IMG/VR virus record: IMGVR_UViG_3300027749_000051
Coordinates: 61,155-125,154 of that record
DNA: 64,000 bases
DNA from: a virus
Strand: one strand, 5' to 3'
In this document: positions 1 to 64,000 of the stretch, piece after piece
Position numbering within the stretch: position 1 is the first letter of the stretch
Layout of the letters: every line of letters starts with the position of its first letter
Position numbers and translations under genes: made by a program
Notes under the pieces: model-generated
Databases searched by the model: none
Told to the model about the DNA's origin: nothing
What the model saw: only the letters and a program-made list of their open reading frames with translations

Positions 1-135
1 ATGTTTAGACTTTCGTTTTTTAATTTTTAAAGAACTACCTATATAAACCTTATTATTTATGATGTTAGTTATTTTATATATTCCACATCCCATAATAATA
101 AGTATTCTCTTTATTGAAATATAGAGATAAATGAC

Positions 136-143
136 TATTTATT
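136..143 (+). promoter_or_regulatory. Late motif TATTTATT upstream of 159
   Basis: TATTTATT lies 15 bp before the start codon at 159, one of about 20 similarly placed copies of this motif in the window. The rest of 1-158 is AT-rich and shows no gene. Confidence 0.45.
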
Positions 144-158
144 AAATAAAAAACACTC

Positions 159-1901
159 ATGAATTTTTTAGAATTATTAAAAGAAGGTAAAGTTGAGGAC
201 TTTAAAGAGAAGTATGGTAGGAAATTTTCGACAGATCATCTCAATAAAATTACATCCTCAGTTCCGAAGAAATACTTGGAATGGGTTGGAAAAGTTATTG
301 ATGATGTTAATTTTGATGAGAATATTCAAAAATTAGTTGATGGTATTAATAAATTTGAAAAGCATTCAACGAATCTTCCATTAACGGATATCAACCAATA
401 TAAAAGTTTAGATCAACTTCTTAAAGGAATTTCTGATTATGAGAATAAGCCAAGAAGAGATTTTAAACAAGTTAAGGGTGGAATTGTTGTTTATGATGAT
501 GGAAGATACTTTGTTGTAAACCCATCAGATCATGAGACATCGTGTTATTATGGTAAAGGAACGAAGTGGTGTACAGCTGCGGATAGTGATATTCATTTTA
601 AACAATTTAATGAAGATGGTAAGTTATTTTACATTTTAGATAGGAGTAAACCAACAAATGATCCGACATATAAAGTTGCCTTATTAAAGAAGTTTGATGG
701 TAATGAAACTTTTTATGATGCAAAAGATGAAACATTTAATGTTAGTAACGCAAAGATATTATTTGGAACTGATGTTTATGATAAGATTATGGGTTCAGTT
801 AACGATTATTTGAAACAAGAATTTTCAGAACAACTGAAGATATATGGTGATAAAGAATTGGCAAAAAAAGAAAAAGAAAGAATTGAAAAGCTAAGACAAC
901 GAAGAATACTTTTGGAAAAAGAGGTTGCCGCTCAGTTAAGAAGAGATAATTTTGAATGGGAGTTAGGCCCTGATTGTCCTGAAGTGGGATTGAAGGCACA
1001 TGCTTTATTAAAGTCTTTGGACGATCTTGGTGAGGTTGAAGCAAGAACATCTGAAGATAATCAGGAAATATCTAAAATTAAAACTCAAATTGAAGGATTA
1101 CAAAATGAGGGTGGAGATAACACAGAAGAAATTGAAGAATTAGAACAAGAATTGGAGGAGTTAATAAATAAGATTGATGTTTATAATATTATTCCAATAG
1201 GATCTTATTATGATACAACAGAGTTTGAGGTTATAAATTCCTCAGTAGATGGTAATACATATGCAGTTGGTGATGAGGGTGAGATCGATTCAAGTGCTTA
1301 TGAAAGTGTTGAGCAATTAGTTGACGATATTGGATATGAAGGATTCAGTAGAAATTTTGTTATGAATTATTTGGATACTGATGCAATTGAGGGCACTGCT
1401 GAGGATATCTATAACCAAGATGTTTATAATTGTCCTGAATGTTATCTTTCTGAAGATCAAAGAATGTTATCAAGAGAACAAGAGAGTGAGATTGATCGTC
1501 TTGAAAATAGAGCTGAAAAACTTAAGGCAACAATCGAGCAACTTAAAAAAGAAAAGGCTCAACATGATAATGAACTAATTGATGAGAAGATTGAAGAACT
1601 AACTGATTTAATTGATGAGATTGAAACAGAGATTGAAGAAATACGTAATGATCCTGATGGGGACTGGCCTGATGATTTATTAGAGGAAGCAATTAAAGAT
1701 AGAGTTAGTGAAGCGATGGATGATCCAGAATCGTTTTTGAATGAGATGGGATTTTCATTTAGTGATTATATTGACAAAGATGAGTTTATAAAGGCGGTTA
1801 TTGATGAGGATGGATATGCACATACATTAGCTAGATATGATGGAAGCGCCGATGAGGTTTCGGTTAATGGTGTATCTTTTTATGTGATGAGAATTGATTA
1901 A
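159..1901 (+). CDS. Conserved phage protein with YGKGTKWCTA motif and long coiled coils
   Basis: A 580-residue protein of unknown function. The most recognisable part is a globular region around residues 105-200 with the motif YGKGTKWCTA (131-140), followed by LFYILDRSKPTNDPTYKVAL; similar segments recur in hypothetical proteins of large phages as far as I can recall. Residues about 230-345 and 430-510 are highly charged, Glu/Lys-rich and very likely coiled coil. The C-terminus is acidic. It does not carry the N-terminal tag in recognisable form. It precedes 1929 by 27 bp on the same strand. The function cannot be deduced; a scaffold or virion-associated role would be a guess. Confidence 0.85.
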   Translation: MNFLELLKEGKVEDFKEKYGRKFSTDHLNKITSSVPKKYLEWVGKVIDDVNFDENIQKLVDGINKFEKHSTNLPLTDINQYKSLDQLLKGISDYENKPRRDFKQVKGGIVVYDDGRYFVVNPSDHETSCYYGKGTKWCTAADSDIHFKQFNEDGKLFYILDRSKPTNDPTYKVALLKKFDGNETFYDAKDETFNVSNAKILFGTDVYDKIMGSVNDYLKQEFSEQLKIYGDKELAKKEKERIEKLRQRRILLEKEVAAQLRRDNFEWELGPDCPEVGLKAHALLKSLDDLGEVEARTSEDNQEISKIKTQIEGLQNEGGDNTEEIEELEQELEELINKIDVYNIIPIGSYYDTTEFEVINSSVDGNTYAVGDEGEIDSSAYESVEQLVDDIGYEGFSRNFVMNYLDTDAIEGTAEDIYNQDVYNCPECYLSEDQRMLSREQESEIDRLENRAEKLKATIEQLKKEKAQHDNELIDEKIEELTDLIDEIETEIEEIRNDPDGDWPDDLLEEAIKDRVSEAMDDPESFLNEMGFSFSDYIDKDEFIKAVIDEDGYAHTLARYDGSADEVSVNGVSFYVMRID

Positions 1902-1928
1902 TGATTTGATTAAGTTTATTATTATGAT

Positions 1929-2705
1929 ATGGGAAGAAAAAAGAAAATATTATTCAAATTAAGCCCCGAGTGGATGCTCAAAGCACCAGTTGATTTTGAA
2001 TATAACAAATATACTTTGTTGGACTATTTGCAGAAGTGTGAGAAAAGGTTTGATAAGTTAGAGATTTATCCTGACTTTGTTGAGTTATCTTTACATCTTG
2101 CTAATCTACAATCTTTGGCGAAAGAGAATACTTTACTACTAACTAATAAGAAGTTTGAGTCCTGTGATGATGAGATCTTATTACGAGAGTTGGTTCCAAA
2201 GAAAACCCGAGATTTAACGAAGGAAGAAGAAGATGAGTTAGAGAAAACAATTAAGTTCTCTGGTAACAAATTGTTTGATGCGTTTAATATTGCGAAATCA
2301 ATATGGAATCTGGCATATGATAATTTGGATGTCTTCATTAAGAAGAATCGGAAGTTCTTGGATAGTGGATGTGGATTTATTTATTTCTACAAAAAAAGTG
2401 AAAGCCTTTTATATGTTTGGGAATATGAAATAAAGAAACAAAAGGGTGAAACATATGTTGAGAAGACTTATCTAAGACCATTATATACAGGACCATCCGA
2501 AGAAACATTAAACACAATCATTGATAGTTTCTCCACATGGAAAGATAAGACTGGATGTAAAACTCTACCGATATTCGAATTAAGATCATCACAAGACTTT
2601 CCAATGGAAGAAACTTTAATCCCAATAATGAAACGGAAAATTATGTCATATGTTATTCAATCTGGAAATGTTGAAAAGGTTAATAATTTTGACACTAACA
2701 ATTAA
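1929..2705 (+). CDS. Hypothetical protein, 258 aa
   Basis: No family recognised. The protein is soluble-looking, charged, without signal peptide or membrane segment. It starts MGRKKKILFKLSPEWMLKAP and has a run of acidic residues (TKEEEDELEKT) near position 100. It sits 27 bp after the 580-residue gene and 19 bp before a lipoprotein gene, so the three are probably cotranscribed. Codon use and composition match the neighbours. Confidence 0.75.
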   Translation: MGRKKKILFKLSPEWMLKAPVDFEYNKYTLLDYLQKCEKRFDKLEIYPDFVELSLHLANLQSLAKENTLLLTNKKFESCDDEILLRELVPKKTRDLTKEEEDELEKTIKFSGNKLFDAFNIAKSIWNLAYDNLDVFIKKNRKFLDSGCGFIYFYKKSESLLYVWEYEIKKQKGETYVEKTYLRPLYTGPSEETLNTIIDSFSTWKDKTGCKTLPIFELRSSQDFPMEETLIPIMKRKIMSYVIQSGNVEKVNNFDTNN

Positions 2706-2724
2706 TTTATTAATTATTTAAATT

Positions 2725-2991
2725 ATGAAATCAAGATTAATTATTTTGGCGTTTATTACAATTCTATTCAGTTCTTGTTATGTGATGGATATTCCATCGT
2801 ATAACTCTTATCCGTCTTACCATAGTTATTATAGTTATCCGTCTTACCATAGTTATTATGGTTATAATCGAGGAAGGATAATTTCACGAGGTCATGTAGA
2901 ACATTATGGTGGAGGTGGTCATTATAACGGAAGTAATTATCACGGAGGTGGTAGTACTCGAGGATATAATATCCAAAGTAGAAGAAAATAA
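2725..2991 (+). CDS. Tyr/Ser-rich small lipoprotein
   Basis: An 88-residue secreted lipoprotein. Residues 1-17 form a hydrophobic signal peptide ending in the lipobox FSSC (Cys18 would be lipidated). The mature part contains a near-perfect tandem repeat of YPSYHSYY (about residues 29-47), followed by a Gly/His/Arg-rich tail. Low-complexity Tyr/Ser/His sequence suggests an extended surface-exposed or adhesive peptide. Known for lipoproteins: signal peptidase II processing and outer-membrane anchoring in Bacteroidota. A phage-encoded lipoprotein could act in superinfection exclusion or envelope remodelling; that is inference. A strong terminator follows. Confidence 0.75.
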   Translation: MKSRLIILAFITILFSSCYVMDIPSYNSYPSYHSYYSYPSYHSYYGYNRGRIISRGHVEHYGGGGHYNGSNYHGGGSTRGYNIQSRRK

Positions 2992-2995
2992 ATTG

Positions 2996-3025
2996 AAATC
3001 CACTAGACTTAGTGGATTTTTTTTA
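2996..3025 (+). terminator. Rho-independent terminator
   Basis: A 10-bp stem (AAATCCACTA pairing with TAGTGGATTT) with a 4-nt loop and a T-tract closes the 159-2991 gene group. Confidence 0.8.
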
Positions 3026-3069
3026 TTATAATTGTAGATAAATAAACTTAACATGGAGGAAAGAAAACG

Positions 3070-3294
3070 ATGAAATGTATTAGATTGATTGGATGGGGTG
3101 TTAATGCTGACGCCAAAGAAATTCTAAGAGTTAAAGACTCAGAAGCAGAATTAAAAGTTAGAACTAAAGAATGGGAATATATTCCTAAGAATGTGTGGAA
3201 ACTTGAGGGACGAGTTGTTAGAAGTTCTAAACAAGAAGAAACTGAAGTTGTTGAAAAACATACTAAAGCATCAAATAAGAAAAAGAAGAAATGA
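3070..3294 (+). CDS. Small basic hypothetical protein, 74 aa
   Basis: Begins MKCIRLIGWGVNADAKEILR and ends in a Lys-rich tail (NKKKKK). An AGGA-type ribosome site (GGAGGAAAG at 3056-3064) lies just upstream, unusual here because most genes lack a clear Shine-Dalgarno. Its TGA overlaps the ATG of the next small gene (ATGA at 3291-3294), pointing to translational coupling. The first half looks like a small beta-strand domain; no function recognised. Confidence 0.7.
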   Translation: MKCIRLIGWGVNADAKEILRVKDSEAELKVRTKEWEYIPKNVWKLEGRVVRSSKQEETEVVEKHTKASNKKKKK

Positions 3295-3416
3295 AAAAGT
3301 TCTTAAAGAAGATCGAGTTTTTTATTGACTATTATTTTACATGGATGTTGTATAATGGTCGTAAAACTGATGACTATAATAACTATATGATAAAAAAATG
3401 GGGGAACATGAAATGA
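3291..3416 (+). CDS. Small hypothetical protein, 41 aa
   Basis: A short frame starting MKKFLKKIEFFIDYYFTWML and ending WGNMK. It overlaps the preceding gene by ATGA (3291-3294) and the next start by ATGA (3413-3416), so it fits perfectly between two coupled genes. Hydrophobic and aromatic in the middle, it may be a small membrane-associated peptide. The double stop-start overlap is the main evidence that it is translated. Confidence 0.6.
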   Translation: MKKFLKKIEFFIDYYFTWMLYNGRKTDDYNNYMIKKWGNMK

Positions 3417-3634
3417 CAGAAGAAATGGTAGATCATCCAAATCACTATGGGGGAGATAGTCCTTATGAAGTGATTAAAGTGTGTGAGGCTTGGGAGTTAG
3501 ATAATGACGCTTATCTATTCAATGTGGTAAAATATATTGCAAGAGCCGGTAAAAAAGATGTGGAGAAAGAGTTGGAAGATTTAAAGAAAGCATCATTCTA
3601 TTTGGATAGAAAAATAAAAAACTTAGAGAAATGA
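3413..3634 (+). CDS. DUF3310 family protein (T7 gp1.7-like)
   Basis: A 73-residue protein with the DUF3310 pattern: DHPNHYGG near the N-terminus, then YEVIKVCEAWEL, NVVKYIARAGKK and EDLKKASFYLDRKI. The family includes phage T7 gp1.7, a nucleotide kinase-related protein that affects dTMP/dideoxy-nucleotide use. I prefer the ATG at 3413, which overlaps the previous TGA and has GGGGGA 8-10 nt upstream, over the in-frame ATG at 3398. It overlaps the APS kinase start by 4 bp. Likely role in nucleotide metabolism during replication, by family analogy. Confidence 0.85.
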   Translation: MTEEMVDHPNHYGGDSPYEVIKVCEAWELDNDAYLFNVVKYIARAGKKDVEKELEDLKKASFYLDRKIKNLEK

Positions 3635-4068
3635 TTTTTTGGCTTACTGGTCAGCCAGGTTCAGGAAAAACAACTTTGGCTAAATGGATTTATGCGTCTA
3701 TTCTTAATAAAAAAGTAATAGTAGATGGTGATGATATTAGAGAAATATTCGAGAATAAAGATTATAGTGAACAAGGAAGAAGAAAGAATGTTGAGCTAGC
3801 GCAGAACATTGCATTATTTTTACATAATAAAGGTGTTGATGTTATTGTTTCAGTTGTCTCTCCGTATAGGGATCAAAGAGAAAGTTTCAAAGAAAGACTG
3901 AAAGATAATATTACAGAACTTTATATTCATTGTGATGATGAACGAGGAAGAGAAAAATACCATGTCTTAAATTATGAACCACCAATTGATAATTTCATGG
4001 ATGTTGATACCACAAATGACGATGACTTTACAAGCTTTCAATTAATAAGAGAAAAATTAAAAATATGA
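3631..4068 (+). CDS. cysC: APS kinase (adenylylsulfate kinase)-like
   Basis: A 145-residue P-loop kinase. GQPGSGKTTLAKW (7-19) is the Walker A loop; DGDDIREIF (32-40) matches the CysC VDGDNVR signature, and VSVVSPYRDQRE (70-81) matches the conserved SPYRxxR segment. APS kinase uses ATP to phosphorylate adenylylsulfate to PAPS, the sulfate donor for sulfotransferases. The protein is shorter than cellular CysC (about 200 residues), lacking part of the C-terminus. It overlaps both neighbours by 4 bp. Two sulfotransferase-like genes in this window (11122, 61039) would be natural consumers of PAPS. Another small-substrate kinase of the same fold cannot be excluded. Confidence 0.8.
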   Translation: MIFWLTGQPGSGKTTLAKWIYASILNKKVIVDGDDIREIFENKDYSEQGRRKNVELAQNIALFLHNKGVDVIVSVVSPYRDQRESFKERLKDNITELYIHCDDERGREKYHVLNYEPPIDNFMDVDTTNDDDFTSFQLIREKLKI

Positions 4069-4925
4069 GAAAATTAGAAGATATTACAAATACCGTCATT
4101 AATGGAGATTGTGTTGAGGTAATGAAGGAACTTCCTGAATCTACAGTAGATCTGGTTGTGACATCACCTCCATATAATGTTGGGATTGATTACGATACTC
4201 ACTATGACAGACTAGAGATGGATGACTATTGGAATTGGACTGAGAAATGGTTATCCGAATCTTATAGATTGTTAAAAGATGATGGGAGAATTGCTATCAA
4301 TATTCCATATGAAGTGAATGTTCAGACTAGAGGTGGTAGAGTATTATTTATGGCTGAGTTCTGGCAAGTGATGAAGAAGGTAGGATTTAATTTCTTCGGA
4401 CTGATTGACCTTGATGAAGTTTCACCACATAGAAGTAAGACTACCGCTTGGGGATCGTGGATGTCGCCTTCCTCACCATATATCTACAATCCAAAGGAAT
4501 GTGTAATCTTGGCGTATAAGAAGAATCAAATTAAAAAGATTAAGGGTGAACCACAATGGGTTGGTAAACCTGTTAATTTGGAGTTAGAAGATGGGTCAAT
4601 AAAGAAAAAAATTGTTTATCAGGAAGATCATAAGAAAGAGTTTATGGAACTTGTTTATGGGCAATGGAATTACTTTGCAGATACCAAACAGATGACCAAA
4701 GCGACCTTTTCAATGGATATTCCATCAAAGGCGATCAAGATCCTTACTTATAGAAATGATGTTGTTTTAGACCCTTTCTGTGGATCTGGTACTAGTTTAG
4801 TTGCCGCTGAAGTGGAGGGCAGACGATGGATTGGAATAGAACTAAGTGATAATTATTCCAAAGTCGCCAAGGAACGAGTCCAATCTTTTGTGGATAATAA
4901 AAAACAATTGAAATTAGAGTTATAA
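4065..4925 (+). CDS. DNA methyltransferase, N4-cytosine/N6-adenine beta class
   Basis: A 286-residue site-specific DNA methyltransferase. Catalytic motif IV TSPPYNVGIDYD is at about 35-46, and motif I DPFCGSGTSLVAAEVEGRRW near 240-259, so the order is catalytic before SAM-binding, as in the beta class. TSPPY favours N4-methylcytosine, but N6-adenine is possible. No restriction enzyme partner is adjacent, so it is an orphan, probably protecting phage DNA or altering expression. SAM could be supplied by the phage-encoded MetK (20979) and SAH removed by AhcY (22059). Overlaps the APS kinase by 4 bp; a terminator follows. Confidence 0.92.
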   Translation: MRKLEDITNTVINGDCVEVMKELPESTVDLVVTSPPYNVGIDYDTHYDRLEMDDYWNWTEKWLSESYRLLKDDGRIAINIPYEVNVQTRGGRVLFMAEFWQVMKKVGFNFFGLIDLDEVSPHRSKTTAWGSWMSPSSPYIYNPKECVILAYKKNQIKKIKGEPQWVGKPVNLELEDGSIKKKIVYQEDHKKEFMELVYGQWNYFADTKQMTKATFSMDIPSKAIKILTYRNDVVLDPFCGSGTSLVAAEVEGRRWIGIELSDNYSKVAKERVQSFVDNKKQLKLEL

Positions 4926-4951
4926 AAAAAGGGTTTCAACACCCTTTTTTT
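4924..4951 (+). terminator. Rho-independent terminator
   Basis: AAAGGGT and ACCCTTT stem with a long T-tract immediately after the methyltransferase stop codon. Confidence 0.85.
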
Positions 4952-4962
4952 ATGCGGATAGA

Positions 4963-4970
4963 TATTTATA
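4963..4970 (+). promoter_or_regulatory. Late motif TATTTATA upstream of 4992
   Basis: TATTTATA located 21 bp before the start codon, directly after a terminator, as expected for a promoter element. Confidence 0.6.
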
Positions 4971-4991
4971 AACAAACTTAAGTATAATATT

Positions 4992-5363
4992 ATGAAAGAA
5001 GAATTAATTTTAGAACTAGTCCAAATACAAAATCAGTTTAGATTTTTACATTGGCAAACTTTTGGAGATGCTAAGCATAGGGCTTATGATATGATTTACA
5101 AATCATTAGGAAAACTTATTGATAAGTTCGCAGAGGCTTTGATGGGTAAACAAGGGAGGTTTGAATTTGATTCTGAATTTTCAATATTATTTCAAGATAT
5201 AAAAACTATTAGTGTTCAAGATTTTGTTGACTCAATAACAGAATTTTTGGTTGGAATGACGGATAAACTTGATTCAAGATATGACACCGACTTATTAAAC
5301 ATAAGAGATGAGATGTTAGGTGATATCAACCAACTAAAATACTTATTAACTTTAAAATATTAA
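4992..5363 (+). CDS. Ferritin/Dps-like helical phage protein (DUF5856-like)
   Basis: A 123-residue all-helical protein beginning MKEELILELVQIQNQFRFLH. The sequence FRFLHWQTFGDAKHRAYDMIYKSL then LIDKFAEALMGK resembles the DUF5856/Dps-like pattern in which His and Glu residues sit on a four-helix bundle (HWQT, KH, DKFxE). Iron or other metal binding is plausible but not shown. It is first in a group under a late motif and is followed by two tagged genes, which suggests a virion-associated or late role. The N-terminus itself is not a clear tag. Confidence 0.65.
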   Translation: MKEELILELVQIQNQFRFLHWQTFGDAKHRAYDMIYKSLGKLIDKFAEALMGKQGRFEFDSEFSILFQDIKTISVQDFVDSITEFLVGMTDKLDSRYDTDLLNIRDEMLGDINQLKYLLTLKY

Positions 5364-5365
5364 TT

Positions 5366-5713
5366 ATGTCACAGAAAATTATTAGATTAACCGAAGCGGA
5401 TTTAAATCGAATTGTAAAAAAAATTATTAAAGAAAGTGATTTTGAGCATGAAAATTTGATTAGAGGTATTCAGAAATTTTTAAATGAGAAATTAAAGACT
5501 AGGTTAAAAATTGATGGAAAAACAGGACCAAATTCAGACACTGAGAAAGCAATCTCGAAATACCAACTAATGATTGGTGTTTATCCTGTGGATGGTATAT
5601 GGGGTGAAATAACAGAGAGTAAGATGCCTAAAAGAGATGTACAAAGACTTAAAGATCTTATTGCCGAAGAGGGGGGAATTATTGATACCTTCTTAAATAA
5701 TATAGGTTTATAA
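5366..5713 (+). CDS. Tagged peptidoglycan-binding domain protein
   Basis: 115 residues. Residues 1-24 are a tag of the RLTE type (MSQKIIRLTEADLNRIVKKI followed by IKES), with a candidate cut site at IKE. Residues 30-90 resemble a PG_binding_1 domain: IQKFLNEKL, KIDGKTGPNSDTEKAISKYQ and VDGIWGEIT match the two-repeat DGxxGxxT pattern that binds peptidoglycan. A tagged wall-binding protein fits a virion component that meets the cell wall during DNA entry. Stop and next start share bases (5713). Confidence 0.7.
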   Translation: MSQKIIRLTEADLNRIVKKIIKESDFEHENLIRGIQKFLNEKLKTRLKIDGKTGPNSDTEKAISKYQLMIGVYPVDGIWGEITESKMPKRDVQRLKDLIAEEGGIIDTFLNNIGL

Positions 5714-7128
5714 TGAAAAAACTAATCAGTGAGACAGGTCTACGCGACATTTCTGCTTTAAGGAAGAGATATCCTAAGGCAGAAATTTATTTTCATCAGG
5801 ATCTTGATGGGGTGGCAACTGCATTAGGGATGAAGAAATATCTTGAGGACAATGGTATTAAAGTTGTCGATGCCCATATTATTCAATATGGAGATAAGGA
5901 GTTTTCAATTAAAAAGAATGATGCTCAAGGAGACACGATGCCTGTCTTAGTTGATTTTGCTCACGGTAAACCAATGTTTGTTATTCATACTGACCATCAC
6001 GACAAACAAGTCGGAGTGGAAAAAGATACTTCAAAACATTTTGGTAGTGCTCGTTCAAATGTTGAGACCATTTCACAAATAGTTTCTCCAAAGGATTTGT
6101 TTCCAAATCCTGATATCCTTTTAATTAGTACTGTTGACTCAGCAGATTTTGCCAAGTATGATTTAACACCTGACGATGTTGTTAATTATCTATATAGAAT
6201 AGATAAGGAGGTACCTCTACAAAAGAATAAGATGTTGTTAGGGTTAGTGATTAATAAATTGTTATTGGCGTTTAAGAACAAACCAGGATTTTTAGAAAGT
6301 TTAGTGATGAATTCAGAACCTTCTCTATTATCCATCTTAAATAATATTAAGAAATGGATGAGAGAAACTAAATCACCAGGTCCTGAAGAACTTCAGAAAA
6401 ATGCTGAAGATTATAGGGAGACAATGAAAACTTATCCAAAACAAAAAGTAAGTGATGGAATAATTTATCAATATGGTGGTGGAAGAATGATTAAGCCAGG
6501 ATCTTATGATAGGTATACTGCATTCCGTAATAATCCTGATGCAGATTTTTTAATTATGGCTTGGCCTATGGGATTACTTCAGGCATCTTGTAATCCATTT
6601 AAAAAAGATCGTGAATTAAAAGGAGTTAATCTTGGAGAAATTGCCCAAGAAGTTTTAGGTAGATGGGAATCACAACTTAAAACAAGAAGCATACCTTTAT
6701 CAACAATAAAATGGATTAGCGAGACTGGTGTTAACCCTGAAAGTGTCGGATTTACTTTCAAAGACTTTGACGCATTGTATGGTGGTAAGTTTATGTTTAT
6801 GGATGGTGGCGAAAAGGCGTTGAAGAAAATTGAAGAGATTATGGATAAGCCATTCACAGATTTAACCGAAGATGAAAAAAATCTTTTAGATAAGATTGGG
6901 ATTAATGCTTGGGAATTAATTCAGGCAGGTTCAGGGGGACATAAATGTATTACCAACATTTCGGGACTAAATTATTTAGGTAGAGCTAAACGACCACCAC
7001 AAGGTTCATATCGTTATGACCCGGAAAGAGAAGACGCGGCTTATATCAAATTCCTTAAAACATTGGCGTCTGAATTTGAGAAAAAACTAAAAGAAAAGAT
7101 TAACGAATCAAAAGAAAAAGTAGAATAA
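5713..7128 (+). CDS. Tagged DHH-family phosphoesterase
   Basis: A 471-residue protein. After a short tag-like start (MKKLISETGLRDISALRKRY) comes the DHH superfamily core: HQDLDGVATALGMKKYL (metal ligands in HxDxDG), then VLVDFAHG and the DHH-like motif HTDHHDKQVG. DHH/DHHA1 enzymes include RecJ exonuclease, oligoribonuclease NrnA and cyclic-dinucleotide phosphodiesterases. A GSGGHKCI segment near residue 408 resembles the DHHA1 substrate-binding GGGH loop. Substrate is unknown: single-stranded nucleic acid or a cyclic (oligo)nucleotide defence signal are both possible. The C-terminus is Lys/Glu-rich. Ends shortly before a hairpin terminator. Confidence 0.85.
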   Translation: MKKLISETGLRDISALRKRYPKAEIYFHQDLDGVATALGMKKYLEDNGIKVVDAHIIQYGDKEFSIKKNDAQGDTMPVLVDFAHGKPMFVIHTDHHDKQVGVEKDTSKHFGSARSNVETISQIVSPKDLFPNPDILLISTVDSADFAKYDLTPDDVVNYLYRIDKEVPLQKNKMLLGLVINKLLLAFKNKPGFLESLVMNSEPSLLSILNNIKKWMRETKSPGPEELQKNAEDYRETMKTYPKQKVSDGIIYQYGGGRMIKPGSYDRYTAFRNNPDADFLIMAWPMGLLQASCNPFKKDRELKGVNLGEIAQEVLGRWESQLKTRSIPLSTIKWISETGVNPESVGFTFKDFDALYGGKFMFMDGGEKALKKIEEIMDKPFTDLTEDEKNLLDKIGINAWELIQAGSGGHKCITNISGLNYLGRAKRPPQGSYRYDPEREDAAYIKFLKTLASEFEKKLKEKINESKEKVE

Positions 7129-7155
7129 AAAATAGATTTGTGGTGGACATAAATG

Positions 7156-7190
7156 AATGATTTACTATATTTATAGTAAATCATTTTTTA
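7156..7190 (+). terminator. Perfect 13-bp hairpin with T-tract
   Basis: AATGATTTACTAT pairs with ATAGTAAATCATT around a 4-nt loop, followed by TTTTTA. It terminates the 4992-7128 group and shows that the in-frame ATG at 7157, inside the hairpin, is not the start of the next gene. Confidence 0.8.
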
Positions 7191-8650
7191 TGCTAAAAAC
7201 AATAGAATTAACTTTTAATATTGCAGGAAATGTTGGGAATTATTATAAAGAAAATAATATAGATATTAAATATAATAGTATTAATACTATACCAATTGAG
7301 AAAGTAAATCCTGATAGTCATTTAATGGTTGACGCCATTTGTGATGTTTGTGGTAAAGAGACTAAAGTACAATATAGAAGATATAATAAATCTATTAAAA
7401 ATGGGGGATATTACTCTTGTTCGTCTAAATGTGGAAAGAATAAGACAATAGAGACTAATATTGTTAAGTACGGGTCAAATTCATACTTTGAAAGTAATGA
7501 GTTTAAAGATAAATCAAAGAAAACATTTTTAACTAAATGGGGGGTAGATCATTTTAGACGAAGCGATCAATGGAAAGTTGAAAATAGTATTGCGGAAATT
7601 GAAAAACGAAAAAAAACAATATTTGATACATTTATCGGTGAAAATCCAAAAATTATTGGGCAAGATGGTGATAATTTTATAATTAGTTGTGAGATTCATG
7701 GGCAGTCAACAATACCTAAATCTATATTTGCAAATAGAAAAATAATTGGAACCGAATTTTGTACCATTTGTAAACCGATTGAATCTAATATTTCAGGAAA
7801 AGAAGTATTGTTGAAAAAGTTGATTTCTGAAATATATGATGGAAAAATTATTATTGGATATAAAATTGAACGAAAAGAAATTGATATCTTTTTACCTGAC
7901 ATTAATATTGGGTTTGAATTTAATGGGTTAAGATGGCACTCTGAATTATTTAAAGAAAAAGAATACCATATTAATAAGACTAATTTATGTAAATTGCATG
8001 GAATACGACTAATTCATATATTTGAAGATGATTTTGATTTTAAATTAGATATCGTTAAATCAATAATATCTAATGTTATTGGGAAAAGCGAAATAATTCC
8101 AGCAAGGAAAACAACAATTAAAAGAATAAATGAAAAGGATATTGTTAAAATATTTTTAAATGAAAATCATCTTCAAGGATTTGTTAACACGAATATTAAT
8201 TATGGGTTATATTATGACGGTGAATTAGTTAGTTTAATGACCTTCTCAAAATTAAGAAAAATTTTTAAAAATAAAATATTGGATAATAGTTATGAACTAG
8301 TGAGATTTTGTAATAAAATTGGTATCGGGGTTATAGGTGGGGCTTCAAAATTATTTAAGAATTTTTTAATTGAATATAATCCTAAAGATGTGATATCTTA
8401 TTGTGATATTTCTTGGGCGACTGGAGATTTGTATAAGAGATTAGGATTTGATTCTTTATGTATAACTCCACCAAATTATTATTATGTTATTAATAGAAAC
8501 CGAGAAAATAGAATAAAATATCAAAAACATAAATTGGTTAAACTCGGGTATGATGAAAATATGACCGAATCTAAAATTATGAATAGTAGGGGGTATTTTA
8601 GAATCTATAATTGTGGAAATGAGAAATACATTTATAAAAATACGAATTAA
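7190..8650 (+). CDS. Homing-type endonuclease with zinc ribbon and Vsr-like nuclease core
   Basis: A free-standing homing-like endonuclease, about 486 residues from Met at 7190 (preferred because the upstream ATG lies in the terminator hairpin). An N-terminal Cys4 zinc ribbon (CDVCGKE ... CSSKCGK) is followed by repeated K-S-K-KTFLTKWGVDHF-type NUMOD-like segments, then a PD-(D/E)XK/Vsr-like core: KIERKEIDIFLPD, IGFEFNGLRWHSE, and CKLHGIRLIHIFEDDF. The C-terminal domain (GGASKLFKNFL, ISYCDISWATGDLYKRLGF, TPPNYYYV) is common to phage homing nucleases. It is AT-richer than its neighbours and flanked by a terminator, consistent with mobile insertion between genes. Confidence 0.85.
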   Translation: MLKTIELTFNIAGNVGNYYKENNIDIKYNSINTIPIEKVNPDSHLMVDAICDVCGKETKVQYRRYNKSIKNGGYYSCSSKCGKNKTIETNIVKYGSNSYFESNEFKDKSKKTFLTKWGVDHFRRSDQWKVENSIAEIEKRKKTIFDTFIGENPKIIGQDGDNFIISCEIHGQSTIPKSIFANRKIIGTEFCTICKPIESNISGKEVLLKKLISEIYDGKIIIGYKIERKEIDIFLPDINIGFEFNGLRWHSELFKEKEYHINKTNLCKLHGIRLIHIFEDDFDFKLDIVKSIISNVIGKSEIIPARKTTIKRINEKDIVKIFLNENHLQGFVNTNINYGLYYDGELVSLMTFSKLRKIFKNKILDNSYELVRFCNKIGIGVIGGASKLFKNFLIEYNPKDVISYCDISWATGDLYKRLGFDSLCITPPNYYYVINRNRENRIKYQKHKLVKLGYDENMTESKIMNSRGYFRIYNCGNEKYIYKNTN

Positions 8651-8997
8651 TCAACTACATAACGGACAGAGTCACCTGTTTTAATCTCAAGGTTTTCACA
8701 GGTACCACCTTCGACTTCAAGAACAATATTACCATAACCACAATAAGTTTTACAATCTTTGGTGTCACAAGGGGGACAATTATGATGTATTTTTGTGATT
8801 ATGTGATCTTTAATGATAATTATATCAAGAGAGGTTATACAATTTTTCATATAAAAACATTGTTTATCTCCGCCCATTAAAAATAATAGTCCGTCAAAAG
8901 AATTATCAAAAGTCTTTCCCATCATACCGATTGATTGGGACTTTTTATCGGTAAGTGTTTTGACATTAAAAATATTTTTATTAATTTTAACTCTCAT
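8647..8997 (-). CDS. DUF192 family protein
   Basis: A 116-residue DUF192 protein, normally a small secreted or cytoplasmic beta-barrel. The family pattern is clear: KSQSIGMMGKTF, GLLFLMGG, FYMKNCITSLDIIIIKD, then CGYGNIVLEVEGGTCENLEI and GDSVRY. This copy has extra cysteines (CPPCDTKDCKTYC) in the central loop, which may bind metal or form disulfides. No signal peptide. Converges on the homing endonuclease (overlap 4 bp) and is divergent from the Nudix gene. Function of the family is unknown. Confidence 0.85.
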   Translation of the reverse strand: MRVKINKNIFNVKTLTDKKSQSIGMMGKTFDNSFDGLLFLMGGDKQCFYMKNCITSLDIIIIKDHIITKIHHNCPPCDTKDCKTYCGYGNIVLEVEGGTCENLEIKTGDSVRYVVD

Positions 8998-9010
8998 AAC
9001 AATAAATACA

Positions 9011-9427
9011 ATGGAAATTAAAAGGAGCTCAGGTGTTCTTGTAAAGTGTGAAGATAAAGTTCTTCTTTGTAAAAGAAATAAGGAAAAAACTTTTCCAGGA
9101 ATGTGGTCTATACCTGGAGGAGGAATGGAAGAGGGAGAATCATCTAAAGAATGCGCTAAGAGAGAGTTCTTTGAGGAGACCTCAGTTGATATTGATGATG
9201 ATGATTTGGAGTTTATTGGTATAATTCCTTGTTATCGCAAAGAATGGAAGGAAATTAAAGGATATATGTATGTTTATCTTTTAGTAGTTGATGAAGAAAT
9301 TATACCAGATCTTGAAATGGCTATGGATGGTTTTGAACACACCGCTTGTGATTATTTTAAGTTATCTGAAATTGATCCATTGACGACAGGAGACAACCTT
9401 TATAATTTAATTAAAACTACAATTTAA
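9011..9427 (+). CDS. Nudix hydrolase
   Basis: A 138-residue Nudix hydrolase from the ATG at 9011; the upstream in-frame ATG at 8960 would overlap the divergent DUF192 gene. The Nudix box GX5EX7REUXEEXGU is seen as GGGMEEGE, then REFFEETSVD (the Gly after EE is replaced by Ser). The preceding LLCKRNKEKTFPGMWSIPGG is typical of MutT/ADP-ribose-type enzymes. It would hydrolyse a nucleoside diphosphate linked to X, for pool cleaning or cofactor/cap turnover. Exact substrate is not readable from the sequence. Confidence 0.92.
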   Translation: MEIKRSSGVLVKCEDKVLLCKRNKEKTFPGMWSIPGGGMEEGESSKECAKREFFEETSVDIDDDDLEFIGIIPCYRKEWKEIKGYMYVYLLVVDEEIIPDLEMAMDGFEHTACDYFKLSEIDPLTTGDNLYNLIKTTI

Positions 9428-9445
9428 ATAAAATAGAGTAATAAT

Positions 9446-9476
9446 TTGTTTATTTAAAATATGTTTTATATCTTTG
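9446..9476 (+). promoter_or_regulatory. Bacteroidota-type promoter for 9495
   Basis: TTG at 9446-9448 and TATCTTTG at 9469-9476, spaced 20 bp, match the sigma-ABfr consensus TTG-n19-TAnnTTTG. Confidence 0.8.
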
Positions 9477-9494
9477 TAGTCTAAAATAAACGAT

Positions 9495-9776
9495 ATGAAC
9501 TTACCACAACACAACATCAAGATTCAACACGAGACATTCGGTATTCTTTTGAATGAAACTTTCGTAGATCCAATTCAGTTTAAATTATTCTTAAAAATGG
9601 TTCAAGGATGTTTGGAACTTAAGAATGATCTTACATTCTTTAATGGTGTTGATTTTTTGGTTCATATCCCTTTTAAGCATCTAACGAACTCAATTATTGT
9701 TACTAATGTAGACACATATACATTAGCGGATCATTTGATTAACAAATCAAAGGTTGAGGCGTTAGAAACAAGATAA
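9495..9776 (+). CDS. Hypothetical protein, 93 aa
   Basis: Starts MNLPQHNIKIQHETFGILLN. No family recognised; soluble, mixed alpha/beta composition. It has its own host-type promoter 18 bp upstream and a strong terminator about 60 bp downstream, so it is a monocistronic, probably early-expressed gene of the kind that often targets host processes. That role is inference from context only. Confidence 0.7.
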   Translation: MNLPQHNIKIQHETFGILLNETFVDPIQFKLFLKMVQGCLELKNDLTFFNGVDFLVHIPFKHLTNSIIVTNVDTYTLADHLINKSKVEALETR

Positions 9777-9834
9777 TTTCAAGTTTCCAAGTTCGTTAAA
9801 TTTGGTGGTGGAAGGCTGTCGACCGACTAGCCCC

Positions 9835-9864
9835 AAGAGAGAGACTTCGGTCTCTTTCTTTTTT
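9835..9864. terminator. UUCG-loop terminator, 11-bp stem
   Basis: An 11-bp stem closed by a TTCG tetraloop, with T-tract on the plus side. It lies between convergent genes 9495 (plus) and 9863 (minus) and can serve both. Confidence 0.85.
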
Positions 9865-10717
9865 ATTCAATATATTCTTCAATATTTATGGAGTTAAAAT
9901 TTCCGGTAATTCTCATTGATTTATCAAACTCTAAAGTTGGTTCATCATCAAAAAAATTGCAATACATTTCACCACTTTTAACCTCTGGTATAAAAATATG
10001 ATGGTCTTCAAATGACTTTAATATGATATATTGGGATGACATAGATTCGAATCGTTGAAATGACATAACAGGATTTAATGTGTCTTCTTCTAATTCACAT
10101 TTATTTTTTAGATTAGTGTTCCAAGTGGCAATAAAATAACTTGTGTATTCGTGTTCGTTAGTTTCGATTTCACCAGTGCCCTCACATCTTTCACATTCTA
10201 CCCATCCTTCATCGCATTTTTTATTAGTACAGTCGTATTCTCCTTCTCCTCCACATCTAGGGCAAGTTTCTTCTCCTGTCCCACGACAGTTATTACACTT
10301 TTCATCGTCATCGTGAGGATCGGTTCCGTCGCCGCCACAATATTCGCATTCAACAACACCATTACCATGACAATATTCACAATCATTTGTTCCACTTCTT
10401 CCACAATGGGAACAATCATGTGAGCCTTGTCCGTCACATCTTTGACATTCAGTTGTATAAAAGTCTTCATTTCGTGTGAATAGATTCGCAAATGATATTT
10501 GATTTAATAATTTATCTGCGAGAATAAAATCGTTTTGTGTTTTAAGTGAATAAATATAAAATACTAATTTTACAATATTTTCTGCGCCTAAAAGGGAAAA
10601 ATATACTTTTTGGGATTCTAATAATGGGATTATATCATAATAGATCTCTTGAACAGTATTTGACTTAGGGATCGTATCTTCAATTTTGGACGCTATTTTT
10701 TTAATTCTTTCGTTCAT
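9863..10717 (-). CDS. DnaJ zinc-finger-like CxxCxGxG repeat protein without J domain
   Basis: 284 residues. An N-terminal helical part (1-90) is followed by a dense run of CxxC knuckles of the DnaJ central-domain type: CQRCDGQGSHDC, CSHCGRSGTNDC, CEYCHGNG, CEYCGGDG, CNNCRGTGEETC, CPRCGGEG, and CERCEGTG (about 95-190). The C-terminus (195-284) is a separate domain without cysteines. DnaJ uses this region to bind unfolded protein and zinc; no HPD-containing J domain is present. It could act as a holdase or a zinc-dependent adaptor. The gene overlaps the upstream 10714 gene by 4 bp. Confidence 0.85.
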   Translation of the reverse strand: MNERIKKIASKIEDTIPKSNTVQEIYYDIIPLLESQKVYFSLLGAENIVKLVFYIYSLKTQNDFILADKLLNQISFANLFTRNEDFYTTECQRCDGQGSHDCSHCGRSGTNDCEYCHGNGVVECEYCGGDGTDPHDDDEKCNNCRGTGEETCPRCGGEGEYDCTNKKCDEGWVECERCEGTGEIETNEHEYTSYFIATWNTNLKNKCELEEDTLNPVMSFQRFESMSSQYIILKSFEDHHIFIPEVKSGEMYCNFFDDEPTLEFDKSMRITGNFNSINIEEYIE

Positions 10718-11070
10718 AATTTTAAAAATTGGTATTCAGGATGAATGTCGTCTTGTGATTTTATACCTAAGAATGAGAGTTTATAGGTATCTAGTATCAT
10801 GTCTTTTAGATCTTCTTGGGCATCATACATTTCAAAATAGTATTTGAAATCATCATCGTCGTAAGAGCCATTCTTAATAGAATAGTTTCTGACTAAAAAC
10901 TTCATTGTAATATCTTTCTCTCCTTTGTATTCTCCCATATTGGCATTTAATAATAATAAATAAAAATCTAAATGTATTTGTCTACTCTCCCATGCAAAAC
11001 TTTTTATTATTTTGAAGTGATGGACATCCGATCCACTTAATTTGTTTAATATACTTGTTACGTCAGTCAT
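10714..11070 (-). CDS. Hypothetical protein, 118 aa
   Basis: Begins MTDVTSILNKLSGSDVHHFK; no family recognised. Acidic patches (YDDDDFKYYFEMYDAQEDLKD) in the middle. Its end overlaps the start of the zinc-repeat protein by 4 bp, so the two are translationally coupled and probably work together. Divergent from the sulfotransferase gene at 11122. Confidence 0.7.
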   Translation of the reverse strand: MTDVTSILNKLSGSDVHHFKIIKSFAWESRQIHLDFYLLLLNANMGEYKGEKDITMKFLVRNYSIKNGSYDDDDFKYYFEMYDAQEDLKDMILDTYKLSFLGIKSQDDIHPEYQFLKL

Positions 11071-11121
11071 TCTAATAAATAGATTTATTTTTTATTTTAT
11101 TCCAGTTATACTTTAGTTATT

Positions 11122-11700
11122 ATGGCGCAAGATAATCAAATTTTAAACATTTCCGAAAAATATAAATATATTTGGTGGGGGCCAGAAAGAACTGGAAGTA
11201 GAACCGTTGCAGAAGTGTTAAGTTATTTCGATTTCAAGCGAGGGGGAATGCCCATATATCAAGCCGGACAACATGATTACAGACATACATGTTATATGCC
11301 TGATAGTGTTAAAGATTATGGATTAATATGTAGTGCTCGTAATCCATATGCCAGGACATTATCTATCTTTACTACATTATTTCCCTCATATACTGACAAG
11401 AGCGTAGATGGGTTTAAGAAGTTCATAAAATATGATCTTAATGGACATGAATTACTTCGAATGATTACTAGCCCAACTTTTACAAAAATACCTGATTATA
11501 TAATCAGACTTGAACACTTAAAAGAAGATTTTATGAAATTACCATTTTTAAGAGATGTTTTATCGGAGAGACATATAGATATGATGATTCAACATGGTAA
11601 GGAAATGGTGAAATGGGAAGACTATTATGATGATGAAACAAAAGAAATTGTCTATGGATTTACAAAACATCATTTTAATATGTTTAAATATGAAAAATAA
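11122..11700 (+). CDS. Sulfotransferase-like protein
   Basis: 192 residues. The N-terminus KYIWWGPERTGSRTVAEVL corresponds to the PAPS 5'-phosphosulfate-binding loop of sulfotransferases, and YGLICSARNPYARTLSIF matches the 3'-phosphate-binding segment (RxPxxR). IPDYIIRLEHLKEDFMKLPF is also typical of the family. A second copy with the same pattern lies at 61039. Known activity: transfer of sulfate from PAPS to carbohydrate or protein hydroxyls. The phage-encoded APS kinase (3631) could supply PAPS. Target may be a glycan made by the neighbouring glycosyltransferases, which is inference. Confidence 0.75.
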   Translation: MAQDNQILNISEKYKYIWWGPERTGSRTVAEVLSYFDFKRGGMPIYQAGQHDYRHTCYMPDSVKDYGLICSARNPYARTLSIFTTLFPSYTDKSVDGFKKFIKYDLNGHELLRMITSPTFTKIPDYIIRLEHLKEDFMKLPFLRDVLSERHIDMMIQHGKEMVKWEDYYDDETKEIVYGFTKHHFNMFKYEK

Positions 11701-11701
11701 T

Positions 11702-11732
11702 TTGGTAGATTAAAATAAGTTATATATCTTTG
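11702..11732 (+). promoter_or_regulatory. Bacteroidota-type promoter for 11759
   Basis: TTG at 11702-11704 and TATCTTTG at 11725-11732, 20 bp apart. Confidence 0.8.
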
Positions 11733-11758
11733 TTGAACAAACAAAAACAAAAAGACAT

Positions 11759-12232
11759 ATGACAACTACAGCGACCCCATCGATTATCAAAGTTAGTAAT
11801 GATTCAGTATTAGCCGGAGATGTATTTCACGGAAGTTTCAAGACCTCAGTTAAAGGTAAAGATTTAACAATTATTGTTTCGAATCACCTTAAAGATGTTG
11901 AGGCGAAATATGACTTCCGTGTGGCTACAAAATGTAAGGCGGGATTTATTACAATCTCCGATTGTGAGAATAGTTCGGTTAATATTATCAAAGGATTTAA
12001 GAAAAACGCATTGGTTAATATCCAAGTTAAAAAGACTTACGATAGTGGAAAGTGTTTATGGTTTGATGTATTTACCACAAAGAATAATAAATGGTACTCA
12101 ATCGATAAGACTTTCCTTGATGTTCTTACGGTGGGTGATATGAGAACATCATTTCCTGACATGTGTGATATGAAATTGTGGGAAATGGTTGGGGCTAAGA
12201 CTTGGGCTGACAAAGCTTTCACTAACAACTAA
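11759..12232 (+). CDS. Hypothetical protein, 157 aa, host-type promoter
   Basis: Starts MTTTATPSIIKVSNDSVLAG. No known family. The first residues resemble those of the next gene (MTTTTTIQRVSN), suggesting shared 5' sequence by duplication. Mixed beta-rich composition, soluble. It has its own sigma-ABfr-like promoter and its own terminator, so it is a single-gene, likely early or middle transcript. Confidence 0.7.
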   Translation: MTTTATPSIIKVSNDSVLAGDVFHGSFKTSVKGKDLTIIVSNHLKDVEAKYDFRVATKCKAGFITISDCENSSVNIIKGFKKNALVNIQVKKTYDSGKCLWFDVFTTKNNKWYSIDKTFLDVLTVGDMRTSFPDMCDMKLWEMVGAKTWADKAFTNN

Positions 12233-12237
12233 TAATT

Positions 12238-12259
12238 AATCCCCGAAAGGGGATTTTTT
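12238..12259 (+). terminator. CCCC-GAAA-GGGG terminator
   Basis: ATCCCC and GGGGAT stem with GAAA tetraloop and T6 tract after the 11759 gene. Confidence 0.85.
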
Positions 12260-12271
12260 ATTAGTGGATAT

Positions 12272-12301
12272 TTGTTAATTGATAAAAGTTGTTTATCTTT
12301 G
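12272..12301 (+). promoter_or_regulatory. Bacteroidota-type promoter for 12325
   Basis: TTG at 12272-12274 and TATCTTTG at 12294-12301, 19 bp apart. The in-frame ATG at 12289 falls inside this promoter and is therefore not the start. Confidence 0.8.
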
Positions 12302-12324
12302 TAGAAACAAAAACACTAAAAGAT

Positions 12325-13068
12325 ATGACAACTACCACCACAATTCAAAGAGTTAGCAATTACCAAGGTAATAACTCATTTATTCTTAAAATGAAAGACG
12401 CAGTTTCAAAGTGGGGAAGGCTGACTCCAAAGCAATTAGAGTCAGTTGAGAAATGTTTGAACTCCGAAGTTAAGTCGGTTGATATGGAGAATCTTCCTGA
12501 GGACATCAAGAGGATTGTGAATTATGACGGGGTGAATACTTTTGTTAATGAGATTGCTTCTAAGTTTAAAAAGTATGGTACTTTGACTGAGAAACAGATC
12601 TCCGCAGCGGTTAAGTCAATTATTAAGGAGGAAGACAAAGAAAAAACTATTCGAGTTAATTGGCCTACTCCTGGCGAAACAATTATCGTTGGTCGTAATG
12701 TGGGTCAACAGTTGAAAGAGACATATGGTTTAGAGTTTAATCCAACCTTATTGGATGTTACAAGATTGTTGGCGGTTAGTCCAAAGGCTGTTAAGTTTGC
12801 TGGTAAGATGACTATTAACAGAGCAAAAGTTTGTTTGTGTTGTTCTAAGACTCTTACAGATGAGTTTTCAATGTTGACCAATGTTGGTCCTATCTGTTCT
12901 AAGTATATGAAGGTTCCATACATCACAGATCGTTCTCAGGTAAATGAATTTCGTGAGAGATATTTGAAACGAGTTGAGGAGATCGGTGAGATGGAATTTT
13001 GGGTCCCAAGAAAACAGATCAAAAAATGGGAGGGCAGTACAGAATCAATCTTAAGAGTACTGAGATAA
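12325..13068 (+). CDS. Zinc-finger protein (DUF6011-like)
   Basis: 247 residues from the ATG at 12325, chosen because the promoter lies just upstream. A Cys4-type knuckle CLCCSKTLTDEFSMLTNVGP followed by IC near residues 170-190 resembles the DUF6011 pattern (CxxCxxxL ... GPxC) seen in phage and nucleic-acid-associated proteins. Two short repeats in the first half (NSFILKMKDAVSKWGRLTPKQ and TFVNEIASKFKKYGTLTEKQ, about 60 residues apart) look like a duplicated helix-turn unit. Zinc binding and a nucleic-acid role are inferred. Confidence 0.7.
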   Translation: MTTTTTIQRVSNYQGNNSFILKMKDAVSKWGRLTPKQLESVEKCLNSEVKSVDMENLPEDIKRIVNYDGVNTFVNEIASKFKKYGTLTEKQISAAVKSIIKEEDKEKTIRVNWPTPGETIIVGRNVGQQLKETYGLEFNPTLLDVTRLLAVSPKAVKFAGKMTINRAKVCLCCSKTLTDEFSMLTNVGPICSKYMKVPYITDRSQVNEFRERYLKRVEEIGEMEFWVPRKQIKKWEGSTESILRVLR

Positions 13069-13079
13069 TAAAGAGTGTG

Positions 13080-13173
13080 GATCGGATGGCGGAATTGGTA
13101 GACGCTATACGTAGATAACAACCGATATTTTAGAGGGCGTGTTATTATACAGGTTCGAACCCTGTTCCGATCA
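13080..13173 (+). tRNA. tRNA-Leu-like gene with abnormal anticodon domain
   Basis: Acceptor stem GATCGGA (13080-13086) pairs with TCCGATC (13166-13172); A13173 is the discriminator and CCA is not encoded. The D-arm is the classic tRNA-Leu form (GGCGGAATTGGTAGACGC). The T-arm is perfect (ACAGG-TTCGAAC-CCTGT). Between D- and T-arms there are 43 nt that do not fold as a normal anticodon arm plus class II variable arm. The best 5-bp anticodon stem at the expected place, ATACG with CGTGT (13107-13111, 13138-13142), encloses 26 nt instead of 7. The anticodon cannot be assigned. Confidence 0.7.
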
Positions 13174-13191
13174 CTTTAAAATAGTATTAAT

Positions 13192-13292
13192 AGTTAGGTG
13201 GCGGAATTGGTTAGACGCTGACCACAATAAGATAGGTTTACAATATGGTCTTAAAGTTACTTATCATACAGGTTCGAATCCTGTCCTGACTA
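13192..13292 (+). tRNA. tRNA-Leu-like gene with 21-nt anticodon loop
   Basis: Acceptor AGTTAGG (13192-13198) pairs with CCTGACT (13285-13291, one G-U). D-arm GGCGGAATTGGTTAGACGC and T-arm ACAGG-TTCGAAT-CCTGT are canonical. A perfect 5-bp anticodon stem GACCA/TGGTC (13220-13224, 13246-13250) sits exactly where expected but encloses 21 nt, 14 more than normal. The following 17 nt can form a class II variable arm (AAG-TTA-CTT). TAAG within the loop (13228-13231) would allow anticodon AAG after U33, unproven. Length 101 nt, longer than usual tRNA-Leu. Confidence 0.7.
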
Positions 13293-13361
13293 CAAATATT
13301 TAGTTAAGTATAGTTTTAGAACAATTTGTTCATATGTTTAAAAAAAAATAAAGGGGAGAAA

Positions 13362-13865
13362 ATGACATCACAGTTAAAAGAAATGATTGAAACAGGGAGG
13401 ATCTCTGTTGTTCAAGTTGCGGAATCAATAAAGAGGGATAAGAAACCCTCTAAAGATAGTAAAATCTCTGATTCAGAGAAGAAAAAGTTTTGGACTATCT
13501 TTAAGAAAAAAACCAATAAAAAAATTGATTCATCATTATTTCCTGAGTCACAACGGGAAAAAATGATTAATGATGTCATGGATAATTTTGATTTTGAAAG
13601 ATGTCATTTGGCTATGAAGGCATTAGATTGGTATTGGATTGGTGTTGGAGTTCCAACGGTTGAAATGCTACAGGACTCTGCGTTAGATAGAATCTTTTCG
13701 GCGATCAAAGGACTATCGTCAAGTAATGGTAAACTCCCTAAGAACTCACAATACTTTTCACAAAGTGGTGGATTAAAGGCAACTGCTTGGAGAAATAAAC
13801 GAGGTGTGGTTGAGAGTATTCGGTTGGAATTTATTTTATCTGAATCCAACTCTGATTTAGTTTGA
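13362..13865 (+). CDS. Hypothetical protein, 167 aa
   Basis: Start at 13362 chosen because AAGGGGAG lies 6-13 nt upstream; the in-frame ATG at 13326 has no such site. Begins MTSQLKEMIETGRISVVQVA; charged N-terminal half, compact C-terminal half ending in a beta-rich segment (LKATAWRNKRGVVESIRLEF). No family recognised. It opens the gene group that continues with glycosyltransferases. Confidence 0.65.
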   Translation: MTSQLKEMIETGRISVVQVAESIKRDKKPSKDSKISDSEKKKFWTIFKKKTNKKIDSSLFPESQREKMINDVMDNFDFERCHLAMKALDWYWIGVGVPTVEMLQDSALDRIFSAIKGLSSSNGKLPKNSQYFSQSGGLKATAWRNKRGVVESIRLEFILSESNSDLV

Positions 13866-13875
13866 TATTATTATA

Positions 13876-15126
13876 TTGATGAAGACTAAAAAACCAAGTG
13901 CTATCGTTTACGGATGGGATAGAGAAGGTGAAGAGATTTTAGTGTCTGATGTTTATTTTGAAGAGTCATTATTTGATGATGTTATTGTTTATTCTTTACC
14001 ATACCGAGATACGGTTGTTGAGGATTATTCTAAGTATCAACCAGATTTGATAATTTCAATAAACAAAGATATTAATATTCCTCACTACCAACTTGGGAGA
14101 TTACATATTCATCTTGATAACCTTGATGGTGATAATGTCTTGGCGAATATTATTGTTTGTCAATCTGTCTTTAGAAATTGTGAAGTAATTAGGTCCAGGT
14201 TCTCTATTTTCACTCCAGTTTATAAAACAGGTGAACGTATTCGCCGAACTTATGATGGTCTTAAAAATCAGATATGGACCAACTGGGAGTGGGTTATTGT
14301 TGATGATTCTCCTGATGAAGAAACTTGGGAAATCTTAAAAGAAATCTCAGATAAAGATTATCGGGTTAAATTAAATCGAGTCTATCCATTAACGGGCGGC
14401 AATGTTGGATTAGCGAAACATAGGGCGGCAATGTTATGTGATGGTGATTGGTTAGTGGAATTGGATCATGATGATTATCTAACTTCTGAATGTCTTTCAA
14501 CATGTAATGATGCGATTGAGAAGTTTCCTGATGGGAAGTTCTTATATACAAATTGTTCAGAAATATATGATGATGGGGAACCAAAATATTATGACCATGA
14601 CTGGTCTGGTAATTGGTATGGTAGACATGATAACTATTTTGATTTTGGTTATGCCGGACATGAGTGGGTTAATGTTGATGGGGAAAATATATTGGGACAT
14701 TTTTATCCTGATGTTAACCCATTAACAATCCGATTTAATATCAGTATGCCTAATCATGCTAGAATGTGGGAAAGGAATTTCTACCATGAAATTGGTGGAC
14801 ATAACAAAAAAACTCCTGTTGCTGATGATCTGGAAATTATTGTTCGAAGTTTTTTAAAAACACGGATGATTCATGTGAAAAAAGTGTTATATTTTCAATA
14901 TAACAATAGGAATAGTACTGTTGATAATAACGCGAATGATATAAACCGAAGAGCCAGATTAATTAGGGATTATTATGATGTCGCAATTCACAATCGAATT
15001 ACTGAACTTGGATTTCATGACTGGAATTGGATTGAAGAAGAAGGACATTCACAAAAGTTTCAAAACAAAGCTCCCATCAGAAAGTATTTTGATGAAGAAG
15101 AAGTAATGAATTACATTTATGAGTAA
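13876..15126 (+). CDS. Family 2 (GT-A) glycosyltransferase with extra N-terminal domain
   Basis: 416 residues. The N-terminal 105 residues form an unassigned domain. The GT-A core starts at about 112 with FSIFTPVYKTGERIRRTYDG, followed by QIWTNWEWVIVDDSPDEETW, GLAKHRAAMLCDGDW and the metal-binding DxD-type LDHDDYLT. The C-terminal half contains WERNFYHEIGGHN and VADDLEIIVR, normal for acceptor-side elements of family 2. It transfers a sugar from a nucleotide donor, likely in the cytoplasm. It overlaps the next glycosyltransferase by 8 bp; with glf it forms a glycan cassette for virion or host-surface modification. Confidence 0.88.
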   Translation: MMKTKKPSAIVYGWDREGEEILVSDVYFEESLFDDVIVYSLPYRDTVVEDYSKYQPDLIISINKDINIPHYQLGRLHIHLDNLDGDNVLANIIVCQSVFRNCEVIRSRFSIFTPVYKTGERIRRTYDGLKNQIWTNWEWVIVDDSPDEETWEILKEISDKDYRVKLNRVYPLTGGNVGLAKHRAAMLCDGDWLVELDHDDYLTSECLSTCNDAIEKFPDGKFLYTNCSEIYDDGEPKYYDHDWSGNWYGRHDNYFDFGYAGHEWVNVDGENILGHFYPDVNPLTIRFNISMPNHARMWERNFYHEIGGHNKKTPVADDLEIIVRSFLKTRMIHVKKVLYFQYNNRNSTVDNNANDINRRARLIRDYYDVAIHNRITELGFHDWNWIEEEGHSQKFQNKAPIRKYFDEEEVMNYIYE

Positions 15127-16294
15127 AAAAACAAAAATTTGTTTGAATGCGATGGTTGGTAATGAAGCGCCGACCATCATGAGAATGCTGGAGTCTGTGG
15201 CTTCATATATTGACTATTGGGTGATCCAATGTAATGGTAAGGAAGACAATACCAAAGAAATAATTGAGAACTTTTTCCAAGAAAAAGGAATTCCTGGTTT
15301 TACATATGTAATTGATTGGAATTTTCCAGGTTGGAATAGAGATCATACATTACAAACTTGTTTGAGTGCAGATCATGGATGTGATTGGATATTGAGAATG
15401 GATGCCGATGAAACTTTGGCAGTTGATAATGATTTTGATTGGAGTATCTTGGATGATATTTCAGTTGACAGTTATAATATCACCGCTCAGGCTGGTCAAA
15501 CTAAATATTTTAGAACATGGTTTTGGAATGCAAAAAGACCGTGGTTCTTTCAACACGATAAACGACATGAAACAATTCATTTACCAGAAATTGGTGAGGA
15601 TTTCCAAAGATTCGACATGCCATACGGGTTTAGACATATGGTCTCACAGGATGGTCAGACATGGTATGTTCCAAGAAAATTCTTGAGAGATGCATTAGAG
15701 TTGGAGATTGATAAAGTTGTTGGAAATAAAGTGTTAGAGGATCATTATCATCTTTGGTATTTGGCGAAAAGTTATTCTGATTCATATGGTAATCCTGATG
15801 AGTTACCATTTGGTAAAGATCATTCTGACGAATATGCAAGAAGATCTATTTGGTATTATGAGATGTTTCTAAAGAAATCTCATAAGTGGGATGGTAGTGG
15901 TGTTCCAGAACGACAAGATGAAATGGCATACTATGCTTTGATTATGATGGGTATTGCTCATGGATTTATAGGTAATTTAGATAAGTCTTATAAATGTTTC
16001 AGAGACGCCGAGTTATTCTGTTCAGGACGAAACGAACATTTACTTTATCTTGCTTTGGAATTAGAAAAACAAAAAAAATATATTGATATTCTTCCAATTA
16101 TTGAGGAGATGTGTAATCCTGAAAAAGTTAATCCATTTCCAAATAGAACATTCTTAATCGAAGATAGAGCTTATATGAATACAAGTAATTTCTTGAATGA
16201 ATATAAAGAAAAAATTGAAAATGGGTGTAAAGAAAAAACTGAGATAACATCAAAACCATTTATTTTTAAGAGCGTTAAGTTTGACTTTAAATGA
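15119..16294 (+). CDS. Glycosyltransferase family 2 with TPR-like C-terminus
   Basis: 391 residues. KICLNAMVGNEAPTIMRMLE and YIDYWVIQCNGKEDNTKEII are the start of a SunS/SPBc2-type GT-A fold; WILRMDADETL carries the DxD motif. The C-terminal 120 residues (MAYYALIMMGIAHGFIGNLD, YKCFRDAELF, LYLALELEKQKKY) look like tetratricopeptide helices, as in this glycosyltransferase class, which can modify peptides or proteins. It overlaps its neighbours on both sides (ATGA at 16291-16294). Confidence 0.85.
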   Translation: MSKKTKICLNAMVGNEAPTIMRMLESVASYIDYWVIQCNGKEDNTKEIIENFFQEKGIPGFTYVIDWNFPGWNRDHTLQTCLSADHGCDWILRMDADETLAVDNDFDWSILDDISVDSYNITAQAGQTKYFRTWFWNAKRPWFFQHDKRHETIHLPEIGEDFQRFDMPYGFRHMVSQDGQTWYVPRKFLRDALELEIDKVVGNKVLEDHYHLWYLAKSYSDSYGNPDELPFGKDHSDEYARRSIWYYEMFLKKSHKWDGSGVPERQDEMAYYALIMMGIAHGFIGNLDKSYKCFRDAELFCSGRNEHLLYLALELEKQKKYIDILPIIEEMCNPEKVNPFPNRTFLIEDRAYMNTSNFLNEYKEKIENGCKEKTEITSKPFIFKSVKFDFK

Positions 16295-16299
16295 TTTTA

Positions 16300-17397
16300 A
16301 TGAATAAAAATATATATGATTATCTTATCGTTGGCGCTGGAGTTTTTGGTTCGGTTTGTGCCTATGAACTTACCAAAAAAGGGAAAAAATGTTTAGTAAT
16401 TGATAAACGAAAAGTTATAGGGGGAAATTGTTATACTGAAAATATAAATGGTATTCATGTTCACAAATATGGTGCACATATATTTCATACAAACGATAAA
16501 CATTTATGGGATTATGTTAATCAATTTGCAACATTTAAACCTTTTATTAATAGTCCGATTGCGAACTACAAGGGAGAGATTTATGCTCTCCCTTTTAATA
16601 TGTGGACATTTAATAAATTATGGGGTGTTACTACACCTGAGGACGCAAAACAAAAAATAGATAGTCAAAAATACAATGGAGAGGTGACTAATCTTGAAGA
16701 GCAAGCCTTATCAATGGTTGGAAAAGATGTGTATGAGAAACTAATCAAAGGGTATACTGAAAAACAATGGAATAAATCTGCAACAGAACTCCCGCCATCT
16801 ATTATTAAAAGATTGCCAGTTCGATTCACTTGGGACAATAATTATTTCAATGACAAGTATCAGGGAATACCTATTGACGGATATACACAGATATTTGAAA
16901 AGATGCTTGAGAATGTTGATGTAACACTTGGTATTGATTATTTTGAGGATAAAGAATATTTGGATTCTCTTGCTGATAAAGTAATCTATACTGGACCAAT
17001 AGATAAGTTTTTTGATTATAAGTTTGGAAGACTTGAATATAAAAGTTTAAGATGGGAAACACAAGTTTTAGAAACAGATAATTTCCAAGGTAATCCTGTT
17101 GTTAATTATACTGATTCTGAAGTACCATATACCCGAATATTAGAACATAAATGGTTTGACCATCAGAACCAAAAGGGAACTGTTATTAGTTATGAATACC
17201 CAATGGAATATACTAAAGAAACTGAACCGTATTATCCTATAAGGGATGAAAATAATATTGAAATATATGAAAAATATTATTCAGAGGCAAAGAATCTTGA
17301 TAAGTATATTTTTGGAGGAAGATTAGGAACTTATGTTTATTACGATATGCATCAAGTTATTGATCAAGCACTCAATACGATAAAAGATATTAATTGA
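16300..17397 (+). CDS. glf: UDP-galactopyranose mutase
   Basis: About 365 residues. The FAD-binding GAGVFGSVCAYELTKKGKKC is followed by VIDKRKVIGGNCYTE, IHVHKYGAHIFHTND and KGYTEKQW, all diagnostic for UDP-galactopyranose mutase, which interconverts UDP-galactopyranose and UDP-galactofuranose using reduced FAD. Product galactofuranose is a building block of surface glycans. ATG 16291 (ATGA overlap) and ATG 16300 are both possible; residues between them are not conserved in the family, so I chose 16300. It supplies a donor for the adjacent glycosyltransferases. Confidence 0.93.
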   Translation: MNKNIYDYLIVGAGVFGSVCAYELTKKGKKCLVIDKRKVIGGNCYTENINGIHVHKYGAHIFHTNDKHLWDYVNQFATFKPFINSPIANYKGEIYALPFNMWTFNKLWGVTTPEDAKQKIDSQKYNGEVTNLEEQALSMVGKDVYEKLIKGYTEKQWNKSATELPPSIIKRLPVRFTWDNNYFNDKYQGIPIDGYTQIFEKMLENVDVTLGIDYFEDKEYLDSLADKVIYTGPIDKFFDYKFGRLEYKSLRWETQVLETDNFQGNPVVNYTDSEVPYTRILEHKWFDHQNQKGTVISYEYPMEYTKETEPYYPIRDENNIEIYEKYYSEAKNLDKYIFGGRLGTYVYYDMHQVIDQALNTIKDIN

Positions 17398-17399
17398 TA

Positions 17400-17407
17400 T
17401 ATTTATA
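17400..17407 (+). promoter_or_regulatory. Late motif TATTTATA upstream of 17412
   Basis: TATTTATA 5 bp before ATG 17412. It covers the alternative ATG at 17394, supporting the later start. Confidence 0.5.
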
Positions 17408-17411
17408 TCTA

Positions 17412-17813
17412 ATGAAAGTTAGTATAAAGAAAAACGGAGACTGTCTTAAGAATGAGGATATGCCAGTTATTAAAGAATTTGTTAAATTCTTAAAAACACA
17501 ATTATCTTTAACGGATGATGTCCATATTACCCTTGTGGACAAAAGAATATCTCCAATGACTACTGGAGTAAGACTTGGTAAACATCGTATTAATGTGTTA
17601 GCCAAAGATAGAATGTTAATCGATATACTTCGTACTATTGCACATGAATGGGTTCATGAGTATCAACATCAGAAAATGGGATTAAAGGACACTGATAAGA
17701 TACAGGATATTGGAGGACCCGAAGAGAATATGTGTAATATATTATCAGGAATCTTCATTAAAAAGTTTCAAAAGAATAATCCTGAGTTTGAACACCAAAT
17801 CTATCACGAATAA
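17412..17813 (+). CDS. Zinc metalloprotease-like protein (HExxH)
   Basis: 133 residues. The sequence TIAHEWVHEYQHQKMG (about 74-89) contains the HExxH zinc motif, with further His/Glu (GGPEENMCN) about 25 residues downstream that could supply the third ligand, as in SprT-like and M48/DUF45-related minimal metalloproteases. No signal peptide, so it would act in the cytoplasm or in the virion. Substrate unknown. Start placed at 17412 because the upstream frame runs through a late motif. Confidence 0.75.
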   Translation: MKVSIKKNGDCLKNEDMPVIKEFVKFLKTQLSLTDDVHITLVDKRISPMTTGVRLGKHRINVLAKDRMLIDILRTIAHEWVHEYQHQKMGLKDTDKIQDIGGPEENMCNILSGIFIKKFQKNNPEFEHQIYHE

Positions 17814-17832
17814 TTTATCATAGGTATTGATT

Positions 17833-17865
17833 GTCACAATAATGTAATTGTTTTGTAATCGCTTT
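17833..17865 (+). promoter_or_regulatory. Pho-box-like direct repeats upstream of the phosphate genes
   Basis: Three 7-mers at 11-bp steps: GTCACAA (17833-17839), GTAATTG (17844-17850), GTAATCG (17855-17861), each followed by a 4-nt spacer. This is the 7+4 architecture of PhoB-binding Pho boxes (consensus CTGTCAT). They lie about 55 bp before a porin gene of the phosphate-selective family. Binding by a host PhoB-like regulator is inference. Confidence 0.55.
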
Positions 17866-17914
17866 ACATGGATACAAACATCTTTATTGTTAAATAAACA
17901 ATTAAAATTATCTT

Positions 17915-19282
17915 ATGAAAAAACTACAATTATTATTTCTTGCATTGTTTTTTGGTATTGTGTTTAATTTAAGTGCACAAGAACAAACAACAAGTGAAAA
18001 GTTAACCGAACTAAATGACAGGGTTAATGGACTATCTGAAAGGATTGCAACTAACGAATCTGACTTATCTAAATTAACTAAGATTAAGGTTTCAGGTTAC
18101 ATTCAATCTCAGTATCAAAACTTTGAAACTCCCTCCTTACTTTCTAAATCTCAAAACTATTTTTCACTTAGAAGAGTTAGAGTAAAATTTACTTATGAAG
18201 CGCTTGATGGTGTAAAATTTGTTTTACAACCTGATTTTGCTCCGGGTGGTCTTTCCTTAAAAGACGCTTATGTGGTAGTAAATGACCATTGGACTAAATC
18301 GTTTAGTTTATGGGGTGGAAAGTTCAACAGACCAAATTATGAAGTTGAATATTCGTCAAGTCAGAGAGAATTACCTGAGCGTTCATTAGTTATTAGAACA
18401 TTATATCCTGGTGAGCGTGCGATAGGTACAAAATTAGAATTTAATCCTACAACTATACCACTTCATGTTCAGTTTGCCGTTCTAAATGGTAGTGATGGTT
18501 TAACTATTGCAAACAATGCTGGTGTTAATCTTAATGCTACTGACAATATTGACTATGATAATTTCAAAGATATTATGGCTCGTATAACATACAACCTTAG
18601 TCTTGGAAGTTTTGGTGGATTAGATTTCGGTGGACATGGATATTTTGGATCGTTAAAATCAAATTCTACTAGAACATTAAATGGTGACTATTCAACACTA
18701 ACTAATACTAAAATTGGAAATTCAATTGGTAGAAATTGGTTAGGTGGAGAATTTCAATTATTTGCTGATGTGTTAGGTGGTTTATCGGTTAAAGGAGAAT
18801 ATATCGCTGGTAAAAATGCGACTATCGGATATGCTGCGGTTCCTGCCGCAGGTAGTGTTGCAGCAATCCCTGAGGTATCAAATTTCCAAAATAACTTCAA
18901 TGGTGGATATCTTTATTTCATTAAAAACTTAGGTAAGAGAAATCAGATTGCATTTAGATATGATTACTATGACCCTAATACAAATATATCAGGAAAAGAT
19001 GTTACAATAATAGGATTTACAAGTACTGATGCAACCTTGAAATCAAAGTTAAGTGGTAAGGGAGATCTTGCAACAACTACATATGGATTTGCGTTACATC
19101 ATTATTATGATGATAATATTAGAATCACAATTGGGTATGATATTGTTCAAAATGAAAAAGTTGGAACTGTTGGGAAAGTTGTTGATAACTATACCACATC
19201 TACAGGAGCACCAATTAAAGCTGATTGGAGTAATATTATTAACCAGAATGTATTAACAATAAGAATTCAAGCTAAATTTTAA
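17915..19282 (+). CDS. Phosphate-selective porin O/P family outer-membrane protein
   Basis: 455 residues. Signal peptide (residues 1-21, ending LSAQ), then a short coiled coil (KLTELNDRVNGLSERIATNE), then a beta-barrel: IKVSGYIQSQYQNFETPS, FSLRRVRVKFTYEALDGVKF, PGGLSLKDAYVVVND, WGGKFNRPNYEVEYSSSQRE, PGERAIGTKLEF. This is the Porin_O_P pattern. The last residue is Phe (IRIQAKF), the usual BAM-recognised end of outer-membrane barrels. It would sit in the host outer membrane and admit phosphate. Followed 6 bp later by pstS; Pho-box-like repeats precede it. An outer-membrane porin is rare in phage genomes. Confidence 0.9.
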   Translation: MKKLQLLFLALFFGIVFNLSAQEQTTSEKLTELNDRVNGLSERIATNESDLSKLTKIKVSGYIQSQYQNFETPSLLSKSQNYFSLRRVRVKFTYEALDGVKFVLQPDFAPGGLSLKDAYVVVNDHWTKSFSLWGGKFNRPNYEVEYSSSQRELPERSLVIRTLYPGERAIGTKLEFNPTTIPLHVQFAVLNGSDGLTIANNAGVNLNATDNIDYDNFKDIMARITYNLSLGSFGGLDFGGHGYFGSLKSNSTRTLNGDYSTLTNTKIGNSIGRNWLGGEFQLFADVLGGLSVKGEYIAGKNATIGYAAVPAAGSVAAIPEVSNFQNNFNGGYLYFIKNLGKRNQIAFRYDYYDPNTNISGKDVTIIGFTSTDATLKSKLSGKGDLATTTYGFALHHYYDDNIRITIGYDIVQNEKVGTVGKVVDNYTTSTGAPIKADWSNIINQNVLTIRIQAKF

Positions 19283-19288
19283 GATAAT

Positions 19289-20119
19289 ATGAAAAAATTA
19301 AATATTTTAATTACAGCGGTTGTACTATTCATTAGTTCAATAGCGTTTATCGCGGCACCAGAAAGAATTACTATTAAAGGTTCTGATACTATGGTTATCT
19401 TGGCACAACGATGGGCTGAGGTTTATATGAAATCTAATAGTAACGTGGCTCTTCAAGTTACTGGAGGTGGATCAGGGATTGGTATATCGGCATTGATTAA
19501 TGGATCTACTGATATTGCTAATGCTAGTCGTAAAATGAAACCAACTGAGAAGGATAAACTTAAATCAAGATACAATACTTTAGGTGTTGAAGTTGCTTGT
19601 GCTAAAGATGGCATTACGATTTATCTAAATCCTGCAAATAAAGTTAAAGAATTATCAATCGAACAATTAAGTAAGATTTATAAAGGTGAGATAACCAATT
19701 GGAAAGAAGTTGGTGGAAACAATCAACCTATTAAACTTTATGGTAGAGAAAATAGTTCAGGTACATATGTGTTCTTTCAAGAAAATGTTGTAAAGGGAGA
19801 CTACTCACCAAGTTGTCAGACACTACCAGGTACGTCTGCCGTTGTAAATGCGGTCACAAAAGATGAAAATGGTATTGGATATGGTGGAGCAGCTTACGCT
19901 GAAGGAATCGCTATATGTGGGGTAAAGAAAGACAATAATAGTAAATCATTTAAACCGACATCTGAAACTATTAAGACTGGCGATTACCCTATTACAAGAT
20001 ATTTATTTATGTATCTTCGTAATAGACCTACAGGTGAAACTAAAAAATACATTGATTGGATTTTAGGTACTGAAGGACAAAAGTTAGTTGTTGATTTAGG
20101 GTATTTTCCTGTAAAATAA
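19289..20119 (+). CDS. pstS: Periplasmic phosphate-binding protein PstS-like
   Basis: 276 residues with a signal peptide (MKKLNILITAVVLFISSIAF). The mature protein shows the PstS/PBP-like fold: ITIKGSDTMVILAQRWAE, VTGGGSGIGISALINGSTDI (phosphate-contacting SGIGI), IYKGEITNWKEVGG, YGRENSSGTYVFFQE (contacting RxxSSGT), and TKDENGIGYGG. It binds orthophosphate and hands it to the PstCAB transporter, which is not in this window and would be the host's. Cotranscribed with the porin. Virus-borne pstS is known from marine cyanophages; pairing with an outer-membrane porin makes a two-membrane uptake route. Confidence 0.93.
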   Translation: MKKLNILITAVVLFISSIAFIAAPERITIKGSDTMVILAQRWAEVYMKSNSNVALQVTGGGSGIGISALINGSTDIANASRKMKPTEKDKLKSRYNTLGVEVACAKDGITIYLNPANKVKELSIEQLSKIYKGEITNWKEVGGNNQPIKLYGRENSSGTYVFFQENVVKGDYSPSCQTLPGTSAVVNAVTKDENGIGYGGAAYAEGIAICGVKKDNNSKSFKPTSETIKTGDYPITRYLFMYLRNRPTGETKKYIDWILGTEGQKLVVDLGYFPVK

Positions 20120-20136
20120 TACAACATCTATAAATA

Positions 20137-20169
20137 AAAAAAGGAGGTAATATATTACTTCCTTTTTTT
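20137..20169. terminator. Bidirectional terminator
   Basis: AAGGAGGTAAT and ATTACTTCCTT stem with A-tract before and T-tract after, between convergent genes. Confidence 0.8.
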
Positions 20170-20172
20170 ATG

Positions 20173-20484
20173 CTAACAATTACCGGTTAAAGTGTTAATA
20201 GAAACTACGACACCCATTTCACTGAATATCTTTTGAATGGTGTCATCCATAAACCTATGATAGTCTTTCCTTGAGAAAGTTCCGTCTAATAACATTTTAC
20301 GGTTTAAGTAACATAGAACAATGGTATCATTTCCTGTTTCGTAAGTGTATTGTTGTACATCTACATCACAGATTGCTGGGAAATTAAACGCAGCTAGTTC
20401 AATAACAATTGATTTGATTGAGGAGAGGTTTTCATTACTTTCACAAGTAATTCTTCGTGTTTTTTTGAGTTGTTTTTCGGGCAT
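20173..20484 (-). CDS. Hypothetical protein, 103 aa
   Basis: Starts MPEKQLKKTRRITCESNENL; contains a mixed beta/alpha segment (YTYETGNDTIVLCYLNRKML, SRKDYHRFMDDTIQKIFSEM). No family recognised. Single minus-strand gene between pstS and the metK operon, facing the shared terminator at 20137. Confidence 0.65.
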   Translation of the reverse strand: MPEKQLKKTRRITCESNENLSSIKSIVIELAAFNFPAICDVDVQQYTYETGNDTIVLCYLNRKMLLDGTFSRKDYHRFMDDTIQKIFSEMGVVVSINTLTGNC

Positions 20485-20566
20485 GACAAGATGATTTTAT
20501 AAGGATTAATGTAGTACAATATTAATCAAAATAACTAAATTAAACAACATATAATGTTAAAAGAAT

Positions 20567-20746
20567 ATGAACAAAGAAAATAGAATAGATGGAATTTATA
20601 TTCCGATAAAGGTTGGTGATATTATTTATAGTGGAAGATTTAAAAATAAAAAAACAACTGTAAAAACTATTGGTAGTGATGAATATGGAATGCCTACTAT
20701 TAATGGAAAAAGAGTATTAACCTTTCGAATTATAAAGAAAGATTAA
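20567..20746 (+). CDS. Small hypothetical protein, 59 aa
   Basis: A short frame MNKENRIDGIYIPIKVGDII ... TFRIIKKD. Beta-rich (KVGDIIYSGRFKNKKTTVKT resembles a small barrel). It lies between two minus-strand genes, keeps a strong coding pattern, and fills the gap 20485-20758. No function recognised. Confidence 0.6.
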   Translation: MNKENRIDGIYIPIKVGDIIYSGRFKNKKTTVKTIGSDEYGMPTINGKRVLTFRIIKKD

Positions 20747-20758
20747 TACTCTTTTTGA

Positions 20759-20971
20759 TTATGGTTGTAACTTTTTTATTATTTCAGTTATTCCATCACT
20801 TCCAAATTTATACCTTTTATAGAGGGCATGTTTGTCTTCCTTGTACCAAACTTCAAATCCTGTGTCATCCATAACAACACTAAGAATTTCGCCTGTGTTT
20901 GATGAGAAAGTTATCGGAGATTCAGACTCTCCGATAACAAAGTTTCCGTATTTGTCTACATCTATTTTCAT
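20759..20971 (-). CDS. Hypothetical protein, 70 aa, downstream of metK
   Basis: MKIDVDKYGNFVIGESESPI then beta-strand-rich sequence and KDEKHALYKRY-like basic segment. It begins 7 bp after the metK stop codon and is probably cotranscribed. No family recognised. Confidence 0.65.
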   Translation of the reverse strand: MKIDVDKYGNFVIGESESPITFSSNTGEILSVVMDDTGFEVWYKEDKHALYKRYKFGSDGITEIIKKLQP

Positions 20972-20978
20972 TACAGAT

Positions 20979-21962
20979 CTACTTCCAGTTAAAATTGTTT
21001 CCCATATGTCCCCACATTGCAGTTTCAGAGTATATTGGGTTTTTTAGGTCCAAATGTTTGATGATACCCTGTGGTGATAAATCGTATTTGTTTAATCCTA
21101 GTGGTAGTGTTGCGATGTTAAACTCAATACCATCAATTATTGATGTGGATTGTAAAGGTTGGTCATATCCGATTGCGTATGATAATTGGACAAATACTTC
21201 TTTTGCTGATGGATATGCTTTTAATAGATCTACAGCTACTTTACGAGCCATATATGCTGCACTTCTATCTACTTTTGTTGCGTCCTTACCACTAAATGCT
21301 CCTCCGCCAATCGGGATCCTTGGTCCATAGTTATCCACGGCAAGTTTTCTACCAGTAACACCAGCATCGGCGTCAAATCCGCCCATATTCCAATCACCAG
21401 CAGGATTACAATGTAGTGCCTCGATTCTATAACCTTCAGTTGAACAGAAATCTTTACATAAAGTTTCTAATTCTTCTTTTGGTGCGTTTTGGAAAGAACA
21501 CACTACTCTAACACTACGATTTTCTTGGTCTAATGTGATTTGTGTTTTACCATCGTAAGGGTATTGTTCGTATACCACTTTATTCAACTTTCTTGCCAGA
21601 TAATATTCTTGTGGTACTAACTCTTCATTCTCATTACATGCATAACCAATCATAATTCCTTGGTCACCAGCACCACCAACATCAACACCTTGAGCGATCT
21701 CAGGTGATTGTTTTACTAAGTTAATGATAACATCATCAACATTGGCGATTTCTTTAACGATCTCTCTAATTTTTTCATCTGAAATTTTGTATTCAGATGT
21801 TACTTCACCTGTGATGAATACTTTGGAGTGACCTCCACAGGTTTCAACGGCACATCTTGATTGTGGGTCGTTTTTTAAATGGTCATCCAAGATTGCGTCT
21901 GAGATTCTATCACAAAGCTTATCAGGATGTTTCGGGGATACAAATTCTGCTGTTCTAATCAT
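20979..21962 (-). CDS. metK: S-adenosylmethionine synthetase
   Basis: 327 residues, about 50-60 shorter than typical bacterial MetK, with conserved motifs intact: EFVSPKHPDKLCDRISDAIL (ATP site His), GGAGDQGIMIGYACNE, and GGGAFSGKDATKVDRSAAYM (phosphate-binding and Lys/Asp metal ligands). It makes SAM from Met and ATP, releasing PPi and Pi. The missing length is in the central/C-terminal beta elements. It lies downstream of ahcY on the same strand but a terminator hairpin separates them. With AhcY and the pyrophosphatase (48734) it forms an activated-methyl module serving the phage methyltransferase at 4065. Confidence 0.95.
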   Translation of the reverse strand: MIRTAEFVSPKHPDKLCDRISDAILDDHLKNDPQSRCAVETCGGHSKVFITGEVTSEYKISDEKIREIVKEIANVDDVIINLVKQSPEIAQGVDVGGAGDQGIMIGYACNENEELVPQEYYLARKLNKVVYEQYPYDGKTQITLDQENRSVRVVCSFQNAPKEELETLCKDFCSTEGYRIEALHCNPAGDWNMGGFDADAGVTGRKLAVDNYGPRIPIGGGAFSGKDATKVDRSAAYMARKVAVDLLKAYPSAKEVFVQLSYAIGYDQPLQSTSIIDGIEFNIATLPLGLNKYDLSPQGIIKHLDLKNPIYSETAMWGHMGNNFNWK

Positions 21963-22008
21963 ATCAATTTTATTTTATTTTATGTTCTATTTTTAAGTAT
22001 AATAAAAA

Positions 22009-22036
22009 AGGATGTCAAACTCAAGTTGACATCCTC
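22009..22036 (-). terminator. Terminator after ahcY
   Basis: AGGATGTCAA pairs with TTGACATCCT; on the minus strand a run of T follows, so it terminates ahcY transcripts, possibly attenuating read-through into metK. Confidence 0.8.
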
Positions 22037-22058
22037 TTAATATTTGTGTTAATTGTTA

Positions 22059-23468
22059 TTAATATCGATATTCGTCTTTTTTGTAAGGACCATTAACATC
22101 GACTCCAAGATATTCTGACTGATCTGGTGTTAAGGTTGTTAACTTGATTCCTAATTGACCAATATGTAATCTTGCCACTTCTTCATCCAAATGTTTTGGT
22201 AATGTGTGAACACCTACAGGGTAATCATTTGTCGCCAATTCAATTTGAGCTAAGACTTGGTTGGTGAATGAGGTACTCATTACAAAAGATGGGTGACCTG
22301 TTGCACACCCTAAGTTAACTAATCTACCTTCAGCCAATAGATAGATTGAGTGTCCATCTTCGAAAGTATATTTATCAACCTGTGGTTTGATATTTGTTCT
22401 GATAACAGTTTTATCAGAATGTAATTTTTCTACTTGGATCTCATTATCGAAATGTCCGATATTACAAACAATTGCCTCATCCTTCATTTGTGACATGTGT
22501 TCCAATGTAATAACATCTTTATTACCTGTTGTGGTTACATAGATATTACCAACAGATAATGAATCTTCAATTGTCTGTACTTGGAACCCTTCCATTGATG
22601 CTTGTAATGCGCAGATGGGGTCAATCTCAGTTATGATAACTCGTGCTCCATAACTCTTCATAGACTTCGCACATCCTTTGCCAACATCACCATATCCTGC
22701 AATTACAACAACTTTACCAGCGATCATAACATCTGTTGCTCGTTTGATTCCATCAGCAAGTGATTCACGACAACCATATAAGTTATCGAATTTGGATTTG
22801 GTTACAGAGTCATTAACATTAAATGCTGGGAACAATAGTTTATCGTTTTCATACATTTGATATAATCTATGTACACCTGTTGTTGTTTCTTCAGATACTC
22901 CAATAATTCCTTCAACCGCATTTTCCCATCGTTCATTGTTAGATGATAGAATTTCTTTTAGAATATGGTTAAACTCATATTCGTCTTCACCATTGGTTGG
23001 AAGATCTAAGATGTTTGGATCTTTTTCAGCATCATACCCACGATGGATCATTAATGTTGCGTCGCCACCATCATCAACAATTAAGTTTGGCCCTTCACCA
23101 TTAGGAAATTCCAATGCTTTAGCGGTACACCACCAATATTCTTCTAATGTTTCACCTTTCCATGCAAAAACAGGAATACCTGCTTCAGCAATGGCTGCGG
23201 CAGCATGATCTTGTGTTGAGAAAATATTACAACTACACCATCTAACATCTGCTCCAAGTTCTTTTAATGTTTCAATTAACACTGCAGTTTGGATTGTCAT
23301 ATGTAATGACCCAGTAATTTTGTGTCCTGATAAAGGTTTAGTTTTACCATATTTCTCACGAAGAGACATAAGTCCTGGCATTTCTTTTTCTGCAATCTTA
23401 ATTTCTTTTCTTCCGTATTCTGCAAGATTAATATCTGCTACGGCATAGTCTGTAAATTCCATATTCAT
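22059..23468 (-). CDS. ahcY: Adenosylhomocysteinase
   Basis: 469 residues, full length. [50 protein letters not shown] and the NAD-binding [20 protein letters not shown] are diagnostic; the C-terminus ends in the usual KKDEYRY. The enzyme hydrolyses S-adenosylhomocysteine to adenosine and homocysteine, relieving product inhibition of methyltransferases. Start at 23468; a second Met two codons later is equally possible. Rare in phages, and its pairing with metK suggests that the host methylation pool is limiting during infection. Confidence 0.97.
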
Positions 23469-23581
23469 TTTATTATTTAATTTATTGTGTTGTTTATAAT
23501 ATATAATCGAACTTATGATTTTATTAAATAATTTAAAGAATAATTTAATAAAATAGTTGTATTTATAGATAAACTATATCT

Positions 23582-23764
23582 ATGAAAACATTAATAATTA
23601 TTGTGCTTATTATTGCAATTGTTGCTTTAATTAGCTTTGCTGTTTATGCGGTTCGAGATCATAAAGATGAGATATCCGATATTATTAAAGATGAAGAACG
23701 GATAGTTAAAATCGCAATTAAGGAAAAGATAAAGAATATATTTAAAAAAATCTTTAATAAGTAA
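23582..23764 (+). CDS. Small single-pass membrane protein, 60 aa
   Basis: Residues 3-24 (TLIIIVLIIAIVALISFAVY) form one membrane helix; the rest is charged and strongly basic at the end (IKEKIKNIFKKIFNK), suggesting an amphipathic cytoplasmic tail. Candidate holin-like, spanin-like or envelope-stress peptide, not assignable. A terminator follows directly. Confidence 0.65.
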   Translation: MKTLIIIVLIIAIVALISFAVYAVRDHKDEISDIIKDEERIVKIAIKEKIKNIFKKIFNK

Positions 23765-23767
23765 AAG

Positions 23768-23791
23768 AATCCCCACTTGGGGATTTTTTTA
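23768..23791. terminator. Bidirectional terminator
   Basis: AATCCCC-ACTT-GGGGATT with T-tract, between convergent genes 23582 and 23794. Confidence 0.85.
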
Positions 23792-23793
23792 TT

Positions 23794-24168
23794 TTATTGA
23801 TATTGTTCGTAACTCTTTTCTTCAGTTAAGTTAGACCCTGTCAATTCATTTATTTGTCGTTTGACTTCAGATCGTTTATCGTTAATGAAATAAACTGATC
23901 TTGCGGTTTGAATGAAATCGTCACCAAAATCTTTTGATCTTTCTAGATCTCTGATATGGTCTTCAATGTCCCATAGTTGATTGTTTATCTTATACAATTC
24001 TTGGTAAAGAGGGTGAGTCTTCTCAATGATTGTGGCTACTGCAGAGTCCAATATTAAAAACTCTTTTTGTAGGTTTGTTAGTTTATCTACATTTGAGATA
24101 CGACTAATTTTAATTTCTATAATAGATAGTTTATCTACTATTTCTCCGTTTGATACTTCAATATTCAT
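23794..24168 (-). CDS. DUF6165-like helical protein, 124 aa
   Basis: Starts MNIEVSNGEIVDKLSIIEIK, close to the DUF6165 N-terminal pattern (IxVxxGExxDKxxILxIK), followed by long helices. The family often lies near glycan or methyltransferase genes, but its function is unknown. It is the last gene of a four-gene minus operon with three array genes (spacing 4 bp). Confidence 0.65.
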   Translation of the reverse strand: MNIEVSNGEIVDKLSIIEIKISRISNVDKLTNLQKEFLILDSAVATIIEKTHPLYQELYKINNQLWDIEDHIRDLERSKDFGDDFIQTARSVYFINDKRSEVKRQINELTGSNLTEEKSYEQYQ

Positions 24169-24172
24169 TTTA

Positions 24173-24703
24173 CTATGTTTTAGATTTATGATTTAATATT
24201 TCTTCAACCTTATAATCTTCCCAACTGCCAGCATCTATAGTTTTTTCTACCTTATGATTAAGGACATCTTCTATATCAGTTTCAGGAAAATTAAATACAA
24301 CCACAGGTTTTTCTATTTTATAATCGAGGACATTATCTATGTTACGGTTATCTCTGCCTTGGAAAGATAAAGTTTTTTCTACCTTATGATTGAGGACATC
24401 TTCTACTTCCGATTCATCTATAATATTTCTATGTCGAGGTGTATCTACTTTATAATTAAGGATATCTTCTACAAAAGAGGATAGGATAGGTTCAAACTCA
24501 TTTCGTTCCATTGAAAATATGGTAAAAAAATCAGAGAAAAACCACCATCTCCAATACAAGATTCCTCGTTTTTTATATTCTAAATACCAATACTTATTTT
24601 CTCTGTCAATAATCCATATGGAGTCTTCATATGGAATTATCTCAGTATGTTTCAGATCATTATATAGTTTATCAAATATTATTTTCTTTAATCTGGGGTT
24701 CAT
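24173..24703 (-). CDS. Array protein A: conserved domain plus five 22-residue units (untagged)
   Basis: 176 residues. Residues 1-80 are the family domain (MNPRLKKIIFDKLYNDLKHT, IPYEDSIWIIDRENKYWYLE, YWRWWFFSDFFTIFSMERNE). Then come units of exactly 22 residues starting VEDILNYKVDTP, VEDVLNHKVEKT, IDNVLDYKIEKP, IEDVLNHKVEKT, VEEILNHKSKT; the 10 residues between repeats are unrelated (for example RHRNIIDESE, LSFQGRDNRN). Repeats are more degenerate than in C, D and F. It lacks the tag: its Met replaces the Val that follows EE in tagged relatives. Function unknown. Third in an operon driven from 25975. Confidence 0.85.
   Translation of the reverse strand: MNPRLKKIIFDKLYNDLKHTEIIPYEDSIWIIDRENKYWYLEYKKRGILYWRWWFFSDFFTIFSMERNEFEPILSSFVEDILNYKVDTPRHRNIIDESEVEDVLNHKVEKTLSFQGRDNRNIDNVLDYKIEKPVVVFNFPETDIEDVLNHKVEKTIDAGSWEDYKVEEILNHKSKT
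24176..24472 (-). repeat. In-gene 66-bp array A, five degenerate repeats
   Basis: 36-bp repeat plus 30-bp variable segment, period 66 bp, four variable segments. Repeat copies have diverged at both DNA and protein level, most strongly the third. Confidence 0.85.
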
Positions 24704-24704
24704 T

Positions 24705-25253
24705 TTAATTAAGTATATTATCTACTTTAACAGGCCATGGGCAATAATCTGCTTTTGCTGTATTTACCTTATGATTCAGTACATCGTCCAATATTTTGTA
24801 GTTCTCAACCAATGATTTCATAGATGTTTCTCCATTATGGTTAAGTACATCTGCCGTCGGGTTTACGAATCCGCAATAACCGATCTTAGTTGCATCTACC
24901 TTATGATTAAGGATGTCTTCCTCTTTAGTGTAACCTGTTGTGTTTCGCCAAGTAGATATTGTTACTTTAGGGTTAAGGATGTCTTTCACCACTGGTGTTT
25001 GCGAATCGTTTGTAAAAAAGGATTTACTTACCTTATGATTAAGGATGTTTTCCACCTTAAGATGAGTAAGAAAATCTATACCATTAGATGTACTTACCTT
25101 ATGATTAAGGATGACTTCCACCGATGCGATGGCTGGACCAACACCAGTATCGGATGTGTTTACCTTATAATTAAGGATGTCTTCCACCAATGCAGAGAAA
25201 GCATTTGAAAGAAGAACAGATGTGCCTACCTTATGATTAAGGATGTCTTCCAC
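24705..25253 (-). repeat. In-gene 66-bp array B, nine repeats
   Basis: Exact 66-bp period over about 550 bp. The first four repeats (25253 downwards) share most of GGTGGAAGACATCCTTAATC at their start; the last three are strongly decayed. Confidence 0.88.
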
Positions 25254-25484
25254 CATAGAAGTTAGAAATGGTTTATACTCATTTTGTTCCAATGAGAATA
25301 GTTGGAAAAAATTATTGAAAAACTCCCATCTCCACCATAATGTTCCTGATTTTTCAAATTCAAAATACCAGTACTTTTCTTTTCTATCAATAAACCATAT
25401 CGCATTATTATATGGGATTATCTCCACATGTTTCAGATCGTTATATAGTTTATCTAATATAATTTTTTTTAATCTCTCGTTCAT
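24705..25484 (-). CDS. Array protein B: conserved domain plus nine 22-residue units (untagged)
   Basis: 259 residues, the longest array. The family domain (MNERLKKIILDKLYNDLKHV, IPYNNAIWFIDRKEKYWYFE, WWRWEFFNNFFQLFSLEQNE) spans 1-77. Nine repeats follow: VEDILNHKVGTS, VEDILNYKVNTS, VEVILNHKVSTS, VENILNHKVSKS, VKDILNPKVTIS, EEDILNHKVDAT, TADVLNHNGETS, LDDVLNHKVNTA, VDNILN. The eight variable 10-residue segments are mutually unrelated. Conservation falls steadily from the domain-proximal to the distal end. No tag. The stop is followed within 1 bp by the next array gene. Function unknown. Confidence 0.85.
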   Translation of the reverse strand: MNERLKKIILDKLYNDLKHVEIIPYNNAIWFIDRKEKYWYFEFEKSGTLWWRWEFFNNFFQLFSLEQNEYKPFLTSMVEDILNHKVGTSVLLSNAFSALVEDILNYKVNTSDTGVGPAIASVEVILNHKVSTSNGIDFLTHLKVENILNHKVSKSFFTNDSQTPVVKDILNPKVTISTWRNTTGYTKEEDILNHKVDATKIGYCGFVNPTADVLNHNGETSMKSLVENYKILDDVLNHKVNTAKADYCPWPVKVDNILN

Positions 25485-25487
25485 AGT

Positions 25488-25725
25488 TTATATTTTATTT
25501 ACCTTACGATTTAAGATTCTTTCTACCAATCCTTCAGGTGGAACTTCATCAAAGAATGTTGTTTTTACCTTACGATTTAAGATGTCTTCCACCCAGCCTT
25601 TGGCTTTACCTATGAAATTATTTGATGTATCTACCTTACGATTTAAGATGTCTTCCACCGGGTCGATCGATTGATATTCCCCATTGAAAGATGTATCTAC
25701 CTTACGATTTAAGATGTCTTCCACC
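25488..25725 (-). repeat. In-gene 66-bp array C, four repeats
   Basis: The first two repeats are identical over 36 bp and the third differs only at its far end; the last is degenerate. Three 30-bp variable segments unrelated to one another. Confidence 0.9.
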
Positions 25726-25955
25726 ATATCTCGTATAAGTGGCTCATACTCATCTCGTTCCAATGAAAACAGGTAGAAAAAATTATTGAAAAACTCCCAT
25801 CTCCACCACAGAGTTCCATTTTTATTCAATTTAAAGTACCAGTATTTTTCATTTGGATCTATTGCCCATATATTGCCATCATCGACAATAATTTCGGAGC
25901 CCTTCATATCGTTCAAAAGTTTATCAAATATTATTTTCTTTATCCTGTCGTTCAT
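25488..25955 (-). CDS. Array protein C: conserved domain plus four 22-residue units (untagged)
   Basis: 155 residues. Family domain MNDRIKKIIFDKLLNDMKGS ... WAIDPNEKYWYFKLNKNGTL, WWRWEFFNNFFYLFSLERDE (1-77), then VEDILNRKVDTS, VEDILNRKVDTS, VEDILNRKVKTT and the truncated VERILNRKVNKI. Variable segments FNGEYQSIDP, NNFIGKAKGW, FFDEVPPEGL. Untagged; first gene of the minus operon 25955-23794 under a host-type promoter. The three array genes here are separated by only 1-3 bp. Function unknown. Confidence 0.87.
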   Translation of the reverse strand: MNDRIKKIIFDKLLNDMKGSEIIVDDGNIWAIDPNEKYWYFKLNKNGTLWWRWEFFNNFFYLFSLERDEYEPLIRDMVEDILNRKVDTSFNGEYQSIDPVEDILNRKVDTSNNFIGKAKGWVEDILNRKVKTTFFDEVPPEGLVERILNRKVNKI

Positions 25956-25974
25956 ATCATCTAAATTATCTTGG

Positions 25975-26004
25975 CAAAGATATTAAAAAAGATTAATACA
26001 ACAA
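25975..26004 (-). promoter_or_regulatory. Bacteroidota-type promoter for the array operon
   Basis: On the minus strand: TTG (26004-26002), 19 bp, TATCTTTG (25982-25975), 20 bp before the array C start. Divergent from the promoter at 26021. Confidence 0.8.
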
Positions 26005-26020
26005 AATATTTTCAAGGATA

Positions 26021-26051
26021 TTGTGTGATTGAATTAATTTTATTATCTTTG
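26021..26051 (+). promoter_or_regulatory. Bacteroidota-type promoter for 26092
   Basis: TTG 26021-26023 and TATCTTTG 26044-26051, 20 bp apart, upstream of the small gene cluster 26092-28114. Confidence 0.8.
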
Positions 26052-26091
26052 TGGAATAGAAAGTAAGTTATTAAATTAAAAGTTAAATAAT

Positions 26092-26253
26092 ATGTGGGTT
26101 AAGAAGAAGATTTTGGATCATTGGACTTATATTGAAAGAAAGACCAAAGTATTTGTTAGACGGGATTATCGTAATAACACCGTTGTGATTAATTTTATGG
26201 AAGGTGGTCCTTGTACTTTATATACTTATAAAGGTGAATGGATTGCGGGTTAA
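26092..26253 (+). CDS. Small hypothetical protein, 53 aa
   Basis: MWVKKKILDHWTYIERKTKV ... YTYKGEWIAG. Beta-rich, probably a small sheet domain. First gene after a host-type promoter and 21 bp before the next gene. No family recognised. Confidence 0.6.
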   Translation: MWVKKKILDHWTYIERKTKVFVRRDYRNNTVVINFMEGGPCTLYTYKGEWIAG

Positions 26254-26274
26254 AAAAGAATTGGAGGAAAAGAA

Positions 26275-26826
26275 ATGAGCGGAGGACACTTTGATTACAA
26301 ACAAAACGAAATCGGTTATATTGCCGATGAGATAGAAAGCACCATTGAAAGAAATGGTAAGGAAAAGACCCAAGAGGAATTAAGAGATGAAGGATGGTGT
26401 AATTCTGAATTTCATAATCAATATCCTGAAGATAAATTTCACTATAAATATCCGGATGATGTTATTGAGAAATTTAAAGAGGCTGTTAATTTATTAAGAA
26501 AAGCACAAATCTATGCTCACAGAATTGATAGGTTATTATCAGGAGATGATGGAGAAGAATCATTTATTAAACGATTAAATGATGAATTGGATAAAATTGA
26601 GATTCCACTACCAAATGACGCGTTAATAGAGGCGGCACAACGATATAAGGAAAATGTTAGTGCAGGAGCGCTTACATCATCTAGTAATGGTTTAACATTG
26701 TCACCATCAACTATTAGTGGAATATGGAGTAGTAGCACTACTACTTGGAAAGGTGGTTATGTCACAAATAACTTTGAATCTTATTATATGGGTGAGAATG
26801 GTAATAAACATATAAATAATAAATGA
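26275..26826 (+). CDS. Conserved phage protein, MSGGHFDYKQ family
   Basis: 183 residues. The N-terminus MSGGHFDYKQNEIGYIADEI matches a family common in phages and in Bacteroidota prophages, of unknown function. Residues 1-125 are helical and charged; the tail from 130 is Ser/Thr-rich (ALTSSSNGLTLSPSTISG) and looks like a linker or added module. Preceded by a GGAGG site at 26262-26268. Overlaps the next gene by 4 bp. Confidence 0.75.
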   Translation: MSGGHFDYKQNEIGYIADEIESTIERNGKEKTQEELRDEGWCNSEFHNQYPEDKFHYKYPDDVIEKFKEAVNLLRKAQIYAHRIDRLLSGDDGEESFIKRLNDELDKIEIPLPNDALIEAAQRYKENVSAGALTSSSNGLTLSPSTISGIWSSSTTTWKGGYVTNNFESYYMGENGNKHINNK

Positions 26827-27281
26827 AAACTCAGAAAGAATATCCTGAGACACACTTCAGGAGCAGTGAGGCGGAAAGAATTCACAATGAGGGTTATGAA
26901 CTGATGCTCATTAATAATACTTTACCTTTTAACAACAGACCAGTTCTCGGAGATGCAAAACACGGATTTGTTAGTATGAGTTGGGATGCTTGGCATAAGA
27001 ATAGGGATAGTATGAGACTTAAACGACTTACCAATCCTCAACTCCTCAACGGAGAAATTAAGAATGATAGAATCGTTTCATTATATAAAGGATGTAAGGT
27101 TCATCTAATGAATAAGGGTGGGACATACATTGTTAAATCATATGATAATGAGGTGGCTGTGATCACTTGTCAGAGATGGGTTAACCAGAAAGAATGGGGA
27201 CAAAGATACAGAGATACCTTAACAGTTCCAAGAAGTGAAATAAAATGTCATTATGGGGGAACAAAATACGGCAAGTTGTAA
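26823..27281 (+). CDS. Hypothetical protein, 152 aa
   Basis: MKTQKEYPETHFRSSEAERI at the start; central part WDAWHKNRDSMRLKRLTNPQ; C-terminal beta-rich segment (GCKVHLMNKGGTYIVKSYDN). Not recognised. ATGA overlap with the preceding gene suggests translational coupling. Confidence 0.65.
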   Translation: MKTQKEYPETHFRSSEAERIHNEGYELMLINNTLPFNNRPVLGDAKHGFVSMSWDAWHKNRDSMRLKRLTNPQLLNGEIKNDRIVSLYKGCKVHLMNKGGTYIVKSYDNEVAVITCQRWVNQKEWGQRYRDTLTVPRSEIKCHYGGTKYGKL

Positions 27282-27290
27282 TATTTTTAT

Positions 27291-27298
27291 TATATTTG
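27291..27298 (+). promoter_or_regulatory. TATATTTG promoter-like element for 27326
   Basis: TATATTTG matches TAnnTTTG 28 bp before the start; no well-spaced TTG upstream element is present. Confidence 0.5.
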
Positions 27299-27325
27299 TA
27301 TAATTAATCATTAAATCTTTTAGAT

Positions 27326-27577
27326 ATGACCGAATCGGACAGTGCTATTTTAGAAACACTTATTACAAAGTTATTAGAAGGAGTTGAATTAGAATCAAAA
27401 ACAGAAACCGCGATTGGATATCACGGAAGTTCACAGGGAGAAGAGATTACTTATACGATACATTATAATCCGTATCGTAGGACTTGGGAACCAAAAGAGT
27501 TTGCCTTAATGGGGCATGTGTTCTCAAAAATTAAACCAATAATCTTAAAAATTATAAATAAAGATGGGAATGTTTGA
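27326..27577 (+). CDS. Hypothetical protein, 83 aa
   Basis: MTESDSAILETLITKLLEGV then ETAIGYHGSSQGEEITYTIH. Soluble alpha/beta protein, not recognised. Overlaps the next gene by 14 bp. Confidence 0.65.
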   Translation: MTESDSAILETLITKLLEGVELESKTETAIGYHGSSQGEEITYTIHYNPYRRTWEPKEFALMGHVFSKIKPIILKIINKDGNV

Positions 27578-27947
27578 TACACTTTACATCAATATAGACA
27601 AATTGCCTATATCTGATAAGGAAAAAGAAACTATCGGCAATGATACCGAATGGCAGACCAAATCTTTTGATTGCGTCTTAACGGAGATATACATAACCGA
27701 TCAGAACGAATTAAAGATCAATCGATGGAATTATGAGGATGTTCCATTGGAAGACAGACCAAATCCACTTAAAGAAGGAATACTTGGATTTATGGGAAGC
27801 CTGAGAAGAGCCAATGAGAGATTGGAAATAATGTCTTATAATGGATATGTTAACTTTTATGGTAAAGGAGGAGATGATTGGTATGAGTTTAATGCCAAGT
27901 TTATTGATGGACTACTTCAAGGGATTGAGGGTGGAAAAATAGTTTAA
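27564..27947 (+). CDS. Conserved phage protein, MGMFDTLYIN type
   Basis: 127 residues beginning MGMFDTLYINIDKLPISDKE, a start shared by a widespread phage family of unknown function. WQTKSFDCVLTEIYIT and ILGFMGSLRRANERLEIMSY follow. No catalytic motif. Part of the 26092-28114 cluster under host-type promoters. Confidence 0.7.
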   Translation: MGMFDTLYINIDKLPISDKEKETIGNDTEWQTKSFDCVLTEIYITDQNELKINRWNYEDVPLEDRPNPLKEGILGFMGSLRRANERLEIMSYNGYVNFYGKGGDDWYEFNAKFIDGLLQGIEGGKIV

Positions 27948-27952
27948 GGTTG

Positions 27953-28114
27953 ATGAAGCATAGTTTTTGGAGGATATGGGCAAAATCATTAGGGGAGAAA
28001 ACAGGAGAGACCGATGAGGAAGCAGATAGAGTTGCGATGGTTAGAACAATAATCTTAATGGTATACATTATAACCAATTTAGTTATAATCGCAGGAATAA
28101 TTAGACACTGGTAA
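27953..28114 (+). CDS. Small membrane protein, 53 aa
   Basis: MKHSFWRIWAKSLGEKTGET, EEADRVAMVRTII, then one membrane helix (LMVYIITNLVIIAGII) ending RHW. The pattern WRIWAKxLGEK ... EADxVAxxRT resembles small phage membrane proteins. It starts 5 bp after the previous stop and ends just before a terminator. Confidence 0.65.
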   Translation: MKHSFWRIWAKSLGEKTGETDEEADRVAMVRTIILMVYIITNLVIIAGIIRHW

Positions 28115-28144
28115 TTAACCCTCACCCAAAAGGTGGGGGTTAAT
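28115..28144. terminator. Bidirectional terminator
   Basis: TTAACCCTCACC and GGTGGGGGTTAA stem around AAA, between convergent genes 27953 and 28144. Confidence 0.8.
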
Positions 28145-28407
28145 TATGAGATAACTTTAACTGGCAACTTATATCCTTTTTTGAACCAAGCGGATATAAC
28201 AATAAGGATTACATTATCAATGTAACCTTTTCCAAACTTCTTATTCAACTCGGACCTAACTATATCACTACAATACATTGTTGAGGTCTTAATATCAAAT
28301 AAGAAATACTCGTTATGCCAGGTCTGCTCAACCTTATCATAGTAAAGGTATGGGAACCCAAATTTATCATCTATGAATTTAACTATGTGTTTTTCTATTG
28401 TTGTCAT
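28144..28407 (-). CDS. Hypothetical protein, 87 aa
   Basis: MTTIEKHIVKFIDDKFGFPY, then YYDKVEQTWHNEYFLFDIKT and a C-terminal helix IVISAWFKKGYKL. Not recognised. TATATTTG-like element on the minus strand at 28413-28420 may be its promoter, giving a very short leader. Confidence 0.65.
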   Translation of the reverse strand: MTTIEKHIVKFIDDKFGFPYLYYDKVEQTWHNEYFLFDIKTSTMYCSDIVRSELNKKFGKGYIDNVILIVISAWFKKGYKLPVKVIS

Positions 28408-28423
28408 ATATACAAATATAATA

Positions 28424-28431
28424 TATTTATT
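28424..28431 (+). promoter_or_regulatory. Late motif TATTTATT upstream of 28435
   Basis: TATTTATT ending 3 bp before the start codon. Confidence 0.45.
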
Positions 28432-28434
28432 AAT

Positions 28435-28956
28435 ATGAACTTACAAGAAAACATACACAGGATTAAGGAAATGATGGGGATTAATGAAAAGCATGATCTC
28501 CTGAATAAACCTATCAAAGATATTATAGACCAAGTGGGAGGATATGGAACAGGATTCAACACCGATGAAGACGCCATAGAAGAAATAGAATATGTGGTAT
28601 CAAGTGATTTTCCTGAAGGTCTGAATAACATTCCAACTAAAGTAATCTTATATAGAGTTATATTATTGGAAGATGGTAAATCCATTAACGAGGATCAGGT
28701 TGGGGAACATTTCATTTCGGATACAAGACATATAGATAGATCGTTCTTGGAAAAGATAGATATATGGGACAATTGGGATGCGGACAATTCCAAGTTATGG
28801 TTACTACAATGTGAAACGGATGGGGATAATATAGATATAGAAAGAACATTAGGTAATAGAGTTCAATATCCTCGTGAGAATGAATTCACCCTGAAGAACG
28901 ATAAAAAGATTAGGTTGATAAAGAAAAAGATACTTAATAAAGAACAGCTTAGATGA
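28435..28956 (+). CDS. Tagged hypothetical protein (MNLQENIHRIKEMMGINE)
   Basis: 173 residues from the ATG at 28435; longer in-frame starts would overlap the divergent gene. Residues 1-18 are the LQEN-type tag with candidate cut GINE. The body contains VSSDFPEGLNNIPTKVILYR and VGEHFISDTRHIDRSFLEKI, reminiscent of small ADP-ribosyltransferase-like phage proteins (EFT at the end: ENEFTLKNDKKIRLIKKK). That similarity is tentative. ATGA overlap with array gene D. Confidence 0.65.
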   Translation: MNLQENIHRIKEMMGINEKHDLLNKPIKDIIDQVGGYGTGFNTDEDAIEEIEYVVSSDFPEGLNNIPTKVILYRVILLEDGKSINEDQVGEHFISDTRHIDRSFLEKIDIWDNWDADNSKLWLLQCETDGDNIDIERTLGNRVQYPRENEFTLKNDKKIRLIKKKILNKEQLR

Positions 28957-29483
28957 AATACATAATTACTGAGAGACAATATAGAGTGATATCCGAAGAA
29001 GTTAATCCTCGCATCAAAGAAATTATCTTCAATAAGTTATTGAATGATATGAAGGGTGTTGAGATTATTGAAGATAATGGTAGCATATGGGCAATAGATC
29101 CTGATGAGAAATACTGGTACTTTGAGTTGCAAGAAAACGGAACTTTATGGTGGAGATGGGGATTTTTCAATAATTTTTTCAAGTTATTTTCAATAGAAAG
29201 AAATGAGTTTGAACCACTTATGCGTGAACTGGTGGAAGACATCTTGAATCGCAAGGTAGTCACATCACTTCTAGTGCAATTCCTTGGTGACCTAATGGTG
29301 GAAGACATCTTGAATCGCAAGGTAGTCACATCCCACAGCGGACAGATTCACGTCCAAAGCCAGGTGGAAGACATCTTGAATCGCAAGGTAGTCACATCTA
29401 GTGGGCATGACCAAAGATTAACAATGTCAATAAAAGACATATTAAATCGTAGGAATAAGATAACCAAAGATGAGAACTTTTAA
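28953..29483 (+). CDS. Array protein D: tagged, conserved domain plus four units
   Basis: 176 residues. Tag MKYIITERQYRVISEE (1-16), family domain VNPRIKEIIFNKLLNDMKGV ... IWAIDPDEKYWYFELQENGT, WWRWGFFNNFFKLFSIERNE, then three identical 12-residue repeats VEDILNRKVVTS and a fourth degenerate one (IKDILNRRNKIT). Variable segments LLVQFLGDLM, HSGQIHVQSQ, SGHDQRLTMS. The repeat DNA is identical over 35-36 bp in the first three copies, including synonymous sites. Coupled by ATGA to the preceding tagged gene. Confidence 0.9.
   Translation: MKYIITERQYRVISEEVNPRIKEIIFNKLLNDMKGVEIIEDNGSIWAIDPDEKYWYFELQENGTLWWRWGFFNNFFKLFSIERNEFEPLMRELVEDILNRKVVTSLLVQFLGDLMVEDILNRKVVTSHSGQIHVQSQVEDILNRKVVTSSGHDQRLTMSIKDILNRRNKITKDENF
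29231..29459 (+). repeat. In-gene CRISPR-like array D, 36-bp repeats and 30-bp variable segments
   Basis: Repeats at 29231-29266, 29297-29332 and 29363-29398 are identical; a degenerate fourth occupies about 29429-29459. The 30-bp segments between are unrelated; the second has 17 G/C of 30, well above the surrounding sequence. Everything remains in one reading frame. Confidence 0.92.
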
Positions 29484-29486
29484 GAT

Positions 29487-29804
29487 ATGAAACTACAAGA
29501 GAACATAGACAGAATTAAACAAGTGATGGGAGTTATCAATGAAGATAAACCATCAATCCATATTTTACGGAGATTACCTCAAATAGAGAGGGCATTAAAT
29601 CAGACATTATATTATTTATCTCCTTGTGAATATGATGATGTGGAATATTATACTGAACATGTATTACACCAACTTAGGGAATATTTTGAAGATTATGAAG
29701 AAGAAGAAGAGGTTGAACCTTTTGCGGCAACAAATTATGTTGCAGAATATTTATCATCTGAAATAGAAGAATATTACGATGACCGTAAAACAGAATGTGA
29801 ATAA
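29487..29804 (+). CDS. Tagged acidic protein, 105 aa
   Basis: Tag MKLQENIDRIKQVMGVINED (cut after VINE likely). The body is Tyr/Glu-rich and acidic: LYYLSPCEYDDVEYYTEHVL, EDYEEEEEVEPFAATNYVAE. Helical. 3 bp after array gene D. Function unknown. Confidence 0.7.
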   Translation: MKLQENIDRIKQVMGVINEDKPSIHILRRLPQIERALNQTLYYLSPCEYDDVEYYTEHVLHQLREYFEDYEEEEEVEPFAATNYVAEYLSSEIEEYYDDRKTECE

Positions 29805-29868
29805 TAAAGAATATTCACTTAGACATAAACTATACAATATCAAATAAATCTATACAATATTTTTTATA

Positions 29869-30558
29869 ATGAAACTACAAGAGAATATAGATAGGATAAA
29901 ACAAGTGATGGGGATTATTACAGAATCACGACCAGGATTTTGTTTACCGAAAGATTATACTCCAGGAACAAAATATGGAAGGGATGAGTTAGCTAAGATG
30001 TTTGTATGTTTTACAAAAGATCCGAAGAAGTTTCCATTATTGGCGGTTAAGGAATGGTTATTTCCACAATTACCTGGTGGAGGATTTACGCCCCAAGATC
30101 CAATGAGTATGAGTTATGGTCAACCATATACTTTTACTATGGAAAGAATGGCAAAAGTAGAAGATAAAAATACAAGAAATATCACAGTCGGAATAAAAAC
30201 CATTGACCCAACTCAATTACCTGATGAAACAAAAAGATGGTTTAGTATAAAACAAAAATCTCCAGGATTTCAAGATAGATTTGACTATCAGATAAATAAG
30301 ATAAGGGAGAATGACTATGATACTACAGTTATAACACCTCAAGATGAGCCTATGGTTTTTGAGGTTATAAATAGAAAGTTATATATTCAAGAAGGGTGGC
30401 ATAGGTTAATGGCGATCTTAATGTTATTGGAGAAGGGGGAAATAATTCCTGATCAGGCTAAAGTATATGCTGTAACTGTATTTAGATCTCCCGATTTTAA
30501 GTTAAAAATAGTGGATAAACCAGAAGGCCTTTTTGAAAACATAAGAAATTACCAATAA
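29869..30558 (+). CDS. Tagged protein with ParB/sulfiredoxin-like motif
   Basis: 229 residues. Tag MKLQENIDRIKQVMGIITE. The C-terminal half has FEVINRKLYIQEGWHRLMAI followed by LMLLEKGEI, resembling the GxxR/GHHRxxA-like loop of ParB/Srx-fold nucleases and kinases (xxGxHRxxA). Catalytic assignment is uncertain. The first 49 nt of the gene are identical to those of the next tagged gene (30581). Confidence 0.7.
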   Translation: MKLQENIDRIKQVMGIITESRPGFCLPKDYTPGTKYGRDELAKMFVCFTKDPKKFPLLAVKEWLFPQLPGGGFTPQDPMSMSYGQPYTFTMERMAKVEDKNTRNITVGIKTIDPTQLPDETKRWFSIKQKSPGFQDRFDYQINKIRENDYDTTVITPQDEPMVFEVINRKLYIQEGWHRLMAILMLLEKGEIIPDQAKVYAVTVFRSPDFKLKIVDKPEGLFENIRNYQ

Positions 30559-30580
30559 TAACCAAGATAGATTTATAACA

Positions 30581-31060
30581 ATGAAACTACAAGAGAATAT
30601 AGATAGGATAAAACAAGTGATGGGGATTAATGAAACCTTTGACGCAGGGGTGGAACCAACTCTTAGAGACACCTATAACGAAGATGGGGCAAAAGTATAT
30701 TCATACATCCTTCCGTCAAAGAAAGATGAAAAAGATTACATCATCAACTTAAAGTTCTATAAGGAGTTTAAGGACCCGAAAATCAAAGATACATATAAAG
30801 ATGTTATGGTAATAGATTTTAATCTTGGGGCAGGGACTTATTACAATACCAACCTTAATGAAGTATTTTATATCTTTGCTTCAATCAATAAACTTATAGA
30901 GAAGTATAAGAAGAAGTTCCAATATCTTATGGGTTATTCAAACAAAGATAGATTGTCCTTATATAAGAAAGCATTGTCAAGAGCAAATTATTTGGAACTG
31001 GTAGATGAGGGATCACATCATATCATATATAAGAACAAAGATTATTCACGATGGTTCTAA
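30581..31060 (+). CDS. Tagged hypothetical protein, 159 aa
   Basis: Tag MKLQENIDRIKQVMGINE, body beginning TFDAGVEPTLRDTYNEDGAK, beta-rich then helical (NKLIEKYKKKFQYLMGYSNK, LYKKALSRANY). Not recognised. Last gene before a terminator in the tagged series 28435-31060. Confidence 0.7.
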   Translation: MKLQENIDRIKQVMGINETFDAGVEPTLRDTYNEDGAKVYSYILPSKKDEKDYIINLKFYKEFKDPKIKDTYKDVMVIDFNLGAGTYYNTNLNEVFYIFASINKLIEKYKKKFQYLMGYSNKDRLSLYKKALSRANYLELVDEGSHHIIYKNKDYSRWF

Positions 31061-31069
31061 ACCATACAA

Positions 31070-31098
31070 GACCTCACCTAATAAGTGGGGTTTTTTTA
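31070..31098 (+). terminator. Rho-independent terminator
   Basis: ACCTCACC / GTGGGGT type stem and T7 tract after the tagged series. Confidence 0.8.
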
Positions 31099-31196
31099 TT
31101 AAAAATAATTACGCAATTTTCCTAGCTAGGAGTTGACTGGTAAAAAATAATTTCATATCATTGTAATATAATTAAACATTAAAAATATTAGAAGAT

Positions 31197-31604
31197 ATGA
31201 ATGAAATAGAAAAAATTATTAGAAAACATCAGGATGAGTTTAACGCAATGGTAATGAGTTTTGTTATGGGGAAAAAAAATAAACAAAATAAGTCCCCGAA
31301 GACTATGTATGAGTTATGTGTGATGGGTAAGGTCTATAGGAACGAGAAGTTTGTGGATACCTATAAAGAGTTTTTAAGAAACATTTTAGCCGTTCACTCA
31401 TATGATACCATTTCTGATGCATTAAATGGATTTGTTAAAAGAGATCCACAAGAATTAGCTCCGTGTAGTCGTGACAAGGGTTGTGTTGTTATGTTAAAGG
31501 AAGATATATTCTTATCCACATACAGCTCCACAGAAATGAAGAAAAATCATATTAAGAAAATATGTGATAGTCTTAACCTTCCTTATAGTTTCAGTAAAAT
31601 GTAA
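31197..31604 (+). CDS. Hypothetical protein, 135 aa
   Basis: MNEIEKIIRKHQDEFNAMVM at the start, basic and helical; Cys pair in LAPCSRDKGCVVML. Not recognised. A weak promoter-like TATCATTG lies about 35 bp upstream with TTG further up. Own terminator. Confidence 0.65.
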   Translation: MNEIEKIIRKHQDEFNAMVMSFVMGKKNKQNKSPKTMYELCVMGKVYRNEKFVDTYKEFLRNILAVHSYDTISDALNGFVKRDPQELAPCSRDKGCVVMLKEDIFLSTYSSTEMKKNHIKKICDSLNLPYSFSKM

Positions 31605-31613
31605 TAGTTCTTT

Positions 31614-31640
31614 ACCTCACCATAACGGTGGGGTTTTTTT
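31614..31640 (+). terminator. Rho-independent terminator
   Basis: ACCTCACC-ATAAC-GGTGGGGT stem with T7. Confidence 0.8.
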
Positions 31641-31676
31641 ATTGATTAAAATTGATTAATTTTTATATTATGAAAT

Positions 31677-32627
31677 ATGAAAGATTTAATTTTTATCAGT
31701 GCTTATTGTCCAACCGAGGAACAAGAAAGGGCTCTTGAAAGGTGTGTTAATCATGTATTAGAATGTGGGAAACACATTGTCTTAGTTTCTCACACACATG
31801 TGCCAATCCATATTCAAAAAAAATGCCAATACTACGTTTATGATTATAACAATGAAATTTCAGACGATTATAATTTGTTAGGACATCATCATTTTAAGTT
31901 TGGAAATAACAGAATACAATCAAGATTCTTCAACAAATATTTTTATGGTTTCGCCATATATAGAATGTTCGCAATAGCATGTCAAATTGCGATAAATTTT
32001 GGATATCAAAATATTCATCACATTGAATATGATGGTCAGTTGTTAGATAAAAATTTAATTGATGAAAATAGTAAACACCTTGAAGAATATGATTCTGTAA
32101 TATACACAGATAACGGTAAAGAAGATGGGTTTCTTTTTGGTTCTTTCAAATCTTTGAAAGTAAGTTCATTACCTGAGAATTTGAAAAACTATAACAAAGA
32201 GTTTATTGATACTGAAATGAGAATAATTGAGCCAAAACAATTAGAGGTTTTTACAAAAAATCTATTCCTAAATTCAGGAAAAGTATTGTTTAAGAATGAA
32301 CTAACGGATGATAGATTTAAAAGGGGAGATAGAGTTTTTCATCGGAACTTACACTTTACTCTGTATTACAATGCATCAGATAGAACCTTAAACATTTTTT
32401 ATAACTCTGTTAAAGACTCATCGGAAAAAATTATTGTTATAGTCAATAAAACAACAATGGTTAATATACAAACCAAACCTTATCATTGGCATACAAAACC
32501 GTTGGGTATTTTTGACGAGATTAATCATGTAAGAGTGGACAATTCAGAAAAAATTATTTATGATAAAACCTTTGATAGCCAATTTAGAGAGGTATTCAAA
32601 ATAAAGTCATACATCGTTAGTGAATAA
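31677..32627 (+). CDS. Glycosyltransferase-like protein, 316 aa
   Basis: MKDLIFISAYCPTEEQERAL then LERCVNHVLECGKHIVLVSH resembles the opening strand-helix-strand of GT-A sugar transferases (a list of names, VLVSHT), and IHHIEYDGQLLDKNLID could supply a DxD-like metal site. GFLFGSFKSLKVSSLPENL follows. The C-terminal third is beta-rich and unassigned. It starts a three-gene cassette with a BKACE-family enzyme and an acetyltransferase, overlapping the next gene by 8 bp, which supports a role in building or decorating a glycan. Family assignment tentative. Confidence 0.6.
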   Translation: MKDLIFISAYCPTEEQERALERCVNHVLECGKHIVLVSHTHVPIHIQKKCQYYVYDYNNEISDDYNLLGHHHFKFGNNRIQSRFFNKYFYGFAIYRMFAIACQIAINFGYQNIHHIEYDGQLLDKNLIDENSKHLEEYDSVIYTDNGKEDGFLFGSFKSLKVSSLPENLKNYNKEFIDTEMRIIEPKQLEVFTKNLFLNSGKVLFKNELTDDRFKRGDRVFHRNLHFTLYYNASDRTLNIFYNSVKDSSEKIIVIVNKTTMVNIQTKPYHWHTKPLGIFDEINHVRVDNSEKIIYDKTFDSQFREVFKIKSYIVSE

Positions 32628-33444
32628 GATAATCAATTTTACTCCAACAGGAACACAAACCACAAGGGACAATTCCTTAGCTCCATTATTACCGAATGAA
32701 ATAATAGAGGAAGTTCATAGCGCGAATGAGGTGGGGATTTCAATTGTACATCTACATGCAAGAGATGAAGAGACAAATAACACTTACAAGAAAGAAGTGT
32801 ATCAAAAGATTATAGAAGGGATAAAAAAACATTGTCCTGACTTGTTGATTTGTGTTTCATTAACGGGAAGAAACTTCCCTGAGTTAGAGAAAAGAGCCGA
32901 GGTATTACAATTAAAACCTGATATGGGCTCGCTAACCATGTCATCATTAAACTTTCCATCAGGGGCATCAATTAATCAACCTGAGACCATCTTATCTTTA
33001 ATAAACGAGATGGACAAATATGGTGTACAACCTGAGATAGAATGTTTTGACGCAGGAATGTTAAACTATACAAATTACATTATTTCAAAGAACATATTAA
33101 AGCCACCATATCACATCAATGTTATATTAGGAAACATATACAATGGGCAATGTGATTTTGGGACCTTATCATCAATTAAATCTAATCTACCAGCAAATTC
33201 ATATACTTGTTTGGGTGGTATAGGCTCTCAACAACTAAAGAGTACCACATATGGATTATTAGATTTCGATGGTATTAGAATCGGGATAGAGGATAATCTA
33301 TATTACAAAGATAAGGAAAAAACAACAAACATAGATCTATTAAAAAGGGCACATAGGATAATGAATGAATTAGATATGACACATTATACATCAAACGAAT
33401 TGAGACAAAAAGGATATGGAAACAAACTTATTAATATTAGGTAA
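32620..33444 (+). CDS. BKACE (DUF849) family enzyme, GTG start
   Basis: 274 residues with the beta-keto acid cleavage enzyme pattern: INFTPTGTQTTRDNSLAPLL, GISIVHLHARDEETNNTYKK, LLICVSLTGRN, PDMGSLTMSSLNFPSGASIN, PEIECFDAGMLNYT, YHINVILGN. The family is a TIM barrel with Zn bound by HxH (here HLH) that cleaves 3-keto acids with acetyl-CoA. The only start giving coupling is GTG at 32620, overlapping the previous stop. Several capsule-type gene clusters carry BKACE-like genes of unknown role; here it lies between sugar genes. Exact substrate unknown. Confidence 0.85.
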   Translation: MNKIINFTPTGTQTTRDNSLAPLLPNEIIEEVHSANEVGISIVHLHARDEETNNTYKKEVYQKIIEGIKKHCPDLLICVSLTGRNFPELEKRAEVLQLKPDMGSLTMSSLNFPSGASINQPETILSLINEMDKYGVQPEIECFDAGMLNYTNYIISKNILKPPYHINVILGNIYNGQCDFGTLSSIKSNLPANSYTCLGGIGSQQLKSTTYGLLDFDGIRIGIEDNLYYKDKEKTTNIDLLKRAHRIMNELDMTHYTSNELRQKGYGNKLINIR

Positions 33445-34060
33445 GGGGGATAATATCATTACAATGGTATTGGATAATTTATATTCAAATGACTTCACGC
33501 CCAATATTACAATATACAACAATTTGGATTTACCAATACTAAGTCCATTTGACCATTATGATTTTAATGTGGAAGTTTTGAATGATGTTGAGGTTAACAA
33601 ATACGATTCGCTTGTTCTCGGAGTATATCAACCTCAATACAAGATAAAGATAATACAAACATTAAATCCTGACATTAACAAGTTTATCAATATTATTCAT
33701 AGTGGATTAGATATGTCCAAGATGAGTAAATTAGGTTATGGGGTATTAATTAATTCCAAAGTATCGATCGCAGCACATACAACCATAGGTAATTTTGTCT
33801 CCATCAATAGACATGTCTCCATAGGTCATCATACAAATATAGGTGACTATTGTTCAATCAACCCTGGTACCAACATTGGGGGAAATGTAACCATAGGTGA
33901 AGGTACAACAATAGGGATGGGGGCTAATGTATTACATCATGTAAAGATAGGAAAGAATACCATCATAGGCGCGGGATCAGTTGTAACAAAAGATATTCCC
34001 GATAATGTGGTTGCATATGGATCACCTTGTAAAATCGTAAGAGATAACCTCACCAAATAA
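33416..34060 (+). CDS. NeuD/PglD-like sugar acetyltransferase
   Basis: 214 residues. The N-terminal part (LLILGKGDNIITMVLDNLY) resembles the nucleotide-sugar-binding Rossmann-like domain of NeuD/PglD. From about 105 to 205 there is a left-handed beta-helix of hexapeptide repeats: INSKVSIAAHTTIGNFVSIN, HVSIGHHTNIGDYCSIN, GGNVTIGEGTTIGMGANVLH, IGKNTIIGAGSVVTKDIPDN. Such enzymes O- or N-acetylate nucleotide-activated sugars with acetyl-CoA. It overlaps the BKACE gene by 29 bp, and its stop lies inside a terminator hairpin. Confidence 0.9.
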   Translation: METNLLILGKGDNIITMVLDNLYSNDFTPNITIYNNLDLPILSPFDHYDFNVEVLNDVEVNKYDSLVLGVYQPQYKIKIIQTLNPDINKFINIIHSGLDMSKMSKLGYGVLINSKVSIAAHTTIGNFVSINRHVSIGHHTNIGDYCSINPGTNIGGNVTIGEGTTIGMGANVLHHVKIGKNTIIGAGSVVTKDIPDNVVAYGSPCKIVRDNLTK

Positions 34061-34076
34061 TCGGTGGGGTTTTTTA
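34046..34076 (+). terminator. Terminator overlapping the end of the acetyltransferase gene
   Basis: AACCTCACC / GGTGGGGTT stem with T6; the stop codon sits in the loop. Confidence 0.8.
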
Positions 34077-34088
34077 TTTATAAAACAT

Positions 34089-34119
34089 TTGGATAAGTGG
34101 AATATATTATATAGATTTG
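34089..34119 (+). promoter_or_regulatory. Bacteroidota-type promoter for 34156
   Basis: TTG 34089-34091 and TAGATTTG 34112-34119, 20 bp apart. The ATG at 34117 overlaps it, so 34156 is the better start. Confidence 0.7.
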
Positions 34120-34155
34120 TGGGATATTATTAACAATTTAAAAAAACAGATTATT

Positions 34156-34581
34156 ATGATTCACGAAAGAATTATTTTTAAGGGAAATCCCTCTCAAATA
34201 CCAAACATTGGTTACTACCTTCTATGTATAATTTTGGCTCCATTATTGGGGTTGGGTGTAATAATGTTTCTTGTTAGATATTTGGAAACAAGATTCACTA
34301 AATTTGAAATTACGAATGAACGAGTTATTCAACAAAATGGTGTCCTTTCAAGAAGAACAAATGAAACTGAATTGTATAGAGTTAAAGATATCATATTAGA
34401 TGAACCATTCTTTTTAAGGATTTTTGGTCTATCTAATATTTTAATAGTTACATCGGATAGAACTTCTCCACTTATCTTAGTAAACGCTATCGAAAATGGT
34501 GGTATAATAAGACGAGAATTGCGTGAGGCGGTAGAATTAAGAAGAGATAAGAAAGGTGTAAGAGAAATGGATTTCAGATAA
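34156..34581 (+). CDS. Membrane-anchored bacterial PH-domain protein (bPH2-like)
   Basis: About 141 residues. MIHERIIFKGNPSQIPNIGY, one or two membrane segments (YYLLCIILAPLLGLGVIMFL), then the bPH2/YdbT signature: FEITNERVIQQNGVLSRRTN, TELYRVKDIILDEPFFLRIF, LSNILIVTSDRTSPLILVN. It would sit in the inner membrane with the PH-like domain facing the cytoplasm. Function in phage unknown; host membrane manipulation is a guess. Own promoter and terminator. Confidence 0.8.
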   Translation: MIHERIIFKGNPSQIPNIGYYLLCIILAPLLGLGVIMFLVRYLETRFTKFEITNERVIQQNGVLSRRTNETELYRVKDIILDEPFFLRIFGLSNILIVTSDRTSPLILVNAIENGGIIRRELREAVELRRDKKGVREMDFR

Positions 34582-34613
34582 AATCTGTATATAGCTCTGA
34601 ATGTTTTATATAA

Positions 34614-34642
34614 GACCTCACCTAATAAGTGGGGGTTTTTAT
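34614..34642 (+). terminator. Rho-independent terminator
   Basis: GACCTCACC / GTGGGGGTT stem with T5, after the PH-domain gene. Confidence 0.75.
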
Positions 34643-34670
34643 TGTATATTAAATAATTTAGTTATCTTTG
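34642..34670 (+). promoter_or_regulatory. Bacteroidota-type promoter for 34675
   Basis: TTG 34642-34644 and TATCTTTG 34663-34670. The start codon is only 4 bp downstream of the -7 element, so the transcript may be leaderless. Confidence 0.7.
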
Positions 34671-34674
34671 TGTC

Positions 34675-35151
34675 ATGCAAACATTCTTACCATATTCAGA
34701 TATTAGGAAGTCACTAAAGGTTCTTGACAATAAGCGGCTTGGGAAGCAGCGGGTTGAGGCATTTCAGATTATTAACGCCATACTTGGAAGACCCAAGTTG
34801 GACGGAACACCATATAAAGGTTGGTTAAACCATCCGTGTTCTGTTATGTGGAAAAATCATACCCCATTACTCAAAGTATATCTGAACGCCTGTATTGATG
34901 AATGGATTGATCGGGGGTTTCATAATACAATGTCAAAGGAAATTATTGATGAATCTATTACTTATCCTGAATGGTTCGGAAATGAGAAGTTCCACAATTC
35001 ACATAAGTCCAATCTATTAAAGAAGGAACCTGATTTTTATTCCAAGTATGATTGGCAGGTGGATCCAAGTAATCCATATGTATGGGAGGATAAGAATGGT
35101 AAGTGGTATGAGCAACACTCAGGACAGAAGGGTAAAGTATATTATGAATAA
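34675..35151 (+). CDS. MSMEG_6728-type pyrimidine dimer DNA glycosylase-like protein
   Basis: 158 residues. MQTFLPYSDIRKSLKVLDNK, RLGKQRVEAFQIINAILG and KGWLNHPCSVMWKNHTPLLK match the family annotated as pyrimidine-dimer DNA glycosylase/MSMEG_6728 (MQTFLPxxxxxxSxxxLDxxRLGKQRxE). It is related to T4 endonuclease V-type UV repair proteins. Likely removes UV photoproducts from phage DNA. Own host-type promoter and terminator. Confidence 0.8.
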   Translation: MQTFLPYSDIRKSLKVLDNKRLGKQRVEAFQIINAILGRPKLDGTPYKGWLNHPCSVMWKNHTPLLKVYLNACIDEWIDRGFHNTMSKEIIDESITYPEWFGNEKFHNSHKSNLLKKEPDFYSKYDWQVDPSNPYVWEDKNGKWYEQHSGQKGKVYYE

Positions 35152-35190
35152 AAGGGGTCGGGGATTAACGACAGCCACATAATGATAGAA

Positions 35191-35220
35191 GACCTCACTA
35201 TAATAATGGTGGGGTTTTTA
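35191..35220 (+). terminator. Rho-independent terminator
   Basis: ACCTCACTA / TAATGGTGGGGT imperfect stem with T5. Confidence 0.65.
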
Positions 35221-36022
35221 TTTATCTATAATGTGTCTCTAATCTCCTCACTCTCGGGACAACACCAATTCACTACACTATCGTTCCGTGAATGTCCCTT
35301 CATTCGTCGTTTAAATCCACATTATTTATTGTAATACCCATTACTGTAATCTACATTACATTATATTTCCCCCGCCAAATATCATCCCCCTTCTAACGAG
35401 AAGACCTGTGAGGTGGTGTGTTATGGGTGGGTGAGATGATATATAAACAATATCCTAAAGGATAAATAATAACATATCATAGTTATCACCCATTACATTC
35501 CCTTATGTTTTATATCACTCTAGTCAGGATAAACCTGACAATAACGATATGATTAATATTCCCTTTTAGGTGTCACCATATGAGGGGTCTTCGTTATTGG
35601 GGGTGTATTATAACCCACTCGTTGAAGTCGTCTAAAATGGTCTATATCTCTCGTTGAAGGATATTATAGGTTCGTTACACTCACTCCCCCCACACCTAAC
35701 TTAATCATACTTTTTTCGCTAGGTTTTCTATATAGTGAATAATATACCCCTCACACTATCGTCAGGGGGAATAAATCCATCTCACATATATGTAGGACAC
35801 AATTATGTCATAATATGTCACAGAATGTCAGGAACTAAAGTAGGGGAAAAAGTATGTAGGGGATTATCCCCATGCGAACGCGTCCCCTGACATTCTGTCA
35901 ATTCCAAATAATTCCCCCTAAAGTTATTAACAATCCCACATTTTTTTATGAACTGACATAGTGTCACGACCATATCCCCAACTATAATGACTTGATTTTA
36001 TTGTGTTCCAATACTACTATTT
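35221..36022. other. Gene-poor region with TGTCA/TGACA iterons, possible origin
   Basis: About 800 bp with no credible frame on either strand and many C-runs on the plus strand. TGTCA occurs at 35806, 35816 and 35826 at exact 10-bp steps; TGACA-3 nt-TGTCA palindromes occur at 35888-35900 and 35954-35966. Such helically phased repeats suggest initiator or regulator binding, for example a replication origin. No further structure could be assigned. Confidence 0.45.
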
Positions 36023-36024
36023 AT
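36017..36024 (+). promoter_or_regulatory. Late-like motif TATTTATG at 36023 start
   Basis: TATTTATG overlaps the ATG of the next gene; weaker variant, so an internal Met (36029 or 36038) may be used. Confidence 0.3.
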
Positions 36025-36289
36025 GGGTATGGAGAATATGAATTTCATTTTAACGATAATGGGGCCTTACAGGATAAGGGTTGTTATCCACGATATAGTA
36101 GATGGTGAAGAGTTGGGGTCATTATATTTTGAGAAGGCTAAGTTAAGTTTCCAACGAAAACCCATTACAATGGATGGTTGGGGATGTGTTGAGGCGAAGA
36201 TAGAGAAGTTATTCGACAAGTACACTAGCATAACCCCTAAAGATATAGTGGCACATTGTCAGGATAAGATTAAAAAGGCGGGGTTATAG
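36023..36289 (+). CDS. Hypothetical protein, 88 aa
   Basis: MGMENMNFILTIMGPYRIRV ... VDGEELGSLYFEKAKLSFQR, a compact beta-then-alpha protein, ending DIVAHCQDKIKKAGL. Not recognised. Starts at 36029 or 36038 are also possible. The following 228 bp to 36517 contain no gene that I can see. Confidence 0.6.
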   Translation: MGMENMNFILTIMGPYRIRVVIHDIVDGEELGSLYFEKAKLSFQRKPITMDGWGCVEAKIEKLFDKYTSITPKDIVAHCQDKIKKAGL

Positions 36290-36504
36290 TTGTCAACTAA
36301 TGATAAATTAGCACAAACTACTCTAAATGAAAAAAAATCCTTAACGCTTTTTTTATTTCGTAGTTAATATTCTATTAGTTCCCCAACTATAAGTGCCGTG
36401 GAGTCTACCCTCTGCGACTGACAAGCCGAACCCCTCACCTAATTCTGTTGTGATGTAACAAAGGTACTGATTCCTTTTGACATTACCAAATTATAATGAC
36501 GATA

Positions 36505-36512
36505 TATTTATA
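36505..36512 (+). promoter_or_regulatory. Late motif TATTTATA upstream of 36518
   Basis: TATTTATA ending 5 bp before the start codon. Confidence 0.55.
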
Positions 36513-36517
36513 TTATT

Positions 36518-36934
36518 ATGGCACATTTTAGAGAGTTAACCAAACAAGAGTTAGATAATAACTATGAGTATAAAGTAGTTAAGAAAGTATTGTTAAGAGA
36601 GTTCCCCTTCATTAAATCTATTGATGTGAATGAGGATAAGTTAAATGAGTATTCCATCATTTCTCTCGACCTAACTATCGATCCCCAAATGATAACAGAT
36701 GAATATGGTTGGGAGCTAACATCTTGGGCCAAAGCATCATTGGATAGAAATGAACCATATGAAGCATTGTTATTATCCATTATGTTTGATGCAACCAGAG
36801 AGATGGTTAAGAGATCAATCGAAACCCCAATGGAAAATATAATAAAACAAATTCATGAGACACCTGTCATACCCCAAGAACTTAAACTAAGGAATAGATC
36901 GTTTATGATTGGGGAGTATATTGCATTACCATAG
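36518..36934 (+). CDS. Hypothetical protein, 138 aa
   Basis: MAHFRELTKQELDNNYEYKV, VLLREFPFIKSIDVNEDKLN, then ISLDLTIDPQMITDEYGWEL. Alpha/beta, soluble, not recognised. Preceded by a late motif, but without a tag. Confidence 0.65.
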   Translation: MAHFRELTKQELDNNYEYKVVKKVLLREFPFIKSIDVNEDKLNEYSIISLDLTIDPQMITDEYGWELTSWAKASLDRNEPYEALLLSIMFDATREMVKRSIETPMENIIKQIHETPVIPQELKLRNRSFMIGEYIALP

Positions 36935-36972
36935 TTGTATATTTATACATTCTAAATAACCCCCACGCATAA

Positions 36973-37521
36973 CTATTTCTTTTTTGGCCGATTAACCCTC
37001 GCATAACTTAACTTACTCCTCCACTCTTCACTAAAGGGGGATCTCTTCTTTCCTAACTTAGCCTGTCTCATTTTCTCCTTAGTCTCTTCTGTGATTGGGG
37101 GACAAGGTTTATTTTTTAAACCTTTCTCTTTCCTGTCTTTATGGGATTGTCTCATTTTTTCCTTGGTCTCCTCACTGTGTAAAACTCCCCTCCTTGATAT
37201 AGCATATGCAATACGAGCAGATTCTAACGCCCTTGAACTTGGTGACCACATCATACCACACTTTCTTGTCTTCCTAGCATTATACCCATACGCTAAGACA
37301 TGGAATGCAGCAGCTAATCCCCTATTCTCGGGGTGGTTTATATGTAATATACGATGACATATAAAGTGCTCTCTATATGTTAACTCTACCATATTCTCCT
37401 TCGTGTCTTCCCCTCCTAAACACTTGGGGGTGATGTGATGAACCTCTCGGTATATTCCTTTCTGTATAACTCTATCACGAGCCCTGTCTATAATCTGTTG
37501 ATAAATGGATTGCCAATTCAT
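36973..37521 (-). CDS. HNH homing endonuclease with NUMOD3 repeats
   Basis: About 182 residues from the Met at 37521 (MNWQSIYQQIIDRARDRVIQ). The HNH core is VHHITPKCLGGEDTKENMVE, LTYREHFICHRILHINHPEN. Two or three NUMOD3 DNA-binding repeats follow: HSEETKEKMRQSHKDRK, ITEETKEKMRQAKLGKK, FSEEWRSKLSYARV. A free-standing mobile endonuclease, typical of phages; located beside the gene-poor region. Confidence 0.9.
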   Translation of the reverse strand: MNWQSIYQQIIDRARDRVIQKGIYREVHHITPKCLGGEDTKENMVELTYREHFICHRILHINHPENRGLAAAFHVLAYGYNARKTRKCGMMWSPSSRALESARIAYAISRRGVLHSEETKEKMRQSHKDRKEKGLKNKPCPPITEETKEKMRQAKLGKKRSPFSEEWRSKLSYARVNRPKKK

Positions 37522-37548
37522 AGTAATATAATATATAATAAATATCAC

Positions 37549-37980
37549 ATACTTTGGTTTTTAATAGGCATTATGTTAAGTGGACATATTGTCATATGGC
37601 TCATCACCATATCTAATGGAGATCATATAACATATCTATATGATCCATAAGGTTATAACATATGATCTATATGGGAGGGGAGGATGTTAATAAGATGTTG
37701 ATAACTCCCCCCCATTACCCCCTGTCACCCCCCTCCTCCCTTCCCTACTTGCTTGTATCCCCCCTCCATTATACTGACAAATCGTCATATGGGGGGATAA
37801 TAGTCCATATTTAGGAAAAAAATTTTTGGGTAAAAAATGGGTCATTTTCCCCTCCTGTAATTGGGGAGTAGTTGTTACCCTTGTTTATTGGATGGGTGTA
37901 AGTGTTACCCTTGTTTCCAGAACACGACCCCTTGTTTTGGATGGGTGTCTATATGTCTTCTAAAAATTTTGGAAAAAAAA
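37549..37980. other. Gene-free C-rich region with short direct repeats
   Basis: Pyrimidine-rich on the plus strand (several runs of 6-7 C around 37706-37765). Direct repeats GTTACCCTTGTTT at 37874 and 37904, and TTGGATGGGTGT at 37888 and 37937. Several CATATG/ATATG palindromes at 37590-37670. No coding frame supported on either strand. Confidence 0.5.
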
Positions 37981-38544
37981 TTAGGAATTATGGAGTTTGA
38001 GTACATTTTGGGAGAAGGTTATAAGTTCTTCAATGGTTGCATTATTTTTTATTGTATTAGCAAAGAAGGATATAACTTGGACATTTTCTTTGATATAACC
38101 TTTTGAGGAATCTATCCTATCAATTGAGAAATAATTTGGTAATCCCCTATCTTCAGTTTGAGTGGAGATTTTTATGTTGAGGTATGGGCAATATTCGGGG
38201 ATGGTTATATCTTCAACGGAAATGTTAAACTCTCTATTACTTTTTTTTGAATTATCTTTTGCTCTATACCAAATAATATATTCGGGGGATTTCTTTGGTA
38301 TATGTATTTGTTTATCTTTTCCCCCATCGTTTGGTAGTTCTCTTTTTCTTTTCAATGTATCCCAATAAGAGAAATCGTTATTTCCGATTTGGTTGTATAT
38401 TATTTGTTGTTCTTCGGTCATTGGATCTCCTGATTGTGGTAGTATTCCTTTTTGTCTTAGAGCGGCTCTAACTTTTTCTCTTCTTTTTTGTTCTGTTCTT
38501 TTCTCAGGATTTTCTTTTCTCCAAATGTAAGGTCTATATGCCAT
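37981..38544 (-). CDS. HNH-like homing endonuclease
   Basis: 187 residues. N-terminal basic region (MAYRPYIWRKENPEKRTEQK), then the phage HNH-type core: YCPYLNIKIS, YFSIDRIDSSKGYIKENVQV, ISFFANTIKNNATIEELITF. The zinc-binding Cys residues of the classic form are mostly missing (only one CP), so activity is uncertain. Likely a mobile gene, the second in this gene-poor region. Confidence 0.8.
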   Translation of the reverse strand: MAYRPYIWRKENPEKRTEQKRREKVRAALRQKGILPQSGDPMTEEQQIIYNQIGNNDFSYWDTLKRKRELPNDGGKDKQIHIPKKSPEYIIWYRAKDNSKKSNREFNISVEDITIPEYCPYLNIKISTQTEDRGLPNYFSIDRIDSSKGYIKENVQVISFFANTIKNNATIEELITFSQNVLKLHNS

Positions 38545-38604
38545 AATGAATATTGTTTATATGTAAGTATGGTTATAAATGGGGGATATGTAAATAATAT
38601 TTAT

Positions 38605-38662
38605 TATATTTGTGGGGGACATATCATATGCCGGAATCGTGAAATGATCCCCAACCCCTTTT
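38605..38662 (+). ncRNA. Copy 1 of intergenic hairpin element (CATATGCCGG type)
   Basis: TATATTTG promoter-like sequence (38605-38612) runs into TGGGGGACATATCATATGCC, then TCCCCAACCCC and T/A-rich end. TGGGGGA pairs with TCCCCA. The same roughly 50-bp unit occurs at 39658 and 39890 and, shortened, at 40692. May be a small RNA with its own terminator or a transcript-end structure. Confidence 0.5.
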
Positions 38663-38674
38663 ATTTATTTTGAA

Positions 38675-38682
38675 TATTTATA
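38675..38682 (+). promoter_or_regulatory. Late motif TATTTATA upstream of 38697
   Basis: TATTTATA ending 14 bp before the start codon, right after hairpin element copy 1. Confidence 0.6.
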
Positions 38683-38696
38683 TATAAAATAAAACT

Positions 38697-39287
38697 ATGA
38701 GTAAAGAAATGAGAGAACAAATAAATAAGGTTAAGAATTGGAAACAATTTTTGAATGAAAACCTTTCAGGATATCAATTAAATATTATCTTAGATAAGAT
38801 AAGTGAATTTGGTATAGATTCATTATCAAACCACGAAAAAACTCTTTTAAAATCATATAGTGATAAATCAATTGATGTTAAAAAAGAAATTGAAAAACAT
38901 ATCAATAAATACCAAACATCAAAAAATATCATCAAAACAATACCACTACAAGTAGATGATGAAGAATTTAATAAAAATATTGGTAGATATGTAAAATTCA
39001 AAAAACAAAAGGAATGGCGTAAATTAGGATTACTTGTAAATATGGGTATGATATTTGAAATTGTGGATGTTCAGAAACATTGGGGATATGTTGATGGTAA
39101 ATATATTCCAAATAAAATTGGATACAGAATTGCTGAAGTTGGCGAGGAAAGGGATTTTGGACGAGTTGGTGATATTGATGAAATAGAATTTGTGAATATT
39201 ACAGAAAACGAAGCGATTAATATAAATAAAGAAATTCATTCAAATTTTGAAAAAGGCATATTTCCAAAATGGTATTATAAATCGTAA
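38697..39287 (+). CDS. Hypothetical protein, 196 aa
   Basis: MSKEMREQINKVKNWKQFLN ENL at the start resembles a tag of the KxWKxFLNE type seen in T4-like propeptides (candidate cut after FLNE). The rest has a long helical, Lys-rich part and a beta-rich C-terminal domain (GRYVKFKKQKEWRKLGLLVN, IGYRIAEVGEERDFGRVGDI). Function unknown. Confidence 0.65.
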   Translation: MSKEMREQINKVKNWKQFLNENLSGYQLNIILDKISEFGIDSLSNHEKTLLKSYSDKSIDVKKEIEKHINKYQTSKNIIKTIPLQVDDEEFNKNIGRYVKFKKQKEWRKLGLLVNMGMIFEIVDVQKHWGYVDGKYIPNKIGYRIAEVGEERDFGRVGDIDEIEFVNITENEAININKEIHSNFEKGIFPKWYYKS

Positions 39288-39346
39288 AATGTGCGTGGGA
39301 ATTTTAAAATAGAATATACCGGATAAAAATAAATACAGTAAAATTT

Positions 39347-39592
39347 ATGGAAAAAATTATAAAAGACGCAACTGAAAAATTGAAAAACGGAACTATCACT
39401 AAAGATGAAGCTGATAAAATTTTATTGGATTTATTTAGTGTTATGCCTTCGTTGCCTACCGAAAAAGAGTTTAAAAATGAAGCAGAGAAAAACGCTTCAA
39501 ATTATAAATGGGCAGAAGGAAATTACAAGGATGGAATAGAACATGGATTTTTAAACGGATGTTATTATTGCACAAATTTTAAAAGGCAATGA
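39347..39592 (+). CDS. Hypothetical protein, 81 aa
   Basis: MEKIIKDATEKLKNGTITKD EAD-type helical start (a short-helix, SHOCT-like pattern: KLKxGxITxxEAdxiL), ending HGFLNGCYYCTNFKRQ. Not recognised otherwise. Confidence 0.6.
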   Translation: MEKIIKDATEKLKNGTITKDEADKILLDLFSVMPSLPTEKEFKNEAEKNASNYKWAEGNYKDGIEHGFLNGCYYCTNFKRQ

Positions 39593-39657
39593 GGTATAAC
39601 TAATAAATAGGTCTGATAAACATAGACCTATACAAATGTAGTATTGTGTATAATGAT

Positions 39658-39707
39658 TGGGGGACATATCATATGCCGGCATTGGAAATAATTCCCAACC
39701 CCTTTTT
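39658..39707 (+). ncRNA. Copy 2 of intergenic hairpin element
   Basis: TTGGGGGACATATCATATGC, CGG, AATAATTCCCAACCCC and T5; nearly identical to copy 1. No coding frame. The region 39593-39965 otherwise shows only a 7-bp hairpin (CTAAGGT/ACCTTAG near 39758). Confidence 0.5.
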
Positions 39708-39889
39708 GTGGTTATGTCTTAATTGTCAAATTATCCCTTTACTTATTTAGGATGTCAGTGTGTTGTCTAAGGTTTCAGAATGTGACCTTAGAGAATATAA
39801 GGTTGGGGGAATTAATATTTTGATGTATATAAAATAACCTCAACATTGTTTGTCGTTCATATTATTGGAAATGTGATTATCAAAATGAT

Positions 39890-39940
39890 TGGGGGATGTG
39901 TTGTATGCCGGAATCAAAAATAATCCCCAACCCCTTTTTT
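39890..39940 (+). ncRNA. Copy 3 of intergenic hairpin element
   Basis: TGGGGGATGTGTTGTATGCC, GGAATC, TAATCCCCAACCCC and T6, followed by a late motif. Confidence 0.5.
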
Positions 39941-39954
39941 CTTGGGTATAGATA

Positions 39955-39962
39955 TATTTATC
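39955..39962 (+). promoter_or_regulatory. Late motif TATTTATC upstream of 39966
   Basis: TATTTATC ending 3 bp before the start codon. Confidence 0.45.
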
Positions 39963-39965
39963 AAT

Positions 39966-40475
39966 ATGAAATTTATAATAACAGAAAGTCAGTATAAATT
40001 GTTGGAGTCATTAATTTACGATGACGATATAAAAACGATTGAAGATTTTAAACATAGTATTTCCGATGAAGGTGAATATAAAGATATATTATCTGATATT
40101 ACCGTTGATGATGAATATAAAGACAAGATAAAAAAAGCATTAAATCGAATTAGGGAATTAGTATATTCTTCAGGTGATGACGATGGTATAAGTAATGTTG
40201 AAAAATCCTACGAAACAATTAATCTTGTCAATAGATTAAAGAGAATTAAAAAATTTTTAAATCACCCAATCTATATTAGCGAGTATAAGAATAAAAATGG
40301 TAAAGTTTATATTCAATCCAAAACCGCGGTTAAAGATAAGACCGGCAAGAACAAATGGATTAGTGCCTATGTTGGAGCATTAAAAGATTTTCCTGATGGT
40401 ATCAATTCATCGGATGCATTAATTAAGGGTAAAGCTTTAATGAGAAAAAAAATTGAATCACTATTTAATATATAG
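39966..40475 (+). CDS. Tagged hypothetical protein, 169 aa
   Basis: Tag MKFIITESQYKLLESLIYDD; start at 39966 chosen because the longer frame would run through the late motif. Acidic middle (SISDEGEYKDILSDITVDDE), then a beta-rich segment EYKNKNGKVYIQSKTAVKDK and AYVGALKDFPDGINSSDALI. The latter resembles small integration-host or AP2-like phage domains (KxxxWxAYVGxxKDFPxGxxxxxA). Function unknown. Confidence 0.7.
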   Translation: MKFIITESQYKLLESLIYDDDIKTIEDFKHSISDEGEYKDILSDITVDDEYKDKIKKALNRIRELVYSSGDDDGISNVEKSYETINLVNRLKRIKKFLNHPIYISEYKNKNGKVYIQSKTAVKDKTGKNKWISAYVGALKDFPDGINSSDALIKGKALMRKKIESLFNI

Positions 40476-40479
40476 TATT

Positions 40480-40509
40480 AACCCCATCTTATTCAGGTGG
40501 GGTTTTTTT
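40480..40509. terminator. Bidirectional terminator
   Basis: AACCCCATC / AGGTGGGGTT stem with T7, between convergent genes 39966 and the ferredoxin. Confidence 0.8.
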
Positions 40510-40675
40510 ATGTTTGAGATATTGCATCTGTTGGACATACGACAGCGCAGGATCCGCAGTCGGAACAAATGTTTGGATCTATAATAAAGATGTCCCCTTC
40601 TGTTATTGCGTTTACGGGACATTCGCTTATGCATGATCCACAAGCTATACAATCATCTGATATTTGATATGACAT
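40508..40675 (-). CDS. 2[4Fe-4S] ferredoxin, 55 aa
   Basis: A complete bacterial-type ferredoxin. Cluster motifs CIACGSCMSECP and CSDCGSCAVVCP each supply CxxCxxCxxxCP, separated by VNAITEGDIFIIDPNI. Starts MSYQISDDCIACGSC and ends TDAISQT, normal length for the family (55 residues). It carries electrons at low potential. No redox partner is adjacent, so host enzymes are the likely partners. Single gene on the minus strand inside a block of late plus-strand genes. A frame read in another phase here is its shadow. Confidence 0.95.
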   Translation of the reverse strand: MSYQISDDCIACGSCISECPVNAITEGDIFIIDPNICSDCGSCAVVCPTDAISQT

Positions 40676-40691
40676 ATTTTTATTTATAAAT

Positions 40692-40736
40692 ATAGGTTAT
40701 ATGCCGGCATTGGAAATAATCCCCCACCCCTTTTTG
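40692..40736 (+). ncRNA. Copy 4 of intergenic hairpin element (shortened)
   Basis: TATATGCCGGCATTGGAAAT, AATCCCCCACCCC and T5; lacks the 5' GGGGGA arm. Near-identical to copy 2 from ATGCCGGCATTGGAAATAAT onward. Confidence 0.45.
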
Positions 40737-40747
40737 CTGATGTTGAG

Positions 40748-40755
40748 TATTTATA
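40748..40755 (+). promoter_or_regulatory. Late motif TATTTATA upstream of 40762
   Basis: TATTTATA ending 6 bp before the start of array gene E. Confidence 0.6.
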
Positions 40756-40761
40756 TGTAAT

Positions 40762-41142
40762 ATGAAATACATAATTACCGAAAATCAATATAGACTGATT
40801 AATGAAGAGGTTAGCCCTCGCCTGAAAGATTTTATTTTTAATAAGTTATTGGAAGATATGAAGGGAGCCGAACTTATTGAAGATAAATTTAGCACCATAT
40901 GGGCAATTGATCCTGACGAGAAGTACTGGTACTTTGTATTGCTAAAAGATGGTACTTTATGGTGGAGACCGGACTTTTTCCATAATTTCTTTAGGTTGTT
41001 TTCATTGGGACAAAAAGAATTTGAGCCACTTATACGAGATATGGTGGGAGACATCTTAAATCGCAAGGTAGGTAAATCAGGCGCTTTTGAATCCTTGCAT
41101 CCTCTTCAGGTGGGAGACATCTTAAATCGCAATAAGAAATGA
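40762..41142 (+). CDS. Array protein E: tagged, conserved domain plus two units
   Basis: 126 residues. Tag MKYIITENQYRLINEE, domain VSPRLKDFIFNKLLEDMKGA ... TIWAIDPDEKYWYFVLLKDG, WWRPDFFHNFFRLFSLGQKE, then VGDILNRKVGKS, variable GAFESLHPLQ, and truncated VGDILNRNKK. It is the minimal form of the array: one repeat, one variable segment, one terminal repeat. Coupled by ATGA to the tagged pterin dehydratase. Confidence 0.88.
   Translation: MKYIITENQYRLINEEVSPRLKDFIFNKLLEDMKGAELIEDKFSTIWAIDPDEKYWYFVLLKDGTLWWRPDFFHNFFRLFSLGQKEFEPLIRDMVGDILNRKVGKSGAFESLHPLQVGDILNRNKK
41043..41139 (+). repeat. In-gene array E, two repeats and one 30-bp segment
   Basis: Repeat copies at 41043-41078 and 41109 onward begin identically (GGTGGGAGACATCTTAAATC); the second is cut short by the stop codon. 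Confidence 0.8.
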
Positions 41143-41414
41143 AATACATTATCACTGAAGACCAAAAAATAACACTTATGAATAAAAGTGATTGGAAAGA
41201 AGACAACAATAAACTTGCCAAAACATATTATTTTAAAAATTATAAAGAAGTTATGCCATTTGTTAATCAGGTAATGAAAATTGCAGATAAACAAAATCAT
41301 CATCCTGATATGACCGTTCATTATGATAATGTGAAATTATCTATTACTGACCACGATAAGGGTGGAGTATCCGAAAAATGTTTTAAATTTACCAATGCTG
41401 TTGATAAAATCTAA
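41139..41414 (+). CDS. Tagged pterin-4a-carbinolamine dehydratase
   Basis: 91 residues. MKYIITEDQ tag, then a complete PCD/DCoH domain: SDWKEDNNKLAKTYYFKNYK, VMKIADKQNHHPDMTVHYDN (catalytic His-His-Pro), VKLSITDHDKGGVSEKCFKF. The enzyme dehydrates 4a-hydroxytetrahydropterins, recycling the pterin cofactor of aromatic amino acid hydroxylases. No hydroxylase is seen here. That a small metabolic enzyme carries the same tag as virion-type proteins suggests it may be packaged, or that the fold is reused. Coupled to array gene E by ATGA. Confidence 0.9.
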   Translation: MKYIITEDQKITLMNKSDWKEDNNKLAKTYYFKNYKEVMPFVNQVMKIADKQNHHPDMTVHYDNVKLSITDHDKGGVSEKCFKFTNAVDKI

Positions 41415-41420
41415 GAATTA

Positions 41421-41732
41421 ATGAAATACATTATCACTGAAGACCAATTAATTCGTAACGCCAAAAGAAGAGTATTATCATCTGTTGATGACTATTTTGA
41501 TAATACCCTAGAACATTATTTCCATCTTGGAAAATTATGCAAATCGTATCCAACCGCAGATGGCTTCTATGATGATGTAATCAAATCTTGCCTTGAAGTA
41601 ATTTATTGGAATTATGAGTACTGGGAATCAAATGGACCAGAATGGAAGACAATTGAAAAAATGATCTCCGATTATATCGAATCAGATTATAAAGATCATA
41701 TCTATCAATATTATAAATCAAAATGTAACTAA
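41421..41732 (+). CDS. Tagged hypothetical protein, 103 aa
   Basis: MKYIITEDQLIRNAKRRVLS tag; the first 27 nt are identical to the previous gene. Helical body with aromatic residues (LEVIYWNYEYWESNGPEWKT). Not recognised. Followed by a terminator. Confidence 0.7.
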   Translation: MKYIITEDQLIRNAKRRVLSSVDDYFDNTLEHYFHLGKLCKSYPTADGFYDDVIKSCLEVIYWNYEYWESNGPEWKTIEKMISDYIESDYKDHIYQYYKSKCN

Positions 41733-41762
41733 TCCCCCTGTCTAAAGATTGGGGGTTTTTTA
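41731..41762 (+). terminator. Rho-independent terminator
   Basis: AATCCCCC / GGGGGTT stem and T6. Confidence 0.8.
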
Positions 41763-41795
41763 TATGACGAAGTCAGAATTAATCCTTACCCTTTA

Positions 41796-41803
41796 TATTT
41801 ATA
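41796..41803 (+). promoter_or_regulatory. Late motif TATTTATA upstream of 41811
   Basis: TATTTATA ending 7 bp before the start of the LamG protein gene; a degenerate copy of the hairpin element (GACGAAGTCAGAATTAATCC) precedes it. Confidence 0.6.
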
Positions 41804-41810
41804 ATAAGAT

Positions 41811-42782
41811 ATGCCAACAATAGTTATAAAATCAGGAACAACTGCCATTGCAGGGGCAACCGTTTATGGAAGTTTTAGTTACTTCTCAGGTGATACAACC
41901 CATGACTTGGGACCAACAAGTTCAACGGGTTTTTATTCAGGTATTGATGCACCAGTTGGTGGATATACTGTCTATGGTCTTGGTGGATCAAATAGTATTA
42001 CAATGAGGGTTGCAACAAGTGGTGCCGAGTTAAACAGTATTCTAATACAAGATGGAGCAACAGGATCAACTTTATCACAAAATCTTACATGGGGATCAAG
42101 TACCGGATTGGTATTTATTAATAGTGGATCAACTACAGTTATTACAAGTGGATTAACTTTAAACTTGGATGCGGGTGATCCTGCAAGTTATCCTGGAACA
42201 GGAACAACATGGACTGATTTAAGTGGCAGCGGGAATACTGGAACATTAGTAGGCGGTCCAACTTTTACTTCCGCTAATGGTGGAAGTATTATACTTAATG
42301 GTTCAACTAATTATGTGAGTTGTGGGACTGGTTTAACTTCTTCAAGTGTGTTTACCTATTCTTTCTGGATTTATCCTACAACAAGCGCCACTCCTAGAAC
42401 TTTGGTAGGAAATGGTAGTAATGTCGCAGGACCTCAAATGAGACTTGGAAACGCAAATAAAATAGAATTAAATGCGCAAAACACAGCATTGATAGGAACC
42501 TCAACTGGAACAGTACCTACTTCAGGTTGGACTTTTGCAACAGTAACATACACAGGAACTGATTATGCATTTTATATCAATGGATCCCAAAGTGGTACAG
42601 GTAGTAATACAAAAAATTTAGTTGTTACCGCTGTTACATGGATTGGAGCAAGAAGTTTTGGTCCTAGTTTACTTGAATTGTTTACAGGAAATATTGCAAT
42701 GGCTTTAAAATACAATCGTGTTCTTTCATCAGCAGAAGTCCTACAAAACTATAATTCAACAAAAGCACGATTTGGATTGTAA
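41811..42782 (+). CDS. LamG (laminin-G-like) domain protein, candidate virion adhesin
   Basis: 323 residues. Residues 1-105 form a beta-rich Thr/Ser/Gly domain (ATVYGSFSYFSGDTTHDLGP). From about 120 to 318 lies a concanavalin-like LamG_3 domain: LNLDAGDPASYPGTGTTWTD, LSGSGNTGTLVGGPTF, GSTNYVSCGTGLTSSSVFTY, SFWIYPTTSATPRTLVGNGS, WTFATVTYTGTDYAFYINGS, IAMALKYNRVLSSAEVLQNY. The start (LDAGDPxSYPGTGTTWTDLS) is typical of phage structural decorations. Likely binds carbohydrate on the host surface. GC content is higher than in neighbours. Own late motif. Confidence 0.88.
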   Translation: MPTIVIKSGTTAIAGATVYGSFSYFSGDTTHDLGPTSSTGFYSGIDAPVGGYTVYGLGGSNSITMRVATSGAELNSILIQDGATGSTLSQNLTWGSSTGLVFINSGSTTVITSGLTLNLDAGDPASYPGTGTTWTDLSGSGNTGTLVGGPTFTSANGGSIILNGSTNYVSCGTGLTSSSVFTYSFWIYPTTSATPRTLVGNGSNVAGPQMRLGNANKIELNAQNTALIGTSTGTVPTSGWTFATVTYTGTDYAFYINGSQSGTGSNTKNLVVTAVTWIGARSFGPSLLELFTGNIAMALKYNRVLSSAEVLQNYNSTKARFGL

Positions 42783-42877
42783 TTAAAATAATTCATTCCC
42801 CATCTCGTACCCCCTTTTCTTTATGATTTAATTTAATTATATTTTGTCTGTGTGGCAAAAATTAAAACTATAAACAT

Positions 42878-43189
42878 ATGGAAACAGTAATTTTGGTATC
42901 AGTTTTATCAACCATAGGTGTAGTCGCGGTTCTTTTGAGTGTTGTGATTGCGTTTGTGAAGTTGAAAGGTAAGGTTGATGTTGTAGAACATAATAATCAG
43001 ATAAGATCAATCTATGATGGCATGGATAGAAATAATCAATCTCGTTATATTAAAGAAGATAAATTGGAAGAACAGATTGGACGGGTGCAAATCGAATTAA
43101 ATGCGGAGATTCAATCATTGAATAAGTTGTTAGATTCAAGATGTGATAAATTAGATTCAAAAATAAAATCATTATCCGCCGAATTATAG
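42878..43189 (+). CDS. Membrane-anchored coiled-coil protein, 103 aa
   Basis: Residues 3-27 (VILVSVLSTIGVVAVLLSVV) form one membrane helix; the remainder is charged helix (KLEEQIGRVQIELNAEIQSL) consistent with coiled coil. Similar architecture to 62458. Possibly a spanin-like or envelope factor; unassigned. Preceded by a TTTTGTCTGTG element that only loosely resembles a promoter. Confidence 0.65.
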   Translation: METVILVSVLSTIGVVAVLLSVVIAFVKLKGKVDVVEHNNQIRSIYDGMDRNNQSRYIKEDKLEEQIGRVQIELNAEIQSLNKLLDSRCDKLDSKIKSLSAEL

Positions 43190-43218
43190 GCGAGATAATA
43201 TAAACAATTTGCCACATA

Positions 43219-43249
43219 TTAACCCCATCTTCATAGGTGGGGTTTTTTA
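43219..43249 (+). terminator. Rho-independent terminator
   Basis: AACCCCATC / GGTGGGGTT stem and T6. Confidence 0.8.
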
Positions 43250-43264
43250 TTACAAAAAAACAAA

Positions 43265-43272
43265 TATTTATA
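43265..43272 (+). promoter_or_regulatory. Late motif TATTTATA upstream of 43277
   Basis: TATTTATA ending 4 bp before the start codon. Confidence 0.55.
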
Positions 43273-43276
43273 TTAG

Positions 43277-44047
43277 ATGGATAATAGATTACAAGAAATA
43301 TTTAACAAGTATAATGTTACCGAAAAGAACAATTCTATTGGTAATTTAAAAAAACTTGAGAAAACAATATCTGAACTTCAAAAGTTAGATAAGGTATTGT
43401 TATTAACATGCTCAAATAGATATAACTGGGATCCAAATAATATTGATATTCCCAAATCAACAATTCTTGCAATGGTAATCGATGAATATCTAAATGATAA
43501 ATCGGTTCTAATTGATGTTCCTGAATTACATATTACACCCTGTGAAGGAAATGTCTCAAGGAAAGATGGTAATTCTTGCGGATTGTTGAAAGCCAAATTA
43601 AAAGATAAAAATAAAAACCCAACAGGTAATCATAGATGTTGGGCGAGTCTCAATGATAAAAATGATGAACTTTGGAAAATATCTAAAGAATTATTTGAAT
43701 CAAATGCTGTCATATTTTTTACATCAATAAGATGGGGTCAAGCAAATATGTACTACCAAAAATTAATTGAACGGTTAACTTGGATTGAGAATAGATATAC
43801 GACTTTGGGAGAATCAAATCTTGTTGAGAATATACAAAGTGGGTTTATTTGTAGTGGACAAAATTGGAAGGGTATGGATGTTGTTGATACTCAGAAAAAA
43901 GTTCATGCATTTTATGGATTTAAACCAAATAATAATTTTTATTGGAATTGGCAATTTACAGATAAAAGTACGGATGAATCTAAAGAATCGTATAAAGAAG
44001 CATTTCCAAGTTTTGTGAAAAAATTTGATTTAAATAAGTTATTATAA
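43277..44047 (+). CDS. Flavodoxin-like NAD(P)H-dependent reductase family protein
   Basis: 256 residues. The order of elements fits the flavodoxin-like fold of NADPH-dependent FMN reductases: KVLLLTCSNRYNW (first strand and phosphate loop), LIDVPELHITPCEGNVSRKD, CWASLNDKNDELWKISKELF, ESNAVIFFTSIRWGQANMYY, QKLIERLTWIENRYTT. The typical CxGxxxC...DD...I pattern is visible as CEG ... CW ... NDKND. Redox role inferred. Downstream of a late motif and 4 bp before array gene F. Confidence 0.6.
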   Translation: MDNRLQEIFNKYNVTEKNNSIGNLKKLEKTISELQKLDKVLLLTCSNRYNWDPNNIDIPKSTILAMVIDEYLNDKSVLIDVPELHITPCEGNVSRKDGNSCGLLKAKLKDKNKNPTGNHRCWASLNDKNDELWKISKELFESNAVIFFTSIRWGQANMYYQKLIERLTWIENRYTTLGESNLVENIQSGFICSGQNWKGMDVVDTQKKVHAFYGFKPNNNFYWNWQFTDKSTDESKESYKEAFPSFVKKFDLNKLL

Positions 44048-44051
44048 TAAT

Positions 44052-44915
44052 ATGAAATACATTATAACCAAAGACCAATATAGATTGATTAATGAAGAGG
44101 TTAATCCAAGATTGAAGGAGATTATCTTCAAGAAGCTATTAAATGATCTGAAGGATGTTGAAATTATTGAAGATCCTGAAAATGGAGATATATGGGCCAT
44201 TGATCCTGAAAAAAAATATTGGTATTTTCAATTGAAAAAAAGCGGACTTTTATGGTGGAGATGGGATTTTTTCAATAATTTTTTCAGGGTGTTTTCAATG
44301 GAACAAAAACAATATGAACCACTTATAAGATCTATGGTGGAAGACCTATTAAATCGTAAGGTAGTCACATCTGTTAAGACAGGTGCTAAAGAGGTTGAGG
44401 TGGTGGAAGACCTATTAAATCGTAAGGTAGGCACATCTGATGGACGTAATTCTGTTCTTAAGGCTAAGGTGGAAGACCTATTAAATCGTAAGGTAGGCAC
44501 ATCCTATTTTAAATGGTCCAATAATGATGATCTGGTGGAAGACCTATTAAATCGTAAGGTAGGATCATCACTTAAAGAAGATTTGGCGGTATGGTTTGGA
44601 ACAAAGAAAAAACCAAAAGGTAGCAAACAACCTGCAGGACCTTGGGTTAATATATGTCGTAAAGATAAAGACGGAAAACATCCTCCTTGTGGTAGATCTG
44701 AAGCAAGTGATAAGGGATATCCAAAATGTCGTGCGGCTGGTGTTGCAGGTAAGATGAGCGACTCAGAAAAAAAATCGGCTTGTCAACAAAAAAGAAAAGC
44801 AGAAAAATCACATTCTAAATCAGGAACTGGAAACAAACCTAAGATGACTCATTATGAACCAAAAAATGAGCAATTACATCCTATTATTAGAAGATCAATA
44901 AGAGAATCTCTTTAA
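44052..44915 (+). CDS. Array protein F: tagged, conserved domain, four units, DUF5872-like C-terminus
   Basis: 287 residues. Tag MKYIITKDQYRLINEE, domain VNPRLKEIIFKKLLNDLKDV ... IWAIDPEKKYWYFQLKKSGL, WWRWDFFNNFFRVFSMEQKQ, then VEDLLNRKVVTS, VEDLLNRKVGTS, VEDLLNRKVGTS, VEDLLNRKVGSS with segments VKTGAKEVEV, DGRNSVLKAK, YFKWSNNDDL. From about 180 a Lys/Cys-rich domain follows (LKEDLAVWFGTKKKPKGSKQ, GPWVNICRKDKDGKHPPCGR, YPKCRAAGVAGKMSDSEKKS), the DUF5872-like module of phage proteins. Here the array is internal, not terminal. Confidence 0.9.
   Translation: MKYIITKDQYRLINEEVNPRLKEIIFKKLLNDLKDVEIIEDPENGDIWAIDPEKKYWYFQLKKSGLLWWRWDFFNNFFRVFSMEQKQYEPLIRSMVEDLLNRKVVTSVKTGAKEVEVVEDLLNRKVGTSDGRNSVLKAKVEDLLNRKVGTSYFKWSNNDDLVEDLLNRKVGSSLKEDLAVWFGTKKKPKGSKQPAGPWVNICRKDKDGKHPPCGRSEASDKGYPKCRAAGVAGKMSDSEKKSACQQKRKAEKSHSKSGTGNKPKMTHYEPKNEQLHPIIRRSIRESL
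44336..44569 (+). repeat. In-gene CRISPR-like array F, four 36-bp repeats
   Basis: Repeats at 44336-44371, 44402-44437, 44468-44503 and 44534-44569; copies 2 and 3 identical, 1 and 4 differ by a few bases near the 3' end. Three unrelated 30-bp segments. Confidence 0.92.
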
Positions 44916-44925
44916 TATTGTTGAA

Positions 44926-45195
44926 TTAACAATATGCTCCAGAACAATGTCTATTTCCATCAAGCCCTTTAATTCTACCTTGACATACTTGAACGGCGTA
45001 GCCATTACTGTAAGCTGAGGGGTAGACTTTAAACTTAGCCTTCGCAGCTGCTTTACCTCTCGCACAAAGTTTAGTTCCTGACTTTTTCCTACTTTCCTGA
45101 ATGTCTTCAGATTGTCCTTTGATTTGTTCTTCTAAAACTTTTTTTACTAAAGATGAAATATCTTTTTCAGTTAACCTAATTACTTTAGTTCCCAT
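44926..45195 (-). CDS. Tagged small basic protein, KLCARGKAAAKAKFKVYPSA type
   Basis: 89 residues. Tag MGTKVIRLTEKDISSLVKKV, LEEQ. The body KLCARGKAAAKAKFKVYPSA, YSNGYAVQVCQGRIKGL is a short Lys/Cys module recurring in phage proteins and related to the C-terminal part of array protein F. Its promoter is a minus-strand late motif (45219-45212). The only minus-strand tagged gene in the window. Confidence 0.75.
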   Translation of the reverse strand: MGTKVIRLTEKDISSLVKKVLEEQIKGQSEDIQESRKKSGTKLCARGKAAAKAKFKVYPSAYSNGYAVQVCQGRIKGLDGNRHCSGAYC

Positions 45196-45211
45196 ATTAT
45201 TAATATATTTA

Positions 45212-45219
45212 AATAAATA
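45212..45219 (-). promoter_or_regulatory. Late motif TATTTATT (minus) for 45195
   Basis: AATAAATA on the plus strand, i.e. TATTTATT on the minus strand, 16 bp before the start; divergent from the motif at 45249. Confidence 0.5.
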
Positions 45220-45248
45220 TCGTAGAGTTAACTATTGTAGTTACGATA

Positions 45249-45256
45249 TATTTATA
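45249..45256 (+). promoter_or_regulatory. Late motif TATTTATA upstream of 45270
   Basis: TATTTATA 13 bp before the start codon. Confidence 0.6.
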
Positions 45257-45269
45257 TATAAACTAAAAT

Positions 45270-45443
45270 ATGAAACATTTATTAAACGATTTATCAGAAC
45301 TGGAGAAGAATAGTATCCGTGAACAACATACAGGAGGAATGAAAGTTATGACCGAGAATTTCTCAAGGTTATTAAACTCAAAGTCTGGAGATGTTAAGAC
45401 ATTGGTTGAAGAACAAGCTAAACCCGACAAGGAAAATTTGTAA
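45270..45443 (+). CDS. Small phage protein, 57 aa (MKHLLNDLSELEKNSIREQ)
   Basis: A short frame under a late motif. MKHLLNDLSELEKNSIREQH then TGGMKVMTENFSRLLNSKSG and VKTLVEEQ. The pattern LL-ND-LSxxEKNxIxEQHTGGM is one I associate with small late proteins of large phages. SIREQ may serve as a tag cut site. Followed by a terminator. Confidence 0.7.
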   Translation: MKHLLNDLSELEKNSIREQHTGGMKVMTENFSRLLNSKSGDVKTLVEEQAKPDKENL

Positions 45444-45456
45444 TCCAATTTAGTTA

Positions 45457-45485
45457 AAACCCCTCCCCATAAAGGTGGGGTTTTT
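45457..45485 (+). terminator. Rho-independent terminator
   Basis: ACCCCTCCCC / GGTGGGGT imperfect stem and T5. The in-frame start 45475 of the next gene lies in it and is rejected. Confidence 0.8.
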
Positions 45486-45510
45486 ATATAACAAAGTAAT
45501 TATATATAAG

Positions 45511-46326
45511 ATGAATAAAAGTTATAGTAAGATAAAACATATACAAGAGGTTAATCAAAAATTGGAAAAAATGTTTTTGATTGAGCAATCTGCAATATCA
45601 ACACCTCCCACAAGTATAACAAAACAAACGCAACCTTATGCTGGTAGTGATAGAGTTGCATCTATGGCCGCCAACCAAAAACAATTAAACCAACAAACTA
45701 TAGATATTAATACTTGGAAAGCCAAAGATGGTAAAACTACCTTTGATCAAGTAATGGAAAAATTCCGTGAAGGATTATATTCTGATACAGGAATTGCTAT
45801 TGAGCTTATTTTGGATTTTACAGGATTTGCGGCGCCTGCGGTTATTACCGCATTTGGAACCATGTTTGCATATGACGTATATCTTGCAACAGAAAAAGGA
45901 AATGTTAATTATCTTAATCTTATTGCAGATTTATTAGGAATTGTTTCTAGCGGAGCGATTTCTAAATTTTTATCACCAATCGTAAAAAGTGGAAAATCAT
46001 TTGCGAGAATTGAGGAGGCCATTGCATATATAAAATCGTCATCTGTAGGGGCAAAGATTCTTCCATATTTGAAAATGATTGAAACATCTATTGGAGTTAT
46101 TGGATCATGGATATCAAAAGGAATTACATGGATTGTGGAGAATACAAATATTAAAATGTTTAAATCTATTGAACCAAAAATTACTTCATTTTTTAGTGAC
46201 TTATCATCAGGTTTGGTAAAACAAGTTAAAGGAGAAGTTGAATGGCGTGTCAATAAAACTCCAACTGAATATTCTCACGAATTGTCTAAGGAAACACCCC
46301 TTACCCCAAATACGTCTCCCTCATAA
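45511..46326 (+). CDS. Tagged membrane-active protein, 271 aa
   Basis: Tag MNKSYSKIKHIQEVNQKLEK, MFLIEQ (same type as 50342). After a Thr/Gln-rich linker there are two hydrophobic segments (GIAIELILDFTGFAAPAVIT, NLIADLLGIVSSGAISKFLS), then helices (SSVGAKILPYLKMIETSIGV, IGSWISKGITWIVENTNIKM). The combination of tag and buried membrane-type helices suits an internal head protein ejected into the cell envelope. Inference; no homologue recognised. Confidence 0.7.
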   Translation: MNKSYSKIKHIQEVNQKLEKMFLIEQSAISTPPTSITKQTQPYAGSDRVASMAANQKQLNQQTIDINTWKAKDGKTTFDQVMEKFREGLYSDTGIAIELILDFTGFAAPAVITAFGTMFAYDVYLATEKGNVNYLNLIADLLGIVSSGAISKFLSPIVKSGKSFARIEEAIAYIKSSSVGAKILPYLKMIETSIGVIGSWISKGITWIVENTNIKMFKSIEPKITSFFSDLSSGLVKQVKGEVEWRVNKTPTEYSHELSKETPLTPNTSPS

Positions 46327-46356
46327 AAACCCCTCCCCATAAAGGAGGGTTTTTTA
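46327..46356. terminator. Bidirectional terminator
   Basis: AACCCCTCC / GGAGGGTT stem with T6, between convergent genes. Confidence 0.8.
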
Positions 46357-46360
46357 TGCG

Positions 46361-46912
46361 TTAAGGTCCTGTCCGAGTTAAAGTAAGGATCATTTTATAT
46401 TCTGGTCCGTTTTTTCCATATGGTGCAAAGTCCATACCTGATAACTGAATCCCTTCAGGTAAATCACTATCCACATGAAATGTTATTTTCCGATATGAGT
46501 TATCGTTAAGTGGGCTATAATCAAACTGAATTTTTCCAAGATCATAGTCATCATAACTATAAGGAACTCTATTATAGAATATTTCTTTTGGTGATTCACC
46601 ATATTGCCATCTGTCCCTCAACAATCCTGTTGTTGTTCTCATTACCCAATTCAGTCTAATTGTTGAATAGTCAAAGTCCATATAAAAGTCATTGACCTTT
46701 ATATAACTAAATGGGTGTGGTAAAAATGGATCCTTAAAGATGGCGTTAGATAGATAGACACTATCCTTTTGAAATGCATGCGATGTTGTTATGATAGTTA
46801 ATTTACTCACAACATATTTTCCGCTTAAGGTTAACTCAGTTGTCCCTGTGGTATATTTCTCACAAGAAATAAAAAGGAAGGGAAAGATTAAAAAGTATAT
46901 CAGTTTTTTCAT
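46361..46912 (-). CDS. Lipoprotein, 183 aa
   Basis: Signal peptide MKKLIYFLIFPFLFISC with lipobox FISC (Cys17). The mature protein is beta-rich with alternating patterns (TTELTLSGKYVVSKLTIITT, IKVNDFYMDFDYSTIRLNWV), as in DUF-type periplasmic beta-sandwich lipoproteins of Bacteroidota. Possible superinfection-exclusion or surface role. A TACATTTG element at 46924-46917 (minus) would give a leaderless transcript. Confidence 0.75.
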   Translation of the reverse strand: MKKLIYFLIFPFLFISCEKYTTGTTELTLSGKYVVSKLTIITTSHAFQKDSVYLSNAIFKDPFLPHPFSYIKVNDFYMDFDYSTIRLNWVMRTTTGLLRDRWQYGESPKEIFYNRVPYSYDDYDLGKIQFDYSPLNDNSYRKITFHVDSDLPEGIQLSGMDFAPYGKNGPEYKMILTLTRTGP

Positions 46913-46960
46913 AACACAAATGTATAAAATATCAATGAAATAAAAAAATTATTTATGATA

Positions 46961-47001
46961 TATTTTATGACGGCATCCAAATTAATCTTCAGCCCCTTTT
47001 G
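46961..47001 (+). repeat. Degenerate copy of the intergenic hairpin element
   Basis: TATGACGGCATCCAAATTAA TCTTCAGCCCCTTTT keeps the order of the 39658/40692 copies but has diverged; a late motif follows. Confidence 0.35.
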
Positions 47002-47012
47002 TGTATCTTGAG

Positions 47013-47020
47013 TATTTATA
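47013..47020 (+). promoter_or_regulatory. Late motif TATTTATA upstream of 47027
   Basis: TATTTATA ending 6 bp before the start codon; the segment GAGTATTTATATGTAATATG is the same as upstream of 40762. Confidence 0.6.
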
Positions 47021-47026
47021 TGTAAT

Positions 47027-48085
47027 ATGAAACAACTAATTAGACGCGTATTACGGGAACATACAAGAGAGATGGGTGAAGGAGGAAATAACCAAATGTT
47101 TATTAATGCCACTGCAGATGAAGTTAGACAAGAAGCAGAAAAATATAAGGGCGTAGGTAAGGGTTATGGTATAAACGCGTTTAATCGTGAGTCTAGTAGT
47201 GCTGCCGAGAGGGCTCGTGTACTAGGAATTTTTGATGAGATTGATAATGCTATTCGAAAACGCGATTTTTATAAAAATTTGAGTAAAGATGAAATAAATA
47301 AAATAAGAAAAGAAAAAAGATCAGACATAAATAAGCAAAACTATGAAAAAAGGAAAAAAACGAATGGTAAAATAAAATATGAAGAAGAATTTGTTGGGAA
47401 ACACTTTAAGATTCTACATAAAAATTGTTCGGTTGATGTTGAATTAAAAATTGATTTACCAAATGTAACTAGAGTAGTGTTCAACAGTTTATCCAATGCA
47501 AATAAGTTAGAAACTATATTAGATTTTGTGTTAAATAATTCTGATAGAAGTATTGATGATAATTTGTCAATAATTACGGATAATATGTTATTGACGTTTA
47601 TTGATAATATGGTCAAAAGTGATTTAGAATGTATTTTCCCTGTTTTAGAAAAGGGAACAAATAACATAATAATTGATAAAGGGAGTTTTATTGAAGTTAA
47701 AAACAAAGAATGGGGTAAGTCAGACTTTTTATGCGAGGTTTTTAAACCTGATAGTAAATCTAAATTCTTAAAACGGTTAAAACAGAAATATGGTGATCAT
47801 AATATTACAAATTATATTGATATGTTAAATACGTTATTAGTTAATAAATTACCTGAAGACTCCGGAAACAAAGTAATTGGGGATATTAGAAAGAATACCT
47901 TTGGGGTCTTTTTCGGTGACTATGTTTTTGTTAAAATGGAGAATATTACATTGAAATGGAAACCTATTGGTTATGCAAGGAAGACAAGGATTGCAATCAA
48001 CTATACGGTTGATGCAGATGCTAAAAAATATAAGTTAAATCTAACTAAAACGGATATAAATGATATTGATGCAGTTAGTCATTAA
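47027..48085 (+). CDS. Tagged hypothetical protein, 352 aa
   Basis: MKQLIRRVLREHTREMGEGG at the start may be a tag (cut after MGE). Residues 20-60 resemble a linker with AERARVLGIFDEIDNAI; the middle is Lys/Ile/Asn-rich and the C-terminal part is a basic beta domain (IGDIRKNTFGVFFGDYVFVK, MENITLKWKPIGYARKTRIA). Not recognised. Composition is more AT-rich than surrounding genes. Confidence 0.65.
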   Translation: MKQLIRRVLREHTREMGEGGNNQMFINATADEVRQEAEKYKGVGKGYGINAFNRESSSAAERARVLGIFDEIDNAIRKRDFYKNLSKDEINKIRKEKRSDINKQNYEKRKKTNGKIKYEEEFVGKHFKILHKNCSVDVELKIDLPNVTRVVFNSLSNANKLETILDFVLNNSDRSIDDNLSIITDNMLLTFIDNMVKSDLECIFPVLEKGTNNIIIDKGSFIEVKNKEWGKSDFLCEVFKPDSKSKFLKRLKQKYGDHNITNYIDMLNTLLVNKLPEDSGNKVIGDIRKNTFGVFFGDYVFVKMENITLKWKPIGYARKTRIAINYTVDADAKKYKLNLTKTDINDIDAVSH

Positions 48086-48102
48086 TTGGAAACTTAATAA
48101 TC

Positions 48103-48130
48103 TAAACCCTCCCCATAAAGGAGGATTTTA
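48103..48130 (+). terminator. Rho-independent terminator
   Basis: AAACCCTCC / GGAGGATTT stem. Confidence 0.7.
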
Positions 48131-48166
48131 CTTTACATTAATTGTATTAATTGATATTTTTAATAT

Positions 48167-48418
48167 ATGAAAGAATCAATAATAAAGATGCATTCTAAAA
48201 TTTCCAGTTGGTTATCTAATTTATATAATATTGACACCGAATCAAATGATTTATTATGTGAGAAATGGAATAAAGAAGACGCCATCAAACGTAAGAATAA
48301 TTTTATGAATGAATTAAGAAATAATCATATGGTCTCTATCACCAATTTGGAGTGGGTTGAAAAAGAATTGGATAAAAGAATTATTGAACAAGAGACCGAA
48401 AGATTAAATAAAATGTAA
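48167..48418 (+). CDS. Hypothetical protein, 83 aa
   Basis: MKESIIKMHSKISSWLSNLY, helical and charged, ending VEKELDKRIIEQETERLNKM. Not recognised. Immediately followed (3 bp) by the Cys-rich gene, probably cotranscribed. Confidence 0.6.
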   Translation: MKESIIKMHSKISSWLSNLYNIDTESNDLLCEKWNKEDAIKRKNNFMNELRNNHMVSITNLEWVEKELDKRIIEQETERLNKM

Positions 48419-48421
48419 ATT

Positions 48422-48646
48422 ATGGATAGAAATTTAATTGAGTTAACAAATGAAGATATAAATCTGACAATTATTGAGAATAATATTCTTTTACAAACAA
48501 CAGGTAATACAGATGTAATCTTTGAAAAAAAAGTAATGGACACCTTAATACAAGAATATTTGAATATTTCTGTTTTTGGTGTTAAATCGGATGAGGCTTG
48601 TGGTTGTGGGCATCACAAGATCTGTGGTTGTGGAGACAACAAGTAA
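48422..48646 (+). CDS. Small protein with Cys-rich tail, 74 aa
   Basis: MDRNLIELTNEDINLTIIEN, then a body ending EACGCGHHKICGCGDNK. The C-terminal CGCGHHKICGCG could bind a metal ion. Not recognised; may be a late structural small protein. Terminator follows. Confidence 0.6.
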   Translation: MDRNLIELTNEDINLTIIENNILLQTTGNTDVIFEKKVMDTLIQEYLNISVFGVKSDEACGCGHHKICGCGDNK

Positions 48647-48657
48647 TATGAAAAATT

Positions 48658-48692
48658 AAAGGGATGAACTTAATATAGTGAATCCCTTTTTT
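48658..48692 (+). terminator. Terminator-like hairpin
   Basis: AAAGGGAT / ATCCCTTT stem with a 16-nt loop and T7. Confidence 0.65.
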
Positions 48693-48733
48693 TATGACTT
48701 CTTTTTATTATCTTTATAGAAAATAAATTATAG

Positions 48734-49393
48734 ATGTCAGACAAGTTTTCAGATTCAATTGGTAGGCTGTTAGGATTGCGTTATAAGTCGCATCCTTGGC
48801 ATGGTGTTCACATTGGTGTTAATGCTCCCGAGAGTGTTACAGCGTTTATTGAGGTGGTCCCAACGGACACCGTTAAGTATGAAATAGATAAAAGCACAGG
48901 TTATCTAAAGATAGATAGACCACAACAATTCTCAAATGTTGTTCCAGCATTATATGGATTTATCCCACAAACATATTGCGGAAAATTGGTTGCCAATGTA
49001 TGCAGTCAAAAAAATGGGATGGAAGAAATCAAGGGTGATGAAGACCCATTGGATATTATTGTTTTAACTGAGAAATCAATTCATCATGGAGATATCTTGG
49101 TAACTGCAAGACCAATTGGAGGATTTAGAATGATTGATGGTGATGAAGCCGATGATAAAATTATTGCGGTATTAAATAATGATTTTATATATGGGAAATT
49201 TGAAGACATTGATGATATTCCAGAAACAATCCTTAATCGACTTAAACATTATTTCACCACATATAAGGATTTACCGGGTGAAAAGAAAAACGCAACGATT
49301 ACTCATGTGTATAATAAAAAAGAAGCCCATGAGATTATTGGATTATCGATTGAGGACTATAACCAAAAGTTTGATAACATCGGAGATTTCTAA
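48734..49393 (+). CDS. ppa: Inorganic pyrophosphatase (family I)
   Basis: 219 residues. Family I signatures: TAFIEVVPTDTVKYEIDKST, LKIDRPQQFSNVVPALYGFI, the metal-binding GDEDPLDIIVL (DxDPxD), and PIGGFRMIDGDEADDKIIAV. Slightly longer than E. coli Ppa (175 residues). Hydrolyses PPi from nucleic acid synthesis and from MetK. Its pull would help phage DNA and SAM synthesis. A TATCTTTA element lies about 20 bp upstream (host-type promoter with one mismatch). Overlaps the following small gene by 1 bp. Confidence 0.95.
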   Translation: MSDKFSDSIGRLLGLRYKSHPWHGVHIGVNAPESVTAFIEVVPTDTVKYEIDKSTGYLKIDRPQQFSNVVPALYGFIPQTYCGKLVANVCSQKNGMEEIKGDEDPLDIIVLTEKSIHHGDILVTARPIGGFRMIDGDEADDKIIAVLNNDFIYGKFEDIDDIPETILNRLKHYFTTYKDLPGEKKNATITHVYNKKEAHEIIGLSIEDYNQKFDNIGDF

Positions 49394-49563
49394 TGATTAA
49401 AGTTTATAAAGCGGTATATACTCACAAATGGTCGTTTCATTGGATCCCTTCAATCCAATTGTATAGTGAATCACATTCATTAACTCCTCAATCTATGAAT
49501 GGACTATATTTCTCAATCCAATTTGCTAAATGGGAATTTGTTATAGGATTTTATAACAAATAA
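49393..49563 (+). CDS. Small hypothetical protein, 56 aa
   Basis: MIKVYKAVYTHKWSFHWIPS ... NGLYFSIQFAKWEFVIGFYN. Aromatic, beta-rich. Starts in the stop codon of ppa (TAATG), so it is translationally coupled. The pattern resembles short phage proteins of unknown function. Terminator follows. Confidence 0.65.
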   Translation: MIKVYKAVYTHKWSFHWIPSIQLYSESHSLTPQSMNGLYFSIQFAKWEFVIGFYNK

Positions 49564-49600
49564 AAAAGACCTTCTACTAATTAAAGTGGAAGGTCTTTTT
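49564..49600. terminator. Bidirectional terminator
   Basis: AAAAAGACCTTC / GAAGGTCTTTTT stem, between convergent genes 49393 and 49618. Confidence 0.85.
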
Positions 49601-49617
49601 GTTTTGATTTAGGTTTG

Positions 49618-50211
49618 TTATTTCTTGTGAGATTTAACTTTTGAAATGGCGGTTTCCAATTCAGTTTTAATTGAGGTTGCCTTTTCTTTTGACGCTTTTA
49701 ATTTTGCGTTTGCTCCAAGTAAATCATTTGAAGAGATAAGTGTTTTTGATTCACTAATAGATGTTTCAACAACTGAAACTTCTGTTGTAATTGCTGCTAA
49801 CGCTTCTTTTCCGTCTTTACCCTTTGGTGCTTTTGATAACAATTCTTTATCGGTTGCAACCAATTCTGTTAATGAGATAATCAAAGTTTCGTTTTCTTTA
49901 ATTACTTCAGCCTCTTTCGCTTTAGACTTAGCTTTAACCTCAATTGCAAGATTGTTAACACCTGTTAACGATAGTTTAGAGGTTTTGTATGTCTTAAACC
50001 ATTTAGCCTTTTCAGATGCAAGAGTAATCTCGGTTTTTTGTAGAGAATCTACTAACGCTTTATATGCTTCAGGAACATATACATCAGCGCCAGCAACCTT
50101 TGCTGACTGAACCGATAGTTTAGTAATTTCAAACTCCTCAAGTGGGAATTTAGCACAAGATGTTAATAACACCATTGAAACCATAACAACAAATAATAAT
50201 TTTCTTTTCAT
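49618..50211 (-). CDS. DUF4398-like lipoprotein, 197 aa
   Basis: Signal peptide with lipobox LLTSC (Cys19). VQSAKVAGADVYVPEAYKAL then long Ala/Lys/Glu helices, the layout of DUF4398-type periplasmic lipoproteins. Ends in HKK. A host-type promoter precedes it, so it is probably expressed early or continuously, unlike the late tagged genes around it. Surface or periplasmic role unknown. Confidence 0.75.
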   Translation of the reverse strand: MKRKLLFVVMVSMVLLTSCAKFPLEEFEITKLSVQSAKVAGADVYVPEAYKALVDSLQKTEITLASEKAKWFKTYKTSKLSLTGVNNLAIEVKAKSKAKEAEVIKENETLIISLTELVATDKELLSKAPKGKDGKEALAAITTEVSVVETSISESKTLISSNDLLGANAKLKASKEKATSIKTELETAISKVKSHKK

Positions 50212-50243
50212 TTTGGATTTTAATTTTAATTTATTTTATTTTA

Positions 50244-50273
50244 CAAACATAGATAAATACTTCGATATTACAA
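50244..50273 (-). promoter_or_regulatory. Bacteroidota-type promoter for 50211
   Basis: Minus strand TTG (50273-50271), 19 bp, TATGTTTG (50251-50244). Confidence 0.75.
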
Positions 50274-50319
50274 AGGATTCGTCTGAAAAAAATAATTAAT
50301 TTCTTTCCCCCTATTAACA

Positions 50320-50327
50320 TATTTATA
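50320..50327 (+). promoter_or_regulatory. Late motif TATTTATA upstream of 50342
   Basis: TATTTATA 14 bp before the start codon. Confidence 0.6.
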
Positions 50328-50341
50328 TATAAAATATTACT

Positions 50342-51025
50342 ATGAATCGTAGCTACAGCAAAATTAGACACATGATGGAATCCAATATTAGATTGGAAAA
50401 ACGATTATTATCGGAACAAGCCGCAACAAACCCAACATCTACCAATGACAAGGCAATTGCCTTGGAAGCGTTAGATAACTTATCCAAAAATAACTTGGGA
50501 TATAAAAGTAAGTTTAAACCTGGATATCTTAACATTATCGGTGGTGTTGAAAAAGTTATTAATAGTTCTAACTCTGTTGGAACACATGCTGTTAGAATGA
50601 CACAATATTTGGTTTCGGACAAACCCGCAAATTATTCTAATGTAGATGTTCTTATCAGTGCATCAGGAGATAATGCTGTAAAAGATTTAACCGCAGATGA
50701 TCTTATTGGTTTAATTAACAATGGAGGAGCAACAGTGGATAAAATACGAACAACTGAGAGTCCATTTGACGCATCAGCAGCTTACATTTTCTTGACATTA
50801 ACTGAGACAGAAAAATTAACCCCACAAAATGCTCTTGCATTAATGAAATCGGTTAATCCAAATATCACGGACTCCATTTATAATGGAATTACAGAAAAAT
50901 GGCAAGCTGCAACCAGTACTGCAGATAAGGATTATTATAAAAAATTATCAGAAGTAATTCGTCCACAGGCGGCACCGGCGACACCTACTGCGCCATCAAC
51001 AGGAACACAAATTGCTCAAAAATAA
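50342..51025 (+). CDS. Tagged hypothetical protein, 227 aa
   Basis: Tag MNRSYSKIRHMMESNIRLEK, RLLSEQ, same type as 45511. Middle part helical (IALEALDNLSKNNLGYKSKF, VGTHAVRMTQYLVSDKPANY), low-complexity Ala/Pro/Thr tail. Not recognised. Next gene 6 bp downstream. Confidence 0.7.
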   Translation: MNRSYSKIRHMMESNIRLEKRLLSEQAATNPTSTNDKAIALEALDNLSKNNLGYKSKFKPGYLNIIGGVEKVINSSNSVGTHAVRMTQYLVSDKPANYSNVDVLISASGDNAVKDLTADDLIGLINNGGATVDKIRTTESPFDASAAYIFLTLTETEKLTPQNALALMKSVNPNITDSIYNGITEKWQAATSTADKDYYKKLSEVIRPQAAPATPTAPSTGTQIAQK

Positions 51026-51031
51026 TTTATT

Positions 51032-51319
51032 ATGGGAACATTAAGTTTTTTAGTTGCGAATTCGAATACATTGGAGTCAGTTTCAACTTTAACTCCATCA
51101 GTAACAATTTATGCCGAAGATTTGGGATTATGCCAATATTGTATTGATATAACAGAATCTTGTTGGGCATGTCTTACAACATCTCAACAAGTTTTTAATG
51201 ACGAAGCATTAACCTCTTCTGTAAGTGATGGATATTATTTGTTAAACTATTCAAACGGAAGTAATGCTGTTTGGTATATTGTCGGAGGATACCCGCAAGA
51301 AAGTAATTTTCTTAATTAA
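51032..51319 (+). CDS. Cys-containing hypothetical protein, 95 aa
   Basis: MGTLSFLVANSNTLESVSTL, LGLCQYCIDITESCWACLTT, GYYLLNYSNGSNAVWYIVGG. Beta-rich with four Cys in pairs; looks like a small secreted or structural decoration domain but has no signal peptide. Not recognised. Confidence 0.6.
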   Translation: MGTLSFLVANSNTLESVSTLTPSVTIYAEDLGLCQYCIDITESCWACLTTSQQVFNDEALTSSVSDGYYLLNYSNGSNAVWYIVGGYPQESNFLN

Positions 51320-51333
51320 GGGATTCACCTTAT

Positions 51334-51677
51334 ATGAAATACCTTATAAGAGAAAACCAGCGTAGTAATGTCATAGATAAGTTTATCACACATTTGTTTG
51401 ATAGATATAGAAAGATTACACCTGAAGAAGATCCTAACATGACTTGGTGGTAGATGACGATGATATTATTATTTTAGAATTAAATGAGTTTGCCCCCTAT
51501 AATCAGTTTCATGTTGACGATAAGGTGTTTACGACAATTCAAAGAATGTTATCTCTTGATTATCTTGATGTTAAACGACATATTGGGTTTTGGATCCGAA
51601 AACATTTGGGAATAGAATATTGTGAGCCTTTAATTAGATTTGGGTCGGAAAAGATACCCCGACAATACCGAAAATAA
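51334..51677 (+). pseudogene. Tagged gene interrupted by a frameshift
   Basis: MKYLIRENQRSNVIDKFITH (tag-like) reads to ...PEEDPNMTWW and stops at 51451-51453. The next frame (about 51444-51677) continues VVDDDDIIILELNEFAPYNQ, then IGFWIRKHLGIEYCEPLIRF. Inserting one G after TTGG (51445-51447) joins them as ...PNMTWVVDDDDIIIL. Either a sequencing/assembly error, a real mutation, or a programmed shift. The second part has no good start of its own (TTG at 51444). Confidence 0.65.
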
Positions 51678-51679
51678 TA

Positions 51680-51687
51680 TATTTATA
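51680..51687 (+). promoter_or_regulatory. Late motif TATTTATA upstream of 51702
   Basis: TATTTATA 14 bp before the start codon. Confidence 0.55.
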
Positions 51688-51701
51688 ATTAAACTTTTAT
51701 C

Positions 51702-51812
51702 ATGGGAAAGAAACGAGAAACGGTAAGAAAAGGAACAAGTCGGAAGTCATTAAATAAAGCTTCCAAACAAACAAAACTGAATAACATAGTTTTAAAGAAA
51801 TTCGGTTTTTAA
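51702..51812 (+). CDS. Tiny basic protein, 36 aa
   Basis: MGKKRETVRKGTSRKSLNKA SKQTKLNNIVLKKFGF. Highly basic, suited to bind nucleic acid. Own late motif and terminator, which support a real gene despite its length. Compare 63141. Confidence 0.55.
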   Translation: MGKKRETVRKGTSRKSLNKASKQTKLNNIVLKKFGF

Positions 51813-51816
51813 TTTA

Positions 51817-51848
51817 TAACCCTCATCTGAAAAGATGAGGGTTTTCTT
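51817..51848 (+). terminator. Rho-independent terminator
   Basis: AACCCTCATCT / AGATGAGGGTT stem and TTTTCTT. Confidence 0.85.
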
Positions 51849-51867
51849 ATTTATAATTCTATTTATA
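51848..51867 (+). promoter_or_regulatory. Two tandem late motifs upstream of 51884
   Basis: TATTTATA at 51848-51855 and again at 51860-51867, the second 16 bp before the start codon. Confidence 0.6.
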
Positions 51868-51883
51868 TTAAACTAAAAAACTT

Positions 51884-52918
51884 ATGAAAAAAAATAAAAT
51901 AAATTATTCGCCTTTTAATTGCCCGTTATCAGGTATAACGAGTATTCAAGGTATTAGAGGTGTTGATGATTCACCAAATGTATATGTGTCAGGCACATTG
52001 ACTGACACAGCAAATGGTACCGCTGTAGGTCTCATTTACGATGGTCCTTTGACTTGTAATGGTAGTTTGGGTACTTGGTATCAATATTCATTTACAAGTC
52101 CTGATTTCGACGATGTGTTCAACACATCTTGTTACGGGCCAAATAATCTTGAAGACGGAGAAATCCAATTTGTTGGTTCATATAAAAGAACTTCCACAGG
52201 TCAAAATGCTTTGGGTATGTTATATGAAGGTCCATTGGATGGTAGTGGAACTTATACAACTATTTCACCAGATGAAGGAAATACTAAAAATGTATATGTT
52301 CATAGTGTTATGGGTGGATTCGCAGTTGGAAACTACGACACAGAATTATTTAATGGATTCTCATTTATCTACGATATTGAGAACGAAACATTTAACTATG
52401 TAAATCTTCCCGATTCCTATTCAACAACCCTTTACGGAATATGGCACAATGGTGGAACAAGTTACACAATCTGTGGTGGACACTTAAACATCGGTGTTAA
52501 ACAAATCAGTAAGGCATTTTTGGCAGATTATAATTCAGAAACAAATGAAGTTACAAATGTAAAAGATTATCAAGGACAAAATGAACCTTTGGACACAACT
52601 CTCACACATTTTGAAGGAATCACAGTTGGAGGAAAAAACTCTTATAATTTGGCCGCAGGATTTGCCAACACTGAAAATGGCGGAGGCGCAGCATTTGCCA
52701 AAATTAAAAGAAATTCAGATGGAACATTCGGTGAAGCAGAATGGGTTACATTGGCTTACCCAAGTTCAGATGTTAAGATGTCAACTTCAGACACAGTATA
52801 CAAAAATAAGATACTGGGAATTACTGTTGGTAATTCTGGTAGTTTCTCTTACTTGGCAGAAATACTTTTTAAAAAGAAGAAATCATTTTTATGTAAATTA
52901 TTCAGTTGTTTTAAATAA
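51884..52918 (+). CDS. Beta-rich repeat protein, candidate virion surface protein, 344 aa
   Basis: No signal peptide. Recurring units of about 60 residues with Gly-Ile/Val strands (ITSIQGIRGVDDSPNVYVSG, ALGMLYEGPLDGSGTYTTIS, VHSVMGGFAVGNYDTELFNG, LYGIWHNGGTSYTICGGHLN, THFEGITVGGKNSYNLAAGF, KILGITVGNSGSFSYLAEIL) suggest a beta-propeller like HAF or Kelch type. The C-terminal CKLFSCFK adds two Cys. Expressed from tandem late motifs; a tail or surface protein is possible. Confidence 0.65.
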   Translation: MKKNKINYSPFNCPLSGITSIQGIRGVDDSPNVYVSGTLTDTANGTAVGLIYDGPLTCNGSLGTWYQYSFTSPDFDDVFNTSCYGPNNLEDGEIQFVGSYKRTSTGQNALGMLYEGPLDGSGTYTTISPDEGNTKNVYVHSVMGGFAVGNYDTELFNGFSFIYDIENETFNYVNLPDSYSTTLYGIWHNGGTSYTICGGHLNIGVKQISKAFLADYNSETNEVTNVKDYQGQNEPLDTTLTHFEGITVGGKNSYNLAAGFANTENGGGAAFAKIKRNSDGTFGEAEWVTLAYPSSDVKMSTSDTVYKNKILGITVGNSGSFSYLAEILFKKKKSFLCKLFSCFK

Positions 52919-52924
52919 AATCTT

Positions 52925-52954
52925 AAACCCCTCCCTAATAAGAGGGGTTTTTTA
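52925..52954 (+). terminator. Rho-independent terminator
   Basis: AACCCCTC / GAGGGGTT stem and T6. Confidence 0.85.
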
Positions 52955-52963
52955 TTTCCCATA

Positions 52964-52971
52964 TATTTATA
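52964..52971 (+). promoter_or_regulatory. Late motif TATTTATA upstream of 52985
   Basis: TATTTATA 13 bp before the start of the array-family gene G and its coupled operon. Confidence 0.6.
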
Positions 52972-52984
52972 ATGATATACTTTA

Positions 52985-53629
52985 ATGAAATCAATTCAAA
53001 TAACCGAATCACAACTTAATAATCTTGTTAAGGAAATCTTATCAGAAGATGTTAATCCAAAACTTGCAAAGATCGCAATGGGTAAGCTCTATGATGACAT
53101 TAAAGATGCCGAGGTTATTCCATATAGAAGTTCCGTTTGGATTATTGATAGAAAGAATAAGTATTGGTATATCGAATATAGAGATGGTGGAGCAATGTAT
53201 TGGAGACGGGATTTCTTCCAAGATTTTTTCAATATGTTCTCAATGAAGGATAAGGATTTTGAGCCTCTTTTAGTCACCATGATGGAAGATATTTTAAATA
53301 ATTATAAAGACATTTTAAAAAATATTGAGAAACCAGAATATACATCAGTAGAAGATGACCTCCGAAAAAATAATGGGGACACATTTATTTCACCCACATC
53401 TTTAGGGTATAACACAGGTTATGAAGATATCCCCAATCAGAAGGTAAAATCATCAGATCCATCATATAATAGAGAAACTCATACGGTGGGGAGCATTCTG
53501 AAAAATAATACAACCTCACCAAAAACAGATGTGGAAGATGTTCTAAAACATAAAGTAAAAACCCCAATGCCAGGATTTTTATCCTCAACTAATCCTTTGG
53601 ATAAAGTCCTAAAATCAACAGAACAATGA
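52985..53629 (+). CDS. Array-family protein G: tagged, conserved domain, decayed array
   Basis: 214 residues. Tag MKSIQITESQLNNLVKEILS ED, domain VNPKLAKIAMGKLYDDIKDA ... VWIIDRKNKYWYIEYRDGGA, YWRRDFFQDFFNMFSMKDKD. The C-terminal part still shows decayed units (MEDILNNYKDIL, VEDDLRKNNGDT, YEDIPNQKVKSS, VEDVLKHKVKTP, LDKVLKSTEQ), but the spacing varies from 15 to 24 residues, so the exact period is lost. Shows what an old array looks like. ATGA overlap with the next gene. Confidence 0.8.
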   Translation: MKSIQITESQLNNLVKEILSEDVNPKLAKIAMGKLYDDIKDAEVIPYRSSVWIIDRKNKYWYIEYRDGGAMYWRRDFFQDFFNMFSMKDKDFEPLLVTMMEDILNNYKDILKNIEKPEYTSVEDDLRKNNGDTFISPTSLGYNTGYEDIPNQKVKSSDPSYNRETHTVGSILKNNTTSPKTDVEDVLKHKVKTPMPGFLSSTNPLDKVLKSTEQ

Positions 53630-54252
53630 AATACATTATAACCGAAGAACAATATAATCTTATATTAGAGAACGAAGAAGGAAAACCATTCAAAAGTGTT
53701 GTTAAAAACATTTGTGATAGTGAAAAGTTCTGCAGTGCTCAAGGTAAAATTACCTTCGGTCAATTAAAAGCAATTGTTGATTCAGCGACAACTGAAAGAT
53801 TTATGAAATCTCTTGGTGAAGGAGGATATAAGGCAACCCTTCGTCTTATCCCATTTTTCTTACCTCAACTATCCATTGCAGGTTTCGTTGGATCCAGCAT
53901 TAGGGCAATTGATAAATTATTAAAGCCAACCATAACGGAAACAACAAAATATAAAACATGGTGGGGAAAAGTTATTATGAAAGTGTTTAATCTTGTTGAA
54001 GGAGAATTAAACTTAACAGATCCTTTCTCAAGAATATTTTTTATATCTGATGGTTTAATGACCATTATGGATGACAAGTTTAAACGAGCATTCGCTCGAC
54101 ACATTGCAGATATTGCAAGTGAAAAATCTGATAGTGAAGAAGTACCTGAGTTTTTTGTTGAAAATGAATTGAGAAAATGGATTAATGAGAAGTTTTTATT
54201 AAACCCACCATTACCACCAAAAACATACGAAGAAGAAGATTACACAATATGA
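53626..54252 (+). CDS. Tagged helical protein, 208 aa
   Basis: Tag MKYIITEEQYNLILENEE. Helical body with hydrophobic stretches (GGYKATLRLIPFFLPQLSIA, GFVGSSIRAIDKLLKP) and WWGKVIMKVFNLVEGELNLT, DPFSRIFFISDGLMTIMDDK. Similar proteins I recall from large phages are unannotated. Acidic C-terminus. ATGA overlaps on both sides. Confidence 0.7.
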   Translation: MKYIITEEQYNLILENEEGKPFKSVVKNICDSEKFCSAQGKITFGQLKAIVDSATTERFMKSLGEGGYKATLRLIPFFLPQLSIAGFVGSSIRAIDKLLKPTITETTKYKTWWGKVIMKVFNLVEGELNLTDPFSRIFFISDGLMTIMDDKFKRAFARHIADIASEKSDSEEVPEFFVENELRKWINEKFLLNPPLPPKTYEEEDYTI

Positions 54253-54608
54253 AATACATTATAACCAAAGGACAACTACATAAAATTGCTTATCAACTAT
54301 TGGATGATCAGTTAAAGAATAATGGTGGATTTGAAGAAAACGAAGATTATGGTAATCATCGTTTTTCATTAGAAGATAAGAATGGAGATAGAATAATATC
54401 GGCAATCCATTATTCTGAAGAAAATGGAAGAGGAGAGACTCATGCATTTATTGGATGGAGGCTTATTCACACGATGTCTAAATTATTTTCAATTCGTCCA
54501 ACAAAAGCCGTTGATATTATTGGAGATTGGTTAAGTGAAACATTAAATCTTGAGATAGATGAGATTGATTTTGACAACACACATAAACCAGATAGTGACG
54601 ATTATTAA
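54249..54608 (+). CDS. Tagged hypothetical protein, 119 aa
   Basis: Tag MKYIITKGQLHKIAYQLLDD. Body: FSLEDKNGDRIISAIHYSEE, HAFIGWRLIHTMSKLFSIRP, VDIIGDWLSETLNLEIDEID. The layout (tag, small beta part, FSI, C-terminal helix) resembles 57211. Stop and next start share one base (54608). Confidence 0.7.
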   Translation: MKYIITKGQLHKIAYQLLDDQLKNNGGFEENEDYGNHRFSLEDKNGDRIISAIHYSEENGRGETHAFIGWRLIHTMSKLFSIRPTKAVDIIGDWLSETLNLEIDEIDFDNTHKPDSDDY

Positions 54609-54988
54609 TGAAATACATTATAACTGAAAAACAACACCATCAGATTAGCGATAGAATAATTGATATTGCAATGGATAAACTTTATGATGATCTTAAAGTC
54701 GTAAAAATTATCCCATATCGCGGAGATGTCTGGTTTATTGACCCGAATACAAAAGAATGGTATTTTAAATATGGGCAAGATGAGGATGGAAGAAATGGAG
54801 TCTTAACCTATAGAGCAGACATTTTTGAAAACTTTTTCAGGATATTCTCAATGATGTTATCAGATTATGAACCCCTCTTAATTGATTTGGTTTTTAATGT
54901 GGTTGAAGAACCAATAGTGGATGTCCAAATTAGTAGATCAAACAAATCCCAAGAAGTTAATGATGTTCTTGACTCAATTAAGAAATAA
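54608..54988 (+). CDS. Array-family protein H: tagged, conserved domain, no array
   Basis: 126 residues. Tag MKYIITEKQHHQISDRIIDI, domain AMDKLYDDLKVVKIIPYRGD, VWFIDPNTKEWYFKYGQDED, TYRADIFENFFRIFSMMLSD, ending with one unit-like end (VNDVLDSIKK). Confirms that the N-terminal domain exists without repeats. Last gene of the coupled run 52985-54988. Confidence 0.75.
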   Translation: MKYIITEKQHHQISDRIIDIAMDKLYDDLKVVKIIPYRGDVWFIDPNTKEWYFKYGQDEDGRNGVLTYRADIFENFFRIFSMMLSDYEPLLIDLVFNVVEEPIVDVQISRSNKSQEVNDVLDSIKK

Positions 54989-55366
54989 TTAAGAATACTT
55001 CTGACTATTTTTTGCCATTTCAATCAAACTTCTTAAACAAGATAATTCTGTATCTGTATGTGCTTCAGATTCTCTATTTATGGGGTAACTTTTTTGTCCT
55101 TTATCCACTGTTTTTGAGATAAAAAACCCACAAATCCCATTAGATTGTATCGAAATCTCCGAAAATATCCTGTATTTTTCCTTAAAAAATAAGAATGATT
55201 GTTGAAAAGTAGGAGCAAAAACCCCATTTTCTTCTAAAATAAGGGTATTTTCATCGTTTTTTAGTAGTCCTTGAGGGTCATAAACCGCCTCACAAGGGTC
55301 ATTAAAACCAAGATTTTTCAGGGAAATAGCCTCCTGATAGGGTATAAATTCGGTATTTTCGGTCAT
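54989..55366 (-). CDS. Hypothetical protein, 125 aa
   Basis: MTENTEFIPYQEAISLKNLG, DPCEAVYDPQGLLKNDENTL, PTFQQSFLFFKEKYRIFSEI. Resembles small hypothetical proteins found in Bacteroidota phages and prophages. Convergent with the array-family operon; last gene of the minus operon from 57112. Confidence 0.65.
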   Translation of the reverse strand: MTENTEFIPYQEAISLKNLGFNDPCEAVYDPQGLLKNDENTLILEENGVFAPTFQQSFLFFKEKYRIFSEISIQSNGICGFFISKTVDKGQKSYPINRESEAHTDTELSCLRSLIEMAKNSQKYS

Positions 55367-55372
55367 ATTTTA

Positions 55373-55537
55373 TTAATTATTTCGGTTCATACACTTAGCA
55401 AGCAATAGTTCAGAGTGAAGTTCTCTCATTCTAACATTAAGTCCTTCAATCTCTTCTTTCAGAGTTTCAATTTTCTTTTTTAAATCTTCATTTTCTTTAA
55501 TGAGATTTAACCATTCTTCAGTTCTCATATGATCCAT
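55373..55537 (-). CDS. Small coiled-coil protein, 54 aa
   Basis: MDHMRTEEWLNLIKENEDLK, KKIETLKEEIEGLNVRMREL: heptad-patterned helix. Starts 3 bp after the stop of the upstream gene. Too short to classify. Confidence 0.6.
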   Translation of the reverse strand: MDHMRTEEWLNLIKENEDLKKKIETLKEEIEGLNVRMRELHSELLLAKCMNRNN

Positions 55538-55540
55538 AAT

Positions 55541-55798
55541 TTAAATAGCGATTGTGGTGTGATTAAAATTCCAGATCCTTACAAGTCTATCATATTGTTC
55601 AGTTGGGATATATCCTTTTAATGGAGTCCAATTCATAACACAAGATGAATGGACAATGCCATGTTCAGTATCAAATATCCAATAGTTATCGTCTTCGTCC
55701 TCAAGAACACCAACAAGTCTGACAACTTCAAATAGATCCAGTACTAATGTGTCTTTATAAAATTTTAATTCTTTTTGTAATTCGTTAAGTGTTGCCAT
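55541..55798 (-). CDS. Hypothetical protein, 85 aa
   Basis: MATLNELQKELKFYKDTLVL, VVRLVGVLEDEDDNYWIFDT, GYIPTEQYDRLVRIWNFNHT. Beta-rich. Not recognised. Part of the minus operon. Confidence 0.6.
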   Translation of the reverse strand: MATLNELQKELKFYKDTLVLDLFEVVRLVGVLEDEDDNYWIFDTEHGIVHSSCVMNWTPLKGYIPTEQYDRLVRIWNFNHTTIAI

Positions 55799-55807
55799 AT
55801 TTGAAAT

Positions 55808-56176
55808 TTATTCTGTTACGGTGTGAGTAATATTAAATGTCGAACAATTATTTGTGTTATCGGAATAATCATAGAATCTATCTACAATACTTTTGATATT
55901 TTTTACTCCGACAGGATTTAAAGAATGAACATTAATTTTTGGAAGAGCAATTTTGTCATCCATAGATTTTTCAATTAACCATTTCGCGGCGTCATATCCT
56001 GTCATCTCTTTTGTATTGTTATTCGGTAGACCCAAGTCATGATCTAATGAGATAATGTCAATATTATTTAAACCAATCCTATTAACTAAATCAATTAATT
56101 TATCATAATCTTTAACAACAACCCAATCTTTTTTTGTTGGGATTCTGATATCGTCTAAATAAATCTTAACAGCCAT
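55808..56176 (-). CDS. Cyclic-phosphate processing receiver (cREC) domain protein
   Basis: 122 residues. MAVKIYLDDIRIPTKKDWVV, IDIISLDHDLGLPNNNTKEM, TGYDAAKWLIE and PKINVHSLNPVGVKNIKSIV match the cREC family, a receiver-like fold with D-D-R, LDHDLG and HSxNPxG motifs. By family description these domains are associated with RNA-repair contexts and cyclic phosphate ends; the reaction is not established. It may be relevant to the abnormal tRNAs at 13080-13292, a speculation. Lies in the minus operon with mgsA. Confidence 0.8.
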   Translation of the reverse strand: MAVKIYLDDIRIPTKKDWVVVKDYDKLIDLVNRIGLNNIDIISLDHDLGLPNNNTKEMTGYDAAKWLIEKSMDDKIALPKINVHSLNPVGVKNIKSIVDRFYDYSDNTNNCSTFNITHTVTE

Positions 56177-56177
56177 T

Positions 56178-56393
56178 TTAATTATCTAATTTAGTTTTAA
56201 GTTCGGGTAATTTAGGTAAGGGCATCCAATAGTAGGGAACAGTCCAATCTTTTTCTCCTTTAAATTTTCCGTTAAGTCGAATATAACTAACAGAAACAGT
56301 ATAGGTCATGGTCTTTAAATTTTTTGTTCCATAGATAACCAACACATTTTCTTTAATCTGTGGTAATTTTTCTTTAACACTAATCCATTCCAT
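56178..56393 (-). CDS. DUF551 protein
   Basis: 71 residues: MEWISVKEKLPQIKENVLVI, YGTK ... YYWMPLPKLPE. The W-I-S-V-x-E-x-L-P start and WMPLPxxPE end define DUF551, a small phage/prophage family of unknown function. Confidence 0.88.
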   Translation of the reverse strand: MEWISVKEKLPQIKENVLVIYGTKNLKTMTYTVSVSYIRLNGKFKGEKDWTVPYYWMPLPKLPELKTKLDN

Positions 56394-56420
56394 TACAATT
56401 AAATATTTTTCTTAACCAAA

Positions 56421-56864
56421 TTATCTTGTAAAATTACTATAACTTGGTGTTGTAGGTTTATATTCTGTCCCCCATAAATCAGAGGTAATCATAAGATCCG
56501 CAGAATGTCTATTACAAGCCACAGGGATATTATGAATTCGGCATTGTCTTAATAACATTTGGATATCCGCCTCATGTGGATTTGCTGACAGGTCATCAAT
56601 TAAGAAAACACATAAGTCAATCTTTCCCTCAACAACCATTGCAGCAATCTGTGCGTCTCCTCCCAAGGGTCCCGAATTCATCTTAATTACATGTGGAGTA
56701 TGACCCTTGAGATATAATGCATTTTCTACCAATCCTCCGGTGGTACCAGTGCATGCCAATTTATTTTCAACCAAAGTTGCTGCGTTATGTTTAACCCATT
56801 CAATCATATCTCCCTTTCTTGAATCGTGTGCAATCAATGATATGGTCTTATTTTTTATGTTCAT
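56421..56864 (-). CDS. mgsA: Methylglyoxal synthase
   Basis: 147 residues, normal length. ISLIAHDSRKGDMIEWVKHN, CTGTTGGLVENA, the catalytic-loop signature SGPLGGDAQIAAMVVEGKID, DLSANPHEADIQMLLRQCRI, IPVACNRHSADLMI. The enzyme converts dihydroxyacetone phosphate to methylglyoxal and phosphate, a glycolytic bypass that releases phosphate but makes a toxic aldehyde. I know of few phage genomes with mgsA. Phosphate release would fit the phosphate-uptake genes at 17915-20119. Within a minus operon whose promoter is host-type. Overlaps the next upstream gene by 4 bp. Confidence 0.95.
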   Translation of the reverse strand: MNIKNKTISLIAHDSRKGDMIEWVKHNAATLVENKLACTGTTGGLVENALYLKGHTPHVIKMNSGPLGGDAQIAAMVVEGKIDLCVFLIDDLSANPHEADIQMLLRQCRIHNIPVACNRHSADLMITSDLWGTEYKPTTPSYSNFTR

Positions 56865-57112
56865 AATAAATCTTTTATATAATTTTTATTTAACTTATTT
56901 AATTCTGTGTATGGTATTCTGGTAATTTTTATATTATTAGTGACGCAATAACGGTTTTTAAATATATCAATTTCTTGCACCCTTTTCAATTTTTTTTCTC
57001 CACCCCACCTTTTAACTGCAGTAAAATGTTGCTTTCCATCATACTCTATTACGCATTTTATATTATCAACCTCATCAAAAATAACAAAATCGAAAACTGG
57101 AGTGCCGCTCAT
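56861..57112 (-). CDS. Small endonuclease-like protein (PD-(D/E)XK, IEYDGKQHF)
   Basis: 83 residues. FDFVIFDEV, CVIEYDGKQHFTAVKRWGGE, RVQEIDIFKNRYCVTNNIKI, TRIPYTELN: the catalytic half of a phage-type Vsr/DUF2726-like nuclease (D ... ExDGxQHF ... D ... K). Most such proteins have an additional N-terminal DNA-binding zinc-ribbon region, missing here, so this may be a truncated copy. First gene after the promoter at 57137. Confidence 0.8.
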   Translation of the reverse strand: MSGTPVFDFVIFDEVDNIKCVIEYDGKQHFTAVKRWGGEKKLKRVQEIDIFKNRYCVTNNIKITRIPYTELNKLNKNYIKDLL

Positions 57113-57136
57113 TTCATTTTTTAAAATTTGTTTCTA

Positions 57137-57167
57137 CAAAGATAAGGATAATATCTTATAAAAACAA
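57137..57167 (-). promoter_or_regulatory. Bacteroidota-type promoter for the 57112-54989 operon
   Basis: Minus strand: TTG (57167-57165), 20 bp, TATCTTTG (57144-57137), followed by GTAGAAA and the first start 24 bp on. Confidence 0.85.
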
Positions 57168-57199
57168 ATAATGACGACAAGAAAAGTTTTGCGTCTTCA

Positions 57200-57207
57200 T
57201 ATTTATA
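57200..57207 (+). promoter_or_regulatory. Late motif TATTTATA upstream of 57211
   Basis: TATTTATA ending 3 bp before the start codon. Confidence 0.55.
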
Positions 57208-57210
57208 GAC

Positions 57211-57513
57211 ATGAAAATACTAATTAAAGAATCGTCAATTAATCAAATAATCGACCAAATCTTAGATGATGAATTTGGTAATTTAGAAATGGAACAGAGA
57301 GGGCCAAGAGTTTATTTCATTGGTAATGATGGAGATGAAAACTTTTTTATAAACTCCAATGGAGTTTTGGTTTTCCAAGATAAGTCCGTTTATAATAGAA
57401 TTAAAGATGTTTTTGGATTCAGACATGACGAAGTAAAGAGATCATTAGAAAATTACTTCAAAGAGAAATATGACATTGATATTCGTAATGTGACTTCCTT
57501 TTCTCCAGAATAA
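57211..57513 (+). CDS. Tagged hypothetical protein, 100 aa
   Basis: Tag MKILIKESSINQIIDQILDD E. Body: RVYFIGNDGDENFFINSNGV, VFQDKSVYNRIKDVFGFRHD, EVKRSLENYFKEKYDIDIRN; similar layout to 54249 (WRLIHTMSKLFSI / YNRIKDVFGFR then LSETLNLEI / LENYFKEKYDI). Function unknown. Confidence 0.7.
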   Translation: MKILIKESSINQIIDQILDDEFGNLEMEQRGPRVYFIGNDGDENFFINSNGVLVFQDKSVYNRIKDVFGFRHDEVKRSLENYFKEKYDIDIRNVTSFSPE

Positions 57514-57560
57514 CTTATATTAGAGAGGAAATCATTTACTATAAACTTAAAAAAAAACAG

Positions 57561-58280
57561 ATGGCGGATAACGAATCAGTAAAACATAAAGAGTTGACAG
57601 AAAATATTAAGAACTCTAAACAATCACAAAATAAAGCACCAATCAAATTTCAACTACAATTAAACGAAGAACAAAAACAAGCAAAAGAAAAGATTATAAA
57701 TAATGCAATTACCATCCTAAGTGGTAAAGCGGGTTCAGGAAAAACATTGGTCGCCTGTCAGGCGGCATTAGATTTTTTATTCAAAAAACAAGTTAATAAT
57801 ATCATCATTACAAGACCAACGGTAAGCAAAGAAGAAATCGGATTCCTACCTGGTGACCTAAGAGAAAAGATGGAGCCGTGGATGCAACCAATCTATTCAA
57901 ATTTCTATCAGTTATATAATAAAGAAAAGATAGATGCAATTATCTCCAATGGATCTATTGAAATCGTCCCATTAGCATTTATGCGTGGTAGAACATTCTT
58001 AGATAGTTTTATTATTGTAGATGAGGCACAGAACTGCACACACGACCAAATGGAAATGATCACATCTCGATTAGGTATAAGAAGTAAAATGGTGGTATGT
58101 GGAGACACACATCAAGTCGATCTAAAATACAAAGGTGACAGTGGATTTAAGTTTTTACTTTCGGCGGCAAGACGAGTTAAGGATATGGAATCTATGACAT
58201 TACTACAGAATCATAGACACGCAGTGGTTGATGCATTATTAGACGAATACGAAAACTTTAAGGAACAAAACAAATCGTAA
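57561..58280 (+). CDS. phoH: PhoH-like ATPase
   Basis: 239 residues. ITILSGKAGSGKTLVACQAA (Walker A), NNIIITRPTVSKEEIGFLPG, DLREKMEPWMQPIYSNFYQL, PLAFMRGRTFLDSFIIVDEA QN (Walker B), VCGDTHQVDLKYKGDSGFKF. PhoH-like ATPases are among the most common phage accessory genes; the fold is that of superfamily 1 helicases. An N-terminal basic segment (1-35) precedes the domain. Often linked to phosphate starvation, but the family function in phages is unsettled. Confidence 0.95.
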   Translation: MADNESVKHKELTENIKNSKQSQNKAPIKFQLQLNEEQKQAKEKIINNAITILSGKAGSGKTLVACQAALDFLFKKQVNNIIITRPTVSKEEIGFLPGDLREKMEPWMQPIYSNFYQLYNKEKIDAIISNGSIEIVPLAFMRGRTFLDSFIIVDEAQNCTHDQMEMITSRLGIRSKMVVCGDTHQVDLKYKGDSGFKFLLSAARRVKDMESMTLLQNHRHAVVDALLDEYENFKEQNKS

Positions 58281-58384
58281 ATGAAGAAATAGGACTTATC
58301 GGGGATGTTGCTTTATTCCATACACATAATATGGATTACTGGATATATATAGTATATTAGATTAAATAAAGATCTTTCACTATG

Positions 58385-58690
58385 ATGACACCAGAAGATA
58401 AAGATTTTGATAAAATCGTTACAGAGTTATTTAACTCATTGGGTAACGAAATTATTGAGGAAAAAACAGGATCCGATAAGTTTAACTTCGTTGTTAAAAC
58501 AATAAACGGAGAAAATCAAGGATGGACATGGATTATTCAAGTCCATTCAGATAGACCTCTGCCAAAAAATTTAAAGTCCACAGACATTGCCTCAATACAA
58601 TCTAAAATTAAAGGTATTCTTAATAAAGCAGGCTACGAGTGGGGCACTGATACTATTGTTAAGTTTATGAATGTTCTGAAGAACAAATAG
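58385..58690 (+). CDS. Hypothetical protein, 101-102 aa
   Basis: MTPEDKDFDKIVTELFNSLG, GNEIIEEKTGSDKFNFVVKT, then NGENQGWTWIIQVHSDRPLP. Alpha/beta, not recognised. ATGATG offers starts at 58382 and 58385. No convincing gene in 58281-58381. Confidence 0.6.
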   Translation: MTPEDKDFDKIVTELFNSLGNEIIEEKTGSDKFNFVVKTINGENQGWTWIIQVHSDRPLPKNLKSTDIASIQSKIKGILNKAGYEWGTDTIVKFMNVLKNK

Positions 58691-58691
58691 A

Positions 58692-58699
58692 TATTTATT
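58692..58699 (+). promoter_or_regulatory. Late motif TATTTATT upstream of 58703
   Basis: TATTTATT ending 3 bp before the start codon. Confidence 0.45.
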
Positions 58700-58702
58700 A
58701 TT

Positions 58703-58894
58703 ATGGAAGGATACGATAGAGATAGATTATACCCAAAGGAATTCGTGATTCGAGAATTGAGAATTGGTCCTAAACATTTAAGGAAATACATTGATAATTT
58801 ACCCGAGATACCTTGTAGAAATAGTGATGGAAAAGAAACTACTTGTACAAGGATTCCTGAAGTAATTTATGTATATTTAACAGGAAGATATTAA
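58703..58894 (+). CDS. Small basic protein, 63 aa
   Basis: MEGYDRDRLYPKEFVIRELR, PKHLRKYIDNLPEIPC, a compact charged domain, ending VYLTGRY. Looks like a KTSC/helix-hairpin-sized adaptor; not recognised. 2 bp before the tagged lysin. Confidence 0.6.
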   Translation: MEGYDRDRLYPKEFVIRELRIGPKHLRKYIDNLPEIPCRNSDGKETTCTRIPEVIYVYLTGRY

Positions 58895-58896
58895 TT

Positions 58897-59580
58897 ATGA
58901 AAAAGAAATTTATAGTAAGACTAACAGAGCAAGATTTAGTTAGTTTAATTCGTAAACAACTAACTGGTGATGATAGTGATGTGGACGACACTAATGTAGA
59001 TGATGGTAGTGGAGAGACAGATGTCGATATTAAAAACGCAATATCTTCAGATGGGTCATCAAGTAAACTTGATTTGAAAACAGATGAAGGATATAAGGCA
59101 TATGAAACGATCGCCGATAAATTTATTAGTAGTAGGTCATCGAATCTATTAGGAATTACCGGATCTATGTTAGCAGATGCTGCAAAAAACACATTTAGTA
59201 AATATGGTAGTTATGTTCCTCCAGAGTTAGCCTTAGCTCAATTAGCAATGGAAGGCGGATTTTCAAGTAATGCCGACGCAAAACCAATACGAACCAAAAA
59301 TCCATTTAATGTTGGTAATGTTGATAAGGGTAGTACAATTGAACATAGTTCTGTTCAAGATGGTATACAATCCTATTATGATTTAATGGGTAAGAATTAT
59401 TTATCGGGAGGAAAAACCGCGTCTGATCTATTATCTAACTTTGTAAATAAGAGTGGTAATAGATACGCAACTAATCCTAACTATGAAAGTTCATTAAAAC
59501 AAATTGCAGGACAGGCGCAAAGAATGTCGGAACCTGTTTACGCCTCCTTAGGAATTAAATCAGATGAGAACATCGCTTAA
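58897..59580 (+). CDS. Tagged glucosaminidase-like peptidoglycan hydrolase
   Basis: 227 residues. Tag MKKKFIVRLTEQDLVSLIRK QL. Acidic linker (GDDSDVDDTNVDDGSGETDV). From about 75: YGSYVPPELALAQLAMEGGF SSNADAKPIRTKNPFNVGNV, SSVQDGIQSYYDLMGKNYLS, matching the N-acetylglucosaminidase/FlgJ-type lysozyme fold with catalytic Glu in LAMEGGF. It would cut the glycan strands of peptidoglycan. A tag and an acidic linker suggest it travels in the virion and acts at entry, not at lysis. Late motif lies before 58703. Confidence 0.85.
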   Translation: MKKKFIVRLTEQDLVSLIRKQLTGDDSDVDDTNVDDGSGETDVDIKNAISSDGSSSKLDLKTDEGYKAYETIADKFISSRSSNLLGITGSMLADAAKNTFSKYGSYVPPELALAQLAMEGGFSSNADAKPIRTKNPFNVGNVDKGSTIEHSSVQDGIQSYYDLMGKNYLSGGKTASDLLSNFVNKSGNRYATNPNYESSLKQIAGQAQRMSEPVYASLGIKSDENIA

Positions 59581-59594
59581 TTTTTTTTGAAAAA

Positions 59595-59753
59595 ATGAAA
59601 ATTACGTTTTATTCTATGGGATTTAGTATTAGTTCATTCTTTCTTAATATTTGTATAAAAAATAATAAGTGGAAAATGGCGGAGAAAATAGTTCAATTTA
59701 GGAAATTTCATTTGGCTAAGCCGATGAGAAAAACTCTTAAGTTAGTTGATTAA
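59595..59753 (+). CDS. Small basic protein, 52 aa (uncertain)
   Basis: MKITFYSMGFSISSFFLNIC then KWKMAEKIVQFRKFHLAKPM, RKTLKLVD. A start at 59676 (MAEKIVQFRK) is equally plausible. Basic tail. Fills the gap between the lysin and 59772. Confidence 0.45.
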   Translation: MKITFYSMGFSISSFFLNICIKNNKWKMAEKIVQFRKFHLAKPMRKTLKLVD

Positions 59754-59771
59754 CATTTATAAAAAAAATAT

Positions 59772-60041
59772 ATGGCAAAGATATTATTAAAAGAGTCTGA
59801 ATTGATAAAGTTGATTGAAACCGCAATGGATTTGGATATCTATAATCAGCCAATGACAACAGCAGCAGATAACGGAAATATGGATATTGAGGATGCTGTG
59901 GAAGATATTATATCCAAAATGGAAGAATTGTTATCCATGTTAAAGGGAGGTAAACAAATTCATAGCGAATTAAAGTCTCGAATATATAAACATTTAGACG
60001 GAATTAATAATGTATTTTCAAATATTAAATACGGAGATTGA
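59772..60041 (+). CDS. Tagged helical protein, 89 aa
   Basis: Tag MAKILLKESELIKLIETAMD, body DNGNMDIEDAVEDIISKMEE, LLSMLKGGKQIHSELKSRIY, KHLDGINNVFSNIK: all-helical. Short virion-type protein of unknown role. Confidence 0.65.
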   Translation: MAKILLKESELIKLIETAMDLDIYNQPMTTAADNGNMDIEDAVEDIISKMEELLSMLKGGKQIHSELKSRIYKHLDGINNVFSNIKYGD

Positions 60042-60083
60042 TTTACTCTTAATAATTTTAACATAAATTAAAAGAAAAACACT

Positions 60084-60278
60084 ATGGCAACATTTAGCAA
60101 CGAGGAAAAAGCAAAATTATATAATGACCTGCTTTTTAAGTATCAAAAAATTTCTGAGCAAGTAAGACAGATTAAAGCGAAAAATTTTGAAGTTTCACTT
60201 GAGGACCAAAAACAAATCAATCTACTTGAGTCGCAAATGAAAAGAATATTTAGCGACACACAAAGACTTTATTCGTAA
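60084..60278 (+). CDS. Small coiled-coil protein, 64 aa
   Basis: MATFSNEEKAKLYNDLLFKY, QKISEQVRQIKAKNFEVSLE, DQKQINLLESQMKRIFSDT. Helical heptads. Resembles small phage proteins of unknown function. Followed by a terminator. Confidence 0.6.
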   Translation: MATFSNEEKAKLYNDLLFKYQKISEQVRQIKAKNFEVSLEDQKQINLLESQMKRIFSDTQRLYS

Positions 60279-60301
60279 AGTTTAAAAGAGATTAAAAAAT
60301 T

Positions 60302-60336
60302 AAAAACCCCCCTTACAATGTGAGGGGGTTTTTATT
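60302..60336. terminator. Bidirectional terminator
   Basis: AAACCCCC / GGGGGTTT stem with T-tract, between convergent genes 60084 and 60337. Confidence 0.8.
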
Positions 60337-61002
60337 TTACTTGAATTTAAATCCTGTTAGTTTTGTGACATCTGCCACAGAAACCTTGTGAGCCACCAAA
60401 CCAACTTGTTTTTCATCTTTGTTATCAAAGATGTAAGCCTGATACTCTTTTGTTTTCACGATGTAAATGACTTTCCAACACTTTGAAGGGATTGAAGTTG
60501 TTCCGAATTTTTCGTCAACGCCAACTGATCCAGCCCAAACATGAACTGAATCATTGTCTAATGCGAGTTGTCTTTCCAATGTTTCCAATGTTTTCCAATC
60601 CCCAGCGTTTAATGCATGGTATTGAGGCGTCATATTAGAGAAATAAAAACATTCTGTTAATACACCAGCTCCATTACATTCATTACTTGCGGCAGGACTC
60701 ATATGTCCTCTGTCAAACCCTTTAAGACCTTTGTCTTTATGGGTTTTATTTGCCAAGTCATAGTCTGCCTGAAGTTTTGTTTCAGACACTAATTGTGGGT
60801 CTGGTTGAAATTGGTCTTTCCTTGGTAATGGATTTGGACAACCATCTTTCGCCTTTGTTTCCCACCACTCCACCAAAACAGGGTAATGTTTTGATTTACT
60901 GAAAACAGTAACATAATTTGCATGTTTAATTCTAATTGTGTCTTGAGAATAAGACACTACACTTAAAAGTGTTAAGCCTAAAATGAGTAATAATTTTTTC
61001 AT
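60337..61002 (-). CDS. Secreted DNA/RNA non-specific endonuclease
   Basis: About 221 residues from the Met at 61002. Signal peptide MKKLLLILGLTLLSVVSYSQ. The betabetaalpha-Me core: FDRGHMSPAASNECNGAGVL with DRGH (catalytic His), FYFSNMTPQYHALNAGDWKT (metal-binding Asn), VWAGSVG, PSKCWKVIYIV. Same family as NucA/Endonuclease G. It would degrade nucleic acid in the periplasm or outside, for example extracellular DNA or competing phage genomes. It is divergent from the second sulfotransferase gene. Confidence 0.92.
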   Translation of the reverse strand: MKKLLLILGLTLLSVVSYSQDTIRIKHANYVTVFSKSKHYPVLVEWWETKAKDGCPNPLPRKDQFQPDPQLVSETKLQADYDLANKTHKDKGLKGFDRGHMSPAASNECNGAGVLTECFYFSNMTPQYHALNAGDWKTLETLERQLALDNDSVHVWAGSVGVDEKFGTTSIPSKCWKVIYIVKTKEYQAYIFDNKDEKQVGLVAHKVSVADVTKLTGFKFK

Positions 61003-61038
61003 ATTGATAAATACCACTTATGTCTTTATTATTACCTT

Positions 61039-61764
61039 ATGAACATTTCTCATGAACATAAAATAATATGGTGGGCTCCTGAAAGATGTGCAACAAAGGC
61101 CACCGCACACATTCTTACTCATTTTGGATTTAAATTTTATTATAACGACGATGAGGAGGAAAAAAATCCTTTAGGTGACATTTATCAATCGCACAATATT
61201 GACATACCGGAGAAATACAAAGATTACCAAATTATTTGTAATATCAGGAACCCATATAGTAGAGTATTAGGTCTTTATACCGCATTTACCAATGTTGGGA
61301 GAAGTTTGGTATATTCCAAAGATAGACATACCTTCTTTATGGAACGATATGAACAATTTTTACGAGAGCTTTTTTTATTTAAGACAATAAAAAAAAGATT
61401 TGGATTTGATGAGAAGGAAGAAAAAGTGTTTCTAAAAGATTACATATCAAAATATAATTTTGAAGAAAGAATCCCCGACATTTTTATTAGAATGGAAAAT
61501 ATGGAAGAAGATCTGGGTAAATTACCATTTATTCGTGAAAGTGAATTATGGAAATCAGGATATATCCACGATTATATATTAAAAAACCCACATATTAACA
61601 ATAAACCATATAAGTTTAATACCATCTATACCACAGAATCTGCTAACCGAGTATTTAATTATTATAAGAAACACTTTTTTCTTTGTGGATACGACCCATT
61701 TTCTTTTACAAATAAGGATCTAACAAATGATGAAAAGATGAATTTTTTACATGTAGTATTATAA
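61039..61764 (+). CDS. Sulfotransferase-like protein, second copy
   Basis: 241 residues. KIIWWAPERCATKATAHILT (PAPS loop), YQIICNIRNPYSRVLGLYTA (3'-phosphate segment), FIRMENMEEDLGKLPFIRE. Clearly paralogous to 11122 (WWGPERTGSRT / WWAPERCATKA; ARNPYARTLSIF / IRNPYSRVLGLY) but diverged and longer. Would use PAPS, potentially from the APS kinase at 3631. Target unknown. Confidence 0.75.
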   Translation: MNISHEHKIIWWAPERCATKATAHILTHFGFKFYYNDDEEEKNPLGDIYQSHNIDIPEKYKDYQIICNIRNPYSRVLGLYTAFTNVGRSLVYSKDRHTFFMERYEQFLRELFLFKTIKKRFGFDEKEEKVFLKDYISKYNFEERIPDIFIRMENMEEDLGKLPFIRESELWKSGYIHDYILKNPHINNKPYKFNTIYTTESANRVFNYYKKHFFLCGYDPFSFTNKDLTNDEKMNFLHVVL

Positions 61765-61773
61765 TTATTAATA

Positions 61774-61781
61774 TATTTATT
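61774..61781 (+). promoter_or_regulatory. Late motif TATTTATT upstream of 61785
   Basis: TATTTATT ending 3 bp before the start codon. Confidence 0.45.
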
Positions 61782-61784
61782 AGT

Positions 61785-62285
61785 ATGAACAAAAGATTTG
61801 AACTTACAGAATCGGACAGAAATACAATTAAGAAATTGTATTTAACCGAGCAACCACAAAAGCCTCAAGACGATAGAAAATTTTGTCATGGAGGAAACAC
61901 CAAGACTTTAGATGAGATTATGGGCGACGATGAATCCGAAGATTATATCGATGGGGTTCAGATACGGAAAAATGGTGTTAAAGGTTTAGTTGACAAACTT
62001 GAACTTTTAAAAACAATAAGACTTCATCCCAAGATTTCTGACGGAGGAGAACATTTGGCACATAATATAATGAGTCATCTTAAAGAATTCAGACCTTACA
62101 ACTACTTTGATGAAACAAAGAGTGAATGTAATAATGCCATGGATAAAATTATCGAACTCTATAAAGAGAATGATCATGGTGAAGAGTTGGTTAAAGATAT
62201 TGAAAAAGTTTATGCTCTTCAGAATGTATCAAATAGAGCTAAGGAATTTTTAAAGCATGGATTGGGAATGATTAAAGGACATTAA
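61785..62285 (+). CDS. Tagged hypothetical protein, 166 aa
   Basis: Tag MNKRFELTESDRNTIKKLYL TEQ. Body: ETKSECNNAMDKIIELYKEN, HGEELVKDIEKVYALQNVSN, helical. Not recognised. A terminator follows. Confidence 0.7.
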   Translation: MNKRFELTESDRNTIKKLYLTEQPQKPQDDRKFCHGGNTKTLDEIMGDDESEDYIDGVQIRKNGVKGLVDKLELLKTIRLHPKISDGGEHLAHNIMSHLKEFRPYNYFDETKSECNNAMDKIIELYKENDHGEELVKDIEKVYALQNVSNRAKEFLKHGLGMIKGH

Positions 62286-62305
62286 TCTTTAAAAAAATGA
62301 GATTT

Positions 62306-62349
62306 AAAAATCACTAGAACTAGTATAATAGTAATAGTGATTTTTTTTT
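62306..62349 (+). terminator. Terminator hairpin
   Basis: AAATCACTA / TAGTGATTT stem, long loop with a second small hairpin (CTAGAACTAG), T9. Confidence 0.75.
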
Positions 62350-62435
62350 ATTAGTTATTTTATTTTTTTATTATTCTTCTTTAGAAGAATAATTATTGTC
62401 CTCTTCGGGAAAGTTCTCTTTCCAATAAAAAAATA

Positions 62436-62443
62436 TATTTATC
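62436..62443 (+). promoter_or_regulatory. Late motif TATTTATC upstream of 62458
   Basis: TATTTATC 14 bp before the start codon. Confidence 0.45.
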
Positions 62444-62457
62444 TTAAAACAAAATTA

Positions 62458-62793
62458 ATGGAAAGTTCAATTTGGACAGTTATTATTAGTGTTGCCACAG
62501 TTGCAACATCTGCAAGCGCGTGGAGATTCTACGAAAAAAGGGCGATACGAAAAGAAAAAGATGAAGATTTTATTCGTCTTGATTGTAAAGATAGAATTAG
62601 TAGATTAGAGGGACTCCTCAAAGATGCCGGAAAAGAAAAAGAAGAAATGAGAAAGACAATCCTGAAATTAACTGAACAAGTTGCATCATTGGCTATCAAA
62701 GTTGAATTCTTACACAAGGAAAACACTGAATTACATAAGGCGGTTACTAAAATGTCAGTAACAAAATCCACCACAAAAAAGTCGCCAAAATAA
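62458..62793 (+). CDS. Membrane-anchored coiled-coil protein, 111 aa
   Basis: Residues 4-23 (IWTVIISVATVATSASAWRF) span the membrane once; then a long Lys/Glu coiled coil (DRISRLEGLLKDAGKEKEEM, LTEQVASLAIKVEFLHKENT) and a Ser/Thr/Lys tail. Resembles 42878 in layout. Possible inner-membrane spanin or tail-length accessory; unassigned. Confidence 0.65.
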   Translation: MESSIWTVIISVATVATSASAWRFYEKRAIRKEKDEDFIRLDCKDRISRLEGLLKDAGKEKEEMRKTILKLTEQVASLAIKVEFLHKENTELHKAVTKMSVTKSTTKKSPK

Positions 62794-62818
62794 AAACCCT
62801 CATAAGAGGGTTTTTTTC
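62793..62818. terminator. Bidirectional terminator
   Basis: AAACCCTC / GAGGGTTT stem with T7, between convergent genes. Confidence 0.8.
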
Positions 62819-63104
62819 ATACATCAAATCTGATATATGTTTGAATGGTATGACGGGGATAAAAATAAAATAAGATATCCTGAATTAATATCTCCGCAAG
62901 TTTAGTATCTAAAACTTCTTCAGTAATATTTCCACCCAAAATAATAACACCCTCAAGTAAAAGTGATTTTGATTTAATACCTTCACTAATAGAGTTAATC
63001 TTAATCTTAGTTCCCAATCCATAAACTTCTTGAATTGCGTCCTTATGAGATTCATTGATCTGAGTTTCAATAAGCCGAAAAATCCTTTGTTTTCTATCTA
63101 GCAT
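62817..63104 (-). CDS. Hypothetical protein, 95 aa
   Basis: MLDRKQRIFRLIETQINESH, KDAIQEVYGLGTKIKINSIS. Compact alpha/beta protein, not recognised. A TATATTTG element (63116-63109, minus) lies just upstream. Confidence 0.65.
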   Translation of the reverse strand: MLDRKQRIFRLIETQINESHKDAIQEVYGLGTKIKINSISEGIKSKSLLLEGVIILGGNITEEVLDTKLAEILIQDILFYFYPRHTIQTYIRFDV

Positions 63105-63140
63105 ATTACAAATATATTAGATAAATAATAAAATTATAGA

Positions 63141-63272
63141 TTATCTCCCTTGTCCACGATAAGCTTTTGGTTTGGGACTATGTTTGTTCCAAGATTTTTT
63201 TGCAACACCTACTTTAGCTTTCCCAAAAATCTGTTTTTGAGCCCCACCCATGTCTTTCTGTTTTTTTGCCAT
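63141..63272 (-). CDS. Tiny basic protein, 43 aa
   Basis: From the Met at 63272: MAKKQKDMGGAQKQIFGKAK, VGVAKKSWNKHSPKPKAYRG QGR. Lys/Arg/Gly-rich, likely binds nucleic acid. Possibly a small chromatin-like or head protein; compare 51702. Confidence 0.6.
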   Translation of the reverse strand: MAKKQKDMGGAQKQIFGKAKVGVAKKSWNKHSPKPKAYRGQGR

Positions 63273-63346
63273 AATAAAGATTTTATCTTTATAAATATTT
63301 TTACTTTTATTTTCCAATATCATTAGGAAATACAAAAAAAGTGTCC

Positions 63347-63354
63347 TATCTTTG
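63347..63354 (+). promoter_or_regulatory. TATCTTTG promoter element upstream of a tRNA
   Basis: Matches TAnnTTTG 33 bp before the tRNA-like gene; no clear TTG at the usual distance. Confidence 0.55.
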
Positions 63355-63387
63355 TAGAGGATTTAAGGGTAAGATATTAAATCTTTC

Positions 63388-63460
63388 GGTTGGGTAGCTC
63401 AGAGAGTAGAGCAATGTCTTAAAGAAACATGTGCCAGGGGTGCAATTCCTCTCCCAACCA
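63388..63460 (+). tRNA. tRNA-like gene with degenerate D- and T-loops
   Basis: Acceptor GGTTGGG (63388-63394) pairs perfectly with CCCAACC (63453-63459), discriminator A. D-stem GCTC/GAGC is intact, but the D-loop (AGAGAGTA) lacks GG. Anticodon arm ATGTC-TTAAAGA-AACAT has one C-A mismatch; by position the anticodon is AAA. T-loop TGCAATT departs from TTCRANT. Total 73 nt, CCA not encoded. May be a decayed tRNA or an unusual functional one. Confidence 0.6.
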
Positions 63461-63737
63461 CGTATATGAGGTAAGGTTTTTTAATGGTGGTTGTTCGTGA
63501 TACCTACAAAATTTTTTGTCCTCTTTAAAAAAATAAAAAATCTAACATAAAATCACGGAGGATTAAAGAGAGTGGTGACTTATCTCAAACCCGCCTTAAG
63601 GGTTAAAATAACCTAACCGTTTTGACGTTATCGGTGAACTATAAAAAAAACGAAGTACGGGGACAAATACCTGTACTTATGGGAAATGGTAATGTATTCC
63701 AGTCAAACAAGTTTACTTTCGTAAATTGTTAAAGTAT
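63461..63737 (+). ncRNA. Non-coding stretch, possible structured RNA
   Basis: No gene. Contains a palindromic AAGTAC...GTACTT hairpin (about 63652-63680) and a GGGTTAAAATAACC hairpin (about 63600-63613), and ends in a terminator. Lies in the same transcript as the preceding tRNA. Confidence 0.3.
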
Positions 63738-63767
63738 GAGGGGGGAGAGAAATCTTTCCCCTCTTTG
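63738..63767 (+). terminator. Terminator hairpin
   Basis: GAGGGGG / TCCCCTC stem and TTTG, ending the tRNA-containing transcript. Confidence 0.7.
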
Positions 63768-63775
63768 TATTTATA
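63768..63775 (+). promoter_or_regulatory. Late motif TATTTATA upstream of 63794
   Basis: TATTTATA 18 bp before the start codon of the truncated last gene. Confidence 0.55.
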
Positions 63776-63793
63776 GGTATAATACATTTAACT

Positions 63794-64000
63794 ATGAACG
63801 GATTTCTATTAGCAATCAAAAGTTTGTTTTCAGATGAGAAGGGAGTTGTCTCGATGAAAAGACTTTGCGGACTTATGTGTGTTGTCACACTTTGTGCCGT
63901 ATTATGTCACAATAGTTTTAGTGATGGACATGTTGAACCATCGGCAACATTGGTAGATGCGGTAGCTATGTTAGCATTCGGTTGTTTAGGACTCTCCTCA
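63794..64000 (+). CDS. Small membrane protein, truncated by the window end (holin-like)
   Basis: 69 codons visible, no stop. MNGFLLAIKSLFSDEKGVVS, then a membrane helix (KRLCGLMCVVTLCAVLCHNS), a short loop (FSDGHVEPSATLVDA) and a second one (VAMLAFGCLGLSS). Two closely spaced helices with a short polar loop fit phage holins, but the C-terminus is missing. Preceded by a late motif. Confidence 0.6.
   Translation, partial: MNGFLLAIKSLFSDEKGVVSMKRLCGLMCVVTLCAVLCHNSFSDGHVEPSATLVDAVAMLAFGCLGLSS

Follow-up and report, generated by a model that had tools for sequence, protein, structure and literature searches.

How does a repeat array inside a protein-coding gene come to be homogeneous next to the conserved domain of its protein and decayed at the far end? 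The question is raised by a phage gene at 24705..25484, in whose product copies of a 12-residue motif alternate with variable segments of 10 residues. The window analyzed here comprises the final 64 kb of an IMG/VR virus record of 125 kb, and positions given without a further label refer to it. An initial annotation had likened the gradient to the polarity of CRISPR arrays and proposed that units are added next to the conserved N-terminal coding region, which would then act like a leader. Our main reading, to which we assign a probability of roughly 70%, is that the repeats and spacers form a translated array with growth in one direction, by a process resembling CRISPR adaptation. We know of no system that translates a repeat-spacer array growing at one end into protein, and a literature search likewise returned no described system matching a translated array with such growth.

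The array gene, its paralogues, and its relatives

The nine repeats of the array follow each other with an exact period of 22 aa / 66 bp (Table 1). As initially annotated, the first repeats are close copies and the last ones are far from consensus, identity to the rest of the array falling with repeat position (r = −0.90). The truncated terminal repeat, VDNILN*, probably represents the original C terminus of the gene. In the AF2 model of the paralogue at 25488-25955, the predicted domain fold is a1-b1-b2-b3-b4-a2-a3, and repeat 1 forms the C-terminal half of a3, its last helix. The array therefore resembles the C-terminal end of the protein itself, extended again and again.

Table 1. Coordinates of the array gene, its repeats and spacers, and its paralogues. 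Identity is the mean nucleotide identity of each full repeat to the rest of the array.
Feature	Position	Strand	Repeat start	Identity	Remarks
Array gene	24705..25484	-			259 aa; conserved domain of ~75 aa and nine-repeat array
Conserved N-terminal domain	25255..25484	-			position is that of the leader in a CRISPR array
Repeat 1	25219..25254	-	25253	0.82	36 nt, GGTGGAAGACATCCTTAATCATAAGGTAGGCACATC; peptide VEDILNHKVGTS
Spacer 1	25189..25218	-			30 nt, encodes VLLSNAFSAL
Repeat 2	25153..25188	-	25187	0.81	peptide VEDILNYKVNTS
Spacer 2	25123..25152	-			DTGVGPAIAS
Repeat 3	25087..25122	-	25121	0.81	peptide VEVILNHKVSTS
Spacer 3	25057..25086	-			NGIDFLTHLK
Repeat 4	25021..25056	-	25055	0.79	peptide VENILNHKVSKS
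Spacer 4	24991..25020	-			FFTNDSQTPV
Repeat 5	24955..24990	-	24989	0.71	peptide VKDILNPKVTIS
Spacer 5	24925..24954	-			TWRNTTGYTK
Repeat 6	24889..24924	-	24923	0.75	peptide EEDILNHKVDAT
Spacer 6	24859..24888	-			KIGYCGFVNP
Repeat 7	24823..24858	-	24857	0.65	decayed, peptide TADVLNHNGETS
Spacer 7	24793..24822	-			MKSLVENYKI
Repeat 8	24757..24792	-	24791	0.69	peptide LDDVLNHKVNTA
Spacer 8	24727..24756	-			KADYCPWPVK
Terminal repeat	24705..24726	-	24725		truncated, VDNILN*
Paralogue	24173..24703	-			four spacers; array end VEEILNHKSKT*
Paralogue	25488..25955	-			three spacers; array end VERILNRKVNKI*; structure predicted
Paralogue	28953..29483	+			three spacers; MKYIITE start; array end IKDILNRRNKITKDENF*
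Paralogue	40762..41142	+			one spacer; array end VGDILNRNKK*
Paralogue	44052..44915	+			three spacers, then Lys-rich C-terminal region (phrog_23735)
Paralogue	52985..53629	+			array decayed
Paralogue	54608..54988	+			essentially without array

The 125-kb contig carries eight paralogues, namely the 24705..25484 gene and seven others. The earlier remark that other arrays also end in a truncated or degenerate repeat holds for the genes starting at 24173, 25488, 28953, and 40762; at 44052, the array instead runs into an unrelated Lys-rich C-terminal region (44500-44915, plus strand) with no decayed end repeat. The peptide MKYIITE/K(D/N/K)Q opens window genes of different kinds (at 40762, 41139, 41421, 44052, and 54608, plus strand), a common N-terminal tag, perhaps for capsid targeting. 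Elsewhere, the window encodes an S-adenosylhomocysteine hydrolase (22059-23468, minus strand; Pfam E 2.5e-145), a homing (HNH) endonuclease (7157-8650, plus strand; PHROG 3339), and a tRNA-Phe with the unusual anticodon AAA (63388-63461, plus strand).

The 24705..25484 gene belongs to no family in Pfam, PHROGs, or NCBIfam, tblastn found no family member among the INPHARED phages, and neither the protein nor the repeat-pair pattern was found in 84,980 prokaryote genomes. A single-sequence query of IMG/VR with the window protein gave no match; an alignment query succeeded and returned 28 loci, a phage often being represented by several paralogues. Homologues are present in about 30 IMG/VR contigs, and further scans increased the number of close relatives. 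Foldseek against viral models placed the family among uncharacterized proteins of uncultured phages only. Against the PDB, Foldseek gave no match with E < 1 and no similar solved fold, and its matches, like sequence matches to designed propellers and to the Crov588 repeats of 22 residues, were judged not meaningful. Distant paralogues (L031/L086 and L082/L084) have longer arrays with another repeat type (IEDVINNGVKET) and looser spacing.

The repeat-insert unit and the site of its variation

Neighboring repeats are spaced by 66 nt in 222 of 232 cases and by 63, 69, or 72 nt in the others; all spacings are multiples of three, and none breaks the frame. An IMG/VR scan for two near-consensus repeats gave a 30-nt spacer in 77 of 77 matches, with 27-33 nt allowed. 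In 146 of 178 distinct spacer/base pairs, the base before the repeat is G, even though the closing codon may be any NNG; within the domain, this G falls at the third position of the Trp or Met codon just ahead of repeat 1. On the other side, codon 12 of the repeat varies freely at its third position. Repeat 1 thus begins with the final base of the Met codon ahead of it and stops after two bases of codon 12, and these boundaries define a unit of 36-nt repeat plus 30-nt insert. The comparisons establish the moving unit as a DNA unit, out of phase with the codons, that joins a 36-nt repeat to 30 nt of unique sequence. Codon choice within the repeat is also far from that of the phage: V1 is encoded by GTG in 45 of 46 arrays, compared with 11% in the phage's genes, and T11 (ACA) and K8 (AAG) are also strongly non-random. 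Between groups, codons are identical with a frequency of 0.65 in the repeat (0.43 expected) and 0.53 in the domain (0.47 expected).

The decay seen in the window recurs in the family. Homogeneity of the repeats declines away from the domain in 38 of 40 homologous arrays, with a mean r of −0.61 (shuffle sd 0.07), or −0.51 when the last two repeats are left out. One exception is a short array of the window (r = +0.3). Another is L111 (1700-3060, minus strand), a diverged family member whose 16 inserts are spaced by exactly 22 aa; it departs from the polarity in that its first repeat is divergent and its insert VSINKFIPRD is duplicated.

The units themselves were analyzed for order and commonness in 27 distinct arrays from six orthologue groups; no homologue with units of the 24705..25484 array was found, and the comparison rests on the arrays of its relatives. 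Units common to two arrays occur in the same order in 211 pairs, with no conflicts. Of 47 comparable array pairs, 42 differ at the proximal end and 18 at the distal end. Units become more common the farther they lie from the domain (r = 0.30; 20,000 within-array shuffles gave no value as high), and 11 of the 27 arrays begin with a private unit, compared with 6.2 expected. A further set comprised 61 close array pairs, whose domains differ by no more than 10% and which have one or more units in common; here, unshared units are more numerous proximally in 42 pairs and distally in 6 (means of 2.9 and 0.7 unshared units, respectively). L075 and L094, whose domains are identical, already have different first units; this orthologous pair, like L009/L012 and L022/L023, has distal units in common and differs in proximal ones. 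The initial annotation had asked for repeat copies to be aligned by position in many homologous genes and whether closely related phages differ mainly in the domain-proximal units, with variation and degeneration random along the array as the refuting outcome. Such randomness was not seen, and the data support its proposal that units are added next to the conserved N-terminal region.

Internal gains and losses are frequent, as 35 of 95 internal gaps differ. An internal deletion in L099 left a recombined repeat that has its start from one unit and its end from the next. Across these relatives, the comparisons establish that units differ mainly beside the domain, that their order is fixed, and that internal units are lost via recombination between repeats; the proximal bias is strong but not absolute. 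This is the pattern of a CRISPR array, with polarized growth at one end and conserved distal units. Units common to different paralogue groups, for example, DVEMSVMNYV and THMY.NGEI, are almost all distal or terminal, the exception being one early unit common to the related pair L016/L028. Within a single phage (L115), two paralogues have one unit in common. The distal or terminal location of such units indicates that the paralogues carried their oldest units when they diverged and that their later gains differed. Private units at the proximal end bear local repeat variants (G28 in group X, TTGAATAGT in group Z). In some arrays repeat 1 differs from repeat 2, which under the growth model requires later change or deletion.

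The same polarity could arise with no new acquisition if ready-made units were exchanged, homologous recombination between arrays via the domain and the repeats swapping proximal segments, since the upstream flank would be conserved and the downstream flank would not. Recombination within arrays is indeed evident from the internal gains and losses and the recombined repeat, only the upstream flank is conserved between paralogues, and the sampled pool of relatives is small. However, exchange between paralogues sits poorly with the distal or terminal location of the units that they have in common, save the one in L016/L028, and with proximal private units whose repeat variant is the local one and not one from a different array. 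Nor does it account readily for the early proximal difference between L075 and L094 or for the absence of order conflicts, and it leaves the first source of the 30-nt inserts unexplained. We therefore regard exchange as unlikely and growth beside the domain as the better explanation.

Relations, origin, and selection of the inserts

Two inserts from one array agree no better than unrelated inserts do (8.4 and 8.1 matches of 30, respectively), whereas neighboring repeats are 85% identical. Among 827 within-array pairs there is one duplicate and no intermediate. Because the inserts within an array are mutually unrelated, slippage is not their source. As in CRISPR arrays, unique spacers of constant length lie between short direct repeats. 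No insert matched the DNA of relatives, including that of the same phage, beyond a reversed-sequence control, and none matched INPHARED above chance. Exact IMG/VR scans with eight spacers returned only the arrays themselves (for one pair, only the L044 array). In the arrays compared, new units carry the repeat variant of the local array, while their inserts are related neither to one another nor to other units nor to the phage DNA examined.

Third-position GC is 0.34 in the spacers, compared with 0.22 in phage genes, the GC content of whole inserts exceeds that of the surrounding DNA in all records compared, and spacer GC drops slightly with age, from 0.406 to 0.383. These values are consistent with, but not proof of, an origin of the inserts from foreign DNA. 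The base composition of the inserts is frame-coherent, with an in-frame weight of ~60% in a mixture model. Their synonymous codon choice fits random DNA equally well, and these data do not separate an in-frame coding origin from later selection on the peptide. In 43 clusters of common inserts, 21 silent and 21 replacement changes give a dN/dS of ~0.27, which indicates that the encoded peptides matter. The comparisons show that the reading frame is kept and that inserted peptides are under purifying selection once present.

Comparison with CRISPR adaptation and possible functions

Unit order, proximal change, copying of the local repeat, and unrelated inserts together argue that the arrays grow in a manner like CRISPR adaptation. 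The two have in common 36-nt repeats that are almost the same, 30-nt spacers that are unique, growth at one end with copying of the local repeat, a degenerate terminal repeat, and a fixed order with internal deletions. Unlike CRISPR arrays, the phage array lies inside a protein-coding gene, is translated, and always keeps the frame, and it has no cas1/cas2 on the phage contigs and no non-coding leader; no protospacers were found. Cas1/Cas2 (PF01867, PF09827) were found in none of 27 virus records, which may be fragments, and Rfam CRISPR-DR models gave no match above threshold on the 24705..25484 array. The sequence upstream of the newest repeat is the coding domain. Its likeness to a leader, as initially annotated, holds for position and does not extend to constraint, since synonymous and DNA constraint in the last 20 domain codons is not above that in the rest. 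Given that Cas1/Cas2 on the contigs, a non-coding leader, and a crRNA-like hairpin are missing and that no protospacer was found, we do not file these arrays as CRISPR.

The closest points of comparison come from flavobacteria. Flavobacterium columnare VI-B has a 36-nt repeat, and flavobacterial spacers are printed as 29-30 nt, those of VI-B as 30 nt (PMC5395568); II-C and VI-B repeats have a common leader-distal GTTGT motif, and VI-B arrays acquire spacers using II-C Cas1 in trans (PMC8092290). Like both repeat types of F. columnare, the phage repeats are 36 nt long, and like VI-B spacers, the inserts are 30 nt; the ..ACAAC end is likewise oriented away from the growing end (PMC5395568, PMC8092290). 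When scored in register against the repeats printed in PMC5395568, the phage repeats match VI-B in the same orientation at 17-25 of 36 positions in most clades, with a maximum of 25/36, and background 36-mers reach at least 25/36 with P = 1.3e-6 per 36-mer. The repeats of the window array match VI-B at only 17-22 of 36 positions. In several phage arrays the 3' 12 bases, GGTATCTACAAC, are identical to those of F. columnare VI-B. Same-register matches to II-C and V repeats are lower, at 8-18 (II-C, 8-15/36). Unlike in VI-B, the central stem is not kept, and RNA folding is weak, approximately −2 to −5 kcal/mol for most phage repeats compared with −11 to −12 kcal/mol; the VI-B hairpin is mostly not kept, one clade reaching −10.2 kcal/mol with a different stem. 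We take the resemblance to VI-B as a lead to the enzyme and not as membership; it suggests, though it does not prove, that host adaptation proteins insert the units.

In the mechanism that we propose, an integrase of the Cas1-Cas2 kind would measure a 30-nt piece, join it at the junction of the domain and repeat 1, and duplicate repeat 1, with the end of the domain-coding sequence serving as the leader. The 36 + 30 geometry, the orientation, and the in-register similarity to VI-B make host Bacteroidota adaptation proteins the first, still tentative, candidate for the inserting enzyme; an unknown enzyme, of the phage or the host, has similar odds. As flavobacterial spacers are 29-30 nt long and no frame-breaking units are seen, the growth model also requires selection for frame.

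The same geometry, orientation, and repeat similarity also speak for a host-mediated CRISPR array proper, in which the mRNA is cut to crRNAs for loading into host Cas13b or Cas9, directed against rival phages. Mini-CRISPR arrays without cas genes do exist in archaeal viruses and, like the arrays described here, lie on viruses for which use of the host machinery has been proposed, but they have 1-2 spacers, a leader and repeat like those of the host, and targets among related viruses (PMC6858448). The phage arrays, by contrast, mostly lack the hairpin, no targets were found in the DNA of relatives, in INPHARED, or in the exact IMG/VR scans, and their spacers are selected at the peptide level with a spacing that never breaks the frame, all of which makes a CRISPR array proper very unlikely. 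RNA anti-CRISPRs, which are solitary repeat units (PMC10651486), are likewise phage-carried mimics of CRISPR repeats, but these are small non-coding RNAs rather than growing, translated arrays.

Many CRISPR-like elements are tandem repeats, some of them in coding genes (PMC5294841), and they resemble the phage arrays in their repeat-spacer appearance, their occasional location within an ORF, and their lack of cas genes. The family might accordingly be an ordinary tandem-repeat protein that arose by slippage or unequal crossing-over, followed by divergence, with homogenization stronger at one end, and L111 does contain one duplicated unit. Slippage would have copied the inserts too, however, and this is contradicted by the near-complete lack of similar within-array pairs. 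The false CRISPRs of PMC5294841 are without spacer diversity, whereas the phage arrays are polar and their inserts all differ. Moreover, the repeat boundaries are out of codon phase, and Tandem Repeats Finder reported the array at 44333 only and not that of 24705..25484. This origin is hardly tenable. Targeted hypermutation of the 30-nt segments, as in a DGR, would also yield variable segments within a conserved frame, but it is least credible of all, given that no reverse transcriptase (PF00078) was found in the 27 virus records, that inserts are nearly unchanged and in the same order between phages, and that they have no template-like relation to each other.

Returning to growth by captured units, function is the weakest step of the explanation. 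The product may be used as a protein, the domain bearing a diversifying set of 10-residue peptides; this is our best guess, held at less than even odds. Somewhat more doubtful is a role of the gene as a decoy that diverts host adaptation events to a site where they are tolerated and the frame is preserved, and use as guide RNA is less likely again, to the point of being improbable. The full picture, that of a translated adaptive array in which a coding sequence of phages, probably of Bacteroidota, is the substrate of CRISPR-type integration and foreign 30-nt pieces are recorded beside the domain and displayed as 10-residue peptides, is likewise put forward tentatively.

If true, this would be the first case in which the heritable, directional capture of short DNA, known only from CRISPR, is written directly into protein, and the translated array would be a natural recording array with a reading frame. 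The array family provides a test of how far integrases of the Cas1-Cas2 type reach outside CRISPR loci, and the origin of the inserts and the integrating enzyme become directly testable by sequence data. For the phages, such arrays may represent a new strategy of counter-defense or recognition.
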